A DNA stretch of 64,000 nucleotides, from the NCBI RefSeq assembly GCF_002082015.1, contig NZ_CP015109.1, positions 2,385,001 to 2,449,000 of the forward strand, written 5' to 3'. The notes under the pieces are model-generated. The model did no database searches, was not told the DNA's origin, and saw only the letters and a list, made by a program, of their open reading frames with translations. The DNA is from Sporosarcina ureae (GTDB taxonomy: Bacteria > Bacillota > Bacilli > Bacillales_A > Planococcaceae). The translations under genes and the position numbers were made by a program. Positions 1 to 64,000 of the stretch are shown here, one piece after another. How positions within the stretch are numbered: position 1 is the first letter of the stretch; every line of letters starts with the position of its first letter.

Positions 1-1
1 G

Positions 2-445
2 TGGCATGCGATCGTACTGGATTTTGAGAATGATAGATTCACGCGTGACGAAGGTCTCGAAGCACTCAAGAGATTGCGCGAGCTAGTCGTCGAATTCATT
101 GATCCATTGAAGAATCATACAGAAAAAGAAGAGGAATTTCTGTTCCCGATGCTAGCGAAATATGTGGGCAGTGATCAAGGGCCGGTTCAAGCCGTGCAAG
201 AAGAACACGATGAGATTGATGCGTTTATCGGACATTTCCTTCATCACACAAGAGGCGATTTATCAGAGTTTACACTCGCCATGATGCAAGATGTCGTAAA
301 AGACGCAGGCGAGGCATTTGAGGTGATTATGATTCATTTTGTAAAAGAAGAAAACGTCATCTTTCCAATGGTTCTATCGGTCTTGCTTGCTAAAGAGCAA
401 GATGAATTATTCGAACAATTATATACGTCTATTCTACCGGAATAA
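2..445 (+). CDS. Hemerythrin-like HHE-domain protein, 5' end outside window
   Basis: The reading frame is open from base 2, so the gene starts upstream of the window; a TTG at 74 is only an internal codon. The visible part is an all-alpha, His/Glu-rich protein with the spacing expected of an HHE cation-binding domain: HAI near the left edge, then H..E in HTEKEEEF, EEHDEID, and a final HF..EENVIFPM. Family members bind a di-iron centre in a four-helix bundle and bind O2 or NO, or serve in iron storage or repair of nitrosative damage. It sits 68 bp before a NarK-type nitrate/nitrite transporter, so a role in sensing or detoxifying NO during nitrate respiration is plausible, but that is inference from position only. 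Confidence 0.8.
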   Translation, partial: WHAIVLDFENDRFTRDEGLEALKRLRELVVEFIDPLKNHTEKEEEFLFPMLAKYVGSDQGPVQAVQEEHDEIDAFIGHFLHHTRGDLSEFTLAMMQDVVKDAGEAFEVIMIHFVKEENVIFPMVLSVLLAKEQDELFEQLYTSILPE

Positions 446-513
446 CGAATAATGAAGATGAAAAAAGAGTAAGTGGGTTGTTTTGCAACTAATTTTAGAT
501 TGGATGGATTCCT

Positions 514-2025
514 ATGACACAAAAGATTCAGTTGCCTTTACAGACGGCAAATCTAGTTGTCGGCTTCATGGTGTGGGTCCTGATCTCTTCTTTACTACCG
601 TTTATTAGCGAAGATATCAACATTCCACCAGAGCGCGTGGCCATCATCACAGCGATCCCTGTAGTACTCGGCTCAATTTTGCGTATTCCACTGGGTTACT
701 ATGCCAATGTCTATGGCGCGCGTATGATGTTTTTCATCAGTTTCATCGTTTTACTATTTCCTGTCTACTACATAAGTGAAACATCAACAGTGACAGGACT
801 ATTGATTGGCGGTACGTTACTTGGGATAGGGGGCGCGATTTTCTCTGTTGGTGTTACGTCGCTACCGAAGTACTATCCTAAAGAAAAGCACGGGCTCGTC
901 AATGGTATTTACGGAATGGGGAATATCGGGACAGCGATCACGACGTTTGCCGCACCGGTGCTCGCTATGAAGTTCGGTTGGTCGTTGACTGTCAAAATGT
1001 ACTTAATTTTACTGCTTGCGTTCATCGCAATGAACTTCTTCTTCGGTGACCGTAAAGAAGTAAAAGTGAAAGCACCCATTGTCGATCAAATTAAAGGTGT
1101 GTATAAGAATGAGAAACTTTGGTTCTTCTCGTTGTTCTATTTCATCACATTCGGTTCATTCGTTGCGTTTACGGTATTCTTGCCGAGTTTCCTCGTTAAT
1201 TACTTTGAACTTGATAAGGTCGACGCAGGACTTCGTACAGCCGGCTTCATCGTCGTCGCGACGCTATTGCGTCCAGTCGGTGGTTGGTTAGGTGATAAAT
1301 TCCAGCCGTTATTTTTATTGATGGGCTGTTTCGCAGGGTTGACAATCTCGTCCATCGTCTTAGCATTTTCCCCGGATATCGGACTGTACACAGTCGGCAG
1401 TATTATGATTGCGGCAGCGGCTGGTATCGGAAACGGTGTGATCTTTAAACTGGTACCGATGTATTTCAGTAAGCAAGCAGGTACTGTCAACGGGATCGTA
1501 TCGATGATGGGTGGTCTTGGTGGATTTTTCCCTCCATTATTACTCGCAACGATTTTCTCGATGACGGGTTCCTATTCAATAGGATTCATGGCGTTTTCAC
1601 AAGTATCGTTAGTCAGTCTTGTATTGGCTATCTGGCTCTACTACATGGATCGCACGAGCTTGTCTAAAGAAGTATTCGATTCAACTGGGCAAGGTATTCT
1701 CGTGACCAATTCAAAAGGGTTGATTCTTTCGGTCAATCCGGCATTTACGAAACTAACAGGTTACAATGAAGAAGAAGTTCTCGGTAAGAGTCCGAGCATC
1801 TTAAGTTCAGGCCGACATGATCGAGCATACTATGACGACATGTGGCGCACCATTGAGGAACAAGGTGAATGGCAAGGTGAAATTTGGAATAAGAAAAAGA
1901 ACGGCGAAGAGTATCTGGAGTTCCTATCCATCAGTTCGGTCATAGATGGAACAGGCGACGTAGTTCGCTATGTTGGTTCATTCAGTGATATTAGTCCAGA
2001 AGCAAACGCAGGCAATCGGTCTTAA
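514..2025 (+). CDS. narK: NarK-type MFS nitrate/nitrite transporter with C-terminal PAS domain
   Basis: 503 residues. Residues 1 to about 385 are a 12-TM major facilitator protein whose N-terminal half resembles the NarK/NasA nitrate-nitrite porters (LRIPLGYYANVYGAR loop, GLVNGIYGMGNIGTA segment). Immediately after the last TM helix, residues about 390-500 form a cytoplasmic PAS domain: GILVTNSKGLILSVNPAF, TGYNEEEVLGKSPS, EWQGEIWNKKKNGEEY, and YVGSFSDIS just before the end. Classical NarK ends at the membrane domain, so this is a transporter-sensor fusion. The ATG at 514 has only a weak upstream GGATGGA. Position next to the molybdenum-cofactor genes fits nitrate respiration. PAS ligand (haem, flavin or none) cannot be read from sequence. 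Confidence 0.85.
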   Translation: MTQKIQLPLQTANLVVGFMVWVLISSLLPFISEDINIPPERVAIITAIPVVLGSILRIPLGYYANVYGARMMFFISFIVLLFPVYYISETSTVTGLLIGGTLLGIGGAIFSVGVTSLPKYYPKEKHGLVNGIYGMGNIGTAITTFAAPVLAMKFGWSLTVKMYLILLLAFIAMNFFFGDRKEVKVKAPIVDQIKGVYKNEKLWFFSLFYFITFGSFVAFTVFLPSFLVNYFELDKVDAGLRTAGFIVVATLLRPVGGWLGDKFQPLFLLMGCFAGLTISSIVLAFSPDIGLYTVGSIMIAAAAGIGNGVIFKLVPMYFSKQAGTVNGIVSMMGGLGGFFPPLLLATIFSMTGSYSIGFMAFSQVSLVSLVLAIWLYYMDRTSLSKEVFDSTGQGILVTNSKGLILSVNPAFTKLTGYNEEEVLGKSPSILSSGRHDRAYYDDMWRTIEEQGEWQGEIWNKKKNGEEYLEFLSISSVIDGTGDVVRYVGSFSDISPEANAGNRS

Positions 2026-2067
2026 CCGATTGCCTCGCTTGTGGTGTAATGAAAGGAAGTAGATCCA

Positions 2068-3087
2068 GTGGAGAATCGTTATTCAAGGCAAACACTATTT
2101 CAACCTATTGGCACGTCGGGACAGCGGCAACTATCAGACTCTCATGCGGTCATCATAGGCTGTGGTGCGCTCGGTTCATCGATTTCCGAGACGCTTGTGC
2201 GTGCAGGAATTGGTAAAATAACGCTAGCAGACCGCGATTATGTGGAAGCATCCAATTTACAGAGGCAACAATTATTCGTCGAAGCAGATGCGAAAAACAG
2301 TGTGCCAAAAGTGGTAGCGGCAGCCCGTCGCTTGCATGCGATTCGAGAAGACGTGGACATTACGACGGTGCTCGACCATATCGACGGACCATTGCTCGAA
2401 GAAATGGCGGTCGGCGCGGATATCTTACTCGACGCAACCGATAATTTCGAGACCCGTTTGCTGATCAATGACGTCGCATGGAAACTGAATATTCCTTGGG
2501 TGTATGGCGCAGTCGTGAGCAGTTCAGGCAGCGTCTTTCCTTTCATTCCAAGCAAAACACCGTGTTTTCGTTGTCTATTACCGGTTATGCCGGCGGTCAA
2601 TGAAACATGTGATACAGTAGGGGTAATTGCACCCGCTGTCCAAATTTCGGCTGCACATCAAAGTGCGGAAGCGATGAAATGGCTGACGGGAAATGAAGAC
2701 GCCATGCGTACAAAACTTCTGCATTTTGATGTGTGGAATAATACATCAGTGGAAGCGGGAATCAGCCGGATGAAGAACCCACAATGCGAAACTTGTGGTG
2801 AACATCCGACATATCCCGCGTTGCATCAGGCAGCGGGTACACAATACGCTGTGCTGTGCGGTCGTGATACAGTACAAATCATACCCGATGCAGGACGTAA
2901 ATTAACGGTGGCGGACGGCGTGAAAGTCGCACAGCAACTAGGATCGAAATACCGGGAAACGCCATTTTTCGTGGAGTTTCAAGCAGAAGGCTATCGTTGT
3001 ATTTTATTCGGCAACGGCAGGCTGTTGATTCATGGTCTGAAAGATATGCGAGAAGGACGAAAAATTTATCATTCATTATTCGGCTAG
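2068..3087 (+). CDS. moeB: Molybdopterin-synthase adenylyltransferase MoeB
   Basis: 339 residues, the same length as B. subtilis MoeB as I recall it. It adenylates the C-terminal Gly-Gly of MoaD so that a sulfur can be loaded for molybdopterin synthesis. The ThiF/MoeB/HesA fold is clear: nucleotide-binding GCGALGS near residue 32, the ADRDYVEASNLQRQQ segment, DATDNFETR, and zinc-binding Cys pairs CFRC (about residue 170) and CETC (about 239). A C-terminal extension of about 95 residues follows, as in other Bacillales MoeB. Start is GTG at 2068 with AAAGGAAG upstream; it lies 42 bp after narK and 12 bp before moaB. ThiF is the alternative, but the moa/mob/moe context favours MoeB. Confidence 0.9.
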   Translation: MENRYSRQTLFQPIGTSGQRQLSDSHAVIIGCGALGSSISETLVRAGIGKITLADRDYVEASNLQRQQLFVEADAKNSVPKVVAAARRLHAIREDVDITTVLDHIDGPLLEEMAVGADILLDATDNFETRLLINDVAWKLNIPWVYGAVVSSSGSVFPFIPSKTPCFRCLLPVMPAVNETCDTVGVIAPAVQISAAHQSAEAMKWLTGNEDAMRTKLLHFDVWNNTSVEAGISRMKNPQCETCGEHPTYPALHQAAGTQYAVLCGRDTVQIIPDAGRKLTVADGVKVAQQLGSKYRETPFFVEFQAEGYRCILFGNGRLLIHGLKDMREGRKIYHSLFG

Positions 3088-3099
3088 GAGGAACAGCAA

Positions 3100-3618
3100 A
3101 TGGAGAAGGCTCATTTACCACAGAAAGCGCGTGATCAATCGATTGCAGTCGCAGTGCTGACGATCAGTGATACGCGGACCAAAGCGGATGACAAAAGCGG
3201 CAAGGTGATCTGCGATAAGTTGGCCGAAGCGGGACATACCGTGAAAGCATACGAAATTTGCCCGGATGAAGCGGAGCGTATTGAAGAACAGTTGTCCACT
3301 TGGTCTTCCGATTCGTCCATTCAAGCTATGATTTTCACAGGCGGAACGGGGATTGGCGCACGGGATATTACAGTGGAAACCGTGTCACCTCATTTCACGA
3401 AGCCATTAGACGGATTTGGCGAACTGTTTCGCTTTTTGAGTTATACCGAAGACGTGGGATCAAAAGCATTGCTCAGTCGCGCGGCGGCTGGCGGAATTGG
3501 CTTGCAAGCGGTGTTTTTATTGCCGGGCTCTTCGAAGGCCGTGACGCTCGCGATGGATAAGCTGATCGTGCCGGAATTGCCGCATATTGTGCATGAGTTG
3601 GGGAAGCATTTGGGTTGA
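3100..3618 (+). CDS. moaB: MoaB/MogA-family molybdenum cofactor protein
   Basis: 172 residues. The MoaB/MogA family adenylates molybdopterin before metal insertion. Diagnostic segments are AVLTISDTRT near the N-terminus, IFTGGTGIGARDIT around residue 80 (the MPT-binding GGTG motif) and the LPGSSKAV turn near residue 147. The ATG has a strong GGAGG site 8 bp upstream and follows moeB by 12 bp, so the two are probably cotranscribed. Repeat array 1 begins 14 bp after the stop codon; no hairpin terminator separates moaB from it. Confidence 0.92.
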   Translation: MEKAHLPQKARDQSIAVAVLTISDTRTKADDKSGKVICDKLAEAGHTVKAYEICPDEAERIEEQLSTWSSDSSIQAMIFTGGTGIGARDITVETVSPHFTKPLDGFGELFRFLSYTEDVGSKALLSRAAAGGIGLQAVFLLPGSSKAVTLAMDKLIVPELPHIVHELGKHLG

Positions 3619-3631
3619 ATTAGGATGGGGG

Positions 3632-3933
3632 TATGAGCGGCTACGGGGTTTTATAGAGCGGCTAGGGTGGAAGTATGAGCGGTTGCGCGGTTCGATAGAG
3701 CGGCTGGGTTGGAAGTATGAGCGGTTACGGGGTTTGATAGAGCGGTTGGGGTGGAAGTATGAGCGGCTACGCGGCTTGATAGAGCGGCTGTCGTGGAAAT
3801 ATGAGCGGCCACGCGGCTTGATAGAGCGGTTGGGGTGGAAGTATGAGCGGTCACCCGGCCCAATAGAGCGGCAAGCATGAAACTATGAGCGGCCACACAG
3901 CCCAATAGAGCGCTCAAGCCATTTCATTGAGCG
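3632..3933 (-). repeat. 21-bp phased repeat array 1 (15 core copies)
   Basis: Fills the gap between the convergent genes moaB and moaC. On the minus strand the cores read CGCTCTAT and CGCTCATA in alternation, with a final CGCTCAAT. Cores start at 3632, 3653, 3674, 3695, 3716, 3737, 3758, 3779, 3800, 3821, 3842, 3863, 3884, 3905 and 3926: fourteen consecutive steps of exactly 21 bp. The 13-bp intervals are also partly conserved (TAGGGTGGAAG type and TACGGGGTTTG type), giving a 42-bp compound unit. Because 21 is a multiple of three, repeat-encoded open frames with 7-residue periodicity appear on both strands; they lack ribosome sites and I do not regard them as genes. Confidence 0.95.
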
Positions 3934-3960
3934 CCAACCCAACCCAACCCAACCCAACCA
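3934..3960. repeat. CCAAC pentanucleotide tract
   Basis: Five to six tandem copies of CCAAC lie between the last core of array 1 and the moaC terminator. A similar C-rich, CCCA/CCAAC-biased stretch of about 50 bp follows the last core of array 3 (24,911 onward). No gene is encoded here. Confidence 0.85.
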
Positions 3961-3990
3961 AAAAAACGCGCGACATTCAGTCCGCGCGTT
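3961..3990 (-). terminator. Intrinsic terminator of moaC, overlapping its last codons
   Basis: Arms AACGCGCG and CGCGCGTT (perfect, 8 bp, 10-nt loop) are followed on the minus strand by a run of T. The first arm is formed by the last codons of moaC. Confidence 0.85.
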
Positions 3991-4468
3991 GATAATCTCC
4001 ATTTTTCCCACCTGATTTATGCTGTAGCATCGTCGGGCCGATCACCATATCTTTGCCGGCTGCTTTACACATATCGTAAATTGTCAACGCGGCGGCAGAA
4101 GCGGCAGTCAAGGCTTCCATTTCGACGCCGGTTACGCCTCTCGTTTTGACTTCGGCTTGGATGAACACGTTATAATGGGAAGATTCTTCATCGATCTCCC
4201 AATCAAATCGGACATCTACCCCTGTTAATGGGAGTGGATGGCACATGGGAATGATGTTGGACGTGTTTTTCGCGGCCATAATGGCGGCGACTTGCGCAAC
4301 TGCGAAGACGTCTCCTTTTTTATTTGTGCCTTGTGTAATTTGCTCGTGGATCGATTGGTTGACGAGGATGGACGATGTTGCGATCGCCGTACGTAATGTA
4401 GTTTCTTTTTCGGACACGTCGACCATTTTGGCGCGACCTTGTTCATTGAAGTGTGTAAGTTCGGACAT
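3977..4468 (-). CDS. moaC: Cyclic pyranopterin monophosphate synthase MoaC
   Basis: 163 residues. MoaC rearranges 3',8-cyclo-7,8-dihydro-GTP made by MoaA into cyclic pyranopterin monophosphate, the first molybdopterin intermediate. The family core is intact: MCHPLPLTG around residue 75 and [19 protein letters not shown] around residue 113, plus the C-terminal KSGGKNGD. An upstream in-frame ATG (4477) lies inside the AAGGATG ribosome site, so the ATG at 4468 (MSELTHF) is preferred. The gene is inverted relative to all other moa/mob/moe genes here and is divergent from moeA with about 65 bp between starts, so both may be controlled from one short intergenic region. Confidence 0.93.
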
Positions 4469-4534
4469 GAGGATCATCCTTTCATTTCATTTCATTGTAC
4501 TAGATAGTATACCAAAAGAAAGTAGGAGATGTAC

Positions 4535-5791
4535 GTGGTAGAAATTCGAAAACCGATTCAAGTGGCGGAAGCTGTGGAACGTGTGATGAAAAATGTACAT
4601 AAGTTGGGAACGGAAATTCTTCCGTTAGAAGATACATATGGTCGGGTGCTGGCGGAACCCATCGTGGCGAAGCATGATGTGCCGCCTTTTGATCGTTCGC
4701 CGTATGATGGTTTTGCGATTCGTGCAGAAGATTCGACGGGTGCTTCAGGAGACGCGAGAAAAGCTTTCCGTGTAATTGGGGAAATTGGCGCAGGGCATGT
4801 CGCAGATCGTTCGATAGAGCCAGGTGAATCGTTCCGCATCATGACGGGTGCGTTGATTCCGGAACAGGCGGACGCGGTCGTTATGCTCGAGCAAACGGTC
4901 AAGAACGACAGTGGATTTACGCTGCGTAAGCCGTTTGAAGCGGGGGAGAATATTTCGCGTCAAGGGGAAGATGCGAAACAAGGTGAGACATTGATCGAAG
5001 CAGGAACCGTTATTCATCCGGGAACGATCGCATTGCTTGCGACATTTGGCTATGCGCAAGTGCGTGTTGCGAAACGGCCGATTGCTGGCGTGTTGTCGAC
5101 GGGAACTGAATTGCTGGATGTTGAGGATGAACTCGAACCGGGGAAGATCCGCAATTCAAATGGACCGATGATTCGTGCGCAGTTGAAGCGAATGGGAATT
5201 GAGTATACATCGTACGGCATGATGGAAGATGATTTAGATGCGTGTACGGAAATTGTTGAGAAAGCTCTTCAGGAGACGGACTTGCTCATTACGACGGGCG
5301 GTGTGTCGGTTGGAGATTATGACTATCTGCCGGTAATATATGAACGTCTCGGTGCGGAAGTATTGTTCAATAAAGTGGCGATGCGTCCGGGCAGTGTGAC
5401 GACGGTAGCGGTATTAGGGGATAAATTATTATTCGGCCTATCAGGTAATCCTTCCGCTTGCTTCACGGGATTTGAATTGTTCGCGCGTCCTGCCATATAT
5501 TCGATGATGGGCTGTACAGCGCCTTATATGCCACGTATTCAAGCGATTCTTGGTGACGATTTCCAGAAAGCGAATCCGTTCACTCGTTTCGTCCGTGCTA
5601 GCTGGTCGATGACGAACGAAGGAGTCGTGGCAACGCCTGCCGGTTTCAATAAGTCTAGCGCTGTGTCCTCTATTGCGCGTGGTAACTGCATCATTGTCTT
5701 GCCAAGCGGAACGCGCGGCTTTGAAAAAGGCATGTTAGTGGATGTATTATTGCTAGGAACGGAACAAGGCGTGGAGCGTTGGGAGCTGTGA
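4535..5791 (+). CDS. moeA: Molybdopterin molybdotransferase MoeA
   Basis: 418 residues from GTG at 4535. MoeA inserts molybdate into adenylated molybdopterin. Family signatures: DVPPFDRSPYDGFAIRAED near residue 50, GAGHV, IMTGALIPEQADAVV, LSTGTELL, LITTGGVSVGDYDY near residue 250 and GLSGNPSACF near residue 310. An ATG at 4529 is in frame, but it directly abuts the AGGAG site, whereas the GTG six bases on has normal spacing. First gene of a six-gene run whose coding regions overlap by four bases or fewer. Its TGA overlaps the mobB start. Confidence 0.93.
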   Translation: MVEIRKPIQVAEAVERVMKNVHKLGTEILPLEDTYGRVLAEPIVAKHDVPPFDRSPYDGFAIRAEDSTGASGDARKAFRVIGEIGAGHVADRSIEPGESFRIMTGALIPEQADAVVMLEQTVKNDSGFTLRKPFEAGENISRQGEDAKQGETLIEAGTVIHPGTIALLATFGYAQVRVAKRPIAGVLSTGTELLDVEDELEPGKIRNSNGPMIRAQLKRMGIEYTSYGMMEDDLDACTEIVEKALQETDLLITTGGVSVGDYDYLPVIYERLGAEVLFNKVAMRPGSVTTVAVLGDKLLFGLSGNPSACFTGFELFARPAIYSMMGCTAPYMPRIQAILGDDFQKANPFTRFVRASWSMTNEGVVATPAGFNKSSAVSSIARGNCIIVLPSGTRGFEKGMLVDVLLLGTEQGVERWEL

Positions 5792-6258
5792 AGACGTTAC
5801 ATGTCGTCGGCTTCAAGAATAGCGGAAAAACGACGCTCGTTTCGCACTGGATTACCGTGCTGAACCGTCTTGGTTACGAAGTCGCTGTGCTCAAACATCA
5901 TGGGCATGGTGGCGCGCCTGAACTGCCGCCAGCGCATACCGATACGGTGCAATTCTTAGAATTTGGAGCTGTCTCTACACTTGTGGCGGGTGGCGATATG
6001 ATACAATTGGTACAAAATAAAGAACGTTCATTTGAACAACTAAAGGCATTGGCCGCGTCTGGTGAGCCAGATGTTTTATTGATAGAAGGGTATAAACAAG
6101 AAGCCGGTGAGAAAGTGGTCCTCATCCGAAATGAAGAGGAACGGCAAGAGTTGAAGTCGTTGTCTGGCATCATTCGGACGGTGAAAACAGCCGAACTGTT
6201 CGAAGACATCACACGACTTGACGATTGGCTGCAAGAATGGGTGGAGGCGAGATCATGA
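5788..6258 (+). CDS. mobB: Molybdopterin-guanine dinucleotide biosynthesis protein MobB
   Basis: 156 residues from GTG at 5788, which shares GTGA with the moeA stop; an in-frame TTG at 5779 is less likely. P-loop GTPase that assists MobA in attaching GMP to molybdopterin. Walker A is VVGFKNSGKTTL near the N-terminus, followed by VAVLKHHGHG and the LLIEGYK motif near residue 95 that is typical of MobB. Translationally coupled to moeA and moaE. Confidence 0.92.
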   Translation: MKTLHVVGFKNSGKTTLVSHWITVLNRLGYEVAVLKHHGHGGAPELPPAHTDTVQFLEFGAVSTLVAGGDMIQLVQNKERSFEQLKALAASGEPDVLLIEGYKQEAGEKVVLIRNEEERQELKSLSGIIRTVKTAELFEDITRLDDWLQEWVEARS

Positions 6259-6701
6259 AACGGTATGAAATCATAGACACACCGATTGATGTGCAGAAAT
6301 ACAGTGAGTTGGTTTTGCATCCGGCGGCGGGTGCAGTGACAGTATTTACAGGACATGTACGCGAGTGGACGCATGGTGTTCGCACATTGTATCTCGCGTA
6401 TGAAGCCTATGTACCGATGGCGGAAAAGAAACTTGCGGAAATCGGTGCGGAGATGGAAGCGAAGTGGCCGGGAGTTCAGGTCGCGATGGCGCATCGGATT
6501 GGTGAATTAAAAATATCGGATATTGCTGTAGTGATCGCGGTATCATCACCTCACAGAAAAGAAGCGTATGAGGCAAATGAATACGCGATTGAGCGCATTA
6601 AAGAAGTCGTACCGATTTGGAAAAAGGAAATCTGGGAAGACGGCGAAGAGTGGATCGGTGCACAGAAGAAATATCCAGAGAAAGGGAGCGAATCACAATG
6701 A
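6255..6701 (+). CDS. moaE: Molybdopterin synthase catalytic subunit MoaE
   Basis: 148 residues from ATG at 6255 (ATGA overlap with the mobB stop, GGAGG upstream). MoaE transfers two sulfurs from MoaD thiocarboxylate to cyclic pyranopterin monophosphate. Visible signatures are FTGHVREWTHG, LAYEAYVPMAEKKL, AHRIGELKISDIAVVIAV and the C-terminal PIWKKEIWEDG, which carries the conserved lysines. Length is normal for the family. Confidence 0.93.
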   Translation: MKRYEIIDTPIDVQKYSELVLHPAAGAVTVFTGHVREWTHGVRTLYLAYEAYVPMAEKKLAEIGAEMEAKWPGVQVAMAHRIGELKISDIAVVIAVSSPHRKEAYEANEYAIERIKEVVPIWKKEIWEDGEEWIGAQKKYPEKGSESQ

Positions 6702-6931
6702 TTACAGTTCATTACTTTGCAAGGCTACGGGAGTTAACGGGTAAAGATGAAGAGTCTTTGGATCGTGCGCCTTTAACGGTGGAGGACTTGCTGAATTGGG
6801 CGGAAGCGACGTATCCGGGTTTTGGTAAAGAGACGATCCACGTGGCGGTGAATGAAGAGTATGCCCTAAAGGATGATGTCATTCAAGCGGGGGATATCTG
6901 CGCGTTCATTCCACCAGTGAGTGGCGGATGA
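6698..6931 (+). CDS. moaD: Molybdopterin synthase sulfur carrier subunit MoaD
   Basis: 77 residues from ATG at 6698, overlapping the moaE stop in ATGA with GGGAG upstream. Ubiquitin-like beta-grasp protein ending in PPVSGG; the terminal Gly-Gly is adenylated by MoeB and thiocarboxylated. Longer in-frame extensions overlap moaE and are not needed. Length equals B. subtilis MoaD as I recall it. Confidence 0.93.
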   Translation: MITVHYFARLRELTGKDEESLDRAPLTVEDLLNWAEATYPGFGKETIHVAVNEEYALKDDVIQAGDICAFIPPVSGG

Positions 6932-7497
6932 AGACGGTCGGTGTGTTACTGGCAGGCGGACAATCGCGACGTTTCGGCTCGCCAAAAGCATTTGCGACGC
7001 ACGAAGGACACTCGTTTTATCAGTACTCACTAGAAGCATTGCGACCGATTTGCGATGACATTGTCGTCGTGACGCGTCCTGAATTTCAAGAACAGTTTCC
7101 GGACAGCGTTCATGTGACGACGGATCTTGCGGCGTATGCCGGAATGGGCCCTCTTGCGGGGATTTTATCCGCAATGGAATTAATGGAAGCTGACCGCTAC
7201 GTCGTGTTGCCTTGTGATATGCCGTTCATAGAAGCGAGTATCATGAAAAGATTAATGGAATTGCATAAAGGAGATATTTCGTCTGTCACAGTTGAAGGAA
7301 AGCGACATCCACTCGTATCGGTTTGGGACGCACGTGTAAAACCGACGATCAAACAAGCGTTGCGCGATAGCAATCGTCGCGTGATGCATGTGCAAGGCCA
7401 ACACGAAAGTCAGTGGATTGAAGGAGCTTTATTAACCCCTACACCCGAAATAGCTTTTAAAAATGTCAACACGCCATGTGAACTGGAAAGGGGATGA
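6928..7497 (+). CDS. mobA: Molybdenum cofactor guanylyltransferase MobA
   Basis: 189 residues, starting in the ATGA overlap with moaD. Transfers GMP from GTP to Mo-molybdopterin to give the MGD form needed by DMSO-reductase family enzymes such as respiratory nitrate reductase. The nucleotidyltransferase signature [15 protein letters not shown] is at residue 7, and VVLPCDMPF near residue 91 provides the metal-binding Asp. The presence of both mobA and mobB implies that the host uses bis-MGD enzymes. Confidence 0.93.
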
Positions 7498-8513
7498 AGA
7501 AGATGAATGCCATTGTAGATCAACTCGGACGTCCGATTCGGGACTTGCGGATTTCTGTTACGGATCGTTGTAACTTCCGCTGTACGTACTGCATGCCAAA
7601 AGAAGTATTTGGTGATGACTTCGTGTTTTTAGCAAAAAATGAATTATTATCGTTTGAAGAAATAGAACGCCTGGCTCGAATTTTCGCTCAGTTAGGTGTC
7701 AAGAAACTGCGCTTGACGGGCGGTGAACCGCTGATGCGTCGCAATTTGCCCGAGTTGATACAGAAGCTTCACGACATCGAGGGGATCGAAGACATCGGAC
7801 TTACAACGAACGCAGTGTTGCTCGGTCAATACGCGCAACCGCTTTACGACGCTGGATTGCGCCGTCTGAACATTAGTTTAGACGCACTGGACCCGGAACT
7901 GTTCGGCCAGATCAACGGCCGTGGCATTTCACCTGATCTCGTTCTCAAAAACATTCAAAAGGCACAGGACATCGGTTTTACCATCAAAGTGAATATGGTC
8001 GTACAAAAAGGTGTCAATGAAAGCGAGATCCTTCCGATGGCTGCGTATTTCAAAGAACGCGGCATCACATTGCGCTACATTGAGTTCATGGATGTCGGCA
8101 ATGACAACGGCTGGAGCTTTAAAAAAGTGGTCACGAAAAAAGAAATCTACGACATGCTGGCGGCTGAATTTGACATGGAGCCTGCAGAAGAAGACTATTA
8201 CGGTGAAGTGGCTAAACGTTATCGCTATGTAGGAACGGACGCACAAGTCGGCTTCATTACATCCGTTTCGGAGTCGTTTTGTTCAACGTGTACACGCTCT
8301 CGCTTATCATCCGAAGGAAAATTATACACGTGTCTCTTCGCGTCTGACGGCTTTGATCTACGGGAATTAATTCGGTCAGATAAAACGGACGAAGAATTAT
8401 ACGAAGTGATTGCCGACGTGTGGAGAGGCCGAAAAGACCGCTATTCTGATGAACGTACGGAGCAAACTGTAAAGAATCGTAAGAAAATCAATATGAACTA
8501 TATAGGTGGCTAA
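7494..8513 (+). CDS. moaA: GTP 3',8-cyclase MoaA (radical SAM)
   Basis: 339 residues. Converts GTP to 3',8-cyclo-7,8-dihydro-GTP using two 4Fe-4S clusters. The N-terminal radical SAM motif is CNFRCTYC (near residue 26), preceded by [18 protein letters not shown] follows. The second cluster comes from [13 protein letters not shown] plus a downstream Cys in YTCLF. The C-terminus ends in Gly-Gly, as required for catalysis in this family. ATG at 7494 overlaps the mobA stop; ATG at 7503 has better spacing to the GGGG ribosome site and is an equal candidate. Confidence 0.94.
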
Positions 8514-8526
8514 AGGAGTGCTGTCC

Positions 8527-9492
8527 ATGAAACCAACAGTATATATCTGTCGAGAGATGCCAGAAGAAATGATCGCCCCCGTGCGTGAACATTACGAAGT
8601 ACGCATGTGGGAATCAACGAGTGAAGCCGTTCCTCGTGACGTCTTGCTTAAAGAAGTAGCTGACGTCGACGCGCTATGGACGGTTATCTCGGATCAAATC
8701 GATGAAGAAGTGCTAAACGCAGCGCCTTCCTTACAACTGATCGTCAATATGGCGGTGGGCTATAATCATATCGATGTCAAAGCGGCAGCGGCACGGAATA
8801 TTGTCGTGACGAATACACCCGATGTGCTGACAGAAACGACGGCGGATTTAGCTTTTGCTTTATTGATGGCTACGGCTCGTGATGTGATCGGCGCAGAGAA
8901 TATGTTGCGCGAAGGACGTTGGACATCATGGGAGCCACTTGGTTTCACGGGAACTGACGTCTACGGGGCGACTCTTGGTATCATCGGAATGGGCCGAATC
9001 GGTGAAGCGGTGATGAAACGTGCAAAAGGGTTCGATATGGACGTGCTGTATCACAATCGTAACCGCAAGTCCGAAATGGAAGATATGTATGGTTGTCGGT
9101 ATGCCCAGCTTCCGGATTTGCTTGCATCGTCTGATTTCGTGCTAATTTTAGTGCCGTATAGCGAAGAGACGAAAGGTATGATTGGGGAGAAAGAGTTGTC
9201 TCAGATGAAAGAGACGGGTATATTGATCAATGTTGCGCGTGGCGGAATTGTGGATGAAGACGCGTTGTTTGATGCGCTACGCACGAAGAAAATTCATGCG
9301 GCAGGGTTAGATGTCTTTGAGACGGAGCCTGTTCCGCTCGATCATCCGTTGCTGACGCTTCCGAATTTGACGGTGTTGCCGCATATTGGCAGTGCCACCG
9401 TGAAGACGCGCAAGGCGATGATGAAGCTGAACGTAGACGCATTGCTTGCGTTTGCGCAAGGAGAAGAGCCTAATCATCAGGTCCGTGGGTAG
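8527..9492 (+). CDS. D-isomer-specific 2-hydroxyacid dehydrogenase (glyoxylate/hydroxypyruvate reductase type)
   Basis: 321 residues from ATG at 8527 with AAAGGAGTG upstream; 13 bp after moaA. NAD(P)-dependent oxidoreductase with two Rossmann-like domains: GMGRIGEAVMKRA around residue 155 binds the cofactor, and the catalytic Arg, Glu and His are seen in INVARGG, FETEP and LPHIGSAT. The pattern is closest to glyoxylate/hydroxypyruvate (glycerate) reductases. It ends the molybdenum-cofactor operon but has no evident role in that pathway. Substrate not determinable from sequence alone. Confidence 0.88.
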   Translation: MKPTVYICREMPEEMIAPVREHYEVRMWESTSEAVPRDVLLKEVADVDALWTVISDQIDEEVLNAAPSLQLIVNMAVGYNHIDVKAAAARNIVVTNTPDVLTETTADLAFALLMATARDVIGAENMLREGRWTSWEPLGFTGTDVYGATLGIIGMGRIGEAVMKRAKGFDMDVLYHNRNRKSEMEDMYGCRYAQLPDLLASSDFVLILVPYSEETKGMIGEKELSQMKETGILINVARGGIVDEDALFDALRTKKIHAAGLDVFETEPVPLDHPLLTLPNLTVLPHIGSATVKTRKAMMKLNVDALLAFAQGEEPNHQVRG

Positions 9493-9565
9493 TCATGACG
9501 TGGGAACACTGTTGCGACGTTCCAGGTACGCTCCTACACTCCTCGTATCTGTCTTCAACAATCGA

Positions 9566-9612
9566 AAAAGAGACTAGCAAAGTCGTACATGCCGACTTTG
9601 CTAGTCTCTTTT
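9566..9612. terminator. Bidirectional terminator between converging units
   Basis: Twenty-base perfect arms (AAAAGAGACTAGCAAAGTCG and its complement) around a short loop, with A and T flanks on both sides. It serves both the moeA-to-dehydrogenase operon and the converging TetR gene. Confidence 0.92.
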
Positions 9613-9616
9613 GTTG

Positions 9617-10498
9617 TTATTGAGATTTATGGATGAACAGCCAAACTGCTGCGGATAATTCGATTGCCTGTAGCTGCAGTTCGGAGCCTTCGAAGGCTTC
9701 GCGAAATGAGCGTACGACGGATTCGAGTAAATACAGTCGAGGTGGATCAGATGATAGCTCGTCTACTAAAAATTGGCTGTATAACGATCCTTGACTTTCT
9801 TCTTCCGGTAACTCGTCAATGAATTTTTGCAAACTCTCGATCAACACTTCGCGTGTCATCGGATAAAACTCTGCGGCTGCTAACATGTCTTCTAGTAAGT
9901 TCTGCGACAGGAAGCGTGCGTCTCGTTCGATGATGTCCGGCACGATGACTTCCATTCGTTGCATAACGAACTCGACTAGTTTCATCGTGTCCATGTGTTC
10001 GGTAGTGGAACTTTTCCAGACGCTGAGTGCGTGTTGGATGAAGCCGAAAAGCAGCGACGCACAATCGTAAGCGTAAGGTTTTATTTCTTCACCGTAGACG
10101 TTAACGAGTCGTTTCGCAATCCATGCCAGTTCCCGGAAATGCATCTGTTTGACGAATTGACGTAGCTCGTCGTCAGGGGAATGCACGATAGTTTCAAACA
10201 ACGGTAGCAAGTTTTGTTCCCGGTTCGTTGTTAAACGAATTTCAATTTGTGCAGAAAGTAAGGCGGGGTCTGTAAGATCTTTACCGATCGCCAGCTCATT
10301 TCTTCGTAAGAAACTTATATAATAGGCATCGCGTAATATGGCCATTAGACATTCGTTTTTAGAAGAAAAATAATTATAGAACGTGCCTTTTGAAATTTGT
10401 GCTGCATCCAAAATGTCTTGAATGGATGTCGCATGAAAGCCTTTGTCGATGAATAATTGTTTCGCGATAAGCAATACGTGTCTTTTGCGGTCGTTCAT
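9617..10498 (-). CDS. TetR/AcrR-family transcriptional regulator
   Basis: 293 residues, long for the family (usually about 190-220). The N-terminal DNA-binding helix-turn-helix is typical: IAKQLFIDKGFHATSIQDIL then AAQISKGTFYNYFSSKNE. The remaining 230 residues are helical and lack recognisable motifs; they would form an unusually large ligand-binding domain. ATG at 10498 with AGGTGA upstream. Divergent from a multidrug-type MFS pump, so it is probably its repressor; see the palindrome at 10,623-10,651. Confidence 0.9.
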   Translation of the reverse strand: MNDRKRHVLLIAKQLFIDKGFHATSIQDILDAAQISKGTFYNYFSSKNECLMAILRDAYYISFLRRNELAIGKDLTDPALLSAQIEIRLTTNREQNLLPLFETIVHSPDDELRQFVKQMHFRELAWIAKRLVNVYGEEIKPYAYDCASLLFGFIQHALSVWKSSTTEHMDTMKLVEFVMQRMEVIVPDIIERDARFLSQNLLEDMLAAAEFYPMTREVLIESLQKFIDELPEEESQGSLYSQFLVDELSSDPPRLYLLESVVRSFREAFEGSELQLQAIELSAAVWLFIHKSQ

Positions 10499-10622
10499 AG
10501 AGAATCACCTGTAATTTTATTTTTTATACTGCGTGTACACTTTATATACTAATCTTAAAATATTGTCATATCAAGCTTTTAAATATTTTAAAATGTATTA
10601 GTTGTAATAAATGTACTGGCGG

Positions 10623-10651
10623 TATAAAATATACTTCTGACATATTTTATA
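10623..10651. promoter_or_regulatory. Perfect palindrome, candidate TetR operator
   Basis: Arms TATAAAATAT and ATATTTTATA are exact complements, separated by nine bases, and end 19 bp before the pump ATG. This is the strongest symmetric site in the 172-bp region between the TetR gene and the pump, and it sits where binding would block transcription or early elongation of the pump gene. Assignment to the adjacent TetR is inference. Confidence 0.65.
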
Positions 10652-10670
10652 TAGGTTATAGGAGGGTAAA

Positions 10671-12173
10671 ATGGTAGAATCATTAGAAATTAAAAAAATG
10701 CATGAAAAACCGCCTTATGGCATCATTGCCATATTGTTCATTGGTGCATTTGTAGCGATCTTGAATAATACGTTGCTGAATATCGCATTACCGGTCATTA
10801 TGGAAGAGTTCTCGATCACGCCATCAGCCGTTCAGTGGCTGACGACTGGTTATATGCTGGTCAACGGGATTATGATTCCGGCAAGTGCGTTTTTTATACA
10901 GAAGTTTACCAATAGAAGAATCTTTATTACAGCGATGGTGCTCTTTTCATTAGGGACGTTGATCGCAATCGTCGCACCGACATTTTCTTTGCTAGTAGTC
11001 GCACGTATGATCCAGGCATCTGGTTCCGCACTGATGATGCCGTTACTAATGAATGTCATGTTGACGGCTTTCCCGATTGAAAAGCGGGGAGCGGCACTGG
11101 GTATGTTTGGTCTCGTCATGTTCACGGCACCGGCAATTGGACCGACTTTATCCGGCTGGGTAGTAGAAAATTATTCGTGGCGGACATTGTTTGAGATTGT
11201 CTTGCCGATTTCCGTATTAACATTAGTTCTCGCTATCTTTAAACTTAAAAACATTACGCCGAATCGTGATGTACGCATCAATTTCCTGTCGTTAGTATTA
11301 TCGACGATCGGTTTTGGTGGTTTGCTGTACGGTTTCAGTTCTGCAGGTGAAAAAGGTTGGAGTTCCCCGCTCGTCTATGGCATGATCGCGCTTGGAACGG
11401 TAGCCCTTGTATTATTTATAGTAAGACAACTACGTATGAAAGAGCCGATGCTCGATTTTCGAATTTACAAACATCCGATGTTTGCACTTGCTTCCGTCAT
11501 ATCTATGGTGCTGGCAGTAGCGATGTTTTCCGGAATGATTTTGACACCGTTATATGTGCAAAATGTCCGAGGCATTTCACCGCTAGATGCAGGATTGCTG
11601 ATGTTGCCAGGTGCAGTTTTAATGGGCATCATGTCGCCTATTACGGGCCGTTTATTCGATAGATACGGTCCGCGAATATTAGTCTACACAGGACTGATTA
11701 TTTCCGTAATTGGTACATATTTAATGAGCCAGTTACAGATGGATACAGGTTATTATTATTTAATGGCAGTCTATACGTTCCGTATGTTCGGCATGTCCAT
11801 GGTCATGATGCCAGTTATGACAAACGGAATGAACTCGTTGCCGATGATCTCGAACCCGCATGGTACCGCCATGAATAACACATTGCAACAAGTTTCTGGT
11901 GCAATTGGTTCGGCATTGCTATTGACACTCATGACCAAACGATTGGATGCATCGGCAATGGCGCAAGCAAAGGATTTAGCCGCATCTGGAGTCGATGTGT
12001 CCACTATGACAGAAGAGATTGAACGTATGGCGATGCTCGACGGTGTCAATCACGCGTTCTTTGTTTCGACAGTGATTACAGTCTTCGCATTGATTCTCTC
12101 GTTGTTCATTAAACGGGTTATGCCACCTACTTCACCGTCTATTAATGGGGTGAAGGAACAGTCCGAAAAGTAG
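10671..12173 (+). CDS. DHA2-family (EmrB/QacA type) MFS drug exporter
   Basis: 500 residues with about 14 hydrophobic segments. Typical EmrB/QacA features: AFVAILNNTLLNIALPVI in TM1, QWLTTGYMLVNGIMIP in TM2, and the antiporter motif C region APAIGPTLSGWVVE in TM5. Such proteins exchange drugs or lipophilic cations for protons. Strong ribosome site GGAGGG 5 bp before the ATG. Divergent from a TetR regulator; resembles B. subtilis LmrB/MdtP-type pumps, but the substrate cannot be inferred. Confidence 0.92.
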   Translation: MVESLEIKKMHEKPPYGIIAILFIGAFVAILNNTLLNIALPVIMEEFSITPSAVQWLTTGYMLVNGIMIPASAFFIQKFTNRRIFITAMVLFSLGTLIAIVAPTFSLLVVARMIQASGSALMMPLLMNVMLTAFPIEKRGAALGMFGLVMFTAPAIGPTLSGWVVENYSWRTLFEIVLPISVLTLVLAIFKLKNITPNRDVRINFLSLVLSTIGFGGLLYGFSSAGEKGWSSPLVYGMIALGTVALVLFIVRQLRMKEPMLDFRIYKHPMFALASVISMVLAVAMFSGMILTPLYVQNVRGISPLDAGLLMLPGAVLMGIMSPITGRLFDRYGPRILVYTGLIISVIGTYLMSQLQMDTGYYYLMAVYTFRMFGMSMVMMPVMTNGMNSLPMISNPHGTAMNNTLQQVSGAIGSALLLTLMTKRLDASAMAQAKDLAASGVDVSTMTEEIERMAMLDGVNHAFFVSTVITVFALILSLFIKRVMPPTSPSINGVKEQSEK

Positions 12174-12178
12174 AATAA

Positions 12179-12217
12179 GAAGTTTCGTATGCTACTATGC
12201 ATGCGGAGCTTCTTTTT
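12179..12217 (+). terminator. Intrinsic terminator of the MFS pump gene
   Basis: GAAG...CTTC hairpin with 14-bp arms (three G-U pairs) followed by TTTTT. Confidence 0.75.
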
Positions 12218-12244
12218 AGTATGGTATAGTAAAAAGAAAAGGTT

Positions 12245-14107
12245 GTGTTCGATGTGATAGGGAATAAAGAAAAATGCCCATGCGGAAGTGGGGAAATCGT
12301 AGAGAACTGCTGCGGCAAAACAGATATGCCGGGCACAAACATAGTACAAGAAGAACTGAAGAAAGTATTAAACAGCTATTATGAAACTACATTATCTCCT
12401 GCTGAGATTCAATCATTGGAAGGATTGCTGAAAGAATGGGCAGGGCGTCTAGGTGAGTGGATGGAAGAAGAGGAACTCGTGACGAATGTCAGCGATTATT
12501 ATTTCTTCATCGTCCGCAAAGATCTATGGAGACGCCACCTCGTAAAAGCGCTGAACCGTACGCAAAATAGAGCGGTACGAGCTATATTGAAGAGCTGGCA
12601 GAATGCTTTCATTACGTTCGCAGAAGTAACGAAGGCGGATAAAGAAGTTTATCATATGAAAGAGATTCTTGGAGATGGCGAGTATTTATTAGCAAGAGAA
12701 GCAGGCGAGCCTGAAGACGTTCGCGCTATCATTGCCATCGTATTGGAAGAGATGCGCAATGATGAGCGCTGGGTCATGCCGATTTCTGCCATCGCAGTGA
12801 ATAAGCATATGAGTGATGAACTATTGACGCGTGTGCAAGATCTAGCTGAAACGAGTGAAGAAAAGAATAGCTTTGATTTCTTCAAGAAGCATCTTGTCGA
12901 CATTTACGAAGTCGTTTGCAAACTCGACGTTCAGACATTATCTGACGTAGTCGAGCAAAACTTTACACCATTACAACGTGAAGTAATAGAAATTCTGGAT
13001 GCTCAACTCGAAAAGGAAGAGCTATATCCGGGCGCGTATGAAATGGTACTGTCCTTGATGGCATACTACTTTACCGATCAAAATCCGAAGTTCCGTAAGC
13101 CGGAAGTACTCGCCGCGGCAGCGTTCCAATTGGCGGTCGACACGAATATGATGCCGAATACGTATACGCAAGCGGAAGTAGGGAAACTATTTGACGTGTC
13201 TGTTTCTTCATTCCGAAAGCATACGGATATTTTGCTAGAGAAGATTAAAGACCTTGAGAAAATGATGGCAGAAGGGAAGACCGGTGAAGCGTATCATATC
13301 GGTACCAATCCACTGCCGTCTGAGCAAATGAACTGGCAAGTGCATATGTTGACGCAAAAGCATAACTTCGATTCATTTGAAGAAGCGCAAGCATATATTC
13401 AAGAAGCTATTCAGCAACCGTTCGAGCCGGAAAACCAGCAACAAGAAGCGCAAATGCTTGGTTATATGGCGTACAATGCCGAAACGGTCGAACAGCGACA
13501 TGACTTCGCGGTAGGTGCTTATGGCGCGGACCCAACGAATGTCGATGCGTTATTACTTCAAGCGGAGCTGACAGATTCGAAGGACGAGCAGGAGAAGTTC
13601 TTTAAGCAAGCTATATTCTCTGGTGACAAACAGTTTGACAACCGTGCGGAAGATGCGTGGAAGTTTGCACCGAATCGTCCGTATTTACGTAGTTTGATGC
13701 AGTACGGTGTATGGCTCTATGAGCAAGATCGTTTTGTTGAAGCGAGCGAGACGTTGTTGCGCCTGCTGTCGCTCGACCTCTATGATCATCAAAGTGCACG
13801 GTACTTGGCGATTTCTTCATTGATTCACCAAGGAGAGATAGATCAAGCGGCCCAGGTTTTGGAAGCGAGTGCAGAAGTTTCTGAAAGCGATGCAACGTAT
13901 TGGTATTTGTCTTGGTTAGTGGAGATGGAGCGTGCGAAAGGGAAGTCTTCGGAACGTGCTTTGGAGTTGTTTGCTAAGGCAGAGCAGTTGAATCCACATG
14001 TAAGTAAGTTGATGGAGATGGCTGTGGAGAAGATGAGTTATCCGAAGAGCGTGGCGCTTACGCCTGGTAGTCATGAGGAAGCACATTATATTTGGTATTT
14101 GCTGTAA
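12245..14107 (+). CDS. SEC-C metal-binding and TPR-repeat protein
   Basis: 620 residues. The N-terminus carries a zinc-binding SEC-C motif (KCPCGSGEIVENCCGK) like the one at the end of SecA. A long helical central region follows, with a helix-turn-helix-like stretch near residue 310 (TQAEVGKLFDVSVSSFRKH), and residues from about 390 to the end look like tetratricopeptide repeats (for example ALLLQAELTDSKDEQEKFFKQA, split by turns). Probably a cytoplasmic adaptor; function unknown. Start GTG at 12245; an alternative in-frame GTG is at 12254. A TATAGT -10-like box lies just upstream. Stands alone between terminators. Confidence 0.75.
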   Translation: MFDVIGNKEKCPCGSGEIVENCCGKTDMPGTNIVQEELKKVLNSYYETTLSPAEIQSLEGLLKEWAGRLGEWMEEEELVTNVSDYYFFIVRKDLWRRHLVKALNRTQNRAVRAILKSWQNAFITFAEVTKADKEVYHMKEILGDGEYLLAREAGEPEDVRAIIAIVLEEMRNDERWVMPISAIAVNKHMSDELLTRVQDLAETSEEKNSFDFFKKHLVDIYEVVCKLDVQTLSDVVEQNFTPLQREVIEILDAQLEKEELYPGAYEMVLSLMAYYFTDQNPKFRKPEVLAAAAFQLAVDTNMMPNTYTQAEVGKLFDVSVSSFRKHTDILLEKIKDLEKMMAEGKTGEAYHIGTNPLPSEQMNWQVHMLTQKHNFDSFEEAQAYIQEAIQQPFEPENQQQEAQMLGYMAYNAETVEQRHDFAVGAYGADPTNVDALLLQAELTDSKDEQEKFFKQAIFSGDKQFDNRAEDAWKFAPNRPYLRSLMQYGVWLYEQDRFVEASETLLRLLSLDLYDHQSARYLAISSLIHQGEIDQAAQVLEASAEVSESDATYWYLSWLVEMERAKGKSSERALELFAKAEQLNPHVSKLMEMAVEKMSYPKSVALTPGSHEEAHYIWYLL

Positions 14108-14117
14108 TGCATGTAGG

Positions 14118-14161
14118 CCGTCACGGCGAGTTGGAAGTTCCGACTTGCTGTGGCGGTTTTT
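14118..14161 (+). terminator. Intrinsic terminator after the SEC-C/TPR gene
   Basis: CCGTCACGGCGAGT pairs with ACTTGCTGTGGCGG (three G-U pairs), followed by TTTTT. Array 2 starts 89 bp further on. Confidence 0.75.
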
Positions 14162-14249
14162 GGCATTGGTGAGCAGTAGGGCTTGATCTGCATGACGACA
14201 TTGCCTTCCCCTTACGATCATCTAGTATCGTTTTCTTTAGGGGGAGAAA

Positions 14250-14382
14250 CGCTCATACTTTCATCTACGCGCTCATACTTCCACGACATCCGCTCATACA
14301 TCTCTAATAGTCGCTCTATGATCGCACTAGAGCGCTCTATCAGCCCGTTTAACCGCTCTATGAAATGAGTCAAGCGCTCTAA
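14250..14382 (+). repeat. 21-bp phased repeat array 2 (7 core copies)
   Basis: Cores at 14250, 14270, 14291, 14312, 14333, 14354 and 14375: three CGCTCATA, three CGCTCTAT and one CGCTCTAA. One step is 20 bp, the other five are 21 bp. It is the shortest array of the family and the only one not between convergent genes; it lies between the SEC-C/TPR gene and the lysine-degradation operon, both on the plus strand. The rest of the 14,108-14,520 gap holds the terminator and about 130 bp of promoter-region sequence without further recognisable structure. Confidence 0.9.
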
Positions 14383-14520
14383 GCCTGTCACCCATTCTTG
14401 CCCATCAAGTTCATTTTTCCCGAATATGTCTAGCTAAAGAGGAATAGGATGATATATTGTCGAACAATTCTAATAGGGATTACTTACGAAAACTATATGG
14501 AGTAGAGAGGAGTAGTTTTG

Positions 14521-15996
14521 ATGAAGCTGACGAATTATATTGATGGTGTTTGGCAGAAGGAAGCCGCTAGTTATACCGCTGTATTGAATCCAGCGAATGG
14601 GGAAGAGTTGGCGCAGGTGCCTTTGTCGACCGAGGATGAAGTGGGGCAGGCGGTGACTGCGGCGAAGAGGGCGCAAAGGAAGTGGGCTTTGGTGCCGGCG
14701 CCTAAGCGTGCGGACTATCTCTATGAAATTGGCCGTATAATGAAAGATAAGAAAGAACATTTAGCGCACGTGTTGACGAAGGAAATGGGTAAGGTAATAG
14801 AAGAGGCGCGTGGTGAAGTGCAAGAGGGAATCGACATGGCGTTTTACATGGCTGGTGAGGGTCGACGGTTGTTTGGTGAAACCGTTCCGTCGGAGTTGCA
14901 AGATAAATTCGCGATGAGCGTTCGTGCACCGATTGGCGTGGTCGGCTTGATTACGCCGTGGAATTTCCCTATTGCGATTGCTACGTGGAAATCGTTTCCG
15001 GCGATGGTGGCAGGGAATACATTCATTTGGAAACCGGCGACGGAAACTCCGATGATGGCATATGAAATGGCATTGATTTTTGAAGAGGTTGGTTTGCCGC
15101 ATGGCGTGGCGAATATCGTCTTTGGTTCAGGATCAGACGTTGGTACTGCGCTAATCGAACATCCCGACGTACGCGTTATTTCGTTTACTGGCTCGACGGA
15201 AACAGGTCGACACGTGGCGGAATTAGGCGGACGTCACTTGAAGAAAGTGTCCCTTGAAATGGGCGGCAAGAACGCGGTCATCGTGCTGGAAGATGCAGAT
15301 ATCGAGCTAGCGGTAGAAGGTATTTTATGGAGCGCATTTGGAACGGCAGGACAACGCTGTACAGCTTGTAGTCGGGTCATCGTTCATCAAGATGTAAAAG
15401 AAGAGTTGCAAAAACGTCTGCTAGAAAGCATGAAAGACCTGACGATGGGCGACGGACTGGACGAAACCGTGAAAGTCGGTCCGGTGATCAATGAAAAAGC
15501 GCTGGAGAAAATCCAACGCTATATTGAAATTGGCAAAGAGGAAGGTGCAAGTCTAGTGGCGGGTGGACAGGTGCTGAATGAAGGCCGATTCGCTACTGGA
15601 CATTATATTGAACCTACATTGTTTACGGATGTCGCATGGGATAGCCGACTCGCACAGGAAGAAATTTTCGGCCCGGTAGTGTCATTGATTACGGTCAGCA
15701 GTCTGGACGAAGCGATCGAAGTGAATAACAGCGTTGCATATGGCTTGTCCAGTTCTATTTTCTCGCAAGACGTCAATAACGTGTTCCGCGCACAACGTGA
15801 TTTAGATACAGGTATTGTCTATATCAATGCAGGGACAACGGGTGCGGAAATTCATTTGCCGTTTGGTGGAACGAAGGGAACGGGGAACGGTCATCGTGAC
15901 TCTGGAGTTGCGGCGCTCGATGTCTTTACGGAATGGAAGAGCATTTACGTCGATTACAGCGGCAAGTTACAACGTGCGCAAATCGATACGGAATGA
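14521..15996 (+). CDS. NAD(P)-dependent aldehyde dehydrogenase, probable alpha-aminoadipate-semialdehyde dehydrogenase
   Basis: 491 residues from ATG at 14521 (GAGAGGAG upstream; a TTG three bases earlier is less likely). All ALDH superfamily hallmarks are present: TPWNFPIA around residue 145, FTGSTETGR around 225, the general-base Glu in LEMGGKN near 250 and the catalytic Cys in [12 protein letters not shown] near 285. It is followed 25 bp later by lysine 6-dehydrogenase, whose product (allysine / delta-1-piperideine-6-carboxylate) is an aldehyde; oxidation to alpha-aminoadipate is therefore the likely reaction. Substrate assignment is inferred from the neighbour. Confidence 0.88.
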
Positions 15997-16021
15997 ATTC
16001 ACAGGAAGAAGGGATGAGCAG

Positions 16022-17170
16022 ATGAAAGTTGTGGTATTAGGTGCAGGATTAATGGGAAAAGAAGTTGTGCGTGATTTAGTCAAGCAAGACGAAGTGAGAA
16101 AAGTGTATCTCGCAGACCGCGCGATTCGGCAGGCGGAAGATTTCGCTGAAGAACTAATGAATGAAAAGCTCGATATTTTATTACTCGATGCGACGAATGA
16201 AGAGCAACTGAGCGACGTTATCGGGCTTGGAGATATCGTCGTCAACGCACTGTTTTATACTTTCAATGAAGCGGTCGCCCGCTGTGCAGTAGAGCGAGGC
16301 GTACATGTTGTCGACCTAGGCGGACATATCGGTGGCGCAACGGAAAAAGTGCTTGCATTAAATGAACGGGCTGCCGCAAAAGGTGTGACATTGATTCCAG
16401 ATCTCGGTGTAGCACCCGGTATGATTAATATTCTGTCAGGATACGGTGCGTCGTTACTCGACGAAACGAAGTCGATTAAACTGTACGTAGGCGGAGTTCC
16501 GGTTAAACCCGAGCCACCACTGGATTATAACGTTGTCTTTTCGTTGGAAGGATTATTCGATCATTATACCGATTCATCGCGCGTTATGCGAAATGGTGAA
16601 GTGAAGGAATTGCCTTCATTATCGGAAATCGAAACGCTAGAATTCGATGGCTATGGCGAAATGGAGGCCTTCCATACGTCAGGTGGTACGTCGACGATGC
16701 TCGACTCATTCCCTACCGTCGACACGCTAGAATACAAGACAATCCGCTATCCGGGTCATGCTGAAAAGGCGCGGCTATTAGTTGATCTCGGTTTACTGTC
16801 TAGAGATTCTACTATTCAGGTAGATGGTAGACCGTTACGTGTGCGCGACGTCATGCTCGCTCATTTGACACCGCAATTGCACCTGAGAGACAAATCGGAC
16901 GCTGTCTTACTTCGCGTCATAGTGAGCGGTACGAAAGACGAACAGCCGCAGACGGTCACGTTTAATATGATTACGGAAAAGGATCAGAATACGAACGAAA
17001 CCGCTATGGCACTTGCGACGGCCAACACTATTTCTGTCGTAGCGCAAATGATCGGCAACGGAGTTATCACAAAAAGAGGTGCTTATCCACCGGAAAATAT
17101 TGTGCCTGGCGAACTGTATATCGCGGAAATGAAGAAACGTGGAGTGGTTATTGACGTACAACAGGCCTGA
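16022..17170 (+). CDS. lysDH: L-lysine 6-dehydrogenase (saccharopine-dehydrogenase fold)
   Basis: 382 residues from ATG at 16022, with AAGGGATG upstream; the longer open frame reaching back into the aldehyde dehydrogenase is not needed. NAD-dependent epsilon-deamination of lysine to allysine. The N-terminal Rossmann motif [11 protein letters not shown], the [13 protein letters not shown] and [19 protein letters not shown] segments, [20 protein letters not shown] and the C-terminal EMKKRGV closely match what I recall of Geobacillus stearothermophilus LysDH. True saccharopine dehydrogenases differ in these stretches. Operonic with the aldehyde dehydrogenase, a GNAT protein and an acyl-CoA dehydrogenase. 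Confidence 0.88.
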
Positions 17171-17248
17171 TACAGTATATACTGGTAGGAAAGCGTGGAT
17201 TTAGATCTCAACAGACCATCTCCTCGTATGTCTAAGGAGTGAAGTACT

Positions 17249-17857
17249 ATGCAACACCAAACATTAAATACATCACAGATGGGATTACAGCATCTCGCAA
17301 CGAATCGACGGACGTTGAACAGATTATTTAAATTTGTGCTAGAAGACTTTGGATTTCTCGATCATATTCCGTTCCCGATTATGCGCAAAGCACTGAAGAA
17401 AAATATTTTGCGTGCAGTCTATTTGACGGACGGCATCAACATTTACGGCTATGCTATCTATCAGGAAATCCCGAAATATGGCGGTATTCACGTACTTTAC
17501 TTGGCAATAGCACCGGAATTCCGTTCATATGGATTAGGCAGCGTCATGCTTCGTCGTCTGGATGCGTTATCGCCAGCGGGAATTTTACTTGAAGTGGAAG
17601 ACCCCGACTTTTCCCGAAATGAAGAGGAATTATCGATTCGGACACGACGTATCGCATTTTATGAACGCAATGGACTGACGCTGGATCCAACGGTGAAGTT
17701 AACCAATTTCAAGCACCCGTTATTATTAATGACTACGTCAGCACTGCCCGCATTAAACGAGCGTCAGTTCCGTAAGTTTTATCGACAGTTGTATAATCGT
17801 GTATACCGCATACCAGTAGGGCAAATTGCGGTGAACGCACGCATCGAAAAAGCCTAG
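17249..17857 (+). CDS. GNAT-family N-acetyltransferase
   Basis: 202 residues. The acetyl-CoA binding signature is seen in LYLAIAPEFRSYGLGSVML (R-x-x-G-x-G loop) around residue 90, with a downstream AFYERNGL typical of GNAT folds. The substrate is unknown. It follows lysDH by 78 bp and precedes an acyl-CoA dehydrogenase by 25 bp; AAGGAGTG ribosome site 8 bp upstream of the ATG. Position suggests acylation of an amine in the lysine-derived pathway, but this is speculative. Confidence 0.8.
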   Translation: MQHQTLNTSQMGLQHLATNRRTLNRLFKFVLEDFGFLDHIPFPIMRKALKKNILRAVYLTDGINIYGYAIYQEIPKYGGIHVLYLAIAPEFRSYGLGSVMLRRLDALSPAGILLEVEDPDFSRNEEELSIRTRRIAFYERNGLTLDPTVKLTNFKHPLLLMTTSALPALNERQFRKFYRQLYNRVYRIPVGQIAVNARIEKA

Positions 17858-17882
17858 TTTCATTGTAAAGGAGGACACGAAG

Positions 17883-19076
17883 ATGGACTTTACATTTACA
17901 GATGAACAGAACATGTTGCGACAGACGGCAAGACAGTTTGTAGATGCGGAAATTATGCCGCATATTGCGAAATGGGATGCAGAGGGAAGTTTTGACAAAG
18001 GAATTTGGAAACGGCTTGCAGATCTCGGATTCATGGGCGTATGTGTACCAGAAAAGTACGGTGGCAGTGGGATGGATTATAATGCTTTGGCGATTTTATG
18101 CGAAGAACTTGAACGTGGAGACACAGCTTTTCGTACCGCGGTTTCCGTACACATCGGTTTGAATTGCATGACGCTAATGCAGTGGGGAACAGAAGAGCAG
18201 AAGCAAAAGTATTTGATGCCGCAAGCAAAGGGCGAAAAAATCGGCGCATTCGGTTTGACGGAACCAGGCGCTGGCTCAGATGTTTCCGCCATTCAGACGA
18301 CTGCAGTTCGTGACGGCAATGACTATGTATTGAACGGGCAGAAAACGTGGATTTCATTATGCGATTCAGCAGATAACTTTCTCGTTTTTGCTTACACGGA
18401 TAAATCAAAGAAGCACCATGGCATTAGCGCGTTTATTGTAGAGCGAAGTATGCCTGGATTTTCATCAAAGGCAATCAAAGGGAAGTACGGCATTCGTGCT
18501 GGTAACACGGGCGAGCTGTTCTTTGAAGACGTGCGCGTACCGGCTGCCAACTTACTAGGCGAAGAAGGCGAAGGATTCAAGATTGCGATGGCTGCGCTAG
18601 ATAACGGCCGCTTCACCGTGGCGGCAGGAGCGGTCGGCTTGTTGTACGCCTGTCTTGAAGCGAGTGTAAAGTATGCTACAACGCGTGAAACATTCGGCAA
18701 GAAAATAGGTGAACATCAACTAGTTCAGCAAATGCTGGCGAAGATGGAAGCGGGTTATGAAATGAGCCGTCTTCTCGTCTATCGCGCAGGTGAGTTGAAG
18801 AATAGCGGTGTTCGCAATACACGCGAGACGTCACTCGCGAAATGGCAAGCATGTGATTTTGCCAACCAAGCAGCAGATGACGCTGTGCAAATCCATGGCG
18901 CGTACGGCTATTCGGATGAATATCCAGTTGCACGGTATTTACGCAATTCGAAGGCGCCCGTTATTTACGAGGGCACGCGAGAAATCCATACGATCATGCA
19001 GGCGGAATATGTGCTTGGAGAGCGTAGTGATAAGAAATTGAATCGTATGTTGCCTAAGTGGCCGTTTGAGGAATAA
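17883..19076 (+). CDS. Acyl-CoA dehydrogenase
   Basis: 397 residues. FAD-dependent alpha,beta-dehydrogenation of an acyl-CoA. Signatures: GAFGLTEPGAGSDVSAI around residue 123 (FAD/substrate loop), NGQKTWIS, a catalytic Glu in VIYEGTREIHTIMQAEY near residue 365, and QIHGAYGYSDEYPV. Chain-length specificity is not readable. As the last gene of a lysine-degradation operon it could act on glutaryl-CoA or a related intermediate; that is inference. GGAGG ribosome site before ATG. Confidence 0.9.
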   Translation: MDFTFTDEQNMLRQTARQFVDAEIMPHIAKWDAEGSFDKGIWKRLADLGFMGVCVPEKYGGSGMDYNALAILCEELERGDTAFRTAVSVHIGLNCMTLMQWGTEEQKQKYLMPQAKGEKIGAFGLTEPGAGSDVSAIQTTAVRDGNDYVLNGQKTWISLCDSADNFLVFAYTDKSKKHHGISAFIVERSMPGFSSKAIKGKYGIRAGNTGELFFEDVRVPAANLLGEEGEGFKIAMAALDNGRFTVAAGAVGLLYACLEASVKYATTRETFGKKIGEHQLVQQMLAKMEAGYEMSRLLVYRAGELKNSGVRNTRETSLAKWQACDFANQAADDAVQIHGAYGYSDEYPVARYLRNSKAPVIYEGTREIHTIMQAEYVLGERSDKKLNRMLPKWPFEE

Positions 19077-19116
19077 AAGCGATGCGGTAAGCCTCATGGC
19101 TTACTGCATCGCTTTT
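19077..19116. terminator. Bidirectional terminator between converging units
   Basis: AAAGCGATGCGGTAAGCC and its near-complete complement around TCAT, with A and T flanks. Shared by the acyl-CoA dehydrogenase operon and the converging SDR gene. Confidence 0.92.
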
Positions 19117-19162
19117 TCGCGTGGAATTTCTTATTTTGAGAGTATAAGCGTGGTCGTACTAA

Positions 19163-20044
19163 TTAAGACCCAACAAAGTCACCGCCATCGACGTGTATCG
19201 TCTGTCCCGTCATATAGCTCGAGTCCTGTGAAGCCAAGAATACATAAGCGGGTGCGTTCTCAGCAGGCTGTCCACGGCGTTTCATCGGTGTGTCTGCACC
19301 ATGTTCATCCACCTTTTTCGCGTCGAATGTAGCAGGGATGAGCGGTGTCCAGATCGGTCCTGGTGCCACTGCGTTGACACGAATTCCTTTGTCCGATACA
19401 TTTAAGGCCAATGAACGGGTAAAGCTTGTGATAGCTCCTTTTGTTGCGGAGTAATCAAGCAATCCAGGCGAGCCGTTATAAGCTGTAATCGAAGAAGTGT
19501 TGACGATGCAGTCGCCTTTTTTCATATGCGCAAGGGCTGCTTTTGACATAAAGAACAAGCCGAAGAAGTTCGTTTCAAACGTTTCCTTCAACTGTTCTTC
19601 CGTAATGTCTTCGATCGAGGTTTGCGGAAATTGTTTACCGGCATTGTTAACGAGTATATTGAGCTCGCCGAAGTCTTCTATTACTTGGCGGATTAGTTGT
19701 TTACAGTTGTCATCGCTACTAATATCAGTCTGATACTTCTTCGCTTTCCCACCATATTTCTCAATTAAAGCAATCGTTTTGTCGGCATCTTCATCTTCCT
19801 GATCAGCCAAATAGGCGATGGCGACGTTCGCACCTTCTTTCGCATAGGACACCGCGACAGCGCGACCAATTCCACTGTCACCGCCCGTGATCAATGCGGT
19901 TTTTCCTTTCAATTTATCTGCACCTGTAAAATTAGGATCATCATAAATTGGCGCGGGATTCATTTCTTCCTCCACGCCAGGCTGTGTAGATTGTGTTTGT
20001 CCTGGTATGTTGTCATCCATTTTTTCGTATCGATTTTTACTCAT
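19163..20044 (-). CDS. SDR-family oxidoreductase (general-stress YhdF/YhxC type)
   Basis: 293 residues from ATG at 20044 with GGAGGAGG upstream; the longer frame is an artefact. Short-chain dehydrogenase with a 50-residue N-terminal extension (PGQTQSTQPGVEEEMNP). Cofactor motif TGGDSGIGRA, NNAG, and the catalytic Ser-Tyr-Lys in NTSSITAY and YSATKGA are intact; VDGGDF at the C-terminus is typical. B. subtilis relatives are general-stress proteins of unknown substrate. Converges on the acyl-CoA dehydrogenase. Confidence 0.9.
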   Translation of the reverse strand: MSKNRYEKMDDNIPGQTQSTQPGVEEEMNPAPIYDDPNFTGADKLKGKTALITGGDSGIGRAVAVSYAKEGANVAIAYLADQEDEDADKTIALIEKYGGKAKKYQTDISSDDNCKQLIRQVIEDFGELNILVNNAGKQFPQTSIEDITEEQLKETFETNFFGLFFMSKAALAHMKKGDCIVNTSSITAYNGSPGLLDYSATKGAITSFTRSLALNVSDKGIRVNAVAPGPIWTPLIPATFDAKKVDEHGADTPMKRRGQPAENAPAYVFLASQDSSYMTGQTIHVDGGDFVGS

Positions 20045-20221
20045 GTCGTATCCTCCTCCGTGCATAGTTACCAAAAGTATTCCCCGATTACTCATGAACA
20101 AACATGAAAAGGTCTGGTATAAAATTAATCCAAGCATTCTTTTTGCGTGTTATAATAAAGTCGTGAAGTACTATATAACAGCTAAGGAGCGTGTCTTCGT
20201 GAATTTTCAACCTTCCAAAAA

Positions 20222-21370
20222 ATGTCTATATTCTCACCAGCGATCTTTGGTGACTTAAAAGCAGCCGCCGAGTTAAAAAAAGCAACAGGTGCGCAAGTCA
20301 TCGATTTGAGTCTCGGTAGCCCGGACCTTCCGCCTGACGAGCGTGTGCGTCAAGCATTGTCTGAGCAAAGCGCGTTAGCCTCATCTTACGGTTACACACT
20401 GGGAGGAACGAAGCGATTCCATGAAGCCGTCGCGAATTATTACAAACGACGCACAGGTGTCACCATCAATCCCGATACAGAAATCTTGCAGACAATGGGT
20501 TCGCAGGAAGGTCTCGTCCATTTACCGTTCGCATTTTGCGACGAAGGAGATTACGTCCTGACAACGAATCCTGCCTATGTCGCTTATGACGCAGGAATCA
20601 AACTAGCAGGCGCAGTGCCTTATTACATGCCATTACTTGCGGAAAACGACTTCTTGCCTAATCTGAATGAAGTCCCGGAAGATGTGCTGAAAAAAACTAA
20701 ATTATTGATCCTCAACCTACCAGGAAATCCAGTACCCGCTATGCCAAATGAAGCTTTTTTCGAAGAAGTCGTAACGTTCGCAAAAAAACACGAAATCATC
20801 GTGCTTCATGACGCAGCGTATTCGGAATACTATTTCACAGGCGACCGTCCAGCGAGTTTCCTCACAACGCCTGGCGCAATGGAAGTCGGTTTGGAAATCA
20901 ACTCGCTATCAAAAAGCTTCAGCTTGGCAGGCGCACGGATCGCGTACTTCGTCGGTAATACTGAAATGATCAAAGTGCTACGCGAACTAAAATCCAACCT
21001 CGACTATGGAACATTCGGCCCAATCCAAGAAGCGGCCATTGTGGCGCTTGATAACGGGGAGGAAATCACCAACCGTCTACGCGCGGAGTTCTCTAAACGC
21101 CACCACGCGTTAATGGACGGCCTCGCATCATTAGGCTGGGAAACGACTCCATCTGAAGGCGGTATGTTCGTCTGGGCGAAGTATCCCTATGAAATCGACG
21201 ACATAGAATTCGTCTTCGAAGTCATCAAACAAACAGGCGTGGTCATAGTCCCCGGTAGCATCTTCGGTACCGCAGGGAAAGGTTACGTCCGCCTCGCCCT
21301 CGTACAGAAAGTTGAATTGATTGAACAAGCGATTCAACAGCTGAAAGAATTATCGATTGTTAGCGTGTAA
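20222..21370 (+). CDS. Class I/II PLP-dependent aminotransferase with a probable start-proximal frameshift
   Basis: 382 residues from ATG at 20222. Fold-type I aminotransferase: IDLSLGSPDLPP near the N-terminus, LNLPGNPVPAM, HDAAYSEYYF and the PLP-lysine motif SLSKSFSLAGAR around residue 233. The ATG has no ribosome site. A GTG at 20199, 10 bp after TAAGGAG, begins VNFQPSKK in another frame; adding one A to the A6 run just before the ATG would join VNFQPSKK to MSIFSPAIFGDLK, which is how related proteins start. So the true start is probably GTG 20199 with a single-base deletion, sequencing error or slippage at the A-run. Substrate unknown. Confidence 0.85.
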   Translation: MSIFSPAIFGDLKAAAELKKATGAQVIDLSLGSPDLPPDERVRQALSEQSALASSYGYTLGGTKRFHEAVANYYKRRTGVTINPDTEILQTMGSQEGLVHLPFAFCDEGDYVLTTNPAYVAYDAGIKLAGAVPYYMPLLAENDFLPNLNEVPEDVLKKTKLLILNLPGNPVPAMPNEAFFEEVVTFAKKHEIIVLHDAAYSEYYFTGDRPASFLTTPGAMEVGLEINSLSKSFSLAGARIAYFVGNTEMIKVLRELKSNLDYGTFGPIQEAAIVALDNGEEITNRLRAEFSKRHHALMDGLASLGWETTPSEGGMFVWAKYPYEIDDIEFVFEVIKQTGVVIVPGSIFGTAGKGYVRLALVQKVELIEQAIQQLKELSIVSV

Positions 21371-21375
21371 ATAAT

Positions 21376-21410
21376 AAAAGGGAGAGCGATTTTTCTGCTC
21401 TTCCTTTTTC
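21376..21410 (+). terminator. Intrinsic terminator of the aminotransferase gene
   Basis: AAAAGGGAGAGC / GCTCTTCCTTTTT hairpin with T-tract shortly after the stop codon. Confidence 0.8.
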
Positions 21411-21518
21411 TGTAATGAAAAAATGGTTCAAAACCAATTCGATACTAGACATCTATTGCATATAGTAATTTACTACCGCAAAATATCATTAGAAATGTAG
21501 CAGAGAGGAGGGAATACG

Positions 21519-22097
21519 ATGAGCGAACACAAAAAAGACCGAAGCGACAAGCAAGACAATAGAATCCAACCCCGTAGAAAAAAACAGAGTATAGTAATCT
21601 GGAGTGTAGTTGCGACAGTCACCGTGATGTTTTTGCTACTCGTGTTACCATTATTGCAAGAATCGAATACAGAAAATGAAAAGGTTGTACCTGCTGTAGG
21701 TCTCTATGAAGATCTAGAAAATTTACAACTCAAGGTGTTACAAGAAAAACCGTTAGACGATGGAAAAGTCGAATACTTAATTGAAATAAATAATGACACC
21801 AATAGGGTGATTCACCAGCCTACATTAACCTTCAGTTTCGAAGTGAAACTAGAAAAAGGTTGGGCAGAGAACCCTTTCAAGTACTCAACGGACCTTGGAT
21901 TGGAAATCGAACCGGGACAAAAAATGAAAGTACCGCTCGCAGTAGATGTGAATCTTCTCAACAAGGAGACGATCAACACCAATCACATCATGCTTGAATT
22001 GAAAGGCTATCTAGATGAACTAGAACTAGAGAATCTATTTCATACGGGACAATCCATCCATAATGATAAAGGCGACAGACAATGGAAGAAGCTATAA
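21519..22097 (+). CDS. Membrane-anchored extracytoplasmic protein of unknown function
   Basis: 192 residues. A charged, Lys/Arg-rich N-terminus (about 23 residues) precedes one TM helix (IVIWSVVATVTVMFLLLVLPLL), then a hydrophilic domain with a beta-rich pattern (VEYLIEINNDTNRVIHQPTLTFSFEVKLEKGW) resembling extracellular bacterial Ig-like or transglutaminase-accessory folds. I do not recognise a family. GAGGAGG ribosome site. Own terminator follows; the secreted beta-propeller gene lies downstream on the same strand. Confidence 0.75.
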   Translation: MSEHKKDRSDKQDNRIQPRRKKQSIVIWSVVATVTVMFLLLVLPLLQESNTENEKVVPAVGLYEDLENLQLKVLQEKPLDDGKVEYLIEINNDTNRVIHQPTLTFSFEVKLEKGWAENPFKYSTDLGLEIEPGQKMKVPLAVDVNLLNKETINTNHIMLELKGYLDELELENLFHTGQSIHNDKGDRQWKKL

Positions 22098-22100
22098 CGT

Positions 22101-22141
22101 AGCTAAAATCACTCTATAAAAAGAGTGGTTTTAGCTTTTTT
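22101..22141 (+). terminator. Intrinsic terminator
   Basis: AGCTAAAATCACTCT / AGAGTGGTTTTAGCT hairpin (one G-U pair) followed by TTTTTT. Confidence 0.9.
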
Positions 22142-22212
22142 ACATAGGATGTAACGAAACTGAAAAATTTCAGTCTACTCTACTACATAGTAAATAAAAG
22201 GAGATGAACATC

Positions 22213-24303
22213 ATGAATACAGGTAAATGGCTCATTGTGTTGGGGGTAGCTGGAACGATCGGAGTGCTTGTGCTGATCAGTTTTTTATTCTGGCCAAAAG
22301 TAGGCGTCACATCAACAAAGTCTGTGCTCGCGGGTCAGTCACTACACGTCTACTTTACAGACCCTGTGAAAGGAAACGTGGACGCTTCACAGTTTTACGT
22401 GACGAAAAATAAGGAGAAGACACCGGCCAAGCTTGCGTACGGAAATGGAAAGACGTCATTGCAAGTAGGGGAGTTGCAACCCGGAAACTATACATTGCAT
22501 GTTCCAGCGAATAGTTTTGGCATCTGGGAACGCGCAGCAAACCAAGCGCTTTCATTCACCGTCCTCGAATCCGTACAGCCCGTCACGTCTATTAAGAAGA
22601 TCGAGAACTTCTTTGAACGAGTGAAACCTCAAGGACGCAGTGAAATTATGGAAGAGTCTTCTTCGGAAGACAAAGCTTCTGGTAGCGGTGTCGACCATTC
22701 ACAAACCAACCAGCAAGTAGCGGGTGTAGATGAAGCCGACACTGTCAAAACAGACGGCGATTTCCTATACGACGTCTTAAATGGTGATGGACTTATGATC
22801 ACGGATATACGAAATCCAAACGAGATGGTCCGGGCCAGCAAGACCGACTTCACCGATGGATTCTATGCAAACCAACTGTATGTAGATCAAGACAAAGTCG
22901 TAGTCATCGGTGGCCAAAATCTAGACGCACCAACGTCCAATATGGATATGAAAATAACAGAAGATCGGATCATGCCGATGCAGCAACTTTCCGTTATCCG
23001 TGTATATGACGTCACGGACCGCACGAATCCGAAACTCATTCGCGAAACAGGGGCAGAAGGCTACGTCATCGGCACACGTAAAATCGGCCAATTCGTCTAT
23101 ATGGTCACGAATAATCAACCATTTCTCTGGTACGATCATCCAACTCCAGCAGAAGATCAGCTACTACCAACAGTCTATGATTCCGCATCCAATCAACAAG
23201 TTCAGCCACTAGCACTCGATAAAATTTCCATTTTGCCAGGCGCGATGGAACCTTCCTACTCGGTCATTACGACACTCGATATCGAATCAGGAGAACGAGG
23301 TGGAGTAGATACAAAAGCATATCTCGGCAGCGGTGAACAACTGTACATGTCTGCAGATCATCTATACTTGACGTCTACAAACTACCAAGACAATCAGCAA
23401 AGCACTAGTGAAGTATTCAAATTCAGCCTCGAGAAAACGCATGTGCATTTCCTGCAAACCGCTCAACTAAAAGGGACCATCTTAAATCAGTTTTCCATGG
23501 ATGAGCACAACGGCTATTTCCGGACAGTCACAACAGAAGGCAATCTGTGGGACGAACGCAATAAAGCGAAGAACCATTTATTCATCCTCGACGAAAACAT
23601 GAAGCAAGTCGGTTCAGTCGAAAATCTAGCAGTCAATGAACGCATTTACTCCGCACGATTCCTAGGAGACAAAGCGTATATGGTCACGTTCCGTGAAACA
23701 GATCCGCTATTCGTCATGGACGTTGCGGACCCGACTAACCCAAAAGTACTCGGCGAACTAAAAATACCAGGCTTCAGCAACTATTTGCATCCACTTGACG
23801 AAGGCCACTTAATCGGCTTCGGCTATGAAACCATCGCGAAGAAAAATCCACAAGGTGGCGCACCCATCATCCAAACAGGCGGCATGAAAATCTCCGTGTT
23901 CGACGTGACAGACTTTGCAAATCCAAAAGAAACCGCTTCTGAAATCATCGGCGGGCAAGGGACCTATTCATCAGTCCAACACGACCATCACGCACTGTTC
24001 ATCCACCCAACACGAAACCTATTCGGCTTCTCGATCTCAGTGTATGCGCAATCCCAGCGTGAAAACATCCTGAATCTCCAAAGCACTGGCGCCATGATCT
24101 ACGAAATCACAGCAGAACACGGCATCGTCCAAACCGCCGATCTGACCAAACCCATGACGAATGACTACATGGACTGGGAAAAAGAAATCCAACGTCTGGT
24201 ATATAGCGGTAATTCCCTCTACACGATTTCCGTAAATGAAGTAAACAGCTACACATTAGACCAATTCACACCGCTGAATACGTTAGAAAGAACTATCCGT
24301 TGA
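22213..24303 (+). CDS. Membrane-anchored C-terminal beta-propeller protein
   Basis: 696 residues from ATG at 22213, which has AAAGGAG at normal distance; the ATG at 22204 abuts that site. N-terminal signal anchor (WLIVLGVAGTIGVLVLISFL), then an Ig-like stretch (residues about 35-110: AGQSLHVYFTDPV ... LQPGNYTLHVPA), a linker rich in Ser/Glu, and from about 165 a beta-propeller of the Beta_propel family, recognised by QQVAGVDEADTVKTDGDFLY and repeated blade motifs (VYDVTDRTNPKLI, VMDVADPTNPKVL, VFDVTDFANPKE). Function of the family is unknown; presumably an extracytoplasmic binding protein. Confidence 0.87.
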   Translation: MNTGKWLIVLGVAGTIGVLVLISFLFWPKVGVTSTKSVLAGQSLHVYFTDPVKGNVDASQFYVTKNKEKTPAKLAYGNGKTSLQVGELQPGNYTLHVPANSFGIWERAANQALSFTVLESVQPVTSIKKIENFFERVKPQGRSEIMEESSSEDKASGSGVDHSQTNQQVAGVDEADTVKTDGDFLYDVLNGDGLMITDIRNPNEMVRASKTDFTDGFYANQLYVDQDKVVVIGGQNLDAPTSNMDMKITEDRIMPMQQLSVIRVYDVTDRTNPKLIRETGAEGYVIGTRKIGQFVYMVTNNQPFLWYDHPTPAEDQLLPTVYDSASNQQVQPLALDKISILPGAMEPSYSVITTLDIESGERGGVDTKAYLGSGEQLYMSADHLYLTSTNYQDNQQSTSEVFKFSLEKTHVHFLQTAQLKGTILNQFSMDEHNGYFRTVTTEGNLWDERNKAKNHLFILDENMKQVGSVENLAVNERIYSARFLGDKAYMVTFRETDPLFVMDVADPTNPKVLGELKIPGFSNYLHPLDEGHLIGFGYETIAKKNPQGGAPIIQTGGMKISVFDVTDFANPKETASEIIGGQGTYSSVQHDHHALFIHPTRNLFGFSISVYAQSQRENILNLQSTGAMIYEITAEHGIVQTADLTKPMTNDYMDWEKEIQRLVYSGNSLYTISVNEVNSYTLDQFTPLNTLERTIR

Positions 24304-24324
24304 ATCAATTGAAAAGCAAAGCTT

Positions 24325-24361
24325 GAGCGCTCACATTTATTGGTGGGTGCTCATTTATTTT
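24325..24361 (+). terminator. Probable terminator of the beta-propeller gene
   Basis: GAGCGCTCAC pairs with GTGGGTGCTC (two G-U pairs) across ATTTATTG, followed by ATTTATTTT. Its left arm contains the GCGCTCA core of the array that starts 8 bp later. Confidence 0.6.
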
Positions 24362-24368
24362 GCCTGAG

Positions 24369-24911
24369 CGCTCTATGGCGGTCGCAATGCGCTCAATGAA
24401 GCTGGTCGAGCGCGGTCACGTTCGGATTCGCTCAATAAAGTGGCCCAAGCGCTCTATCCCAGTCGGGTTCCGCTCAATCAAGCCAGCCAAACGCTCTATA
24501 GCCGTCGCTACCCGCTCAATCCATCTTCGCGAGCGCTCTATGTGTTGTCTAAAACACTGTATCAACCCGCGCCATCTCATCTCGCTCAATGAACTAACTT
24601 AAACGCTCTATGGGTCACGCTGTCCGCTCTATATAACGCCACAAGCGCTCTATCTCAGTCGAATTCCGCTCAATCAAGCCAGCCGAACGCTCTATAACCA
24701 TCGCTATCCGCTCAATCGCACCCGCTGTCCGTCCAATGAAGCAAGTCGATGGGCCAACCGCGGTCACGTTCGAATCCGCTCAATAAAGTGGCCCAAGCGC
24801 TCTGTCCCAGTCGAGATCCGCTCAATCAAGCAAGCCAAACGCTCTATAGCCATCGCAATCCGCTCAATCAGCCCAGCCAATCGCTCAATCGCACCCGCTA
24901 TACGCTCAATC
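24369..24911 (+). repeat. 21-bp phased repeat array 3 (26 core copies, internally duplicated)
   Basis: Largest array, between the convergent beta-propeller and EAL genes. Cores (CGCTCTAT, CGCTCAAT and degenerate forms such as CGCGGTCA, CACTGTAT, CGTCCAAT, CGCTCTGT) start at 24369, 24390, 24411, 24429, 24450, 24471, 24492, 24513, 24534, 24555, 24583, 24604, 24625, 24646, 24667, 24688, 24709, 24730, 24759, 24777, 24798, 24819, 24840, 24861, 24882 and 24903. Twenty-one of 25 steps are exactly 21 bp; exceptions are 18, 28, 29 and 18. A block of about 110 bp starting at 24411 recurs at 24759 with the same 18-bp step, and part recurs at 24646, showing segmental duplication. A C-rich stretch follows to about 24,960; 24,960-25,044 shows nothing else. 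Confidence 0.95.
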
Positions 24912-25044
24912 AACCCACCCCAACTACCCACCCAACCACCCAACCCCCTACCGCACACCAATCAAAAAAGGTTGTCTTTTCACCCCCCGTACAGTAAGCT
25001 GTAATCAAACGCACTAAGACATACCCCAATTGAATAAGATAGAC

Positions 25045-25080
25045 AAAAATGGAGCCCTTTCTTTACGAAAGGAGCTCCAT
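25045..25080 (-). terminator. Intrinsic terminator of the EAL gene
   Basis: ATGGAGC/CCTTTC pairs with GAAAGG/GCTCCAT (one bulge); on the minus strand it is followed by TTTTTGT. Confidence 0.85.
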
Positions 25081-25099
25081 CTAATTTGATAGCGATACT

Positions 25100-26752
25100 T
25101 TATTTAATTTCGATGTGCTCGGCGGGCATCGGCATGCCGATGAAGTGACCTTGCATAGCATCGATGCCCATTTCTTTCAGCAACTCAAATTGTTGTTCAT
25201 TGCTAACGCCTTCTGCAATGGTATATAAGTTAATTTTTTTGGAAAGTTGGATCAGTCCTTCGATCAATTTCTGCGTCTTCGGATTGCTCAACAACGTATC
25301 GATAAAGACGCGGTCTATTTTGACGCTGGAGATCGGCAAGTGTTGCAAGTAGCGCAACGATGCGTATCCTGATCCGAAATCATCGAGAGTGAACTGAAAA
25401 CCGAGGTTTTGTAGTTCGGACATTTGTGCCAGCACGGATTGTTCTTCTTCCGCTTTAAGCGCGAATTTCTCGGTGAATTCAAGTTGCACTTTATCTGCCG
25501 GGCAACCGGTTTGATTCAAGATGGAGATTAATCGGTCTTTCCATTGTGGATTCAAAGATTCACGAATAGAAGAGTTGATGGAAATATTCATTTCATTCCC
25601 TGCACGATGCCATTTCGTTACGAACGTCATCGCCTCTTCGGCCACATATGCACCGACTTCTTCAATCAAACCATTTTCTTCTGCAATCGGAATTAATTCG
25701 TCAGGGCTGATGACGCCAAGGTCTTCATCTTCCCAACGAACGAGTGCTTCGTAGCAAGTGATTTTCTCGCTGGCCACATCGTATTGTGGCTGATACGCTA
25801 CATGCAATGAATTGCGATCAAGCGCCGTTAGCATCTTGCGATCAATTTCCAAACGTCGATTCAGAATTTTATGGGACTCAGCAGACAGTGAAGCAATCCG
25901 TCCACCACCTTGACTAATGACATCATTTGCGGCAGTCATCGCGACTTTGTATAGTTGCGAATAGGTTTTCTGGTCTTCAGGGAAACGGACAATCCCGCCA
26001 CTGATCGAAATGGTTTGCGCATTGTGGCTGAGGTAGATTGGCTGTTGCTTTAAGAAATCATAGAAACCTTGAATATACCAATCACCGAAAGCTGTCAGTA
26101 CAACAAAGCTATTCGTATCGATCCGCGCAATCGGATTATCCTGGAAGTAGCGTTTTAATCGGTTGGTGAATTCTTGAATAAGCTGCGTCTCAGATTCTTG
26201 GGATTGCAGCTCTTTCATAGTGAAGTAATGATCAATCGTCAAATAGACAAATGAAAAATGGCTAGCATTTGCGATGGATTCATTTACTACTTGTTCTAGC
26301 TTGTGACGGCTCATAAGTCCGGTTTCTACATCAATGAATGCAATGTCTCCTAAGCGTTCTTGCAAGCGAACATCTTCTGTGATATCTAGTTCTAGGAAGA
26401 ACACAGATTGCAGTTCTCCGAAATCGGAGAGGGTAGGGACAGCGAGTGTATTTACAAAAAAGGAATCACCTTTACGAGTCATTTTTTCTATTTTACCCGC
26501 CCATGTTTTTCCGGACAGCAAACAGTCCCAAATGGAGTTCGCTATTTCTTGGCTTTCAGGTTGATCTGAAAACATTTGCCAGAAAGATTTGCCTAAGATG
26601 CGCTTAGGAGTCCAACCACTGACAGTTAGGTAATTTTGGTTAGCATAGGTGATTAGACCATCGCCATCCGTATGTGTAACTAATTGGTATTTACTTAGAC
26701 TATCGACTAATGTCTGATGTTTGCTAGTCTCTGGTAACGGAATTGTGTGCAT
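25100..26752 (-). CDS. PAS-GGDEF-EAL protein with degenerate GGDEF; probable c-di-GMP phosphodiesterase
   Basis: 550 residues from ATG at 26752 (AAAGGAG upstream). N-terminal PAS domain (about 20-130: DGDGLITYANQNYLTVSGW, ITEDVRLQERL), then a GGDEF-like domain (about 140-290) whose signature is replaced by ARIDTNSFVVL, so cyclase activity is not expected. The EAL domain (about 305-545) keeps the residues needed for hydrolysis: YEALVRW, NISINSS, LEFTEKF, TLDDFGSGYASL, SSVKIDRVFI, IAEGVSNE and MQGHFIGMPMP. It should therefore lower cyclic di-GMP in response to a PAS-sensed signal. No TM segments. Monocistronic, converging on array 3. Confidence 0.92.
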   Translation of the reverse strand: MHTIPLPETSKHQTLVDSLSKYQLVTHTDGDGLITYANQNYLTVSGWTPKRILGKSFWQMFSDQPESQEIANSIWDCLLSGKTWAGKIEKMTRKGDSFFVNTLAVPTLSDFGELQSVFFLELDITEDVRLQERLGDIAFIDVETGLMSRHKLEQVVNESIANASHFSFVYLTIDHYFTMKELQSQESETQLIQEFTNRLKRYFQDNPIARIDTNSFVVLTAFGDWYIQGFYDFLKQQPIYLSHNAQTISISGGIVRFPEDQKTYSQLYKVAMTAANDVISQGGGRIASLSAESHKILNRRLEIDRKMLTALDRNSLHVAYQPQYDVASEKITCYEALVRWEDEDLGVISPDELIPIAEENGLIEEVGAYVAEEAMTFVTKWHRAGNEMNISINSSIRESLNPQWKDRLISILNQTGCPADKVQLEFTEKFALKAEEEQSVLAQMSELQNLGFQFTLDDFGSGYASLRYLQHLPISSVKIDRVFIDTLLSNPKTQKLIEGLIQLSKKINLYTIAEGVSNEQQFELLKEMGIDAMQGHFIGMPMPAEHIEIK

Positions 26753-26879
26753 ATAGGTACTCCTTTCCAATTCTACTATATAACTATTATAAATGAAGTT
26801 TCAGTGTTGTCCATGTCTCATATGTGAATTTTATACTATATGACTAAAAAGACAAGAAATTAGTAAGGGGTGATCAATC

Positions 26880-27827
26880 ATGTTGCGATTAAAAGGAATT
26901 ATGATGATTATTATCGGTTCGATCTTATGGGGCGCTACGGGGCCTATGATGGAGTGGATTTTGGACCATAGTGAAATGTCTGTTTCGATGATGTTAATCC
27001 TTCGTTTGTCGATCGCGGGTGGCGCGTTGCTCTTATTATTGAAAGCAAAAGGCATACAGGTAGGTCGTCCTATGAGACAAAAGTTGTGGTTACGTAAAAT
27101 GTTGATGTTCGGTGTCGTCGGAATGCTCGGTGTACAATTCGGCTTCGTCCAAACCATCGCACATAGTGACGCAGTGGTGGCTACATTATTCCAATTCGTT
27201 GCACCGGTTTACATTATCATTCTGCTTTCAATTTTACAAAGATCCTTCCCACCAGGTAGCCAAGTGATCGGTATGATCGTTGCGTTATTCGGTTTGATTT
27301 TACTTTTAACAAACGGTTCATTCTCGAGTATTTCATTGGGGACGACCGCAATTGTGTGGGGTGTGATTGTAGGATTTGCCTTTACATTCTACACATTATA
27401 TCCCGTAGTTCTTATGGCGGAGTGGGGAGTATTACTCGTCGTCGGCTGGGGAATGTTCATTGGCGGTATGACTTTATTCGTCATCAATTTGCCGATGTTC
27501 TTCATGAATCTTGGTGCTTTGCTTGACGGTCCAGCGATGGGTATGTTGTTACTCGTCACTATTATGGGAACGCTCGCCTTCATCATGTTCTTGCAAAGTA
27601 TGAATTATATTTCACCCGTTGAAACGAGTGTGCTGTCTAGCTTCGAACCGCTTACGGCGATGATCGTTTCCGTTTTCTGGCTAGGTCAGGCAATGGGTGT
27701 CTGGCAAATAAGTGGCGCAGCGATCATGCTGGTAGGGGTTGTCTGGTTATCTATCGGAGGTAATCGCAAGAAGGAAAGCGCTCCGTTCCCTGATTCTATT
27801 CAAGAGTACGACCATAGCGAGGTATAG
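26880..27827 (+). CDS. EamA/DMT-superfamily transporter
   Basis: 315 residues with ten predicted TM helices in two five-helix EamA repeats (first GSILWGATGPMMEWIL, second IVWGVIVGFAFTFYTLYPVVL). Members export or import small metabolites such as amino acids or purines; the substrate is not readable. C-terminal tail is short and charged. Ribosome site AGGGGTGA 7 bp before ATG. 72 bp before an ABC exporter pair, on the same strand. Confidence 0.9.
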   Translation: MLRLKGIMMIIIGSILWGATGPMMEWILDHSEMSVSMMLILRLSIAGGALLLLLKAKGIQVGRPMRQKLWLRKMLMFGVVGMLGVQFGFVQTIAHSDAVVATLFQFVAPVYIIILLSILQRSFPPGSQVIGMIVALFGLILLLTNGSFSSISLGTTAIVWGVIVGFAFTFYTLYPVVLMAEWGVLLVVGWGMFIGGMTLFVINLPMFFMNLGALLDGPAMGMLLLVTIMGTLAFIMFLQSMNYISPVETSVLSSFEPLTAMIVSVFWLGQAMGVWQISGAAIMLVGVVWLSIGGNRKKESAPFPDSIQEYDHSEV

Positions 27828-27899
27828 CTTTTCGCCTGTACACACTGTATTCCTATATGACATAATGAAAGGAAAGACAGCAAGTAAAGGGTGTAAGAA

Positions 27900-29618
27900 A
27901 TGAAAACGGTTTTCCGCTATGCACTACCTTATAAATGGCCAATGTTCATCGCCATTCTACTCATGTTACTTGAACTATCGGTCGAATTAATACAGCCATT
28001 GCTGATCGGTAGAATTATAGATGAAGGAATAATGAAAGAAGACTTGAACACCGTGTTGATATGGGGGAGTGTCATGATGGCACTCGCCTTTATCGCGTTA
28101 TTTACAGGCGTCGTCAATTCCTATTTCGCTGCACATGCCGCGCAAAGTTTCGGCTATGATCTCAGACAGGCTTTGTTTCAGCGCGTCCAGACGTTTTCAC
28201 TAGCGGCATTTTTACGCTTTCCGACGTCAAGTCTCATTACACGTTTGACAAATGATGTGACGCTTGCCCAAACTGCGTTGTTCATGGGGTTACGAATTAT
28301 GGCTCGCGCGCCGTTGATGGCACTCGGCAGTCTGATTATGGCATTCGTCGTCAGTCCGAAACTTGCGGTATTCTTACTAATCGGTGCACCGTTCCTAGCT
28401 GTATTCCTCGTTGGCATGGCACGCAAAGGTATACGTTTATTCGGGCAAGTACAACGCCGTTTGGACGGTGTCAATCGACTCGTACAAGAAAATTTACAAG
28501 CGGTTCGTCTCATAAAAGCCTATTTACGAGGTGTTTTTGAAACGAACCGTTTTTCCAAAGCGGCAAGTGCGCTGAAAAAAGATAGTATCCATGCGATGCG
28601 TTTAATGGAATTAATTTTACCCGTGTTATTGTTCATCATGAACGTCAGTTTCATGGCAGTGCTCTGGTTCGGTGCAGATGAAGTCCGCAACTCCAATATG
28701 CCTGTCGGGGACGTTGTAGCGGTCATCAACTACACGATGAGAATGACAAGCGCTTTTTCCATGTTCTCCTTTTTGATTGTTATTTTCTCGCGCGCAAAAG
28801 CGTCTTCTGATCGAATGGAAGAGTTGCTAGTTGCCGATGATGATCTTGAACAGCTGGAGATAGCTACCGATCGTCACCAAGGTGCAGCTTCCGTTCGGTT
28901 TGAACATGTATCATTCCGTTATCCAGGAACGACTGCAGACGTGCTACGAGACGTGTCGTTTGAAGTGCTTGCAGGGGAGAAACTCGTCATTATGGGGGCT
29001 ACCGGTTCAGGTAAGTCCACAATGCTTCAACTACTCCCGCGCATGTTCACAGCGACGGAAGGTACGGTGTGGGTGGATGGCAAAAACCTAGCAGACTGGC
29101 CGCTTGATACATTACGGAACATGATCGGCTATGTGCCGCAACAATCGATGCTCTTTACAGGTTCCATCGCTGAAAATCTATCGTGGGGCAAGCCGAATGC
29201 CACTACGAATGAAATCGAAGAGGCCGCTAAAAAAGCACAAATTCATTCATCTGTCATGAATTTTACCGATGGCTATGCAACACGAGTCGGGCAGCGCGGC
29301 GTGAATTTATCGGGTGGTCAAAAACAACGTCTATCGATTGCTCGCGCATTGATCCGTAAACCTTCTTTACTGATTTTGGATGATAGTACGAGCGCGCTCG
29401 ATGTCAAAACCGAATCGTCATTATGGGACGCATTGCAGGAAGAAGATACAACGATGCTGATCGTCACGCAAAAAATTCAAACCGCTCAAATAGCTGATGC
29501 GATTTTATTAGTTTCAGAGGGTGAGGTCGTAGGCTATGGTACGCATGAAGAGTTACTTCAAACGTCTGCCTTCTATCGGGAAATTGCGGAATCGCAACAG
29601 AATGGGGGAGTGGCATGA
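27900..29618 (+). CDS. Heterodimeric ABC exporter subunit A (YfiB-like)
   Basis: 572 residues: six-TM exporter domain (1 to about 310) and ATPase domain. Walker A GATGSGKST and signature LSGGQKQ are canonical, but Walker B ends LLILDDSTSALD, with Asp in place of the catalytic Glu, and the switch His is replaced (LIVTQKIQT). This is the pattern of the partner carrying the degenerate Walker half of a heterodimeric exporter such as BmrCD or YfiBC. Together with the next gene, whose start overlaps in ATGATG, it should form one drug- or lipid-exporting heterodimer. Confidence 0.9.
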   Translation: MKTVFRYALPYKWPMFIAILLMLLELSVELIQPLLIGRIIDEGIMKEDLNTVLIWGSVMMALAFIALFTGVVNSYFAAHAAQSFGYDLRQALFQRVQTFSLAAFLRFPTSSLITRLTNDVTLAQTALFMGLRIMARAPLMALGSLIMAFVVSPKLAVFLLIGAPFLAVFLVGMARKGIRLFGQVQRRLDGVNRLVQENLQAVRLIKAYLRGVFETNRFSKAASALKKDSIHAMRLMELILPVLLFIMNVSFMAVLWFGADEVRNSNMPVGDVVAVINYTMRMTSAFSMFSFLIVIFSRAKASSDRMEELLVADDDLEQLEIATDRHQGAASVRFEHVSFRYPGTTADVLRDVSFEVLAGEKLVIMGATGSGKSTMLQLLPRMFTATEGTVWVDGKNLADWPLDTLRNMIGYVPQQSMLFTGSIAENLSWGKPNATTNEIEEAAKKAQIHSSVMNFTDGYATRVGQRGVNLSGGQKQRLSIARALIRKPSLLILDDSTSALDVKTESSLWDALQEEDTTMLIVTQKIQTAQIADAILLVSEGEVVGYGTHEELLQTSAFYREIAESQQNGGVA

Positions 29619-31420
29619 TGCGAAAACCTTTCGGCTATGAACCTATTATCCAAAAACAAGACCTATCAAAAGCAGAGCGCAAAAAAGTTCAAAAAGCGGG
29701 AGATTGGAAATCTGTCCTCGCACGCATTTGGCGTTTGATCGACCAACAACGAGGGTTACTGATTACAGTGTTGACACTCGTTTTCATCAGTTCAGCCCTA
29801 GCGCTAATCGGCCCATTGATGATCGGGAATATGATCGACCATTTCATTATTCCGAAAAAAGTGGACGGGCTCAGTATGCAAATTGGTTTATTATTGCTTG
29901 TGTATGCAGGCTTTTCCTTGTCTACCTATTTCCAAAACTACTGGATGGTCGGCATCGCACAACAAACAGTCTATCGTCTACGCACGCAATTATTTGGCCA
30001 TCTCCAGAAGTTGCCGATCCGATTTTTCGATAAACGACAGCACGGTGAATTGATGAGCCGCGTGACGAACGATATTGAGAATGTCAGTCAAACGCTAAAT
30101 TCCTCATTAATCCAAGTTTTTTCCAGTGTGCTGACGCTCGTCGGTACTCTATCGATTATGCTGTATCTCAGTCCGTTATTGACGTTGCTCACTATGATCA
30201 TCGTCCCTGTCATGTTCATTGCTATGCGCTGGATCACTCGACGCACAGGGATATTATTTAAAGAACAACAGCGCGCAATTGGTGAATTAAATGGCATGAT
30301 TGAAGAAACGGTTTCGGGTCAGCGAGTCGTCAAAGCATTCTCACAGGAACAGAATGTTATGGAAGAGTTCGCGCGAAAAAGCGAACGCCTACGGACAGCA
30401 GGTTTCTGGGCACAGACGTATTCAGGTTTCATTCCGAAAGTCATGAACACGCTCAATAATATGTCGTTCGCGATCGTCGCAGGAGTAGGCGGACTGCTGG
30501 CGGTGACAGGAACTGGCGGCGTAACGGTCGGAACGATTGTTATTTTCAGTGAGTACGCCAGACAATTTACGCGACCATTAAATGATTTGGCTAATCAATT
30601 CAATACCGTCCTCTCCGCCATCGCAGGAGCAGAGCGAGTATTTGCTATTCTGGACGAGCCGGTGGAAAAAGATGAAGCAACGAAGCAAATCGAAACAGTA
30701 CATGGCGATGTCGAGTTCCGCCATGTGACGTTTGGCTATGATGAGGAAGCGATTATTAAGAACCTTAGCTTTCGTGTTCGATCAGGTGAAACTGCGGCTT
30801 TTGTTGGTGCAACAGGAGCAGGGAAGACGACGATCATGCAATTGCTATCACGTTTTTATGAAGTAGATAGCGGTCAAATTCTGCTCGACGGCATCCCGAT
30901 CAATGAACTGCCACGCCATACGGTACGTAGTCAAATGGCCTTCGTCTTGCAAGATCCGTTCTTGTTCGAAGCGACAGTGCGCGAAAACATTCGCTACGGT
31001 CGACTCGACGCAACGGACGAAGAAGTAGAAAAAGCCGCCAAAAAGGCCAACGCCCACAGCTTCATCTGCAAACTACCGTCAGGCTATGACACGGTATTAA
31101 CGGCAGGTGGCGAAGAGATATCACAAGGACAAAAACAACTATTATCTATCGCTCGAGCACTAGTGGCGGATCCGACCTTGCTGTTACTCGACGAAGCGAC
31201 GAGCAGCATCGATACCGTGACAGAGCTCGCGATTCAAGAAGCGTTGGAGCGTCTCATGGAAGGACGAACAAGCTTCGTCATCGCCCACCGTTTGAACACC
31301 ATTAGACAAGCAGACAAAATCTTCGTACTGGCAAATGGCGAGCTACTCGAATCCGGCAGTCACGAAGAACTGCTGGAACGAAAAGGCGTGTTTTACGGGA
31401 TGCTGCATAATGAAGAGTAA
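29615..31420 (+). CDS. Heterodimeric ABC exporter subunit B (YfiC-like)
   Basis: 601 residues with an N-terminal cytoplasmic extension, six TM helices and an ATPase domain. Walker A GATGAGKTT, Walker B LLLLDEATSSID with the catalytic Glu, and the switch His in VIAHRLNTI are intact, whereas the signature is ISQGQKQ rather than LSGGQ. The two subunits are complementary: the consensus ATP site is made from this Walker half plus the LSGGQ of subunit A. Lengths (572/601) are near those I recall for B. subtilis YfiB/YfiC. Start ATG at 29615 overlaps the upstream stop; 29618 is also possible. Confidence 0.9.
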   Translation: MMRKPFGYEPIIQKQDLSKAERKKVQKAGDWKSVLARIWRLIDQQRGLLITVLTLVFISSALALIGPLMIGNMIDHFIIPKKVDGLSMQIGLLLLVYAGFSLSTYFQNYWMVGIAQQTVYRLRTQLFGHLQKLPIRFFDKRQHGELMSRVTNDIENVSQTLNSSLIQVFSSVLTLVGTLSIMLYLSPLLTLLTMIIVPVMFIAMRWITRRTGILFKEQQRAIGELNGMIEETVSGQRVVKAFSQEQNVMEEFARKSERLRTAGFWAQTYSGFIPKVMNTLNNMSFAIVAGVGGLLAVTGTGGVTVGTIVIFSEYARQFTRPLNDLANQFNTVLSAIAGAERVFAILDEPVEKDEATKQIETVHGDVEFRHVTFGYDEEAIIKNLSFRVRSGETAAFVGATGAGKTTIMQLLSRFYEVDSGQILLDGIPINELPRHTVRSQMAFVLQDPFLFEATVRENIRYGRLDATDEEVEKAAKKANAHSFICKLPSGYDTVLTAGGEEISQGQKQLLSIARALVADPTLLLLDEATSSIDTVTELAIQEALERLMEGRTSFVIAHRLNTIRQADKIFVLANGELLESGSHEELLERKGVFYGMLHNEE

Positions 31421-31471
31421 CGACAAAACATCCTAACGTATGGATCTATGAAATTGAATAATGGCAACATG

Positions 31472-31507
31472 AACAAGCATCGCGCGTAGCGGTGCTTGTT
31501 ATTTTTG
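31472..31507 (+). terminator. Intrinsic terminator of the ABC exporter operon
   Basis: AACAAGCATCGC / GCGGTGCTTGTT hairpin followed by ATTTTT. Confidence 0.88.
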
Positions 31508-31691
31508 ACTAAACATAATCGAAACGCCTCTTGGGATTTTATGTATACCTGTAGTATAGTAACTGAAAGAGTGGAATCAGAAAGTCTAAGCACAGTCACT
31601 TTACCTGTAAGTATTCAAGTAGGTTGAACATTTTCACACTGTATGGACGTATAAATAGTAGAAGATTCATTTCATAAAAGGAGGGATTTGT

Positions 31692-32102
31692 GTGAGAAGG
31701 TTCATTTATTACTTCGGATGGACAATGGGTATAGGAATGATTATGTATGTAGGCGCTACCTATCAGTTCCAGTTGAAACAAGAATATATGAAAAACTATA
31801 ATGCACGATCGTTTGTGTTATTTTCAACAATATTTCCTATTGGCATTGGAATGCTACTCAAATTGCCAAATCTTCTAATCGAAATGAAAGAGAATAAACA
31901 ATGGACCTTTGATTGGGCTACATTCATAGGGATTGGGTTGCCGTCTCTTGCTGTATGTTCTATGGGCGTATTACTATTTACGCCAGTAGGAGAGAGTATG
32001 TTTCCATTCGTCCCGGAAATAATTTATCCCGGTAATTCACCAATTCAAACAATAGCTGGTGTGGTATTTGGGTTTATTCTGTTGGATAGTGTAAAGAAAT
32101 AA
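31692..32102 (+). CDS. Small membrane protein of unknown function
   Basis: 136 residues with four hydrophobic segments (YYFGWTMGIGMIMYVGATY; FVLFSTIFPIGIGMLLKL; FIGIGLPSLAVCSMGVLLF; IAGVVFGFILLD). Start GTG at 31692 preceded by AAGGAGGG. I recognise no family. It is the first gene of an AT-rich stretch of small genes that extends to about 36.9 kb. Confidence 0.7.
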   Translation: MRRFIYYFGWTMGIGMIMYVGATYQFQLKQEYMKNYNARSFVLFSTIFPIGIGMLLKLPNLLIEMKENKQWTFDWATFIGIGLPSLAVCSMGVLLFTPVGESMFPFVPEIIYPGNSPIQTIAGVVFGFILLDSVKK

Positions 32103-32248
32103 TGAATGGGATGTAAATTAATCAGTGTAGTTGTTGAAGAATTGTTGTGCTTAAAGCGGTCCATATGGTTAAGTTAAACATATCGAAATGGTGCACATTA
32201 TAAAATCTTAATTTACGGATTTTCAAACTACAATTAAGGAGGTTGTAT

Positions 32249-33049
32249 ATGATCAAGCAAAAAAGCGTGACTGGATTATTAACTTATCTTTTAGTTAGTA
32301 TCGTTGCGATGTTTTTTCTTTATCTTATTGGTCTATCGATTTTATCGACAAATCCGGCCGAATTAGAGCAATTGAGTAGAATGACGGGAATTTCAGTATC
32401 ACTTGAAATCTTAGCCTTACTCGCTGTAATTCCCAATTTCATCATCATCATAATAGCTCTTGTCGTGGGATTTTTCACAGCTCATAAAGTTGGTTTGAAA
32501 TCTGTGGTTATTCACCCTCATGCTAGGGTAAAGTCAAAATCAGATTGGATAAATGGTATTAAACTAGCTATAATACTAGGTTCGGTTGCAGCTGTCGTTA
32601 TGATTGGATTCGATTATATTTTTCAACCGTTCTTACCGGATAGCTTAGTTGAAACATTACAACCGTATACAGCACTACACTTCATATCGGCTTTACTCTA
32701 CGGAGGGGTTGTTGAGGAACTAATCATGCGTTTTGGTGTGATGAGCTTGTTGGTTTTTATTCTCGGGAAAGTATTTAATCGAAAATCGGAAAAACCTGCT
32801 AATTGGATCTTTATCCTTGCTATATTCATTAGCGCATTAATGTTTGCGTTCGGTCACTATAGCGCAACCGCACATATGACGGAAATGACCGCATTCATTT
32901 GGTTCCGAATGATTCTGCTGAATGGTATAGGTGGCTTGTTCTTTGGTTGGATTTATTGGAAGCACAATCTAGAGCTTGCAATGCTTGCGCATATGTTTGC
33001 ACATATTGTCATGAATTTATTACTGTTGATTATCTATTTTTCGTTATAA
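32249..33049 (+). CDS. CPBP-family intramembrane metalloprotease (CAAX protease-like)
   Basis: 266 residues from ATG at 32249 with AAGGAGG upstream. Multi-TM protein with the three CPBP motifs: EELIMR (first Glu pair and Arg) near residue 155, FAFGH near 200, and AHIVMN near the C-terminus. These provide the metal-binding or catalytic residues of the Abi/CAAX protease fold. Bacterial members include bacteriocin self-immunity proteins and membrane-processing proteases; which applies here is unknown, although its place beside small immunity-like genes is suggestive. Confidence 0.88.
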   Translation: MIKQKSVTGLLTYLLVSIVAMFFLYLIGLSILSTNPAELEQLSRMTGISVSLEILALLAVIPNFIIIIIALVVGFFTAHKVGLKSVVIHPHARVKSKSDWINGIKLAIILGSVAAVVMIGFDYIFQPFLPDSLVETLQPYTALHFISALLYGGVVEELIMRFGVMSLLVFILGKVFNRKSEKPANWIFILAIFISALMFAFGHYSATAHMTEMTAFIWFRMILLNGIGGLFFGWIYWKHNLELAMLAHMFAHIVMNLLLLIIYFSL

Positions 33050-33146
33050 GGCAATCAACATCGCTGTTCTTACTTTGGTAATGTCAACTGTAGTAATAAG
33101 TAACTTAGGTGGAATAATGATATTCTGCGAATGGAAACGTTAACTG

Positions 33147-33174
33147 AACAACCATTACGCGCCAAACGGACCAA
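33147..33174 (+). repeat. Island repeat, CCAAACGG-type copy 1
   Basis: Shares the pattern AACA-CC-T-CGC-CCAAACGG-CCA with the copy at 34,557. It stands in the 180-bp gap between the CPBP and lipoprotein genes, which holds no other recognisable structure. Confidence 0.65.
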
Positions 33175-33230
33175 ATAGTGTAACTTGCCTAACCATAAAC
33201 CGTCTAACCTCACAAGGAGATGAAGGCATA

Positions 33231-33593
33231 ATGAAATTGAAATTCATGTATTTTGCATTAGCATTATTTTCAATAATGCTTATTATGGGTTGTTCAAATA
33301 AGTCAGTGATAGAAAACTCAAATGACACAGATAGCTATGAAGATGCTAAAGCCGCAGCATGGGGATTTTTAAAAGAAGAAGGTTGGCAGGACCAAGCAAA
33401 AGATGACTTTCAAAATGCGAAAGTGAAAGAGGTAATTATTAATAATAAATATGTATTATTAGATAAAGCGTATGATGGAAAAGAAGTGTTAAGCGTTTCT
33501 TTTGAAGATGTAGATAATGCTGTAACTGGAACAACTTTAATCCTTGTTGATCCGAATACAAATAAAGTAATTGGCTATATGCCAACAGAATAA
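33231..33593 (+). CDS. Putative lipoprotein
   Basis: 120 residues with a type II signal peptide: MKLKFMYF, hydrophobic core, lipobox IMGC with the lipidated Cys at residue 21. The mature part (about 100 residues) is acidic and contains a repeated-strand pattern (KVKEVIINNKYVLLDKAY, TTLILVDPNTNKVIGYMP) reminiscent of PepSY-like or cystatin-like folds. No family recognised. AAGGAGATG ribosome site. A roughly 55-bp island repeat follows the stop codon. Confidence 0.75.
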   Translation: MKLKFMYFALALFSIMLIMGCSNKSVIENSNDTDSYEDAKAAAWGFLKEEGWQDQAKDDFQNAKVKEVIINNKYVLLDKAYDGKEVLSVSFEDVDNAVTGTTLILVDPNTNKVIGYMPTE

Positions 33594-33608
33594 TGCAACT
33601 AATGGCAA

Positions 33609-33661
33609 GCAATCGGGGGCTGTTCTTAAGAAGGATTGCTACCAATTCAGTAATAGGGCCA
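33609..33661 (+). repeat. Island repeat, GCAATCGGG-type copy 1
   Basis: About 53 bp, beginning GCAATCGGGGGC and ending AATAGGGCC, with a central TTCTTAAGAAGGATTG. Aligns base for base over most of its length with copies at 34,010 and 35,857. It lies between the lipoprotein gene and the next small gene. Confidence 0.75.
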
Positions 33662-33722
33662 AATCATTGTATAAACTTTGATAATTTAATTTAAGAATTT
33701 ATGATATTGAGGTGATGAAGTG

Positions 33723-34004
33723 ATGAGTAATGATGATTTTACTTTATCAAATATCTTTCGCAAGTTTATCGAAGATGAAATAATGGACATCGAAACATTT
33801 AAACTTATCTACGATTTTGTAGCATTAGACAACTTTCGCCAAGGCGAATATGAAGGCAATATGTTTGTTATTAGAAAGATAAATACGAATCATATACAGT
33901 TAGAAGATGAAGTAGCGACAGAGAATACTTCCATTCCAGTTGTATATACATACAGAAAAGGGAAGTTTTTATCTCTTTTACAATCATATCAGCCAAGCTC
34001 GTAA
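33723..34004 (+). CDS. Small hypothetical protein
   Basis: 93 residues from ATG at 33723 (GAGGTGATG upstream). Acidic and soluble, no signal peptide or TM: an N-terminal helical half (NIFRKFIEDEIMDIETF) and a beta-rich C-terminal half (PVVYTYRKGKFLSLL). No family recognised. Bounded on both sides by island repeats. Confidence 0.6.
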   Translation: MSNDDFTLSNIFRKFIEDEIMDIETFKLIYDFVALDNFRQGEYEGNMFVIRKINTNHIQLEDEVATENTSIPVVYTYRKGKFLSLLQSYQPSS

Positions 34005-34009
34005 ACTCT

Positions 34010-34064
34010 GCAATTGGGCGCGATTGTTATACAAGAGATTGCGTCTGTACTGCAATCGGGCCAT
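34010..34064 (+). repeat. Island repeat, GCAATCGGG-type copy 2
   Basis: About 55 bp, beginning GCAATTGGGCGCGATTG, ending GCAATCGGGCCAT. Both ends carry the same AAT-GGGC word in direct orientation. Starts 6 bp after the preceding stop codon. Confidence 0.75.
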
Positions 34065-34088
34065 TTTGCAAAAAAACAGTAATTAAGA

Positions 34089-34514
34089 TTGTTTGAAAGG
34101 ATTGGGGGGTTAACCATTTTCCTTGTAGTTATTATCATTTTATTGCTTGTTATGTCCTTATTGTTCAGTGGAAATGTCCTGTATAATAAATGGGTGAAAA
34201 CATTGGTAACATTCTATTATCTTATTATTACTTTCGTATTCATCTATGGTTATCATCATATTCACGAGAAATACAATATGTATGACGGACCTGTTATACC
34301 AGAGGGCTGGGACGTGAATAGGAATTGGGCTTACGGGTTTAGTTTTGCTTTTATCATTCCAATCGCGATTCTTTTTTTATACGCAATAATTCAAAAAATA
34401 AAGCCGATGGAAAAAGATCGTTGGACTTATTTTATAAAAGCTATATTGCTTAGTGTAATAGTATTGTTTATTTTATTTAGTATTTTTAATCTTGCATATG
34501 GTTTGAGTCCTTGA
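34089..34514 (+). CDS. Small multi-TM protein of unknown function
   Basis: 141 residues with four TM segments (FLVVIIILLLVMSLLF; TFYYLIITFVFIYGY; FAFIIPIAILFLYAI; AILLSVIVLFILFSIF) and one hydrophilic loop (YNMYDGPVIPEGWDVNRNW). The TTG at 34089 is the only conventional in-frame start and has no clear ribosome site; a G-rich GGGGGG lies nine codons into this frame, so the true start may be further downstream. No family recognised. Confidence 0.6.
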   Translation: MFERIGGLTIFLVVIIILLLVMSLLFSGNVLYNKWVKTLVTFYYLIITFVFIYGYHHIHEKYNMYDGPVIPEGWDVNRNWAYGFSFAFIIPIAILFLYAIIQKIKPMEKDRWTYFIKAILLSVIVLFILFSIFNLAYGLSP

Positions 34515-34515
34515 G

Positions 34516-34557
34516 TTAGTTTACTAGCCGTGGTTAATTTAACGGCTAGTAAACTAA
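34516..34557 (+). other. Perfect 16-bp inverted repeat after a stop codon
   Basis: Arms TTAGTTTACTAGCCGT and ACGGCTAGTAAACTAA are exact complements around a 10-bp loop. The hairpin begins one base after the TGA of the upstream gene but has no T-tract on either side, so it is not a standard intrinsic terminator. It abuts the CCAAACGG-type repeat. Confidence 0.85.
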
Positions 34558-34584
34558 ACAGCCGCTGCGCACCAAACGGGCCAG
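34557..34584 (+). repeat. Island repeat, CCAAACGG-type copy 2
   Basis: Matches the copy at 33,147 in about 22 of 28 positions, including CCAAACGG; it directly follows the perfect hairpin and precedes a T6 run. Confidence 0.65.
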
Positions 34585-34621
34585 TTTTTTAGAAATGTTA
34601 TTAGGATTGGAGTTGATTGTT

Positions 34622-34825
34622 TTGGATAATGAACAATCCTCAAAATTAGATAAATGGAGAGATAAATACGCAGCTTTGGTTACTGCATTCAGTTGTTTAA
34701 TTGGTGTAATCAATGGTTGGGGTAATAATTGGGCTTTTACAGGTTTTTTAGGGTTAGGCGTTTTAGTCTGTGGAACAATTGGTTTCTTTGATTTAAAGCG
34801 GGTCATCTATAATAAAAATAGATGA
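34622..34825 (+). CDS. Small two-TM protein
   Basis: 67 residues if translation starts at TTG 34622, which has TTGGAG 9 bp upstream; an in-frame ATG at 34595 would give 76 residues but lacks a ribosome site. Two hydrophobic segments (AALVTAFSCLIGVIN; FTGFLGLGVLVCGTIGFF) and a basic C-terminus. No family recognised. A hairpin terminator overlaps its last codons. Confidence 0.55.
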   Translation: MDNEQSSKLDKWRDKYAALVTAFSCLIGVINGWGNNWAFTGFLGLGVLVCGTIGFFDLKRVIYNKNR

Positions 34826-34836
34826 TCTTGCTTTTT
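34797..34836 (+). terminator. Intrinsic terminator overlapping a gene end
   Basis: GGTCATCTAT / ATAGATGATC arms (one G-U pair) followed by TTGCTTTTTC; includes the preceding gene's stop codon. Confidence 0.75.
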
Positions 34837-34945
34837 CTCACTTCAACCATCAGTTGATTTTCTTTAACATCATTATGTCGTAATAGGGCCAGATTCATCA
34901 ATAGGAACTAAAATATATTTTAATTAAAGAGGGAAGAATGAATAA

Positions 34946-35611
34946 ATGAAAATTGCAGACTATTTAAGTGAAAAGTTCCCGACTGTAGCATTAGTCCCTA
35001 GTGTATATTATCAATGGGATATTGGCATTCACTTTTCACTAGGCGAAGGAATCTATCAATTCAAGGAAAATGATGAACTCAATTTAGAAAGGTTCAGTAC
35101 ATCATATAAACAAACACTGACAATTTTTAACGAGCTATTCGATAAAAATGATGACTTGTTTCTTGTTACGAATAACTATAAGTCGAAAAAACAGAGGCAA
35201 ACAACAAAATTAAAGGTATATCAGCCAAACTTAAGGGATAAAAAAAATTTAAAGAAACTTCAACTTAAAACATTTCCTTATCCATTTGAAGAAGAAGAGA
35301 AAGAAGATTATGAGATGCAACAGTTTTCCTTACAGTGCAAAGTAAGCGATATAAAATTGGAGGGATTACTAAAAGCCTCACTAAATGAAGATTTTCCACC
35401 AATGAAACCGAGATTTGGATGTGATTCTGTTCACTATCCTGATGTTTTCTTTGTGAATACTACGAAAGATATTATATTTTTTGTATATGATGACCGTGGA
35501 TGTGAGGTGATCGCACGGACAGCTGAAAAATTACGTCCCCTTTATGAAAAATATTATGGTTGGGTAGATGAAGTCGACCGAGAAAGGATAGAAAAAGGAT
35601 TAGGAATGTGA
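34946..35611 (+). CDS. DUF3885-family protein
   Basis: 221 residues, soluble. The pattern VPSVYYQWDIGIHFSLG near residue 18, TIFNELFDKNDDLFLVTN near 58 and the C-terminal YPDVFFVNTTKDIIFFVYDD RGCEVIA stretch match what I recall of DUF3885, a Firmicutes family of unknown function often seen among small immunity-like genes. Ribosome site GAGGGAAGA. A truncated repeat end (AATAGGGCC) lies at about 34,880 upstream, and repeat sequence follows from 35,659. Confidence 0.75.
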   Translation: MKIADYLSEKFPTVALVPSVYYQWDIGIHFSLGEGIYQFKENDELNLERFSTSYKQTLTIFNELFDKNDDLFLVTNNYKSKKQRQTTKLKVYQPNLRDKKNLKKLQLKTFPYPFEEEEKEDYEMQQFSLQCKVSDIKLEGLLKASLNEDFPPMKPRFGCDSVHYPDVFFVNTTKDIIFFVYDDRGCEVIARTAEKLRPLYEKYYGWVDEVDRERIEKGLGM

Positions 35612-35710
35612 GTGTCCAATAAATCCAAGAAAACAAGAAGAATCAAATTGGTTTCACCTATTCTAGAATAGGGCGCGTTTATTGAGGAAGCTTCTCTGAA
35701 GTCGGTTAGT

Positions 35711-35838
35711 TGATCGGAGCGGAAGCCGGCGACTCCGGGAGGATCAGTGGGACAGGTGAAACACCCGTCGAAGCGAAGCGAAGAGGTGTGGTTCACCGCC
35801 CACCCTCCGGAACGCGTCCGGCTGCAGCGCAGATCAAT
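35711..35838 (+). repeat. 128-bp dispersed element, full copy 1
   Basis: Begins TTGATC-GGAGCGGAAG and ends GCAGCGC-AGATCAA, so TTGATC/GATCAA form terminal inverted repeats. Internal words GACTCCGGGAGGATCAG, GGGACAGGTGA and CCCTCCGGAACGCGTCCG recur in the copy at 62,031 and in fragments near 46.1 and 58.1-58.3 kb. Multiple pairing segments suggest a structured RNA or DNA. Similar GC-rich intergenic repeats are common in Bacillales, from memory. No coding potential; the open frame running through it into the next gene is accidental. Confidence 0.85.
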
Positions 35839-35856
35839 GGTTTTCGACCACTAAGT

Positions 35857-35912
35857 CATTATCGGGTGCGATTCTTAAATAAGGATTGTACCCTTTTTAT
35901 AAAATGGGCCTT
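35857..35912 (+). repeat. Island repeat, GCAATCGGG-type copy 3
   Basis: About 55 bp, TTATCGGGTGCGATTCTTAAATAAGGATTG core, ending ATGGGCC; aligns with the copies at 33,609 and 34,010. A left-end fragment (AATAGGGCGCG) at about 35,669 lies on the other side of the 128-bp element, suggesting that the element inserted next to or within repeat sequence. Confidence 0.7.
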
Positions 35913-35931
35913 TAAGAAAGGTTGTTGTGAT

Positions 35932-36219
35932 ATGGATAAACTAAAAAGGTTTGATGATGTCCCTGCAGGTGAAAGTATTAGTTATGAACACTTTGTATTT
36001 TACTTGGAACAAGGTAGGGAAATTGAATTTGTTTATCAGAAGCAAGAATATTTTATTTCACATTCTTTAGAAGGAAGAGCTATGTGGATTGGTCAAAAAA
36101 GGGTAAGCGAGTATTTTGGTGACCTTAATCAATATATAATTGATTATGTGAAAATAGAGGGAATTCTTTTAGCGGATCTAATTAAACGAAAAGAAATCAA
36201 GATTACTACTGTTTTTTAG
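35932..36219 (+). CDS. Small hypothetical soluble protein
   Basis: 95 residues from ATG at 35932 with AGAAAGG upstream; the longer frame covers the repeat and is spurious. Acidic, no TM or signal peptide; YEHFVFYLEQGREIEFVY then QKEYFISHS-like strands and MWIGQKRVSEYFG, suggesting an alpha/beta immunity-like fold, but I do not recognise a family. Last plus-strand gene of the small-gene island. Confidence 0.65.
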   Translation: MDKLKRFDDVPAGESISYEHFVFYLEQGREIEFVYQKQEYFISHSLEGRAMWIGQKRVSEYFGDLNQYIIDYVKIEGILLADLIKRKEIKITTVF

Positions 36220-36311
36220 TAAAAGGTTGTAGTCTTTAATCTTCGTTAAAATGGCGAAAATGTTATATATCTTCTATTTAAATCACGTTATAACTTTGAC
36301 AAAAAGCATGC

Positions 36312-36344
36312 AAAAAACCGCTAATTCAAATAAGAATTAACGGT
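36312..36344 (-). terminator. Intrinsic terminator of the YusW-like lipoprotein gene
   Basis: ACCG-TAATTC arms with one bulge around AAATAA; on the minus strand followed by TTTTTTG. Confidence 0.75.
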
Positions 36345-36418
36345 CTGCTTCATTCTGCATTTTGTACCAGTAAATCGAACAGGTTACTCACCCCGTATAA
36401 ATAGCTGATTCCCTGTTA

Positions 36419-36874
36419 TTACTTCTTCTCATCAATATGCAGAGTCTTGTCGTCTGTAAACTTTACATCTAACTCAAACTCATCATACGTATCAAGACCG
36501 TACCACTGTAGAATGCGATCAATCGCTTCTTCTTTAGTAGTACCACTATCAATCAAAATCTCCATAAACATCTTATGCATATCGTCAATTGCTTCATTTC
36601 CTTCGAGATTCACTTCTTGGAACTCGTTGACATACTCTGCATCATCAGGCTTTACATCTTCATAATCTGTTTCGATTTTCTGGCCGTCTTTCTTGATCGT
36701 CAAATCGAAATCGGTGAAGCCATAGCCGTCACCCGTGTTGATTGTGCTACCTTCACCCTCGTCTTCAATACTAACCGCAGCGTCATTGTCCGGTGCCTCG
36801 TCTTTCGATGAGCAACCTCCTAGAAGTAAAATAGATGAAACCCCAACCATAGATAGTATTCTCATTAATGACAT
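36419..36874 (-). CDS. YusW-like lipoprotein
   Basis: 151 residues from ATG at 36874 (GGGTGG upstream; an in-frame GTG nine bases earlier is inside that site). Lipoprotein signal peptide with lipobox LLGGC (Cys at about residue 21), then an acidic Ser/Asp/Glu linker and a roughly 100-residue domain starting YGFTDFDLTIKKDGQKI, which resembles the YusW family of unknown function. Own terminator. Opposite in strand to the island genes. Confidence 0.75.
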   Translation of the reverse strand: MSLMRILSMVGVSSILLLGGCSSKDEAPDNDAAVSIEDEGEGSTINTGDGYGFTDFDLTIKKDGQKIETDYEDVKPDDAEYVNEFQEVNLEGNEAIDDMHKMFMEILIDSGTTKEEAIDRILQWYGLDTYDEFELDVKFTDDKTLHIDEKK

Positions 36875-36982
36875 AAGCGCCACCCTTTCTAAAGTGTATA
36901 CTACCTATATTATCACCGTAAAACAGCAACCTTAAACAAATAACGATCTCTTTGTAGATAGAAAAGTAAAGTGAATGGGAAA

Positions 36983-37999
36983 TTAATGGTATTTGCGCTC
37001 TAAGATGGAACCGAGCATTTGTCGAATCGGTAAAACTTGTCCGCTTGGTAATCGAACTTTTCCATGATAATAGCCGACATGTTGGGTAATCGACATCTTC
37101 CTGACGAGATAGTGATCAAGCGTCTGGCATTGAAAGAATGGTTTAAACGTCAATTGGATATCATCTGAAAATTTTGTTTGAATTTTCCAAGCACTTTTCG
37201 GGTCTTCTTTATCGCTCTTGAATACTACATCCTCATGAAATTTATGCAACGTACCTTCCACAAAGACCGCATTTTCCGTTAGTCCCGTACCATCCGTCCA
37301 ACGGCCGCCAAAATTCAAGCCGATTCGTTTTCCGCTTGTACGTTGAGAGGCCATTGCCCAGTCCCAATTCGTTCGGCCATTCCACACGCCACGACCATAA
37401 TCATAGACCGCGAAACTGTAATAAGGATTGAAATCATAGCGTCGATCTCCAACGCGAACATATCCGCCAGTCGGCATAATCGAGTGCTTGGAAGTAAAGT
37501 GGAATGAATCTCGACTTTTCGGAATGACGACGTTCAAAGATTCATCTTTTTCGGGATGTATAATATGCAAATCTGCATGCAATACTTCATTATCAAAATC
37601 AGGAATGAGAATTGACAAATGCGTTTCGCCTTGCATGTGGACGAGTTGAATCGTTATATCGTCATGTACGAATTTAATACTTTCAAGTGCCTCCTCAGGC
37701 ATTTTAACGCGTCTGCCAAAAGGGAGGGAAACATGTTTTTCATAGAAACGTTGGGTCTCGTAGTTGAGTATGTAAATTAGACAAATAACTTTATGATCTA
37801 GGTGTACAATTGAAGTAGTTAATAAAACGTCTTCCCCGTAAATGCACCAATTGTTCCAGCGCTTTTTTTTCCTGAAATGTCCTCTTAGATTGCTTCTCAC
37901 TATAGGGTTGCGTGCGTATCCTATTGATTCGGGATTCAAAAGCCCCTTGGAGTCACACAGAGACACAGCTTCAGTCAACTCTTTTTCTTCATGCTGCAT
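36983..37999 (-). CDS. DUF2804-family protein
   Basis: 338 residues from ATG at 37999 (AAAGGTGG upstream). Soluble, beta-rich protein with the motifs RRYDFNPYYSFAVYDYGRG, WNGRTNWDWAMAS and GLNFGGRWTDGTG-TENA that characterise DUF2804, a family of unknown function resembling lipocalin-like or hydroxyneurosporene-synthase-like folds. Monocistronic, divergent from tRNA-Ala. Confidence 0.85.
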   Translation of the reverse strand: MQHEEKELTEAVSLCDSKGLLNPESIGYARNPIVRSNLRGHFRKKKRWNNWCIYGEDVLLTTSIVHLDHKVICLIYILNYETQRFYEKHVSLPFGRRVKMPEEALESIKFVHDDITIQLVHMQGETHLSILIPDFDNEVLHADLHIIHPEKDESLNVVIPKSRDSFHFTSKHSIMPTGGYVRVGDRRYDFNPYYSFAVYDYGRGVWNGRTNWDWAMASQRTSGKRIGLNFGGRWTDGTGLTENAVFVEGTLHKFHEDVVFKSDKEDPKSAWKIQTKFSDDIQLTFKPFFQCQTLDHYLVRKMSITQHVGYYHGKVRLPSGQVLPIRQMLGSILERKYH

Positions 38000-38023
38000 A
38001 CCATTAACCACCTTTCTTGCCTA

Positions 38024-38052
38024 TTGTCTTTTAAACGAACAGTTGATATACT
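38024..38052 (+). promoter_or_regulatory. Sigma-A type promoter of tRNA-Ala
   Basis: TTGTCT and TATACT separated by exactly 17 bp; the predicted transcription start is about 14 bp upstream of the mature tRNA 5' end. Confidence 0.8.
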
Positions 38053-38072
38053 CTATATTGTATCAGATATGA

Positions 38073-38145
38073 GGGGCATTAGCTCAGCTGGGAGAGCGTT
38101 GCGCTGGCAGTGCAAAGGTCAGGGGTTCGAGCCCCCTATGCTCCA
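38073..38145 (+). tRNA. tRNA-Ala (anticodon GGC)
   Basis: 73 nt. Acceptor GGGGCAT pairs with ATGCTCC; D-arm GCTC/GAGC; anticodon stem TTGCG/TGCAA with loop CTGGCAG (GGC at positions 34-36); variable loop AGGTC; T-arm AGGGG-TTCGAGC-CCCCT; discriminator A. The 3' CCA is not encoded. Reads codon GCC. Single tRNA with its own promoter and terminator; no integrase or att duplication is visible nearby. Confidence 0.97.
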
Positions 38146-38156
38146 TTAAAACGATA

Positions 38157-38197
38157 GCGACAGTTCTTGAGTAAATCTTCAAGAACTGTCGCTTTTT
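38157..38197 (+). terminator. Intrinsic terminator of tRNA-Ala
   Basis: GCGACAGTTCTTGA and its exact complement around an 8-nt loop, followed by TTTTT. Confidence 0.95.
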
Positions 38198-38442
38198 CTA
38201 TTCAGAATAATACAAGTCTACGTATATTCCCCTCTATCGTTCACAATGAAACTATTTACTATTGTATAATTATTCATTATGTCGTATATTAAAAATATAG
38301 AAAATAATCGTTATAAGACCTCGTCCAATATATGTAGTATACAAGCAAACGTATACATATACTTATAGACAGGCGTCAGTAGGTAACTTATAATTGTATT
38401 AATTTAGAATATTTATACTGGTAGAGAGAGAAGGGGAAATGT

Positions 38443-39264
38443 ATGAAGAAGATGTTTACAGCACTATTACTAATCCTAGTATTGGTCGTCGCTGGATGTA
38501 GTAGTAACGATGGAGGAGCTGGCTCAACAGAGAAGTCCACGTTAAAGAATATTAAAGACAACAAGAAATTGGTGATCGGAATTGCACCAGGTTATTTCCC
38601 TTTCGAAATGAAAAGCATTGACGGCGGATTTGTCGGCTACGATATCGATCTAGCAAATGCGGTAGGGGAAGCGCTAAATACAGAAGTAGAATTTAAACAA
38701 TTCGTATTTGACGGCTTAGGACCGGCTTTGCAAATAGGTGAAGTAGATATGGTCATCGCAGGGATGACGATTCGTGGAGACCGTGCGCTATCCATTAGCA
38801 TGTCGAATCCTTACTATAAAACAGGTCAGGCAATCATGGTGCCAGCTGCCAATAAAGGTATCAAATCATGGGAAGAGCTTGATGTTAAAGGGAATAAAAT
38901 TGCTGTAGGAATCGGAACTACGGGCGCGTTACTTGCGAAGTCTCAGTTCAAAAATGCGGAAGTCGTAGATTTTGAAGATTTCCCGTTAGCAGCTACAACA
39001 ATGGGCTCAGGGCAGGCGGATGCAGTCGTCTATGATGAACCTGCTATTGCTGTATGGCGCTTGGAGCACGAAGGGGAAGTTCATCAGCTCGAAGGTTTGC
39101 TGTCAGCTGAAAACTTAGGAATTGCAGTAAAGAAAAATGACTTTGAAACGATACAATGGTTGAATTCATTTTTGCATAGCTATGTGGATAGCCCGGAAGA
39201 ATTGGAATCCAGAAGTCGCTGGTTTGAGGAAAGCGACTGGCTAGATAAGGTTTCGGGAGAATAA
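38443..39264 (+). CDS. Polar amino-acid ABC transporter, substrate-binding lipoprotein
   Basis: 273 residues. Signal peptide with lipobox VAGC (Cys at about residue 19), then a family 3 extracellular solute-binding protein: KLVIGIAPGYFPFEM, GFVGYDIDLANAVGEAL, MVIAGMTIRGDRA and a GTTGALLAKSQ phosphate-like loop. This is the external receptor of a glutamine/polar-amino-acid type importer whose permease and ATPase follow directly. Exact ligand unknown. Strong GAAGGGGAA ribosome site. The 240-bp upstream gap is AT-rich and holds overlapping GTATAC words (38,337-38,360) that might be an operator. Confidence 0.92.
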   Translation: MKKMFTALLLILVLVVAGCSSNDGGAGSTEKSTLKNIKDNKKLVIGIAPGYFPFEMKSIDGGFVGYDIDLANAVGEALNTEVEFKQFVFDGLGPALQIGEVDMVIAGMTIRGDRALSISMSNPYYKTGQAIMVPAANKGIKSWEELDVKGNKIAVGIGTTGALLAKSQFKNAEVVDFEDFPLAATTMGSGQADAVVYDEPAIAVWRLEHEGEVHQLEGLLSAENLGIAVKKNDFETIQWLNSFLHSYVDSPEELESRSRWFEESDWLDKVSGE

Positions 39265-39265
39265 T

Positions 39266-39934
39266 ATGGGTGGCTATGAATATGACTTCAGTGTAATATC
39301 GCAAAATATGGATATCTTTATTGAAGGGGCGCTGAAAACACTCGAAATTTCAGCGATCGCATTATTGCTGGCTATTCCGATGGGTATTATCATCGGAATG
39401 GGTCGGATTTCCCGCAATAGATTCATCCGTATTCTTTCCTCAGCCTATGTAGAAGTCATGCGCGGCGTGCCGTTGCTAGTACTATTGATTTGGATTTTCT
39501 TTGTACTCGGTCAATTTTTGAAACTCGGTTCCTATTGGGCGTCGATTATCGGTCTAGCTGTCTTTACCGCAGCATTCATTGCAGAAATCGTTCGTTCAGG
39601 CATACAAGGTGTGCCAAGAGGTCAGATGGAAGCGGCTCGTTCGTCAGGTATGACCTACTGGCAGGCTATGCGTTTGATCGTCTTGCCACAAGCATTCCGA
39701 CGAGTTTTACCGCCACTTGCTTCACAATTCATCATGCTAATTAAAGATTCCTCTTTGATTTCGGTCATCGGTGCGACGGAATTGACGTTGAACGCGAAGA
39801 ACCTCGTTGCCACTAGTATGCGTTCCATTGAAGTATGGACATTCATAGGTTTCGTTTACTTTGCCATGACGTTCACGTTATCCATGATCATTCGTGCGAT
39901 CGAACAAAAGTTATTAGCGAGAGAAAATTCATGA
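39266..39934 (+). CDS. Polar amino-acid ABC transporter permease
   Basis: 222 residues, five TM helices. HisM/GlnP-type inner-membrane component with the EAA loop ([20 protein letters not shown]) that contacts the ATPase, and the typical [14 protein letters not shown] entry. Starts one base after the stop of the binding-protein gene, with GGGAG inside that gene's end. Confidence 0.93.
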
Positions 39935-39959
39935 AGCTCGATGTGAAGGAGTGCCAGAT

Positions 39960-40688
39960 ATGATTTCTATAAAACATGTGAATAAAACATTCGGTATGAA
40001 CCAAGTGCTGACAGATGTCACGCTTGAAGTACCCAAGTCAAACGTTGTGGCCATCATAGGCCCAAGTGGAGCAGGGAAGTCCACATTAATTCGCACGATC
40101 AATGCGCTCGAGCCGATCGATAACGGAGAAATTGTAGTAGACGGAGTTTCCATCCACGATAAAAAAGTGAATATCAATAAAGCACGTTCTGAAATTGGAT
40201 TCGTATTCCAAAGCTTTAATCTCTATCCTTTTCTCACGGCATTGCAAAACGTTACACTTGCGCCGATCAATGTCAAAGGACTAAGTAAAAGTGCGGCGGA
40301 AGAGCGAGGAAAGGAATTGCTGACTTCACTCGGACTAGGTGATAAATTTGACGCGTATCCGAACCGGTTATCGGGCGGTCAGCAACAACGTGTAGCAATA
40401 GCACGTGCGCTTGCGATGGATCCGCAAGTCATGCTTTTCGATGAGCCGACTTCTGCACTTGATCCTGAGATGGTCACGGAAGTGCTGGATGCGATTCGTA
40501 AACTCGCGGAAAGCGGTATGACGATGGTCGTTGTGACGCATGAAATGGGCTTCGCCAAAGAAATTTGTGACGAGATCATCTTTATGGCGGACGGCAAAGT
40601 CGTGGAACAAGCAACACCAGCCAAGTTCTTTACGAGTCCTGATTCTGAACGCGCCCAAAACTTTTTATCGAAAGTGCTACATCACTAA
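39960..40688 (+). CDS. Polar amino-acid ABC transporter ATPase (GlnQ-like)
   Basis: 242 residues from ATG at 39960 with GAAGGAG upstream; the in-frame GTG at 39951 is less likely. Walker [11 protein letters not shown]-loop [10 protein letters not shown], signature LSGGQQQR, Walker [11 protein letters not shown] and switch His VVTHEM are all canonical. Drives uptake with the two preceding gene products. Confidence 0.94.
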
Positions 40689-40733
40689 TTGAATGTCCCT
40701 CGTTGTCATATGATATGGCAAGGAGGGATTTTT

Positions 40734-41219
40734 TTGTACAATCGACAAGCGGCAGTGGACTATGCAGATAAATGGTGGAATAGCAGAAACCCTGCCTTTC
40801 AAAGTTTTGAAGATGACTGTACGAATTACATTTCACAATGTCTGTTGGCAGGCGGTGCACCGATGCATGGGGCACCGAACCGCGAAAAGGGCTGGTGGAT
40901 GCATAAAGGTACATGGAGCTTCAGTTTCACCGTCGCTCACTCGATGCGCTGGTACTTGGCAACTTCTACGAAAGGCTTGACTGCCACTCAAGTAAAAACT
41001 CCACAAGAATTACAGATTGGGGATATCATTACGTACGACTTCCATGGGGATGGCCGCTTCGACCATACGACCATCGTAACTGCCAAGGACGGGGATAACC
41101 CCCTCGTCAATGCTCATACGTATGACGCGTATCATCGCACATGGGACTATAAGGACTCTTACGCTTATTCGCCGAATGCGAAGTATATCTTCTTCAAAAT
41201 TCATGATCATTTCTCATAA
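40734..41219 (+). CDS. Putative amidase-domain protein (Amidase_6 type)
   Basis: 161 residues from TTG at 40734, seven bases after AAGGAGG; a TTG at 40689 lacks a ribosome site. The motif YNRQAAVDYADKWWN at the N-terminus, followed by DDCTNYISQCL with the presumed catalytic Cys, GGWW-like EKGWWMH, and HTTIVT with a His, matches the bacterial CHAP/NlpC-like Amidase_6 family. Relatives cleave cell-wall or other amide bonds. No signal peptide is present on this version. Confidence 0.85.
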   Translation: MYNRQAAVDYADKWWNSRNPAFQSFEDDCTNYISQCLLAGGAPMHGAPNREKGWWMHKGTWSFSFTVAHSMRWYLATSTKGLTATQVKTPQELQIGDIITYDFHGDGRFDHTTIVTAKDGDNPLVNAHTYDAYHRTWDYKDSYAYSPNAKYIFFKIHDHFS

Positions 41220-41323
41220 TTGTCCAGTTCTGCATCAAAGTGTTTCTCTTAGCCTCTAGCAACAGACTACCAAGTTAGGGTATAATGAAAAACAGATACT
41301 TAGTGCAAAGGAGAAGGTTGAGT

Positions 41324-41920
41324 GTGAATGAACAAGCATTATCGGTAAGAGAGGCCATCGTCACACGGCGCTCTATCAAGAATTTTAACGGACAACCGAT
41401 CGAACCAGAGATCATTCCCGAAATTATAGAAGATGCCGTTTGGGCGCCAAACCACGGAAACCGTAATCCTTGGCGATTGATCGTAGCAACAGGCGAACAG
41501 TATGAAGAGCTTTTGGACGTCTTAAAGGAGTTCGGTGTAGCTAATTGGAAACAGCTTTCTGACGAGGATCTCGAAAAACAAATGAAGAAGTTCTCGACTG
41601 CCAGTGCAGCTGTTTTCGTCATCGTCCCTGAAGATGTACGCCAAAAAGAGCGGCTAGAAGATTACGCAGCAGCCAGCATACTGATTCAGAATATCCAATT
41701 GCTTGCTTGGGATAAAGGGGTGGGGACTTGCTGGAAAACACCGCCATTCATCGACAACCCAAAATTCCGCGAGCGTCTAGGCATAGAGGCAGGCGAGCGC
41801 ATCATCAGCATGTTGCAATTCGGCTATTTCGACACATCACCAAAAGCTCCACCGCGTAAGCCAGTAGAGGAAATCATCACGTACTTTGGCAGTAGCGAGG
41901 ACGAAGAAGAGGAAGCTTAA
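41324..41920 (+). CDS. Nitroreductase-family protein
   Basis: 198 residues from GTG at 41324, about 10 bp after AAAGGAG. FMN-dependent NAD(P)H oxidoreductase fold: TRRSIKNFNGQPI near the N-terminus, WAPNHGNRNPWRLIV, a central helix and GVGTCWKTPPF. Reduces nitro compounds or quinones; physiological substrate unknown. Its terminator is followed directly by array 4. Confidence 0.88.
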   Translation: MNEQALSVREAIVTRRSIKNFNGQPIEPEIIPEIIEDAVWAPNHGNRNPWRLIVATGEQYEELLDVLKEFGVANWKQLSDEDLEKQMKKFSTASAAVFVIVPEDVRQKERLEDYAAASILIQNIQLLAWDKGVGTCWKTPPFIDNPKFRERLGIEAGERIISMLQFGYFDTSPKAPPRKPVEEIITYFGSSEDEEEEA

Positions 41921-41957
41921 GAATCGAGAAGTATCGTTCTTCATAATGGAATGAAAT

Positions 41958-41997
41958 AAAAAACAGGCTACCCCCTTTGTGGAGTAGCCTGTTTTTT
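41958..41997 (+). terminator. Intrinsic terminator of the nitroreductase gene
   Basis: AAAAAACAGGCTAC and GTAGCCTGTTTTTT are exact complements around a 12-nt loop. Confidence 0.93.
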
Positions 41998-42039
41998 GTA
42001 TGTGTGAAGAGGGAGGAGTGCTCGTAATTTGTCGCGAGG

Positions 42040-42488
42040 AGCTCTATTGGGCGTCGCGAGCGCTCAATGTAACCCCGCGTAAGCTCTATTCGGCTGTGTA
42101 AGCGCTCAATGTAATTCCGCATGCGCTCTATTCGACCACGTAAGCGCTCAATGTAATTCCGCATGCGCTCTATTCGGCCACGTAAGCGCTCAAAGCAATG
42201 CCGCAAGTGCTCTATCAGTCCACGCAAACGCTCAAAGCAATCTCGCGAGCGCTCTATTCAGCCGCGTAAGCGCTCAATGCAACGCCGCATGCGCTCTATC
42301 AGGCCATTCAAGCACTCAATACAATCCCGCATGCGCTCTATTCAGCCACACAAACGCTCAATGTAATCCCACGATCGCTCTATACAGCCACACAAGCGCT
42401 CAAAGCAAACCCGCGACCGCTCTATAAGTCCACACAACCGCTCTACCCAGCACCACAACCGCTCAACACACCCACAAAACCGCTCATA
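42040..42488 (+). repeat. 21-bp phased repeat array 4 (22 core copies, perfect spacing)
   Basis: Between the convergent nitroreductase and M20 peptidase genes. Cores start every 21 bp without exception from 42040 to 42481: 22 copies in 21 equal steps. They alternate CGCTCTAT-type and CGCTCAAT-type over most of the array (variants AGCTCTAT, CGCTCAAA, TGCTCTAT, CACTCAAT, CGCTCTAC, CGCTCAAC, CGCTCATA). The 13-bp intervals are also half-conserved (GTAATTCCGCATG and TCGGCCACGTAAG types). Only 11 bp separate the array from the M20 stop codon, and I see no hairpin terminator for that gene. Confidence 0.96.
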
Positions 42489-42498
42489 AATTCACCAA

Positions 42499-43881
42499 TC
42501 ACAATCCAAGTTTTTCAATCTCTCCATAATAACTACTGATGACACGCAGTCCTTTATCGAAATTCTCCAAGTGGAAGTGTTCATTCGGTGCGTGGAAGTT
42601 TTCTGTATCCAGTCCGAAGCCCATCAAGACGACTGGGATGTTCAGGATTTCATCGAACGCAGCAACGATTGGTATGGAGCCACCACCTCGTGTGTAGACG
42701 GTAGGTACGCCATATACTTGTTCGTATGCTCTGCCTGCTGCTTGAATCACTTCGTGGTCGTATGGCGTTAGGTAAGGTTTCCCTTTATCAAACTCCGTCA
42801 CCGTTACTTCACAGCCGACCGGTTCGTGTTTCGCAATGTGCGCGCGTAGTTTTCCGACGATTTCATCCGGTTCTTGATCAGGGACTAGTCGGCACGTGAT
42901 TTTCGCGCCTGCTTCGGAAGGGAGGACGGTCTTGATGCCTTCTCCTGAAAATCCACCGAATACGCCGTTGATCTCGAGTGTTGGACGAGCCCATGTGCGT
43001 TCTGTATACGTATAACCTGGTTCGCCAGTAAGTTCTTTGACGCCGACTTCTTTTTTCACTGCTTCCTTATCGAAATCAAGAGCTGCCCAACCTGCGCGCT
43101 CTTCTTCAGTAAGATCACGAACTTGATCGTAGAATCCATCGATTGCGATAGTTCCTTCGGCATCACGGAATGAAGCGAGAATTTCGACAAGTGCGTGGAT
43201 CGGGTTTTGTACGCCGCCACCGTATAGTCCGGAATGCAAGTCGCCTTTGGGACCTTTCACATCGATTTGTACGCCAGCTAATCCGCGCAGTCCGTAGCAA
43301 ATGGCCGGCTGTCCAGGCCCGTACATGCCTGTATCAGAAATGACGATGAAGTCCGCTGCTAGCTTGTCTTGATTATTTCGGATATATTCCTCTAGGCTCG
43401 GGCTGCCAATTTCCTCTTCCCCTTCAATAATAAGCTTGACGTTAACAGGGAGTTTGCCTTCGACATTCATGAGAGCCTCGATCGCTTTACTGTGCATAAA
43501 CACTTGCCCTTTATCATCGCTTGCTCCGCGTGCATATAATTTATTATCACGGATTGTTGCTTCAAATGGAGGTGTTTCCCATAAGTGAAGCGGATCAACG
43601 GGTTGCACATCGTAGTGGCCGTAGATCAGGATGGTTGGTTGACCTTCAGCATGCAACCAGTCTGCATACACAACGGATTGTCCAGCCGTTTTTTCAATTG
43701 ACACGTTCTCCAAGCCGATATTTTCGAATTCATTCGACAGCCATTCCGCTGCTTTTTGCATATCCGGTTGATGTTCCGAAAGTGCGCTGATGCTTGGAAT
43801 TGCCAGGAAGTTCGTTAATTCTTCCAAGTGGCGGTCACGGTTGTTTGTGAAATATTGGTCCAATGATTGTGATGAAGTCAT
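42499..43881 (-). CDS. M20-family metallodipeptidase
   Basis: 460 residues. Zinc-dependent peptidase of the M20 CNDP-like group. Metal ligands and catalytic residues are visible: His and Asp in YGHYDVQP (near residue 88), Asp in GASDDKG, the Glu pair in IEGEEEIGS, Asp in VISDTGM and the C-terminal His in NFHAPNEHF. A dimerisation lid domain (about 190-340) is inserted. Cleaves dipeptides or N-acyl amino acids in the cytoplasm. Good ribosome site (AAAGAGGG). Monocistronic. Confidence 0.92.
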   Translation of the reverse strand: MTSSQSLDQYFTNNRDRHLEELTNFLAIPSISALSEHQPDMQKAAEWLSNEFENIGLENVSIEKTAGQSVVYADWLHAEGQPTILIYGHYDVQPVDPLHLWETPPFEATIRDNKLYARGASDDKGQVFMHSKAIEALMNVEGKLPVNVKLIIEGEEEIGSPSLEEYIRNNQDKLAADFIVISDTGMYGPGQPAICYGLRGLAGVQIDVKGPKGDLHSGLYGGGVQNPIHALVEILASFRDAEGTIAIDGFYDQVRDLTEEERAGWAALDFDKEAVKKEVGVKELTGEPGYTYTERTWARPTLEINGVFGGFSGEGIKTVLPSEAGAKITCRLVPDQEPDEIVGKLRAHIAKHEPVGCEVTVTEFDKGKPYLTPYDHEVIQAAGRAYEQVYGVPTVYTRGGGSIPIVAAFDEILNIPVVLMGFGLDTENFHAPNEHFHLENFDKGLRVISSYYGEIEKLGL

Positions 43882-44125
43882 GGTAAACCCTCTTTTCTTT
43901 AGATATTTTATATTTCACAGTATAGCAGAGAATCATGATGCATTAAGGTTTAGACACTTATGGATGAGGGAACCGAATGATAAAAGTATACGTCCTACCT
44001 GTATGTAGTATTAACAATTCAGTTTATATATATGATATACTTACGCAATAAGAAAAAGTGGATTCATGGCAATCACACATGATGAATGATGACAAATAAA
44101 TGGGGAATCGTTGGAGGAGACGCAA

Positions 44126-45376
44126 TTGTTTATTGCACTGGGACTATGTTTGATTTTGTCCTTCTTTTTATCGGGAAGTGAAACAGCTCTAACCGCTATC
44201 AACCGGATGAAAGTTCAGTTGCGTGCGGATCAAGGAGATAGTAAATCGATAAAATTACGAAAATTACTTTCCAAGCCGGACCGTATGATTACGGCCATTT
44301 TGATTGGGAATAATATTGTGAATATTTTGATGCCGACGATTGTGACAATGATTGCAATCGATAAAGGATTGAATATTGGATTACTGACAGGGATCTTAAC
44401 GGTTGTTTTGATTATATTCGGAGAAGTATTGCCGAAAACGATTGCTGCAACATTTGCAGATCGTATCGCGTATATTGTAGCGCCACCTATTTCGGTGCTC
44501 GTGAAGTTATTGATACCATTGACGTTAGTTCTGTCATTGTTTACCAATTTCTTCGTGCGCTTGATTTCTAAAGGAACGGTGACGGAAGCAACTTTGACGA
44601 AAGAAGATGTGCGTTCGATGGTGGACATTGCGTCTACAGAAGGTACTTTCGGTCAAGATGAATCCATTCGTTTAAAGGGTATGCTAGATTTTCGCGATAA
44701 AGATGTAAGCGATGTAATGGAAACACACCGTACCGATATTATTTCACTGTCGTTAGATTCAACGTATGAAGATGTACGTGACGTCGTATTGCAGTATTTC
44801 TATACTCGCTATCCAGTATATGAAGAGAGTATCGACAAAATAGTCGGCATTTTTTATTCAAAAATGATAATCGAGTGGTCGATGTTTCCCGAGCGGTCGT
44901 TTGCGGATGTCATTGATCGCCAACCTTTGTTCGTCGTGCAGACAGCAAGTGTAGAACTTGTATTTAAACGTATGCTAACACAAAAGAAACATATGGCGAT
45001 TGTGTTAGATGAATACGGGGGGACACTAGGGATCGTGACACAGGAAGATATTATTGAAGAAATGATTGGGCAGGATATAGAGGACGAAACAGATGTCGAG
45101 GAAGAGTCGATGGTCTTCGAAAAAGAAGACAATCATTTAGTCTGTCAAGGACGTTTGGAGATTGAAGACGTGATTGAACTACTCGACATAGAGTTACCGA
45201 CTGATCATGAGACCATCGGTGGATTTGTTTTTCAGGAAGTAGGGCATATTCCAGAAGAAGGCGAAAGGTTCAGTTATAATTCGCTGTTGTTTGAGATTGA
45301 AGAAATGGATCGAACGAGGATTTTGCGCTTAAAGATTACTAAGCAAGAACCAAAAGAAGAGGCCATTGAAGCGTAA
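44126..45376 (+). CDS. CNNM/CBS-domain transporter-associated protein (HlyC/CorC family)
   Basis: 416 residues from TTG at 44126, six bases after GGAGGAG; the TTG at 44111 is part of that site. N-terminal CNNM (DUF21) domain with about four TM helices (FFLSGSETALTAINR, GEVLPKT), then a CBS pair (about 200-320, including MAIVLDEYGGTLGIVTQEDI) and a C-terminal CorC_HlyC domain (HLVCQGRLEIEDVIELL, GGFVFQEVG). Bacillus relatives include YhdP/MpfA-type magnesium exporters. A metal-ion role is likely but not proven. Confidence 0.9.
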   Translation: MFIALGLCLILSFFLSGSETALTAINRMKVQLRADQGDSKSIKLRKLLSKPDRMITAILIGNNIVNILMPTIVTMIAIDKGLNIGLLTGILTVVLIIFGEVLPKTIAATFADRIAYIVAPPISVLVKLLIPLTLVLSLFTNFFVRLISKGTVTEATLTKEDVRSMVDIASTEGTFGQDESIRLKGMLDFRDKDVSDVMETHRTDIISLSLDSTYEDVRDVVLQYFYTRYPVYEESIDKIVGIFYSKMIIEWSMFPERSFADVIDRQPLFVVQTASVELVFKRMLTQKKHMAIVLDEYGGTLGIVTQEDIIEEMIGQDIEDETDVEEESMVFEKEDNHLVCQGRLEIEDVIELLDIELPTDHETIGGFVFQEVGHIPEEGERFSYNSLLFEIEEMDRTRILRLKITKQEPKEEAIEA

Positions 45377-45385
45377 GATATGTCA

Positions 45386-45413
45386 AGTAACCTTACACAA
45401 TTGTAAGGTTACT
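45386..45413. promoter_or_regulatory. Perfect 12-bp inverted repeat before the ECF sigma gene
   Basis: AGTAACCTTACA and TGTAAGGTTACT flank CAAT. There is no T-tract, so it is a poor terminator for the CNNM gene; position 78 bp before the sigma-factor ATG makes it a candidate operator or regulatory hairpin. Confidence 0.6.
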
Positions 45414-45490
45414 GAAAGAGAAAGCGATAGTTCGTAATGTGTTTGTCGGTGATAATAAGGGTACCAGTTATAAAACGGAGGCTACTTATT

Positions 45491-46036
45491 ATGAAAAACG
45501 ACTTAAACGCATTATACGAAGAATATGGACGCTATATATATCACTTATGTCTTAAATTGACTCGCAATAAAGAAGAAGCAGAAGATCTCATGCAGGACGT
45601 ATGGGTGAAAGTAGTGCGCTACAGAGGTGAAATGAGTGAAGTCAACCGCATGAAAGCTTGGTTGACGACGATTTGTATGAACACATTCCGCGACCGTTAT
45701 AGAAAAAATGTACGTCACAGTCAATACGTGATGAATCAACCTGATACATTAGACGTTCCGATCTTAGATTTGGTTCCCAGTAATGCGAAAACTCCTGCTG
45801 AGTTGATAGAGCAGAATGATATTTCTGATCTTGTGCAGCAGAAAATCGGTGAGTTGGACGGTATTTACCGGAAGACGATCGAGTATTTCTATGTGAATCA
45901 GTATTCGTTAGTAGAGATCGCAGGGTTGATGAGTGTGTCGATCGGTACTGTGAAGTCTCGCTTGTTCCGCGCGAAGAAGTATCTGAAGGAGTTACTCGTA
46001 CAAGACGAAGCAGCCCACGAATATGTAATGGCCTAA
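45491..46036 (+). CDS. ECF-type RNA polymerase sigma factor
   Basis: 181 residues from ATG at 45491 (CGGAGG upstream); longer frames add an unrelated tail. Region 2 is YEEYGRYIYHLCLKL then EEAEDLMQDVWVKV; region 4 is YSLVEIAGLMSVSIGTVKSRLFRAKKYL. Region 3 is absent, as in extracytoplasmic-function sigma factors. No anti-sigma gene is adjacent: upstream is the CNNM protein and downstream a terminator, then repeat DNA. Regulation is therefore unclear. Confidence 0.9.
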   Translation: MKNDLNALYEEYGRYIYHLCLKLTRNKEEAEDLMQDVWVKVVRYRGEMSEVNRMKAWLTTICMNTFRDRYRKNVRHSQYVMNQPDTLDVPILDLVPSNAKTPAELIEQNDISDLVQQKIGELDGIYRKTIEYFYVNQYSLVEIAGLMSVSIGTVKSRLFRAKKYLKELLVQDEAAHEYVMA

Positions 46037-46062
46037 GCTCACATTTGCTGTGAGCTTTTTTT
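46037..46062 (+). terminator. Intrinsic terminator of the sigma-factor gene
   Basis: GCTCACA / TGTGAGC hairpin followed by T7. Confidence 0.92.
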
Positions 46063-46114
46063 ATGGATCAATAAGAGGTTAAGTTCTAGAGTATGGATAG
46101 TTACTGAGTACAAG

Positions 46115-46172
46115 GGGATTGAGGCTCCAGCCATGCTCGCAGGAAAGCGTCCCCTCCGAAGCGCAAATATCC
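46115..46172 (+). repeat. Fragment of the 125-bp dispersed element
   Basis: Contains GCAGGAAAGCGTCCCCTCCG and AAGCGCAAATATCC, closely matching the right half of the element at 62,031-62,155 (reverse strand), joined to a GGGGATTG left end. Looks like an internally deleted copy. Confidence 0.75.
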
Positions 46173-46195
46173 AACCTAACAGCATTTCTAGACTT

Positions 46196-46239
46196 ACAAA
46201 AAACAACCTCCATCAGCTATACACCCGATGGAGGTTGTT
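46196..46239 (-). terminator. Intrinsic terminator of the small coiled-coil gene
   Basis: AACAACCTCCATC and GATGGAGGTTGTT exact arms; T-tract on the minus strand. Confidence 0.9.
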
Positions 46240-46243
46240 CGTG

Positions 46244-46432
46244 TTAATTTGTTGCTTCAGCAAGTTGCTTATTCAAATCTGCGAGGCGCTCTTCCATTCT
46301 AGAAAGACGCTTTTCCGCGTTTTCGATCATCTTCACATGACCGGTCGACTCCAACTTCTCCATATCACCCTGCAAGCTGATGTAATCCATCTTCAGCTCC
46401 GCGATCTCTTGCTCTAACTGATCCTTTGTCAT
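46244..46432 (-). CDS. Small coiled-coil protein (SE1832-like)
   Basis: 62 residues, highly charged and fully helical, with heptad spacing through LEQEIAELKMDYISLQG and MEERLADLNKQLAEA. Resembles the SE1832-type small conserved proteins of Bacillales, from memory; function unknown. AGGAG ribosome site 8 bp before ATG; 29 bp downstream of the SpsG-like gene on the same strand, so probably cotranscribed with it. Confidence 0.7.
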   Translation of the reverse strand: MTKDQLEQEIAELKMDYISLQGDMEKLESTGHVKMIENAEKRLSRMEERLADLNKQLAEATN

Positions 46433-46461
46433 AAGGGAAAACTCCTATCATATGTTTTCCT

Positions 46462-47502
46462 TTAGTGTAACATATTCTGTCTTGTGCGTTTAGGATACTC
46501 CAGCAAATAACGGATCGCTTCAAGCACTGTTTCGTTACTCGCCCCGACATCAATCTGCAACTGCTTTTTGATTGCGCGTTCTTTACGTGCGTCATGCAGC
46601 AGCGGTTCCATAATTGCGTTCAATAAGTTCGACTGGGTCACTTTGCGACCGAGGCCGAGGTGGGTAAAACCATTTTTTTCAGTCGGAAATCCGAGGGTTG
46701 ATTCGAACTCGTTTTGTGCAAGTACAATACAAGGAACACCGATAACAGCTACTTCATATGGTGTATAACCAGCATCGCACAGAACCATATCAGCTTTTGA
46801 AAACAGCTCAGCACGGTTGTCCGGGGCGTGGACGACTTTTGTGTTTGGTCGGCTCAATGCCATCATTTGAATTTCACTAACGTCATGTTTATAATTCGGT
46901 CCGAGTAGTACTGTGACGGACAAAGGAATTTGCAGTTGCTTTAAATGTCGCAACGCCCGGAACGTGAGGTTGCCTGGATCCTCATCACCGAATGAAATGA
47001 CGAGTTGCGAGGAAGAGGATGAAGACTTTCTCTTTAAACCAGCATGCCGAAGTGATTGCAGTGATGCATCGACCATGAATGTCTGAGGCCCCACGATATA
47101 GTGCTCGGCTTGTAGTTCTTGAGTTTCTGGATACAGCGTCTGGATCACCCAGTCCGCTAATTGCCCACCATCACCAAAATCATCAAAATGTAGAATGCTA
47201 GGTACTAGTTCATGAATTTTGGTCATTTCTTCTTTATGGCTTGGACCACTGTCTCGAATTAAAAGATCAGGTTGAAGTGTACGTATTAATTTACTAAATG
47301 AGGAAGGACCGATGACTTTATGGCATGTGAAATGTTCACTTGGGACTGGTGTTTCTTGGTCGTATAAAAAGATGACTTGTGCTTCATTTTTTAGTGTGTT
47401 TGCCAGTAGTAAAGCACGTCGTAAAGGATAACTTCCTTTACCTTCTGTTATGGAAAGAAAAATCACGATTGTTTTTTGGACTTGTTTTTCGATTGGAACC
47501 AC
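46462..47502 (-). CDS. PseG/SpsG-family nucleotide-sugar glycosyltransferase-like protein
   Basis: 346 residues. GT-B fold resembling PseG (UDP-sugar hydrolase) and the spore-coat polysaccharide protein SpsG: IRDSGPSHKEE, LHFDDFGDGG, LVISFGDEDPGNLTFRAL at the start of the C-terminal domain and the donor-site DMVLCDAGYTPYEVAVIGVP. B. subtilis spsG lies in a polysaccharide operon; this copy stands apart from any sps genes in the window. The GTG at 47502 lies within the AAAGGGTGG ribosome-site-like sequence, so the start is uncertain. Confidence 0.75.
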   Translation of the reverse strand: MVPIEKQVQKTIVIFLSITEGKGSYPLRRALLLANTLKNEAQVIFLYDQETPVPSEHFTCHKVIGPSSFSKLIRTLQPDLLIRDSGPSHKEEMTKIHELVPSILHFDDFGDGGQLADWVIQTLYPETQELQAEHYIVGPQTFMVDASLQSLRHAGLKRKSSSSSSQLVISFGDEDPGNLTFRALRHLKQLQIPLSVTVLLGPNYKHDVSEIQMMALSRPNTKVVHAPDNRAELFSKADMVLCDAGYTPYEVAVIGVPCIVLAQNEFESTLGFPTEKNGFTHLGLGRKVTQSNLLNAIMEPLLHDARKERAIKKQLQIDVGASNETVLEAIRYLLEYPKRTRQNMLH

Positions 47503-47614
47503 CCTTTCTGAACCTGCTCGTTCCTCTTACCCTATGAAAAACGAGAATAGTTTATTACAATGGGATGGAAGCAGTTCAGAAAGGCTTGAAAGAGGGAAGG
47601 AGGCGACCTACCTA

Positions 47615-49546
47615 ATGTTCAATTCATTGCTTATGGATTTGATGTTGGTCGTGTTAATTGGCGTAGCGTCGCAATGGATAGCATGGCGGACGAGGATGCC
47701 AGCGATTGTCGTAATGGCAATTGCAGGGCTAGTAGTTGGACCGATTTTCGGTTTGATCAATCCACAGCAATCAATGGGCGAGTTATATTCACCCATTATT
47801 ACATTCGCAGTAGCTATCATACTATTTGAAGGCAGTTTGAACCTTGATTTTAAAGAAATTAAAGGGTTTGGACGTCCCGTTGCAAGAATCGTAACGTTCG
47901 GTGCGTTTATCGCATGGATTGCAGGTTCACTTGCAGCTCACTATATCGCAGGATTGTCGTGGGAAGTGGCATTCATCATTGGTGGATTGTTTATCGTCAC
48001 AGGTCCTACTGTAATCTTGCCTTTACTTCGACAAGCAAGGTTAAAACCTCGTGCCGCCGCCATATTGAAGTGGGAAGGCATTGTCGTCGATCCGTTCGGC
48101 GCATTGCTAGCGGTATTTGCATTTGAAGTTATCAGGTTCCTCAATAGTGAAGTAACGGCCAAAGCGATGTTGCTGTTCGTTGGTGCTTCGCTGTTCTCCG
48201 TATTTCTTGGATGGGGAACGAGCCGAATTTTGGGTACAGCATTTGAAAAAGGCTGGGTACCGGAGTATTTGAAAGCTCCGATTTTATTCGGCCTCGTGTT
48301 ATTTGTCTTTGTATTATCTGATGAAATTATGCACGAAACGGGTCTGTTGGCGGTCACCGCGATGGGGATGACGATGGCGAATATGCATTTGACTACGTTA
48401 GAAGATATTCGCAACTTTAAGGAGAATATTTCGGTATTGCTCATCTCAGGAATTTTCGTCATGTTGACGGCGTCCTTGAATCCGCATGTTTTAATTGAAA
48501 TTTTGAACCCGAAAATTATTCTGTATGTACTCGCGATGCTATTTGTCGTCAGACCGCTTTCTATATGGATATCAACAATCGGTACAGATTTGACGAATCG
48601 TGAAAAAACACTCATCGGTTGGATTGCGCCACGAGGAATTGTGGCACTGACCGTATCGGGTTATTTCGCGACCATATTGCTAGAGAATGGCTATAAAGAC
48701 GCGGAGCTTCTAACCGCTTTGACTTTCGCGCTCGTATTTGCGACCGTCGTCGTTCATGGTTTTTCAATTGGTTGGCTAGCAAAGAAACTCAATTTGGCCA
48801 CGCCGGAAGAATCAGGTGTAGTCCTGATCGGAAGTACAAGGTTTGTAGCGGAGCTTGCGAATAATATTCGTAACGTGGGCCATAGAGTGTTAGTCGTGGA
48901 AGATTCATGGGGCGGTCTGTCCAATGCGCGAAAACTTAGCGTTCCAACATACAGGGGAGATATTTTGTCCGAGCATACGGGCTATCATTTAGACTTGACG
49001 CCATATCGTTATATTTTAGCGATGACTAAGACGGATTCCTATAACTCGCACGTATGCGCCGATTTCACGCCGGACCTAGGACGTGACCTATTGTTCCAGA
49101 CAACGACGCATAAACGAAGCGCAGGTCAAGAATTTAACCTGGCGACAGGACAATTCTTGTTCACACCGAATTTATCCATCCACGAATTAGATGATCGTAT
49201 GAACCAAGGGCATGTATTCCGTAAGACGTTGCTGACGAAACAATACAGCTACACGCAATACTTACGCGAGCGTGATGACCGATCGGTGTTGTTGTACATC
49301 ATACGGGCGAATGGGGAAATGGAGTTTTACACAGCAGAAAAAGAACTAAAAGCACAAACAGGAGACACCATCGTAGCGCTTTCGACGTTGAATAAAACAA
49401 TCGAACGAACGATTGACCGACTCGAAGAAAAGAACGGCAAAGCGACGATGCCAAAAGAAGTCGTCGAGACAAAGTTCTTAGAAGATCCATCAAATGAAAA
49501 ACCAGCAATTCCAGGTGAAACTCCGCCGAAGATCATGAAAGATTGA
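47615..49546 (+). CDS. CPA1-type Na+(K+)/H+ antiporter with RCK-like C-terminal domain
   Basis: 643 residues from ATG at 47615 with GGAAGGAGG upstream; the 55 codons before it overlap the divergent gene's region and are not needed. Twelve to thirteen TM helices (residues 1 to about 395), with NhaP-type features GLVVGPIFGLINPQ, FEGSLNLDFKEIK, TGPTVILPLLRQA and GWIAPRGIVALTV. Residues from about 405 form a TrkA-N/RCK-like nucleotide-binding domain (GVVLIGSTRFVAELANNIR ... VLVVED) and a further C-terminal domain. It should exchange cytoplasmic Na+ or K+ for H+ under ligand control. Confidence 0.9.
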   Translation: MFNSLLMDLMLVVLIGVASQWIAWRTRMPAIVVMAIAGLVVGPIFGLINPQQSMGELYSPIITFAVAIILFEGSLNLDFKEIKGFGRPVARIVTFGAFIAWIAGSLAAHYIAGLSWEVAFIIGGLFIVTGPTVILPLLRQARLKPRAAAILKWEGIVVDPFGALLAVFAFEVIRFLNSEVTAKAMLLFVGASLFSVFLGWGTSRILGTAFEKGWVPEYLKAPILFGLVLFVFVLSDEIMHETGLLAVTAMGMTMANMHLTTLEDIRNFKENISVLLISGIFVMLTASLNPHVLIEILNPKIILYVLAMLFVVRPLSIWISTIGTDLTNREKTLIGWIAPRGIVALTVSGYFATILLENGYKDAELLTALTFALVFATVVVHGFSIGWLAKKLNLATPEESGVVLIGSTRFVAELANNIRNVGHRVLVVEDSWGGLSNARKLSVPTYRGDILSEHTGYHLDLTPYRYILAMTKTDSYNSHVCADFTPDLGRDLLFQTTTHKRSAGQEFNLATGQFLFTPNLSIHELDDRMNQGHVFRKTLLTKQYSYTQYLRERDDRSVLLYIIRANGEMEFYTAEKELKAQTGDTIVALSTLNKTIERTIDRLEEKNGKATMPKEVVETKFLEDPSNEKPAIPGETPPKIMKD

Positions 49547-49641
49547 GTGACATGAAATGTAAGGTGGAGCACGCGTGTCAAGTGACATTGATCGGTGTTC
49601 ATTAATGGTAAAATTGTATTGTTTCTATATGTGAACTCGGC

Positions 49642-49675
49642 AAGCCCTTGAACTTAACTCGGTTCAAGGGCTTTA
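49642..49675 (+). terminator. Intrinsic terminator of the antiporter gene
   Basis: AAGCCCTTGAAC and GTTCAAGGGCTT exact arms followed by T. The rest of the 49,547-49,982 gap holds only promoter-region sequence and a weak CCAATC/GATTGG repeat near 49,890. Confidence 0.88.
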
Positions 49676-49982
49676 CTAATTCACGTACTGTCTACAGTGG
49701 AAGATCTATCACCTTCCATCCTATACACTCTGTCAAGCAACGAGAAGCGTTGTTTGATCACATAAAAAAAGGGCATCTATAGTACACATATTCTCGCATT
49801 AACACTAGTAAATTCCACCCGCCTTGCCTATCCATACAGTATGAAAAGGGTACCCAGTGGGTAAAATGAAATTACCAACCTAAGCGAATCCAATCTTTTG
49901 ATGGATTGGCAGTTCACACGCTATTGCGTAAACTAGTTATACTAGATACACGTATCGAACATTCTATTCGGAGGTGGGTACC

Positions 49983-50552
49983 ATGAATGCTGTATTAGGG
50001 TTTGCGAGCGCTGCCGAACAACTACAGCGGTATGACGCAGTCCGTAGAAAGAATACCGAGAACGCCTATGAACGCCAAACAGAATTCCGTGAACTAGCGC
50101 AAAAGACCAAAGACGACCTAGTTGCATTGCTGCGCGGAAACTTACCACCGATTGAGAAGTCCGGAGAAACGCAACAAGACTTCCAAAAGCTTGGTGCAGG
50201 CCAGGTAAAGAATATTTCGATTCCGCTCGGCAATAACTTGGATGAAACGATTGATCTCTTGCGTGAAGTCCGCAAAGAGGCATACTCTGAATCGCCGCCA
50301 ACAATAGCGGATTATCAACTAGCCAGTAATGCATCAGCAAAAATAAACCAAGCAGAACTACAATTAGCGTTACATAACCGCGCCAAAATGATCCGTAATC
50401 AAATGGGCATAGTCGATAGTACCGTTGCAACTAACGGACCGAGCCGTATGCAACAGCAATATAGCCATGCATTTTCCATCTATCAAGTCCAACATCAAGC
50501 GAGGATGAGGCAATACGAAATGGATCAGCCACAAATGAATGTCAGCATCTAA
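49983..50552 (+). CDS. Hypothetical helical protein
   Basis: 189 residues from ATG at 49983 with GGAGG 8 bp upstream. Soluble and mostly helical, Gln/Arg-rich (AAEQLQRYDAVRRKNTENAY; INQAELQLALHNRAKMIRNQ), with a Met/Gln-rich C-terminus. No signal peptide, TM or recognised family. Alone between terminators, 430 bp downstream of the antiporter gene. Confidence 0.7.
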   Translation: MNAVLGFASAAEQLQRYDAVRRKNTENAYERQTEFRELAQKTKDDLVALLRGNLPPIEKSGETQQDFQKLGAGQVKNISIPLGNNLDETIDLLREVRKEAYSESPPTIADYQLASNASAKINQAELQLALHNRAKMIRNQMGIVDSTVATNGPSRMQQQYSHAFSIYQVQHQARMRQYEMDQPQMNVSI

Positions 50553-50571
50553 TCTACTTCATTTGAAAACG

Positions 50572-50609
50572 AAGCCCGTTTTGCTGGAACCCAGTGAATG
50601 GGCTTTTTT
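50572..50609 (+). terminator. Intrinsic terminator
   Basis: AAGCCC / GGGCTT closing stem with an inner CTGG/CCAG stem, then TTTTT. Confidence 0.75.
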
Positions 50610-50665
50610 GATGATATATATTCTATTAGCTTTCTATCCAAACGAAGAGAAAGGAAGTCCTACAT

Positions 50666-51154
50666 ATGTCTAAAAAGAACAAATTACCGAAAACCAACGC
50701 GATTCGTATCATCGAGAGCGAGCAGATTCCGTATGAAATCCATAGCTATCAAACAGACGATGGACATAATGACGGTATTTCGGTTGCGAATAAAACGAAT
50801 GAACCGGTCTCTACCGTCTATAAAACGCTTGTCGCCATGGCGAGCAAGACGGATTTACTCGTTTTTATCATTCCTGTCTCCGATGAGCTAGACTTGAAAA
50901 AAGCAGCGAAAACGGCAGGCTTTAAAAAAGTTGAAATGCTTCCGATGAAGGAATTAACGAAAGAAACAGGCTATGTCCGTGGCGGATGTTCACCGATTGG
51001 TATGAAACGGGAGTTACCGACATTCATTGACCAACAAGCAGAAGCGCTTGACTTTTTGTATGTCAGTGCGGGTAAAGTTGGTTTGCAAATGAAATTGGCC
51101 CCACAAGATTTGGCACATGTCGCAAAAGCACAATTTAGCGATCTCGTAAAGTAA
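50666..51154 (+). CDS. ybaK: Cys-tRNA(Pro) deacylase YbaK/EbsC
   Basis: 162 residues. YbaK-type editing enzyme that hydrolyses Cys-tRNA(Pro) made in error by ProRS. Signatures: TVYKTLVAM with the catalytic-site Lys, GYVRGGCSPIGMKRELPTFID (motif GGxSPxGxK) and YVSAGKVGLQMKLAP. Ribosome site AAAGGAAG. Monocistronic. Confidence 0.92.
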   Translation: MSKKNKLPKTNAIRIIESEQIPYEIHSYQTDDGHNDGISVANKTNEPVSTVYKTLVAMASKTDLLVFIIPVSDELDLKKAAKTAGFKKVEMLPMKELTKETGYVRGGCSPIGMKRELPTFIDQQAEALDFLYVSAGKVGLQMKLAPQDLAHVAKAQFSDLVK

Positions 51155-51224
51155 GACCATAGCAACTCTGTTGATTTCTGTTACAATGAATCAATAAAGA
51201 CATTGATAAACAGAAGAAAGAAGA

Positions 51225-51878
51225 ATGTATATGCGTAATTTATTAGCTTGGCGATGGATATTTTTCATCGGAGGAATGATGATCATGTCGCTTGGCATCT
51301 CATTGATGATTAAAGGACAGCGGCTTGGCATAGCTCCGTGGGACGTGCTCCATCTCGGGTTGTATCAAAACTTCGGATTAACGATAGGATCATGGAGTAT
51401 ACTATCCGGTTTTGTTATCATTTCAGTGACGTCGATTATTTTGAAAGAATGGCCGAGAGTAGGCACTTGGCTTAATATGTTGGTCATCGGCTTATTTATC
51501 GACTTTTTCAACTGGCTCATACCCGATGTTTCTTCATTGGCTGTGCAAATTATTTGTTTCATCATCGGTGTATTTGTCCTATCTTATGGTGTAGGAATAT
51601 ACGTATCTCCAAATCTTGGTGCTGGACCTCGTGACAGTTTGATGTTGTTGTTTGTCGAAAAGTTTGGCTGGAGCCTTCGATTGGTTCGGACCACGATTGA
51701 AGCTATTGCGACACTGATCGGTTTCTTACTTGGTGGACCTGTAGGGATCGGTACAGTAGTTGTCGTGTTATTTTCTGGGCAAATCATTCAAATTGCCTTA
51801 CCGCAATGCAAGAAACTGTTATTGAAAATCACTCAGCAAACGGACGAAAAAGTTTTATTACACTATAAAGGAGCATAA
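51225..51878 (+). CDS. YczE/YyaS/YitT-family membrane protein
   Basis: 217 residues with five to six TM helices. Family segments: SLGISLMIKGQRLGIAPWDVL near the N-terminus, NMLVIGLFIDFFNW, GVGIYVSPNLGAGPRDSLM and LGGPVGIGTVV. Relatives include B. subtilis YczE (needed for surfactin-cluster function by unknown means). The ATG at 51225 and that at 51231 are both possible; the ribosome site is weak (GAAAGAAGA). Confidence 0.85.
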   Translation: MYMRNLLAWRWIFFIGGMMIMSLGISLMIKGQRLGIAPWDVLHLGLYQNFGLTIGSWSILSGFVIISVTSIILKEWPRVGTWLNMLVIGLFIDFFNWLIPDVSSLAVQIICFIIGVFVLSYGVGIYVSPNLGAGPRDSLMLLFVEKFGWSLRLVRTTIEAIATLIGFLLGGPVGIGTVVVVLFSGQIIQIALPQCKKLLLKITQQTDEKVLLHYKGA

Positions 51879-51903
51879 GCCTACTCGGCTGTGCTTTTTT
51901 TAT
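51870..51903 (+). terminator. Probable terminator overlapping the YczE-like gene end
   Basis: AGCATAAGCC / GGCTGTGCT imperfect stem followed by T7. Confidence 0.65.
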
Positions 51904-51923
51904 TTGCCTATACATATAATGAA

Positions 51924-53033
51924 ATGAAGAAAGAAAGGGTGGTCAATATATACGGACATATTACAGATTACATGGGGACGGCTTATACAGGACAAGGCGT
52001 GCAGCATAAGTATGAAGAGTTGCTAGCGGAATCAAAGAAAACGATATTTTTGAAGTGTTTACCAACGCATTCTTTATCGCAAGTGCTCAATGACTTAGTA
52101 GTCTATTTTGTCAACAAGGGCTATAGTGTCGATAAATTTATGAACCCTGGCCATGTGGATAAGACCGATGCGCTTTTCGTGACAGAACTGGAACTTCTCA
52201 TTTTGCAGGCATCCCATCCGGTTTCATTCGAGCCAACAGATCTAGGCAAACGCCAAAAAGTCTTTTCTTTCTATGACGTCTATCATCAAGATCAGCTACT
52301 TGGACAGCATAACGAAGTGAGTGTTTTGTCGACAGAAGAGAAAACACACATCGGTCAGGCGTTGAAAGAATTGAAGAACGCAAAAGCGATTCATGACGAA
52401 TGGGAAGCAGTGAATATCGCACGCATGGATTGGCCCCGCCACGAAGAGATTACGGAAGAATTAAAGCGAGAAATATTCGGGACGATTGAGTTGACGAAGA
52501 CAGCTCACGTTTCGCATCGCATAGTTGGCTCATTGTCTGCTGGAAGCGCGCATGACTTTATCCCATCTATCACGAAACATGCGAAACGTCGTTTTCTGAT
52601 CAAGGGATTACCGGGCACAGGTAAGTCGACGATGATGCGTGCGCTAGGAGACGAAGCACAGCGCCGAGGGCTAGATGTGCTGTATGGTTGGTGCGGATTG
52701 GATGCGAAAAGTATCGACTTAGTCCTGTTTCCGGAGTTGTCTGTGTGCTTGTTTGATTCGACGCAACCCCATGCCTATGATGCAGAAAGTCCGCGCGATG
52801 AGTTAGTAGACATCGTGCCGTTATGCGCAGAAGATGACGATGCAGAAAAGCAAATCGATGAGATACGACACCGTTATCGAGCGGTGATTGGAGAAGCGGG
52901 CAAGCAGATGCAAGCCGCTGTGCAAGCACAAAACAGCGCAAGAATCCAAATGGATCGTGCGTTAAACGTGGAAGTATTTGAGAAAAAGGTACAGGATCTC
53001 TATGCCTTTATTCATGCATTTGAAGAGGAGTAA
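51924..53033 (+). CDS. Duplicated P-loop NTPase (PRK06851 type) with degenerate first half
   Basis: 369 residues. Two homologous halves. The C-terminal half has an intact Walker A (IKGLPGTGKSTMM, about residue 220) and the family segment VLFPELSVCLFDSTQPHAYD. The N-terminal half keeps the equivalent FVTELELLILQASHPVSFEP, but its Walker A has become FLKCLPTHSLSQVL, so only one ATP site should work. Resembles PRK06851-type proteins of unknown function found in spore-formers. Start unclear: ATG 51924 lies right after a TATAAT-like -10 box, and GTG 51939 overlaps the AAAGGGTGG site. Confidence 0.75.
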   Translation: MKKERVVNIYGHITDYMGTAYTGQGVQHKYEELLAESKKTIFLKCLPTHSLSQVLNDLVVYFVNKGYSVDKFMNPGHVDKTDALFVTELELLILQASHPVSFEPTDLGKRQKVFSFYDVYHQDQLLGQHNEVSVLSTEEKTHIGQALKELKNAKAIHDEWEAVNIARMDWPRHEEITEELKREIFGTIELTKTAHVSHRIVGSLSAGSAHDFIPSITKHAKRRFLIKGLPGTGKSTMMRALGDEAQRRGLDVLYGWCGLDAKSIDLVLFPELSVCLFDSTQPHAYDAESPRDELVDIVPLCAEDDDAEKQIDEIRHRYRAVIGEAGKQMQAAVQAQNSARIQMDRALNVEVFEKKVQDLYAFIHAFEEE

Positions 53034-53049
53034 TCTCATATAAGATACA

Positions 53050-53076
53050 AAAAAAACCGCAAATTTGCGGTTTTTT
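53050..53076. terminator. Bidirectional terminator
   Basis: AAAACCGCAAATTTGCGGTTTT perfect palindrome (quoted arms AAAACCGCAAA / TTTGCGGTTTT) with A and T flanks; shared by the NTPase gene and bshB2. Confidence 0.9.
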
Positions 53077-53746
53077 ACTTGAATTCATGAATATAAAAGG
53101 CTTCGTTATACAACCAGTCAAGTGCATCCTTGTCGTTGGCAGCCCACCGTTTTTCCATATCGGGCAGCATCCAAACTGTCTGGGAGGCGTGTGCGCGTAA
53201 TGCGGCAATCTTTTTATCTGCTACGTTGGGTGTGTGATGCGCAACATGCGGTTCACCCAATTGATTCAACGTGTCATTATCGAATGCTTTCATATACAGC
53301 ACCGGTCGATCAGCTTCCGGCATGCGACTCATCGCTTCAATCACAGCTACGCCTGTTGCGTTGTGGTCGGGATGAACAGCAAGTGTCGGGTGGAATGAAA
53401 TGACTAACGAAGGGTGTAATTCTTCAATGAGGTCAGTCATCATGTTAACCAGTTTCTCGGGATCTTCAAATTCTATCGTTTTGTCTCGAAGTCCCATCAT
53501 TCGTAAATCTGTCAATCCCATCGCATCACATGCGCCTAGCAACTCTTGTTTCCGGATTTGCGGTAAGGTTTCGCGGTTAGCGAAAGGAGGATTTCCGAGA
53601 TTTCGGCCCATTTCACCAAGTGTCAAGCAAGCATACGTAACGGGAACGCCCATTTCAATATATTGTGCAATCGTGCCGGCCGTGCCGAAAGATTCATCGT
53701 CTGGATGAGGGAATACAACGAGTACGTGTCGTTCTTTTTGCAACAT
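53075..53746 (-). CDS. bshB2: Bacillithiol biosynthesis deacetylase BshB2
   Basis: 223 residues from ATG at 53746 with GGGAG upstream. LmbE/PIG-L zinc deacetylase that removes the acetyl group from GlcNAc-malate in bacillithiol synthesis. Metal-binding motif FPHPDDESFG at residue 11 and downstream HPTLAVHPDHNATG. The yojF gene precedes it by 16 bp, the same pairing as yojF-yojG(bshB2) in B. subtilis. Confirms a bacillithiol-using Firmicute. Confidence 0.9.
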   Translation of the reverse strand: MLQKERHVLVVFPHPDDESFGTAGTIAQYIEMGVPVTYACLTLGEMGRNLGNPPFANRETLPQIRKQELLGACDAMGLTDLRMMGLRDKTIEFEDPEKLVNMMTDLIEELHPSLVISFHPTLAVHPDHNATGVAVIEAMSRMPEADRPVLYMKAFDNDTLNQLGEPHVAHHTPNVADKKIAALRAHASQTVWMLPDMEKRWAANDKDALDWLYNEAFYIHEFK

Positions 53747-53762
53747 CAAAAAATCTCCCTTC

Positions 53763-54113
53763 TTAATAAGCAAATGGCGTTTCACTGATTTCAAGCGCTA
53801 CCGCTAGTTTTCCATCAGGTCCAAGTCCCGCCATTAGTAAACGATCATGTTCATCGAGTGTATAGTGTGTAATTCCTTGAGCGTAAATCCAACCACTCGG
53901 CAATTTCAAACCGATGCGGTGAGGGGATTCGCCCGCCACTTTTCCAAGTTCATAGCGGATGACGACATTACGAATAAACGCGCCCGCATTAAAAAATCCT
54001 TCTTGGAAATGAGAAGCATACGATCCATTTGTTGTTTCCAAATGTATGTAGACATCTTTATTGGCAAAGGAGTCTAGTAACTCCTGTAAATGGTTCACGT
54101 CAACAGTTTCCAT
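53763..54113 (-). CDS. yojF: YojF-family protein
   Basis: 116 residues from ATG at 54113 with AGGAGG 7 bp upstream (an ATG six bases earlier abuts that site). Small alpha/beta protein with VYIHLETTNGSYA and GLKLPSGWIYAQGITHY-type segments of the DUF1806/YojF family. Function unknown; always seen next to bshB2, so a role in bacillithiol metabolism is inferred. Confidence 0.85.
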   Translation of the reverse strand: METVDVNHLQELLDSFANKDVYIHLETTNGSYASHFQEGFFNAGAFIRNVVIRYELGKVAGESPHRIGLKLPSGWIYAQGITHYTLDEHDRLLMAGLGPDGKLAVALEISETPFAY

Positions 54114-54206
54114 ACTCATCCTCCTAAATCTTGCAGTCATTTCGCTGCAATCTTCCTATTTAGTATTATATAGATATTGTAGTTTGAATGCGATTAGACG
54201 GCTCAC

Positions 54207-54233
54207 AAAAAAAGCCAGGAATACACCTGACTT
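54207..54233 (-). terminator. Intrinsic terminator of pdxK
   Basis: AGTCAGG / CCTGGCT stem (minus strand) followed by T7. Confidence 0.85.
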
Positions 54234-54244
54234 GTAAGCATTCA

Positions 54245-55078
54245 TTATACTTCTTGCAACTCAACCCGTGGCGCGTCGAACTGACTTTTCGCACCATGCA
54301 TGACAGGTCCTACATACTCATTGAGCTTCCAGCCGTGCGCAATGGCCGCTGTGACAAACTGCTTTGCTTCAATGACCGCGTCCTTGATCGACAATCCATT
54401 CGCTAAATTTGCCGTAATCGCCGCTGCAAACGTACAGCCCGCGCCATGATTATGATACGTATCAGATCTTTCGGATTTCAGTAACGTAAACGTTGATCCA
54501 TCGTAAAATAAATCCACCGCTTTTTCGTGAACGAGTTGTTTACCGCCTTTGATTACCACATTACGCGCACCAAGTTCATGGATTTTCTGTGCGGCCACTT
54601 TCATATCCTCAATGGTCTTTGGTGTTTTCATAGAAGCTAATTGTCCTGCTTCGAATAAATTCGGTGTGACGATTTCTGCTTTTGGCACGAGATATGTAAT
54701 CATCGCATCCGTGTTCCCAGGATTCAATACTTCATCTTCACCTTTACACACCATGACAGGGTCGATGACGACATGATCTAAACCAGATTCATCAATGGCT
54801 TGACCTGCTGTCTGAATGACTTCTTCTGTGCTCAACATGCCTGTCTTGATCGCGTCGATTCCAGTGGATAATGCAGTTTTCAATTGTGCTTTCACGACAT
54901 CGATTGGCAAAGAATAGACATTATGCGACCAATTCTGATCGGGATCCATTGTGACAATTACGGTCACTGCTGTCATGCCATACGTACCGTGTTCTTGAAA
55001 AGTTTTCAAGTCTGCCTGAATACCAGCACCACCTGATGTATCCGAGCCTGCAATCGTCAAAGTTTTCTTCAATGACAT
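54245..55078 (-). CDS. pdxK: Pyridoxine kinase / hydroxymethylpyrimidine kinase family protein PdxK
   Basis: 277 residues from ATG at 55078 with GGAG upstream. Ribokinase-fold ThiD-like kinase. LTIAGSDTSGGAGIQADLKT at the N-terminus, VIDPVMVCKG near residue 100, VTPNLFEAGQL and the anion-hole HGAGCTFAAA near residue 212. Sequence follows B. subtilis PdxK more than ThiD, as I recall it; phosphorylates pyridoxine, pyridoxal or pyridoxamine. In B. subtilis it is also near ung in the ywd region. Confidence 0.88.
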   Translation of the reverse strand: MSLKKTLTIAGSDTSGGAGIQADLKTFQEHGTYGMTAVTVIVTMDPDQNWSHNVYSLPIDVVKAQLKTALSTGIDAIKTGMLSTEEVIQTAGQAIDESGLDHVVIDPVMVCKGEDEVLNPGNTDAMITYLVPKAEIVTPNLFEAGQLASMKTPKTIEDMKVAAQKIHELGARNVVIKGGKQLVHEKAVDLFYDGSTFTLLKSERSDTYHNHGAGCTFAAAITANLANGLSIKDAVIEAKQFVTAAIAHGWKLNEYVGPVMHGAKSQFDAPRVELQEV

Positions 55079-55273
55079 AATCAAACGTCTCCTTCGCTTA
55101 CTAAATTTTCATGTTACTTATAGTATACAACTAATTGTCGAAATACAAACAATTCGGGTATGATGAAAGTCTAGAAAGCTTGTCACGTGAATAGGGCTTA
55201 CCTATGAAACCTATTATTTGAAGGAACGTATAAATAGAAACAGAGCGTTTGATGAAACGAGAGGATGTGAGCC

Positions 55274-55497
55274 ATGAGTAAGCATAATTCGTCTAAGATA
55301 GGGAAGAAGGAAAAGACGGAGGCTGATGCGCAAGCAGCCGTGACATTCGCTGGATGTAAAAAGATCAAACGAAAGCGCAAGGGAGGAATTCTCGAACTCG
55401 CCTTTACTTTATGGTCATCGTGGAGAAAAGCCTATATTTTATTACCTTACTATTGGTCGCTGCACTTATTATCCTGCCGATCGCAGGCTTTTATTGA
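55274..55497 (+). pseudogene. Probable disrupted membrane-protein gene (5' part)
   Basis: ATG at 55274 (GAGAGG upstream) opens 38 strongly basic residues ending KKIKRKRKGGI. Then the coding sense appears to shift: another frame from about 55,400 encodes VIVEKSLYFITLLLVAALII, an obvious TM helix, ending at TGA 55495-55497. That TGA is immediately followed, in the same frame, by the ATG of the next ORF. A basic cytoplasmic tail, a TM helix and an external domain would make a normal type II membrane protein, so one ancestral gene broken by a frameshift and a stop is likely. The 77-residue frame that ignores the shift is the alternative. Confidence 0.4.
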
Positions 55498-55827
55498 ATG
55501 CAACTAGGCTCTACTTTTTCAGAACAAAAAACAGCTTTTGTCGAGCGGGTACAAGAGCTACAGCAACTGACAACGGCGGAAGCGTATACGAAAGTGCTCG
55601 TCAAACGCACCGACAATAAATTATTTGGTCAAAGCATCAGCGTTAATTTTCCTGGAACGAAGCGGAATTTATTAGTTGTCATGCCAGGCTCGATCAAAGC
55701 CGGAATTGACCTAAGTAAAATCACCGAGCAGGACGTACTGGAATCTGCAGAACAGAATGTAGTAAAAACGCTGAAAGATATGTTCTCATTCGCAGGCTAT
55801 CGACTGGATATTGAATTTAAGGAGTGA
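55498..55827 (+). CDS. Hypothetical protein, probable 3' part of the disrupted gene
   Basis: 109 residues, soluble, alpha/beta: [20 protein letters not shown], then [20 protein letters not shown] and [12 protein letters not shown]. No ribosome site precedes the ATG, which directly follows an in-frame TGA closing a TM-helix coding stretch. If expressed, it would depend on reinitiation or readthrough. No family recognised. Its end lies just before the ung start, so it is probably in the ung operon. Confidence 0.5.
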
Positions 55828-55832
55828 TGCAA

Positions 55833-56510
55833 ATGGTAGCAAAGTTTCGTAATGACTGGGACCGCATACTACAAGATGAATTCAACAAACCATATTATCA
55901 AGAACTGCGCACGTTCCTACACGAAGAATACACAAATCATGTCATCTATCCACAAATGGCTGATATATGGACGGCATTTGAACTGACGCCTTTTCAAGAT
56001 GTTAAGGTCGTGGTTTTGGGCCAAGATCCGTATCATGGACCGAACCAAGCGCATGGCATGAGTTTTTCAGTTCAGCCTGGCGTTAAAATACCGCCAAGTT
56101 TACGCAATGTCTTCAAAGAGCTATCATCGGATATTGGAATCGATGTCCCGACTGAAGGGATGTTGACAGGATGGGCCGAACAAGGTGTATTATTATTGAA
56201 TACTGTGCTGACTGTGCGTGAAGGAGCAGCAGCGTCGCATCGCGGAAAAGGCTGGGAACGCTTTACGGACGAAGTCATTCGTAAACTGTCGTTGCGTAGC
56301 ACACCCATTGTCTTCATTTTATGGGGGAAGCATGCGCAAGAAAAAACGGCATTGATCAATCGCAGGCGTCATGCGATTATTGAGTCACCACATCCGAGTC
56401 CATTCAGTGCCTCGAGAGGATTCTTTGGCAGTAAGCCATTTACGAAAGCGAATAATTATTTACGAGAGTGGGGAAGAGAGCCGATTGATTGGGCGAAAAC
56501 CATCAAGTGA
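55833..56510 (+). CDS. ung: Uracil-DNA glycosylase Ung
   Basis: 225 residues from ATG at 55833 with AAGGAG upstream. Family 1 UDG: the water-activating Asp in [14 protein letters not shown] near residue 65, [11 protein letters not shown], and the leucine-loop region [19 protein letters not shown] near residue 188. Excises uracil from DNA. Starts the conserved ywd-type gene order of this region. Confidence 0.96.
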
Positions 56511-56533
56511 ATAAGTAGAAAGGAAGTGTGACG

Positions 56534-56710
56534 ATGGCTGTCAATTGCTTCGACTGTATCTTCTTTTATACCACATGGGATCCCGCCAGTCCGCGGGGCT
56601 GCAAGGCATATGGATTCAAAACGAAAATGTTGCCATCTATAGTAGTAAAACGCTCCTCAGGTATGGAGTGTATGAAGTTTGAACCGAAGAAGGGGATGAA
56701 AATGAGATGA
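56534..56710 (+). CDS. Small cysteine-rich conserved protein
   Basis: 58 residues from ATG at 56534 (GGAAGTG upstream). Four Cys in CFDC, RGCKAYGFK and MECMKF patterns suggest a small zinc or iron-sulfur knuckle. The core TTWDPASPRGCKAYGF recurs, from memory, in small proteins of many bacteria without known function. Its TGA overlaps the next ATG (ATGA) and it follows ung by 23 bp, so it is in the ung operon. Confidence 0.75.
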   Translation: MAVNCFDCIFFYTTWDPASPRGCKAYGFKTKMLPSIVVKRSSGMECMKFEPKKGMKMR

Positions 56711-56970
56711 TCACAGTTGCACAATTGCTTGGAGAAATCGAGCAACAAGTTCGCTTGGCGAAACAAACACAGAATGAAGCGGCACAAAGAGAAGCCATTT
56801 ATGCTGTACGAACGTTATGTAACCTGATGCTCGGTGAAGAAAGGCCGTCTGCACCGTCGATTCCACAACCCATGCAAATGAGCTCTGTCCATGCGACACC
56901 CATTACGTCGCTGAACGAGCAACCATTACAAGAGGCGGATGCCAATGGGGAATCATTGTTTGATTTTTAA
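56707..56970 (+). CDS. ywdI: YwdI-family protein
   Basis: 87 residues. N-terminal helical region (TVAQLLGEIEQQVRLAKQ ... REAIYAVRTLCNLML) and a disordered Pro/Met/Ser-rich tail ending in ESLFDF. Matches YwdI of the B. subtilis ung region in size and position. Starts in an ATGA overlap with the upstream gene. Function unknown. Confidence 0.75.
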   Translation: MITVAQLLGEIEQQVRLAKQTQNEAAQREAIYAVRTLCNLMLGEERPSAPSIPQPMQMSSVHATPITSLNEQPLQEADANGESLFDF

Positions 56971-57067
56971 TGCGCCACAAACCGTTCAAACACCTGTCCT
57001 TTTTACGTGTTTGAATATGATAGACTGGAAACAGGTGGACAAGATTCGTTAGAAAGAAGGAATAATC

Positions 57068-57448
57068 ATGCCGTTTTTTATTATCGCAGGAGCTATTAAC
57101 GCCGCGATCGCAGTTGCATTTGGGGCGTTTGGTGCACACGCATTGAAAGATCGTCTGTCTGAACATTACTTAGCCGTCTGGGAAACCGCGGTCCAATACC
57201 AGATGTTCCATGCAATTGCCTTGCTCGCTATCGGTATTTTAATGAGTAGTACATTGCTTGGGCCGTCTACACAACTTTCATGGGCTGGCTATTTGATTCT
57301 GGCTGGTATTATTATTTTCTCCGGAAGCTTGTACGTGCTTAGCTTGTCTGGAATCGGAATACTTGGCGCCATCACACCTATCGGCGGTGTAGCATTCATC
57401 GCTGGTTGGATCATGTTAATCATTGCCGCTGTGAAATTTGGAAGATAA
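57068..57448 (+). CDS. ywdK: DUF423 membrane protein (YwdK)
   Basis: 126 residues with four TM helices. DUF423 signature at the N-terminus ([14 protein letters not shown]), then [16 protein letters not shown] and a C-terminal [11 protein letters not shown]. Function unknown. GAAGGA ribosome site. Same relative position as B. subtilis ywdK, next to gerQ. Confidence 0.9.
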
Positions 57449-57454
57449 CATAGG

Positions 57455-57487
57455 AAAACCGCTCACATATGATGAGCGGTTTTTTTC
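57455..57487. terminator. Bidirectional terminator between ywdK and gerQ
   Basis: AAAACCGCTCA and TGAGCGGTTTT arms around CATATGA, T-tract on the plus strand. Confidence 0.9.
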
Positions 57488-57850
57488 TTATGGCGTTTGG
57501 TCGAAATAATTTAATTCCTCAGGGAACTCTGCATAGTCGAAGTAAATCATAGGGAATAAATAGCGACGTCCTGTATTCGCTTCGCTGAGGATGACGTGGT
57601 CGCGTCCTGCAGCTTCCACCATACCCGCGACAGATTTCGTGTTCTTGCCTGCATCTACCGCATGTTCGAATGAAAAGTGAAAGACGCCAGGTTTTCCTCT
57701 GTTAAGTCGTAAAATATTCTCGATGTACGACTGCTCTCTAAAAGGCGTAGTGGGTGCGTTCCCCTGTACATTCGGTTGGGGCGGTACCATTTGTTGGGGT
57801 GGTACCATTTGTTGCTGGGCATAGCCGGGATTCCAATAATATTGAACCAT
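57488..57850 (-). CDS. gerQ: Spore coat protein GerQ
   Basis: 120 residues. N-terminus is Gln/Pro/Tyr-rich (YYWNPGYAQQQMVPPQQ), the C-terminal half (SYIENILRLNRGKPGVFHF ... GRRYLFPMIYFDYAEF) is the conserved GerQ domain. In B. subtilis GerQ is cross-linked into the coat by transglutaminase Tgl and is needed to localise the cortex hydrolase CwlJ for germination; Gln/Lys-rich N-terminus fits cross-linking. GGAGAGG ribosome site. Direct evidence for sporulation. Confidence 0.92.
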   Translation of the reverse strand: MVQYYWNPGYAQQQMVPPQQMVPPQPNVQGNAPTTPFREQSYIENILRLNRGKPGVFHFSFEHAVDAGKNTKSVAGMVEAAGRDHVILSEANTGRRYLFPMIYFDYAEFPEELNYFDQTP

Positions 57851-58090
57851 TTCAACATCCTCTCCAGATCTGTTAGTTTTACTCGCGGGCAGTCTTGTTG
57901 GGCGCGGGGAAGTGCGTTGCGTTTTGAAGTCGTCTGTGTGAGACTAGCAAGCGCTTTCGTTCCCTTTTATTTATCGCAATGACAGCTAAAGCAAAACCCC
58001 CTTGGTTGTATCTTATGTTGGAGGGGTGGTGGGTATGAATGAAGTTTTTTGGAGAGGGAGTTTGAGGCACGGGGGAGGAGTTACCGTTAC

Positions 58091-58135
58091 GCTGCGTTCC
58101 AGGCGGACGCGTTCGGGAGGGCCCGCGATGACCCA
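58091..58135 (-). repeat. Fragment of the 125-bp dispersed element
   Basis: Read on the minus strand it matches the right half of the element at 35.7 kb (CCCTCC-GAACGCGTCCG then GAACGCAGCG). The surrounding gap 57,851-58,349 is otherwise filled by a short hairpin, another fragment and the hemQ terminator. Confidence 0.7.
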
Positions 58136-58159
58136 ACTAGTTCGCTGGCGTAAAGATAT

Positions 58160-58187
58160 GCTCCGCTTTTGCGAATAAAAGCGGAGC
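58160..58187. other. Perfect hairpin near repeat fragments
   Basis: GCTCCGCTTTT and AAAAGCGGAGC exact arms around GCGAAT. CCGCTT/AAGCGG words are also the ends of the 125-bp and 72-bp repeats, so this may be a remnant of that family. Confidence 0.7.
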
Positions 58188-58227
58188 GTTAAAAGCATGC
58201 ACTTTTATAGGTTGCATTTGAGTAAGC

Positions 58228-58266
58228 CATGCCCTCCGGAAAGCGTCCCCAGCTTCCGCTTCAACT
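58228..58266 (+). repeat. Second fragment of the 125-bp dispersed element
   Basis: CATGCCCTCCGGAAAGCGTC then AGCTTCCGCTTCAA; matches the right end of the family, opposite in orientation to the fragment at 58,091. Confidence 0.7.
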
Positions 58267-58304
58267 CCGAACCGCTAGCCCTATTCTTCCCTTTTCATCG
58301 CAAC

Positions 58305-58337
58305 AAAAAAAGCCGCGAAGTGTTTCATTCGCGGCTT
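58305..58337 (-). terminator. Intrinsic terminator of hemQ
   Basis: AGCCGCGAA / TTCGCGGCT exact arms; on the minus strand followed by T7. Confidence 0.9.
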
Positions 58338-58349
58338 CCATCATACGTA

Positions 58350-59099
58350 TTAAACTTCGAAAAATGCTGCGCGCTTGTCGGCGTCTAAAATCGTACCGAC
58401 GAAGAACGAGCCAAATACGCCGTAGCGTGCGCTGACTTCGTCAAAACGCATTTCATAAATGAGCTTCTTAAACTGTAACATGTCATCAGAGAACAGTGTG
58501 ACGCCCCATTCGTAATCATCCAAACCGATAGAGCCTGAAATGATTTGCTTTACTTTACCTGCATATCCGCGGCCGATCATACCGTGGCTACGCATTAACC
58601 CTTTACGGTCGTCCATGTCGAGCATGTACCAGTTGTCTTCGCCTTCACGCTTCTTGTCCATTGGATAGAAACAAACGTATTGACTACGTGGTAGTTCAGG
58701 ATACAAACGTCCGCGTATATATGGATTCTGATATGGATCTTCGTCAGATTCACCTGCTAGGTAATTCGATAACTCGACTACCGACACATAAGAATACGCT
58801 GGGATCGTATAATCCGCAATCGTTAATTTATTGAATTCTGCTTCTAGTTGCTGAAGTTCATCCATTGTAGGGCGTAATGTCATTAGCATGAAGTCTGCCT
58901 TTTGACCAACTACTGTATAAAACGCATGACTGCCTGTTTTAGCATCATCCGCCTCTTGCATACGCTCTAAAAATGTTAGAAATTCATTGACTGCTGCCTG
59001 GCGCTCTTCTTTTGAAATCAGTTTCCAAGAAGCCCAGTCCATCGTGCGAAAATCGTGAAGTACATACCAACCGTCTAATGTAATAGCTGCTTCGTTCAC
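58350..59099 (-). CDS. hemQ: Coproheme decarboxylase HemQ
   Basis: 249 residues. Chlorite-dismutase-fold enzyme that decarboxylates coproheme III to haem b in the Gram-positive coproporphyrin-dependent pathway. The catalytic Tyr145 (in [11 protein letters not shown]) and the haem ligand His172 (in [15 protein letters not shown]) fall at the positions known for Geobacillus HemQ. The chlorite-dismutase distal Arg is absent, as expected. Divergent from pta as in B. subtilis ywfI-pta. Confidence 0.95.
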
Positions 59100-59313
59100 T
59101 TGAATTCAATCTCCTTTTAAATCAAAGTAGTTTCTATTTCAAGTGTATCATAACGGACTTTATTCGTTAAGGGATAAGGTACGACCCACGATACGTACTA
59201 TAAAAATGAATGGACAAGTTACAGTTATCAGAAAACTTCGGAATACATGATGTATTAATTGGGCTTTTCAGGTATGATGAATAGGAAAATATAACAAAGG
59301 GTGGGAATTACAT

Positions 59314-60285
59314 ATGGCAGATCTTTTTGAAAGTATCCGTAAAACGTTGGAAGGTAAAGGAAAGACGATTGTTTTACCTGAAGGGGAAGACGTGAGAGTA
59401 CTTGAAGCGGCTGTACATCTTCAACAAGAAGGGATTATTACACCGGTTTTATTAGGGAATGAAGAAGCGGTACATCAGGCAGCAAAAGATGGCGGCTTTG
59501 ATATTTCGGAAATGAAGTTGATTGATCCTGAAAACGCTTCCTACTTTGAAGAACTGGCAGAAAAATTCGTTGAACGTCGTGCAGGAAAAGCGACAATTGA
59601 GCAGGCTCGTGAACAATTGAAAGATGTAAACTATTTCGGAACTATGCTACTCTATACAGGACGTGTAGACGGTTTGGTGAGCGGGGCTGCACATTCAACA
59701 GCGGATACAGTTCGTCCGGCATTGCAGATTATTAAGACGAAGCCCGGCATATCCAAAACAAGCGGAGCCTTCATTATGATGAAAGAAGAAGAACGTCTGA
59801 TTTTTGCAGACTGTGCTATTACGGTGAATCCTACAGCTAAAGAGTTAGCTGAAATCGCAGTGGAGAGTACGAAAACAGCAAAAGCATTCGGAATTGATCC
59901 GCGCGTTGCGATGCTTTCATTCTCCACTAAAGGTTCCGCAGTGACAGAAGAGACGGAAAAAGTGGTGGAGGCGGCTAAACTAGCCAAAGAATTGGCGCCT
60001 GAGCTATTGATCGATGGAGAATTCCAATTTGACGCGGCGTATGTACCAAGTGTAGCAGCGAAGAAGGCTCCGGAATCCGTCATCAAAGGCGATGCAAACG
60101 TCTTTATTTTCCCGACACTCGACGCTGGAAACATTGGCTACAAATTGACAGAACGTCTAGGTGGCTACGAAGCGATCGGTCCGATTCTTCAAGGCTTGAA
60201 TGGCCCTGTCAACGACTTATCACGCGGCTGCTCTGCAGAAGACGTGTACAAGCTATCTATCATCACAGCAGCTCAGAGCCTATAA
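59314..60285 (+). CDS. pta: Phosphate acetyltransferase Pta
   Basis: 323 residues, the short PTA form. Interconverts acetyl-CoA and acetyl phosphate. Characteristic stretches: GKTIVLPEGEDVRVLEAA near the N-terminus, GLVSGAAHSTADTVRPALQII near residue 130, and IFPTLDAGNIGYKLTERLGG with GPILQGLNGPVNDLSRGCS near the C-terminus. GGGTGG ribosome site. Upstream of lipL on the same strand. Confidence 0.96.
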   Translation: MADLFESIRKTLEGKGKTIVLPEGEDVRVLEAAVHLQQEGIITPVLLGNEEAVHQAAKDGGFDISEMKLIDPENASYFEELAEKFVERRAGKATIEQAREQLKDVNYFGTMLLYTGRVDGLVSGAAHSTADTVRPALQIIKTKPGISKTSGAFIMMKEEERLIFADCAITVNPTAKELAEIAVESTKTAKAFGIDPRVAMLSFSTKGSAVTEETEKVVEAAKLAKELAPELLIDGEFQFDAAYVPSVAAKKAPESVIKGDANVFIFPTLDAGNIGYKLTERLGGYEAIGPILQGLNGPVNDLSRGCSAEDVYKLSIITAAQSL

Positions 60286-60351
60286 TTTCAGGTTCAAAGT
60301 TTGTGAACCGTCTACATTTAATCCAGATCAACTACCATAGGAGAGCTAGAC

Positions 60352-61188
60352 ATGTCACAAGATAAACATTTATTGAATCAACCCGCTTGGCGTTTCCTTG
60401 ACGAATCCATTTCGGCACGCAATCGATCTGCGCTTGAATCTTTCGCCATGGATGATACGTTATGCCAATTAGTTGGACAACAACAAAGTGTCCCCGTCGT
60501 TAGGACGTGGGTGCATGACCATACGATCGTGTTAGGCATTCAAGATCATCGGATGCCATTTATCCAAGAAGCGATGGACAGCATTGAGCAGCACGGCTAT
60601 CAATCGATTGTGCGTAATTCGGGCGGTCTGGCTGTTGTGCTGGATGAAGGGATATTAAATATTTCCTTAATCTTTTCCGAACAAAAGTCATCGATTGATA
60701 TTCCGATAGGCTACGAAGCTATGCTATCACTTGTTCAATTGTTATTTCCTGAACTCGGTGAACGGATTGAAGCCTATGAAATTGTCGGGTCCTATTGTCC
60801 AGGATCATATGATTTAAGTGTCGATGGTAAGAAGTTCGCTGGAATCTCTCAGCGACGGCTGCGCCAAGGAGTCGCTGTGCAAGTGTATTTATGCATAGAA
60901 GGCAGTGGTTCTGAACGTGCGGAGATCATTCGTGAAGTCTATGAGAAAGGCTTACAAGGTCAGCAGACAAAATTCACCTATCCTATAATCCAGCCCGATA
61001 CCATGGCGTCGCTATCGGAAATTCTCGATACGCACTTGACGGTCAACGAAGTCGTCATCCGTCTGCAAATAGTATTACGCTCGTTGACGGAAGATGTGCG
61101 ACATGGTGGATTAACAGATGAAGAGATGGAATTGTACAGCTTTTATTTAAAACGCGTCTTTGAACGCAATCAAAAGATGCTGTCATAG
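60352..61188 (+). CDS. lipL: Octanoyl-[GcvH]:protein N-octanoyltransferase LipL
   Basis: 278 residues. Transfers octanoyl or lipoyl groups from GcvH to E2 subunits. BPL/LplA fold with the catalytic Cys in EIVGSYCPGSYDLSVDGKKFAG near residue 150, preceded by RNSGGLAVVLDEGILN. Matches B. subtilis YwfL in size and position directly after pta. GGAGAG ribosome site. Confidence 0.93.
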   Translation: MSQDKHLLNQPAWRFLDESISARNRSALESFAMDDTLCQLVGQQQSVPVVRTWVHDHTIVLGIQDHRMPFIQEAMDSIEQHGYQSIVRNSGGLAVVLDEGILNISLIFSEQKSSIDIPIGYEAMLSLVQLLFPELGERIEAYEIVGSYCPGSYDLSVDGKKFAGISQRRLRQGVAVQVYLCIEGSGSERAEIIREVYEKGLQGQQTKFTYPIIQPDTMASLSEILDTHLTVNEVVIRLQIVLRSLTEDVRHGGLTDEEMELYSFYLKRVFERNQKMLS

Positions 61189-61193
61189 AACGA

Positions 61194-61232
61194 AAAAAAG
61201 CTGCCAATCAGTTATTGATTGGCGGCTCTTTT
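61194..61232. terminator. Bidirectional terminator between lipL and rsfA
   Basis: AAAGCTGCCAATCA / TGATTGGCGGCTCTTT stem with A and T flanks; overlaps the rsfA 3' end. Confidence 0.88.
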
Positions 61233-61846
61233 GATGTAATTAAATTTCCGTTCGGTTCCATTTTAAATAACGGTGCGACGTGCTCGCTTTCTTCATTCAA
61301 AGCGATCAATCGGCGTGCGCGGTTCATGATTTGGACGAATTGCTCATAATCCTCTTTCAGCGTACGATTCTCTTTCTTCAGTTCTTCAAGTTGCGTTTCT
61401 AGCGATTTCATTTGTTCTGTCGCTGTTTTGGCTGTTTGTCTCCATCGAAGGGCATCTGTATCTGCACCGCCGTTATGATGCATGCGAATCAAATAGGCAA
61501 TCACGGTATCAAGGGATAGGGCGGATAATGGAACTTGGATTTTCTCCTGGCCATCTGCGCCTGTCTCCGGGTTGTACATTTGCTGGTTACGTCTTTTAAA
61601 ATCTGTACCTAGCACACGTAACGTTTGCTTTCTCTCTTTCTTCGCTTCGGCAAGTTCACTCTCGTAGTCTCTTCGCACGACTGCATTCCATCTGAACCCG
61701 CAAGCTGCTGCCGTTCGGTTCAATGCGTCGCCAACTTCCTCAAATGCACCTAGTTGTGTACTTCCTTCTCTTACATGTCGTAACACCGTCTCTGCCAATA
61801 ATTCATCGTCCTGCTCTAACCATGCATCTTGTCTAACTTTCACCAT
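61208..61846 (-). CDS. rsfA: Prespore regulator RsfA family
   Basis: 212 residues from ATG at 61846, seven bases after AGGAGG. N-terminal Myb/SANT-like DNA-binding region (VRQDAWLEQDDELLAETVLRH ... ALNRTAAACGFRWNAVVR), then a coiled coil (residues about 140-180: MKSLETQLEELKKENRTLKE). B. subtilis RsfA (YwfN) is a forespore-specific regulator in the sigma-F regulon; this one is shorter than the B. subtilis protein. Position between lipL and ywfO is conserved. Confidence 0.88.
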   Translation of the reverse strand: MVKVRQDAWLEQDDELLAETVLRHVREGSTQLGAFEEVGDALNRTAAACGFRWNAVVRRDYESELAEAKKERKQTLRVLGTDFKRRNQQMYNPETGADGQEKIQVPLSALSLDTVIAYLIRMHHNGGADTDALRWRQTAKTATEQMKSLETQLEELKKENRTLKEDYEQFVQIMNRARRLIALNEESEHVAPLFKMEPNGNLITSKEPPINN

Positions 61847-62030
61847 CTCCATGCCTCCTGACTTGTACTCTCTTTCTACTGCCATTATGACCACGAAATG
61901 AATCTTTTATTCAGAGAGTTACAAAATTCTATCAAGATGGTAATGAAGTGGCCGTTTTTTTGGATGAGTAGGAGTTGAATATGGTAGTTGGTAGGCTGTT
62001 CGGGAATAGGCTGACGGGCTGTTCGGGTGG

Positions 62031-62155
62031 GGATTGGTGCTTCGGAGGGGACGCTTTCCTGAGGGTCCACGGCGAGCCAACCAGTAGCAAGCTCCTTTGG
62101 TTGTCTCTCCTGTCGGGCTGATCCTCTGGGAGTTGTCCCTCCTACGCGCCAATCC
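62031..62155 (-). repeat. 125-bp dispersed element, full copy 2
   Basis: Bounded by GGATTGG and CCAATCC terminal inverted repeats. On the minus strand it shows ACTCCCAGAGGATCAGCCCG then ACAGGAGAGACAACC, a complementary GGTTGGCTCGCCGTGGA and CCCTCAGGAAAGCGTCCCCT; these follow the order of the copy at 35,711. Length and order are conserved although the terminal repeats differ in sequence (TTGATC versus GGATTGG). The rest of 61,895-62,502 holds only the 72-bp hairpin below and AT-rich promoter sequence. Confidence 0.85.
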
Positions 62156-62297
62156 CTTGCAAGACGAGTAGATGATACATTTTGTTGTGCATTGAAGTTA
62201 AGTTTGTAATCTATTTCGAACTTGAATAAGTTTAGGCATAACAATAGTTCCCACACTACCTACAATGAGTGATATAAGTACCTCAACTCAATAAGTA

Positions 62298-62369
62298 GGA
62301 TGGAAGCGGAAGCTGACGGCGACTCCCGCAGGCTCATGGGAGAGCGTCCGTCGGCTTCCGCTTCCATCC
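62298..62369. repeat. 72-bp near-perfect hairpin element
   Basis: Outer arms of 22 bp (GGATGGAAGCGGAAGC-GACGG and its complement, one G-U pair) enclose an inner CTCCC/GGGAG stem. The words GACTCCCGCAGG, GCGTCCG and GGCTTCCGCTTCC are those of the 125-bp family, so it looks like an internally deleted, MITE-like derivative. It has no T-tract and is 134 bp before the ywfO ATG. Confidence 0.85.
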
Positions 62370-62502
62370 CTTTGTAGATACTAAGTCACTATCCTAAATT
62401 TGAAATTCCATACACAATCCTGTTTAAAATCCGTCATAGTGTACTATGTCACGTTCCGTCGTTTTTTGTTATACTGTAACGAATGAAGGATGAGGTGACG
62501 AC

Positions 62503-63792
62503 ATGGCGTACCAAAACGAAAAACTGCCTGAAGAAAAAGTGTTTAAAGACCCCGTGCACCGCTACATACACGTCCGGGATCGCGTTATTTGGGACCTGGT
62601 CAACACACGAGAGTTCCAGCGCCTGCGCAGGATTCGCCAGCTTGGCACCACCTACCTAGTGTTCCACGGCGCAGAACACAGCCGCTTCCAGCACTCGCTC
62701 GGTGTCTATGAAATCGTCAGACGAATTCTTGACGATGGCTTCAGTGGGCGTGAAGAATGGGACGATGAACAGCGACTGGTCGCTCTCTGTGCAGCATTAT
62801 TGCATGATTTGGGACATGGCCCATTTTCCCACGCATTTGAAAAAGTATTCAACCTAGATCACGAACTATTTACCCAGCAAATTTTATTGGAACAGACAGA
62901 AGTTCATGAGGTATTGCATCGTGTATCACCAGATTTTCCCCGAAAAGTAGCGGATGTCATAGATAAAACGTATCCAGACAAACTAGTTGTCAGCTTGATT
63001 TCCAGTCAAATCGACGCGGACCGAATGGATTATCTTCAGCGCGATGCGTATTATACAGGCGTTTCCTATGGCCATTTCGACATGGAACGGATTTTGCGTG
63101 TCATGCGTCCGACAGAAGATCAAGTCGTCATCAAGCAGAGCGGCATGCACGCAGTGGAAGACTATATCATGAGCCGTTATCAAATGTATTGGCAAGTGTA
63201 TTTCCATCCAGTGTCGCGCAGTGCAGAAGTGATTTTGATCAAAATCTTACACAGAGCGAAACATTTATTCGAAACTGGATATGCGTTTAAGCAAGAACCG
63301 ATGCATTTCGTTTCGTTCTTCGCACAAGAATTCAAACTGAAAGAGTACATAGCCCTTGACGAGGGCGTGTTATTAACGTATTTCCAGCTGTGGATGGAAG
63401 AAGACGATACCATTTTAGCAGATTTATGTGATCGCTTCGTAAACAGACGGCTATTTCAATATGCCGAGTTCGATCCAGCAGTGCAGTATATGAAATTTGG
63501 TGAACTTATCACATTGTTTAAAGAAACAGGGCTCGATCCTGACTATTATTTAGTGACGGATTCTTCATCAGACTTACCTTACGATTTTTATCGTCCAGGT
63601 GAAGAAAATGAGCGCGTGCCGATTTATTTACAACTAGGAAATGGTGATTTGCGTGAACTATCGCGGATGTCCGACGTGGTCGAAGCGATATCAGGAAAAC
63701 GCAGAACAGACCATAAAATTTATTATCCAGAAGATTTGTTGATAGATGGAAACCCATTGCACGAGAAGATTTTGGAATTGTTAAGAGGCTAA
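62503..63792 (+). CDS. ywfO: HD-domain phosphohydrolase (YwfO family)
   Basis: 429 residues. dNTPase-like HD superfamily protein: FQRLRRIRQLGTTYLVF and EHSRFQHSLGVYEI near the N-terminus, the metal-binding HD in LLHDLGHGPFSHAFE near residue 107, and SSQIDADRMDYLQRDAYYTG near residue 170 with the third Asp ligand. Related enzymes hydrolyse dNTPs, some under allosteric nucleotide control. ATG preceded by GAGGTG. Conserved position before ywgA. Confidence 0.9.
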   Translation: MAYQNEKLPEEKVFKDPVHRYIHVRDRVIWDLVNTREFQRLRRIRQLGTTYLVFHGAEHSRFQHSLGVYEIVRRILDDGFSGREEWDDEQRLVALCAALLHDLGHGPFSHAFEKVFNLDHELFTQQILLEQTEVHEVLHRVSPDFPRKVADVIDKTYPDKLVVSLISSQIDADRMDYLQRDAYYTGVSYGHFDMERILRVMRPTEDQVVIKQSGMHAVEDYIMSRYQMYWQVYFHPVSRSAEVILIKILHRAKHLFETGYAFKQEPMHFVSFFAQEFKLKEYIALDEGVLLTYFQLWMEEDDTILADLCDRFVNRRLFQYAEFDPAVQYMKFGELITLFKETGLDPDYYLVTDSSSDLPYDFYRPGEENERVPIYLQLGNGDLRELSRMSDVVEAISGKRRTDHKIYYPEDLLIDGNPLHEKILELLRG

Positions 63793-63809
63793 GAGAGGGG
63801 TTGCGGGAC

Positions 63810-64000
63810 TTGCTGCAAGAGCATGCAAAAATCGTTCAGTTTATATCGTTGGCGAATGAAGTAAATGGCCGTAAGAAGATGCAGAAAATGGTGTATATAT
63901 TAAAGAAAATGAATTTCCCGTTTGCTGAGAAATACGAGCTCCATATGTATGGTCCTTATTCGGAAGAACTAACATTGCGAGTGGAAGAGCTATGTGAAAT
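63810..64000 (+). CDS. ywgA: YwgA-family protein, 3' end outside window
   Basis: Visible 63 residues start LLQEHAKIVQFISLANEVNG and continue RKKMQKMVYILKKMNF and YGPYSEELTLRVEEL, the N-terminal signature of YwgA, a Firmicutes protein of unknown function. Start TTG at 63810 follows GAGAGGGG by about 10 bp; it follows ywfO by 17 bp and is probably in the same operon. The gene runs off the right edge. Confidence 0.8.
   Translation, partial: MLQEHAKIVQFISLANEVNGRKKMQKMVYILKKMNFPFAEKYELHMYGPYSEELTLRVEELCE

Follow-up and report, generated by a model that had tools for sequence, protein, structure and literature searches.

Direct-repeat arrays with a step of two helical turns and species-specific cores, found toward the ends of transcription units in Sporosarcina ureae and its relatives

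Introduction

Intergenic interspersed repeats are known as a class. REP elements are short, extragenic, palindromic and present in many copies, and REP/BIME sequences bind gyrase, IHF or Pol I. The Sal-box/TTF-I arrays behind eukaryotic rDNA and the RTP/Tus fork traps are directional protein arrays that lie behind rRNA genes or act as polar blocks. In the accessible part of their description, the TAACTGA direct repeats of Beggiatoaceae are located mostly just upstream of start codons and use one heptamer across phyla (PMC4679880). The nearest described kind that we found is the STAR element of Staphylococcus, which the main text of its report presents as intergenic direct repeats with one 14-bp consensus, cores at least 40 bp apart and different loci in each species (PMC3532100).

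The locus considered here lies in the window, a 64,000-nucleotide stretch of Sporosarcina ureae DNA that spans positions 2385001-2449000 of a 3,412,428-bp single-contig genome. At 42037-42498 of this window, 22 repeat units are arranged on the minus strand. This array and its relatives combine a two-turn phase with species-specific cores at operon ends and form a variant of the STAR/REP class of intergenic repeats.

With STAR, as described in the main text of its report, these arrays share a conserved short core, spacers that differ between loci and are alike within a locus, variable copy number, species-dependent abundance and a function without assignment (PMC3532100). They differ from that description in their 20-21 bp step, in cores that vary between species and in sites that, where compared, are kept between species; the words convergent, terminator, orientation and helical are absent from the same main text (PMC3532100). 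The arrays are intergenic direct repeats with locus-specific spacers, but they have neither the STAR core nor its spacing of at least 40 bp, and the 14-bp STAR core TDTGTTGKGGCCCM, with up to three mismatches, gives 16 matches in the window versus 24.5 expected by chance and none in 42037-42498. The likeness to REP/BIME elements lies in short, extragenic, multicopy sequences at 3′ ends and between convergent genes. However, REPs are palindromic, whereas the array tested here has no palindromic foldable unit, which argues against membership. The TAACTGA repeats, in the accessible part of their description, are likewise genome-wide intergenic sets with a short core and are proposed regulator binding sites, but the arrays here are mostly at 3′ ends and their core changes between species (PMC4679880). 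Sal-box/TTF-I arrays and RTP/Tus traps offer a functional analogy alone, as the present arrays also lie behind ordinary genes and are known from DNA sequence only. They are not CRISPR arrays of near-identical repeats with unique spacers, because only a core of 8-12 bp is kept and spacers are alike within an array. We found no report of such arrays in the open-licence full-text literature, which was searched partly with narrow wording and leaves most subscription journals outside; the main text of a comparative genomics study of coccoid Sporosarcina uses ‘repeat’ once, in another sense, and the word ‘intergenic’ not at all (PMC5930826).

Results

A 22-unit array between a peptidase gene and a terminator

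When the array is laid out in rows of 21 bases from position 42037, the core falls in one column of 22 successive rows, the last of which starts at 42478. The preliminary description, which had listed 22 cores separated by 21 steps of exactly 21 bp, is thus borne out. Each unit consists of WWWGAGCG and a spacer on the minus strand, and the last core ends near 42488. On the plus strand, the strict core CGCTC[AT]A is matched 17 times and GCTC[AT]A 20 times, with the two rows that escape the latter pattern being CACTCAAT at 42310 and CGCTCATA at 42478. The compound unit of 42 bp that had also been proposed is real, as CTCTAT alternates with CTCAAT or CTCAAA across the first 19 rows, and Tandem Repeats Finder reports periods of 21, 42, 84 and 126 over the array.

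On one side of the array lies a nitroreductase-family gene on the plus strand (41285-41920 as the longest ORF, start perhaps 41318; PF00881, 8.6e-30), followed by an intrinsic terminator at 41958-41997 that was predicted on the minus strand and then in both orientations, and that should be usable from both sides. Read-through of the nitroreductase terminator would copy the array as CGCTC RNA. On the other side, an M20-family (dipeptidase-like) peptidase gene occupies 42499-43881 on the minus strand (PF01546, PF07687). About 11 bp separate its stop codon from the last core, and the array is therefore in the peptidase 3′ end with GAGCG on the sense strand.

The array had been regarded as apparently non-coding, and we agree, because stops are not avoided in the single mostly open frame (55 of 482 units of this repeat family carry one in that frame, versus 60.8 ± 6.8 expected). 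This lack of stop avoidance, together with frame-shifting steps of 20 and 41 bp, rules out a coding heptad peptide, and annotators should be warned that short ORFs with 7-residue repeats here can stem from non-coding arrays. RNA structure beyond that of shuffled sequences was absent from both strands of this array (z -0.24 and -1.08), inverted repeats were not found inside it, and an Rfam search of the window returned one tRNA and nothing more at Rfam thresholds. The shuffle scores and the Rfam result lead us to reject an RNA structure at this array.

Three more arrays of the same family are present in the window. One, on the plus strand at 3632-3946, is flanked by convergent molybdopterin-binding-domain and MoaC genes; a second, on the minus strand at 14237-14382, separates co-directional genes; the third, on the minus strand at 24315-24910, has 24 units in four blocks between convergent genes, and its orthologous place also holds an array in two relatives (G029 and G071). 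The named relatives that share a neighboring protein belong to Sporosarcina, and strains P2 and P34, with 97% protein identity, come closest.

Core, spacer and phase across the genome

This genome contains 512 matches to a triple of GAGCG cores spaced 21 bp apart (226 forward, 286 reverse), and the same pattern read backwards, which served as control, yields 0 forward and 0 reverse matches. This genome-wide pattern is far beyond chance. At least one match is present in 23 of 36 other genomes of the genus, with more than 100 in seven; in other families, three of 24 genomes have one to five matches each. The backwards control is non-zero in some relatives (20 in G014, 18 in G036 and 16 in G032).

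At least 43 arrays were gathered from about 1.3 Mb of this genome. Their minus-strand unit logo reads WWW-GAGCG-S-W-T-R followed by about nine free bases. At the array at 1792400, GAGCGCTC equals its own reverse complement, and the logo, the composition and the terminator count for the 43 arrays take the opposite strand there. Between units one or two steps apart, with lattice units that have broken cores counted, identity is 0.84 in the core and 0.39 in the spacer, such that a core of 8-12 bp is conserved and the spacer is nearly random. Spacers are more alike within one array than between arrays, and one core is common to arrays with different spacers. The largest of the 43 arrays (L204:12409-13851, genome position 2521409) has about 70 units and adjoins a YwpF-like gene; its blocks recur at about 144 bp among the matches listed. 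Elsewhere in this genome, at about 2.825 Mb (L173:9997-10793), two group I introns (RF00028) are located near each other.

The spacing of the cores is constrained, as the preliminary description had held. Among 486 core-to-core distances of 11-31 bp in the 43 arrays, 442 are 21 bp despite 39% spacer identity, 31 are 20 or 22 bp and 13 are other values (eleven at 18, two elsewhere), and when longer distances are added, 488 of 564 are exact multiples of 21. The stronger proposal that spacing is under more constraint than sequence finds no support, since the core itself is strongly kept and freedom is limited to the spacer. Nor is the absence of indels from the array at 42037-42498 special: with about 91% of steps at 21 bp, 21 clean steps in succession have a chance of about 0.14.

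Ordinary non-coding DNA nearby, compared with two relatives, has 49 indels per 570 substitutions (0.086) and 58 per 722 (0.080), or about one indel for every 12 substitutions. About seven visible spacer differences per unit pair would then predict about 0.6 indels per step, whereas 0.09 to 0.13 are observed; the expectation is rough, because duplication gives units a common ancestry and BLAST alignments end at large gaps. By this rough measure, departures from phase are several times less frequent than expected from local indel rates.

An AT/GC sub-period of 10-11 bp is evident in the 43 arrays of this genome (0.097 versus 0.003, sd 0.023, for a column-permuted null), in 24 arrays of Sporosarcina loci (0.148 versus 0.003, sd 0.029) and in 33 arrays of other genera (0.072 versus 0.008, sd 0.024; P 0.005). 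The significant test permutes blocks of all columns; when the core is held fixed and spacer columns of the own-genome mean profile are permuted, the result is not significant (P 0.39).

Turnover of units at the peptidase locus

An array is present at the peptidase locus in nine further genomes (G018, G001, G066, G029, G079, G071, G023, G012 and G068). In all nine it starts just behind the peptidase stop codon with GAGCG on the peptidase strand, and a terminator follows it in the eight genomes for which the far end is displayed. One genome (G080) has two units at this locus, and no GAGCG array was found there in G072, G070 or G027.

The ten genomes have between 3 and about 42 units each, with rewritten spacers. 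The preliminary description had proposed to check whether copy number in sister strains varies by whole units and never by other lengths. Whole-unit change is indeed the rule, as 141 of 146 single steps are 21 bp when only cores after two A/T are counted, but ‘never’ does not hold, since four steps are 20 bp and one is 22 bp. A plain count of GAGCG steps in the nine relatives gives 96 of 21 bp, two of 20, three of 22, one of 30, two of 41 and one of 62, which adds two 22-bp steps and one 30-bp step to the A/T-filtered count; in G071 and G068, many steps appear as 6+15 or 5+16 because the unit contains a second GAGCG. As in VNTRs or minisatellites, copy number thus changes by whole units between related genomes, with few off-phase steps, and we propose that duplication and loss of whole units are responsible. 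One-base shifts occur elsewhere and can spread: at the peptidase locus in L051, 21-bp and 20-bp steps are mixed in a 41-bp repeat.

More distant relatives have other cores at the same place, for example CTTTGGACG in G004 and G077. In G032 the same place holds a 41-bp repeat composed of 21 + 20 bp, and some other distant relatives are without an array. Over about 43 kb of synteny, G029 and G071 carry arrays at both of the sites that the compared stretches cover, with the strand unchanged, and further arrays were not found in that synteny of these two genomes.

Different cores in related genera

A scan of lags 8-63 over 80 peptidase loci of the bacterial family (1.56 Mb) places 51 of 67 periodic rows at 20-22 or 40-42 bp. 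A scan limited to lags 20-22 and 40-43, which is uninformative as to which lags are common, marks 60 stretches, three of them inside ORFs. By reading, the consensus units contain roughly two dozen cores, although chance may explain rows built on four or five units. These cores include CTATGAGCGC in P13, CTTTGGACG in S. koreensis and S. luteola, both AACGAGCGGGTTC and TGATCATAAA in the S. aquimarina group, GAACGCCA in S. cyprini, CTATCC in Lysinibacillus, TTATTGTCGCAAC in Paenisporosarcina, AAGTCCG in Bhargavaea, GGAAAGTATTT in Planococcus and the series TTTATTGGACA, TTTATCGGACA and TTTACCGGACA at three Ureibacillus loci. Two genomes from two other genera of the family, G105 and G120, carry their own cores behind rRNA operons. 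G120 has two such dialects, one based on GGGCG (16 triple matches, control 0) and the other on CTGATAGA (27 pair matches with up to two mismatches, control 1).

Several of these loci have features of their own. The TGATCATAAA arrays of the S. aquimarina group have a 20-bp step (L117:4382-4711, L119:4282-4711, L121:4290-4737 and L133:81-292), and crude ORF calls place three of the four in a divergent context, with no left neighbor assigned at L133. In Bhargavaea cecembensis B-C2, a stretch of about 1 kb (L138:7510-8545) has a 40-bp period and roughly 51 units of 20 bp. The last 1500 bases of the reverse complement of a locus from another family (L272; genome G113, family f14) show a weak GAGC repetition with a step of 20-21 bp after an rRNA terminator, and phased arrays may therefore reach beyond this family. 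At the other loci of that other-family set no pattern was accepted, and several were too short to score.

Position relative to transcription and replication

Gene neighborhoods were assigned with a simple hexamer caller written for this analysis. Of the 26 arrays from the pattern list that lie outside the window and the even stretches of the genome and have both neighbors called, 14 are convergent, 11 tandem and one divergent, compared with 73 convergent gaps among the 511 that measure 60 bp or more in the even stretches. The even stretches alone, which comprise 1.0 Mb without the window and eight array-bearing gene gaps, have arrays in 3 of 73 convergent versus 5 of 438 other gaps, a difference that is not significant (P 0.09). 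Addition of the window, which is not a random choice, gives 6 of 80 versus 6 of 476 (P 0.003). At the 80 family loci, 36 of 54 arrays lie between convergent ORFs versus 271 of 1099 gaps. A divergent context is seen for only two of the 38 arrays of this genome with both neighbors called.

An intrinsic terminator points at the array from within 250 bp in 33 of 43 cases; in two the terminator only points away, and in eight none was found. By a slightly different criterion, gaps of at least 150 bp that lack arrays have a terminator for the gene ending there in 21 of 40 convergent and 64 of 172 tandem cases.

Periodic arrays (20-22 or 41-42 bp, z >3) also follow 5S rRNA and its terminator in 18 of 23 operons from five genomes of three genera, namely G000, the genome studied here (4/4), G071 (4/4), G029 (2/3), G105 (6/6) and G120 (2/6), with three more G120 operons having 21 as the best lag below z 3. 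Since the rRNA flanks of one genome are homogenised related copies, each genome amounts more to a single observation than to four. In the genome studied here, all four terminator-ended operons read CGCTC in the read-through direction. Arrays were not found behind terminator-ended rRNA operons in G005 (0/4) and G083 (0/4), two of seven such genomes, or behind rRNA operons that run into tRNA genes (0/26); for G086, two of six operons were examined, both of the tRNA kind. One G029 rRNA operon (L245) has the usual terminator and no array, and is a natural empty site. Overall, the arrays tend to occur where transcription units end, in many cases past a terminator or between terminators, and rRNA operons are included in this tendency.

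GC skew and gene strand place the origin near 1.93 Mb and the terminus near 0.19 Mb. Among the matches listed, a first polarity figure was 33 of 43, but the matches listed above 1.79 Mb come from a single strand; a less biased subset places GAGCG on the lagging strand for 23 of its 33 arrays (P 0.035). In the even stretches and the window the count is 10 of 14 (P 0.18). GAGCG-plus versus GAGCG-minus pairs number 100 versus 14 below 1.79 Mb and 101 versus 306 above, under the assumption, which we infer, that the matches listed are the 100 with the lowest positions; pairs that belong to one array do not count as independent. Strand polarity is a bias, not a rule. A Chi site, which is AGCGG in B. 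subtilis, is an unlikely identity for these repeats, because G follows GAGCG in only about half of the units and GAGCG tends to the lagging strand.

Discussion

We consider it quite possible, if short of probable, that each array is a row of candidate binding sites for a sequence-specific and lineage-specific DNA-binding factor, with both the factor and its function being putative. A conserved core every two helical turns, joined by free spacers, means that the cores face one side of the DNA. Recognition in trans is suggested by a core that is shared among arrays whose spacers differ, and the two-turn step in many dialects suggests that duplex DNA is read from one side. The placement at transcription-unit ends speaks for insulation, back-up of termination or control of supercoiling. 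In the few sites that were compared, place and strand stay while sequence and length turn over.

Under such a model, copies of the factor would load side by side on one face of the DNA, and the loaded factor could form a stiff or wrapped nucleoprotein tract that insulates neighboring transcription units, either by stopping polymerases that move past the terminator, by containing supercoiling, or both. The arrays may in this way insulate or mark the ends of transcription units. Their preferred orientation would mirror the usual direction from which polymerase or replisome arrives, and the core would drift together with the specificity of the factor to generate the dialects. Which of insulation, back-up termination and supercoil control applies, and which protein is responsible, we infer rather than observe. 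A bacterial factor with specificity that changes so fast would be unusual, and the candidate protein is still hypothetical. Furthermore, the two dialects in G120 need two factors or one lax factor, and spots beyond terminators or between convergent genes are also those that best tolerate neutral repeats.

This last point leads to a reading of the arrays as neutral or selfish satellites, which seems rather unlikely to us. Slippage would multiply units that survive where they do the least harm, and phase and core would persist because young units are copied whole. Whole-unit changes in copy number, the tolerant locations and higher-order repeats (84 bp in the array at 42037-42498, with similar blocks among the matches listed elsewhere) are what one would expect from this process. 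It is more difficult to explain why units that are 61% different in the spacer still keep core and phase, why arrays of one genome with different spacers share one core, why 51 of 67 periodic rows lie at 20-22 or 40-42 bp with different cores, and why two sites are retained across species.

We regard as unlikely that the arrays are topological sites, where phased wrapping by gyrase or a comparable protein would relax positive supercoils ahead of strong or converging transcription, as has been proposed for the BIME/REP elements of E. coli. Convergent ends and rRNA operon flanks are where positive supercoils accumulate, and the 10-11 bp AT/GC sub-period and the units of about two helical turns across different dialects are consistent with wrapping. 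However, gyrase is conserved and only loosely sequence-selective, whereas here five or more core bases are conserved throughout the genome yet differ between relatives.

Rho-dependent back-up termination, with C-rich CGCTC read-through RNA serving as a rut site, is suggested by the composition of the CGCTC strand in this genome (0.311 C, 0.205 G), and this strand is copied by read-through of all four terminator-ended rRNA operons. The C-rich, G-poor character is not shared by relatives, in which C exceeds G on the sense strand of only 5 of 14 tandem-context arrays and the G120 read-through RNA carries GGGCG, and Rho has no need for a fixed core or phase. A Rho utilisation site is therefore highly improbable as the general cause. 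We give still less credence to an RNA element in the 3′ UTR that acts through stability, protein binding or structure: although the array is flanked by the peptidase stop codon and the terminator, it lacks both structure beyond shuffles and inverted repeats, and at 12 tandem arrays and the four rRNA operons neither neighbor is transcribed with GAGCG in the sense strand, versus four tandem arrays at which GAGCG is in the sense strand. Recognition sites of a restriction-modification or BREX-type methylase with strain-variable specificity would account for a short asymmetric core that varies between species, but are hardly credible given that the main text on six coccoid Sporosarcina strains, perhaps not including the strain of the window, lists no GAGCG motif in their methylomes (PMC5930826).

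To return to binding sites for a lineage-specific factor, a broader form of this proposal, which we hold to be doubtful but conceivable, is that the family, and perhaps its neighbors, has a dedicated system for marking transcription-unit ends, in which phased arrays are read by a fast-evolving factor with a species-specific site. Such a system would be a bacterial counterpart of eukaryotic rDNA terminator arrays and would provide polar insulators between transcription and replication. If this is true, the family keeps an operon-end system with fixed geometry whose recognition word differs between sister species, like a co-evolving protein-DNA pair. The arrays would then form a natural series in which to follow the evolution of DNA-binding specificity, and would raise the directly testable question of how these bacteria stop transcription behind rRNA operons and between convergent genes.
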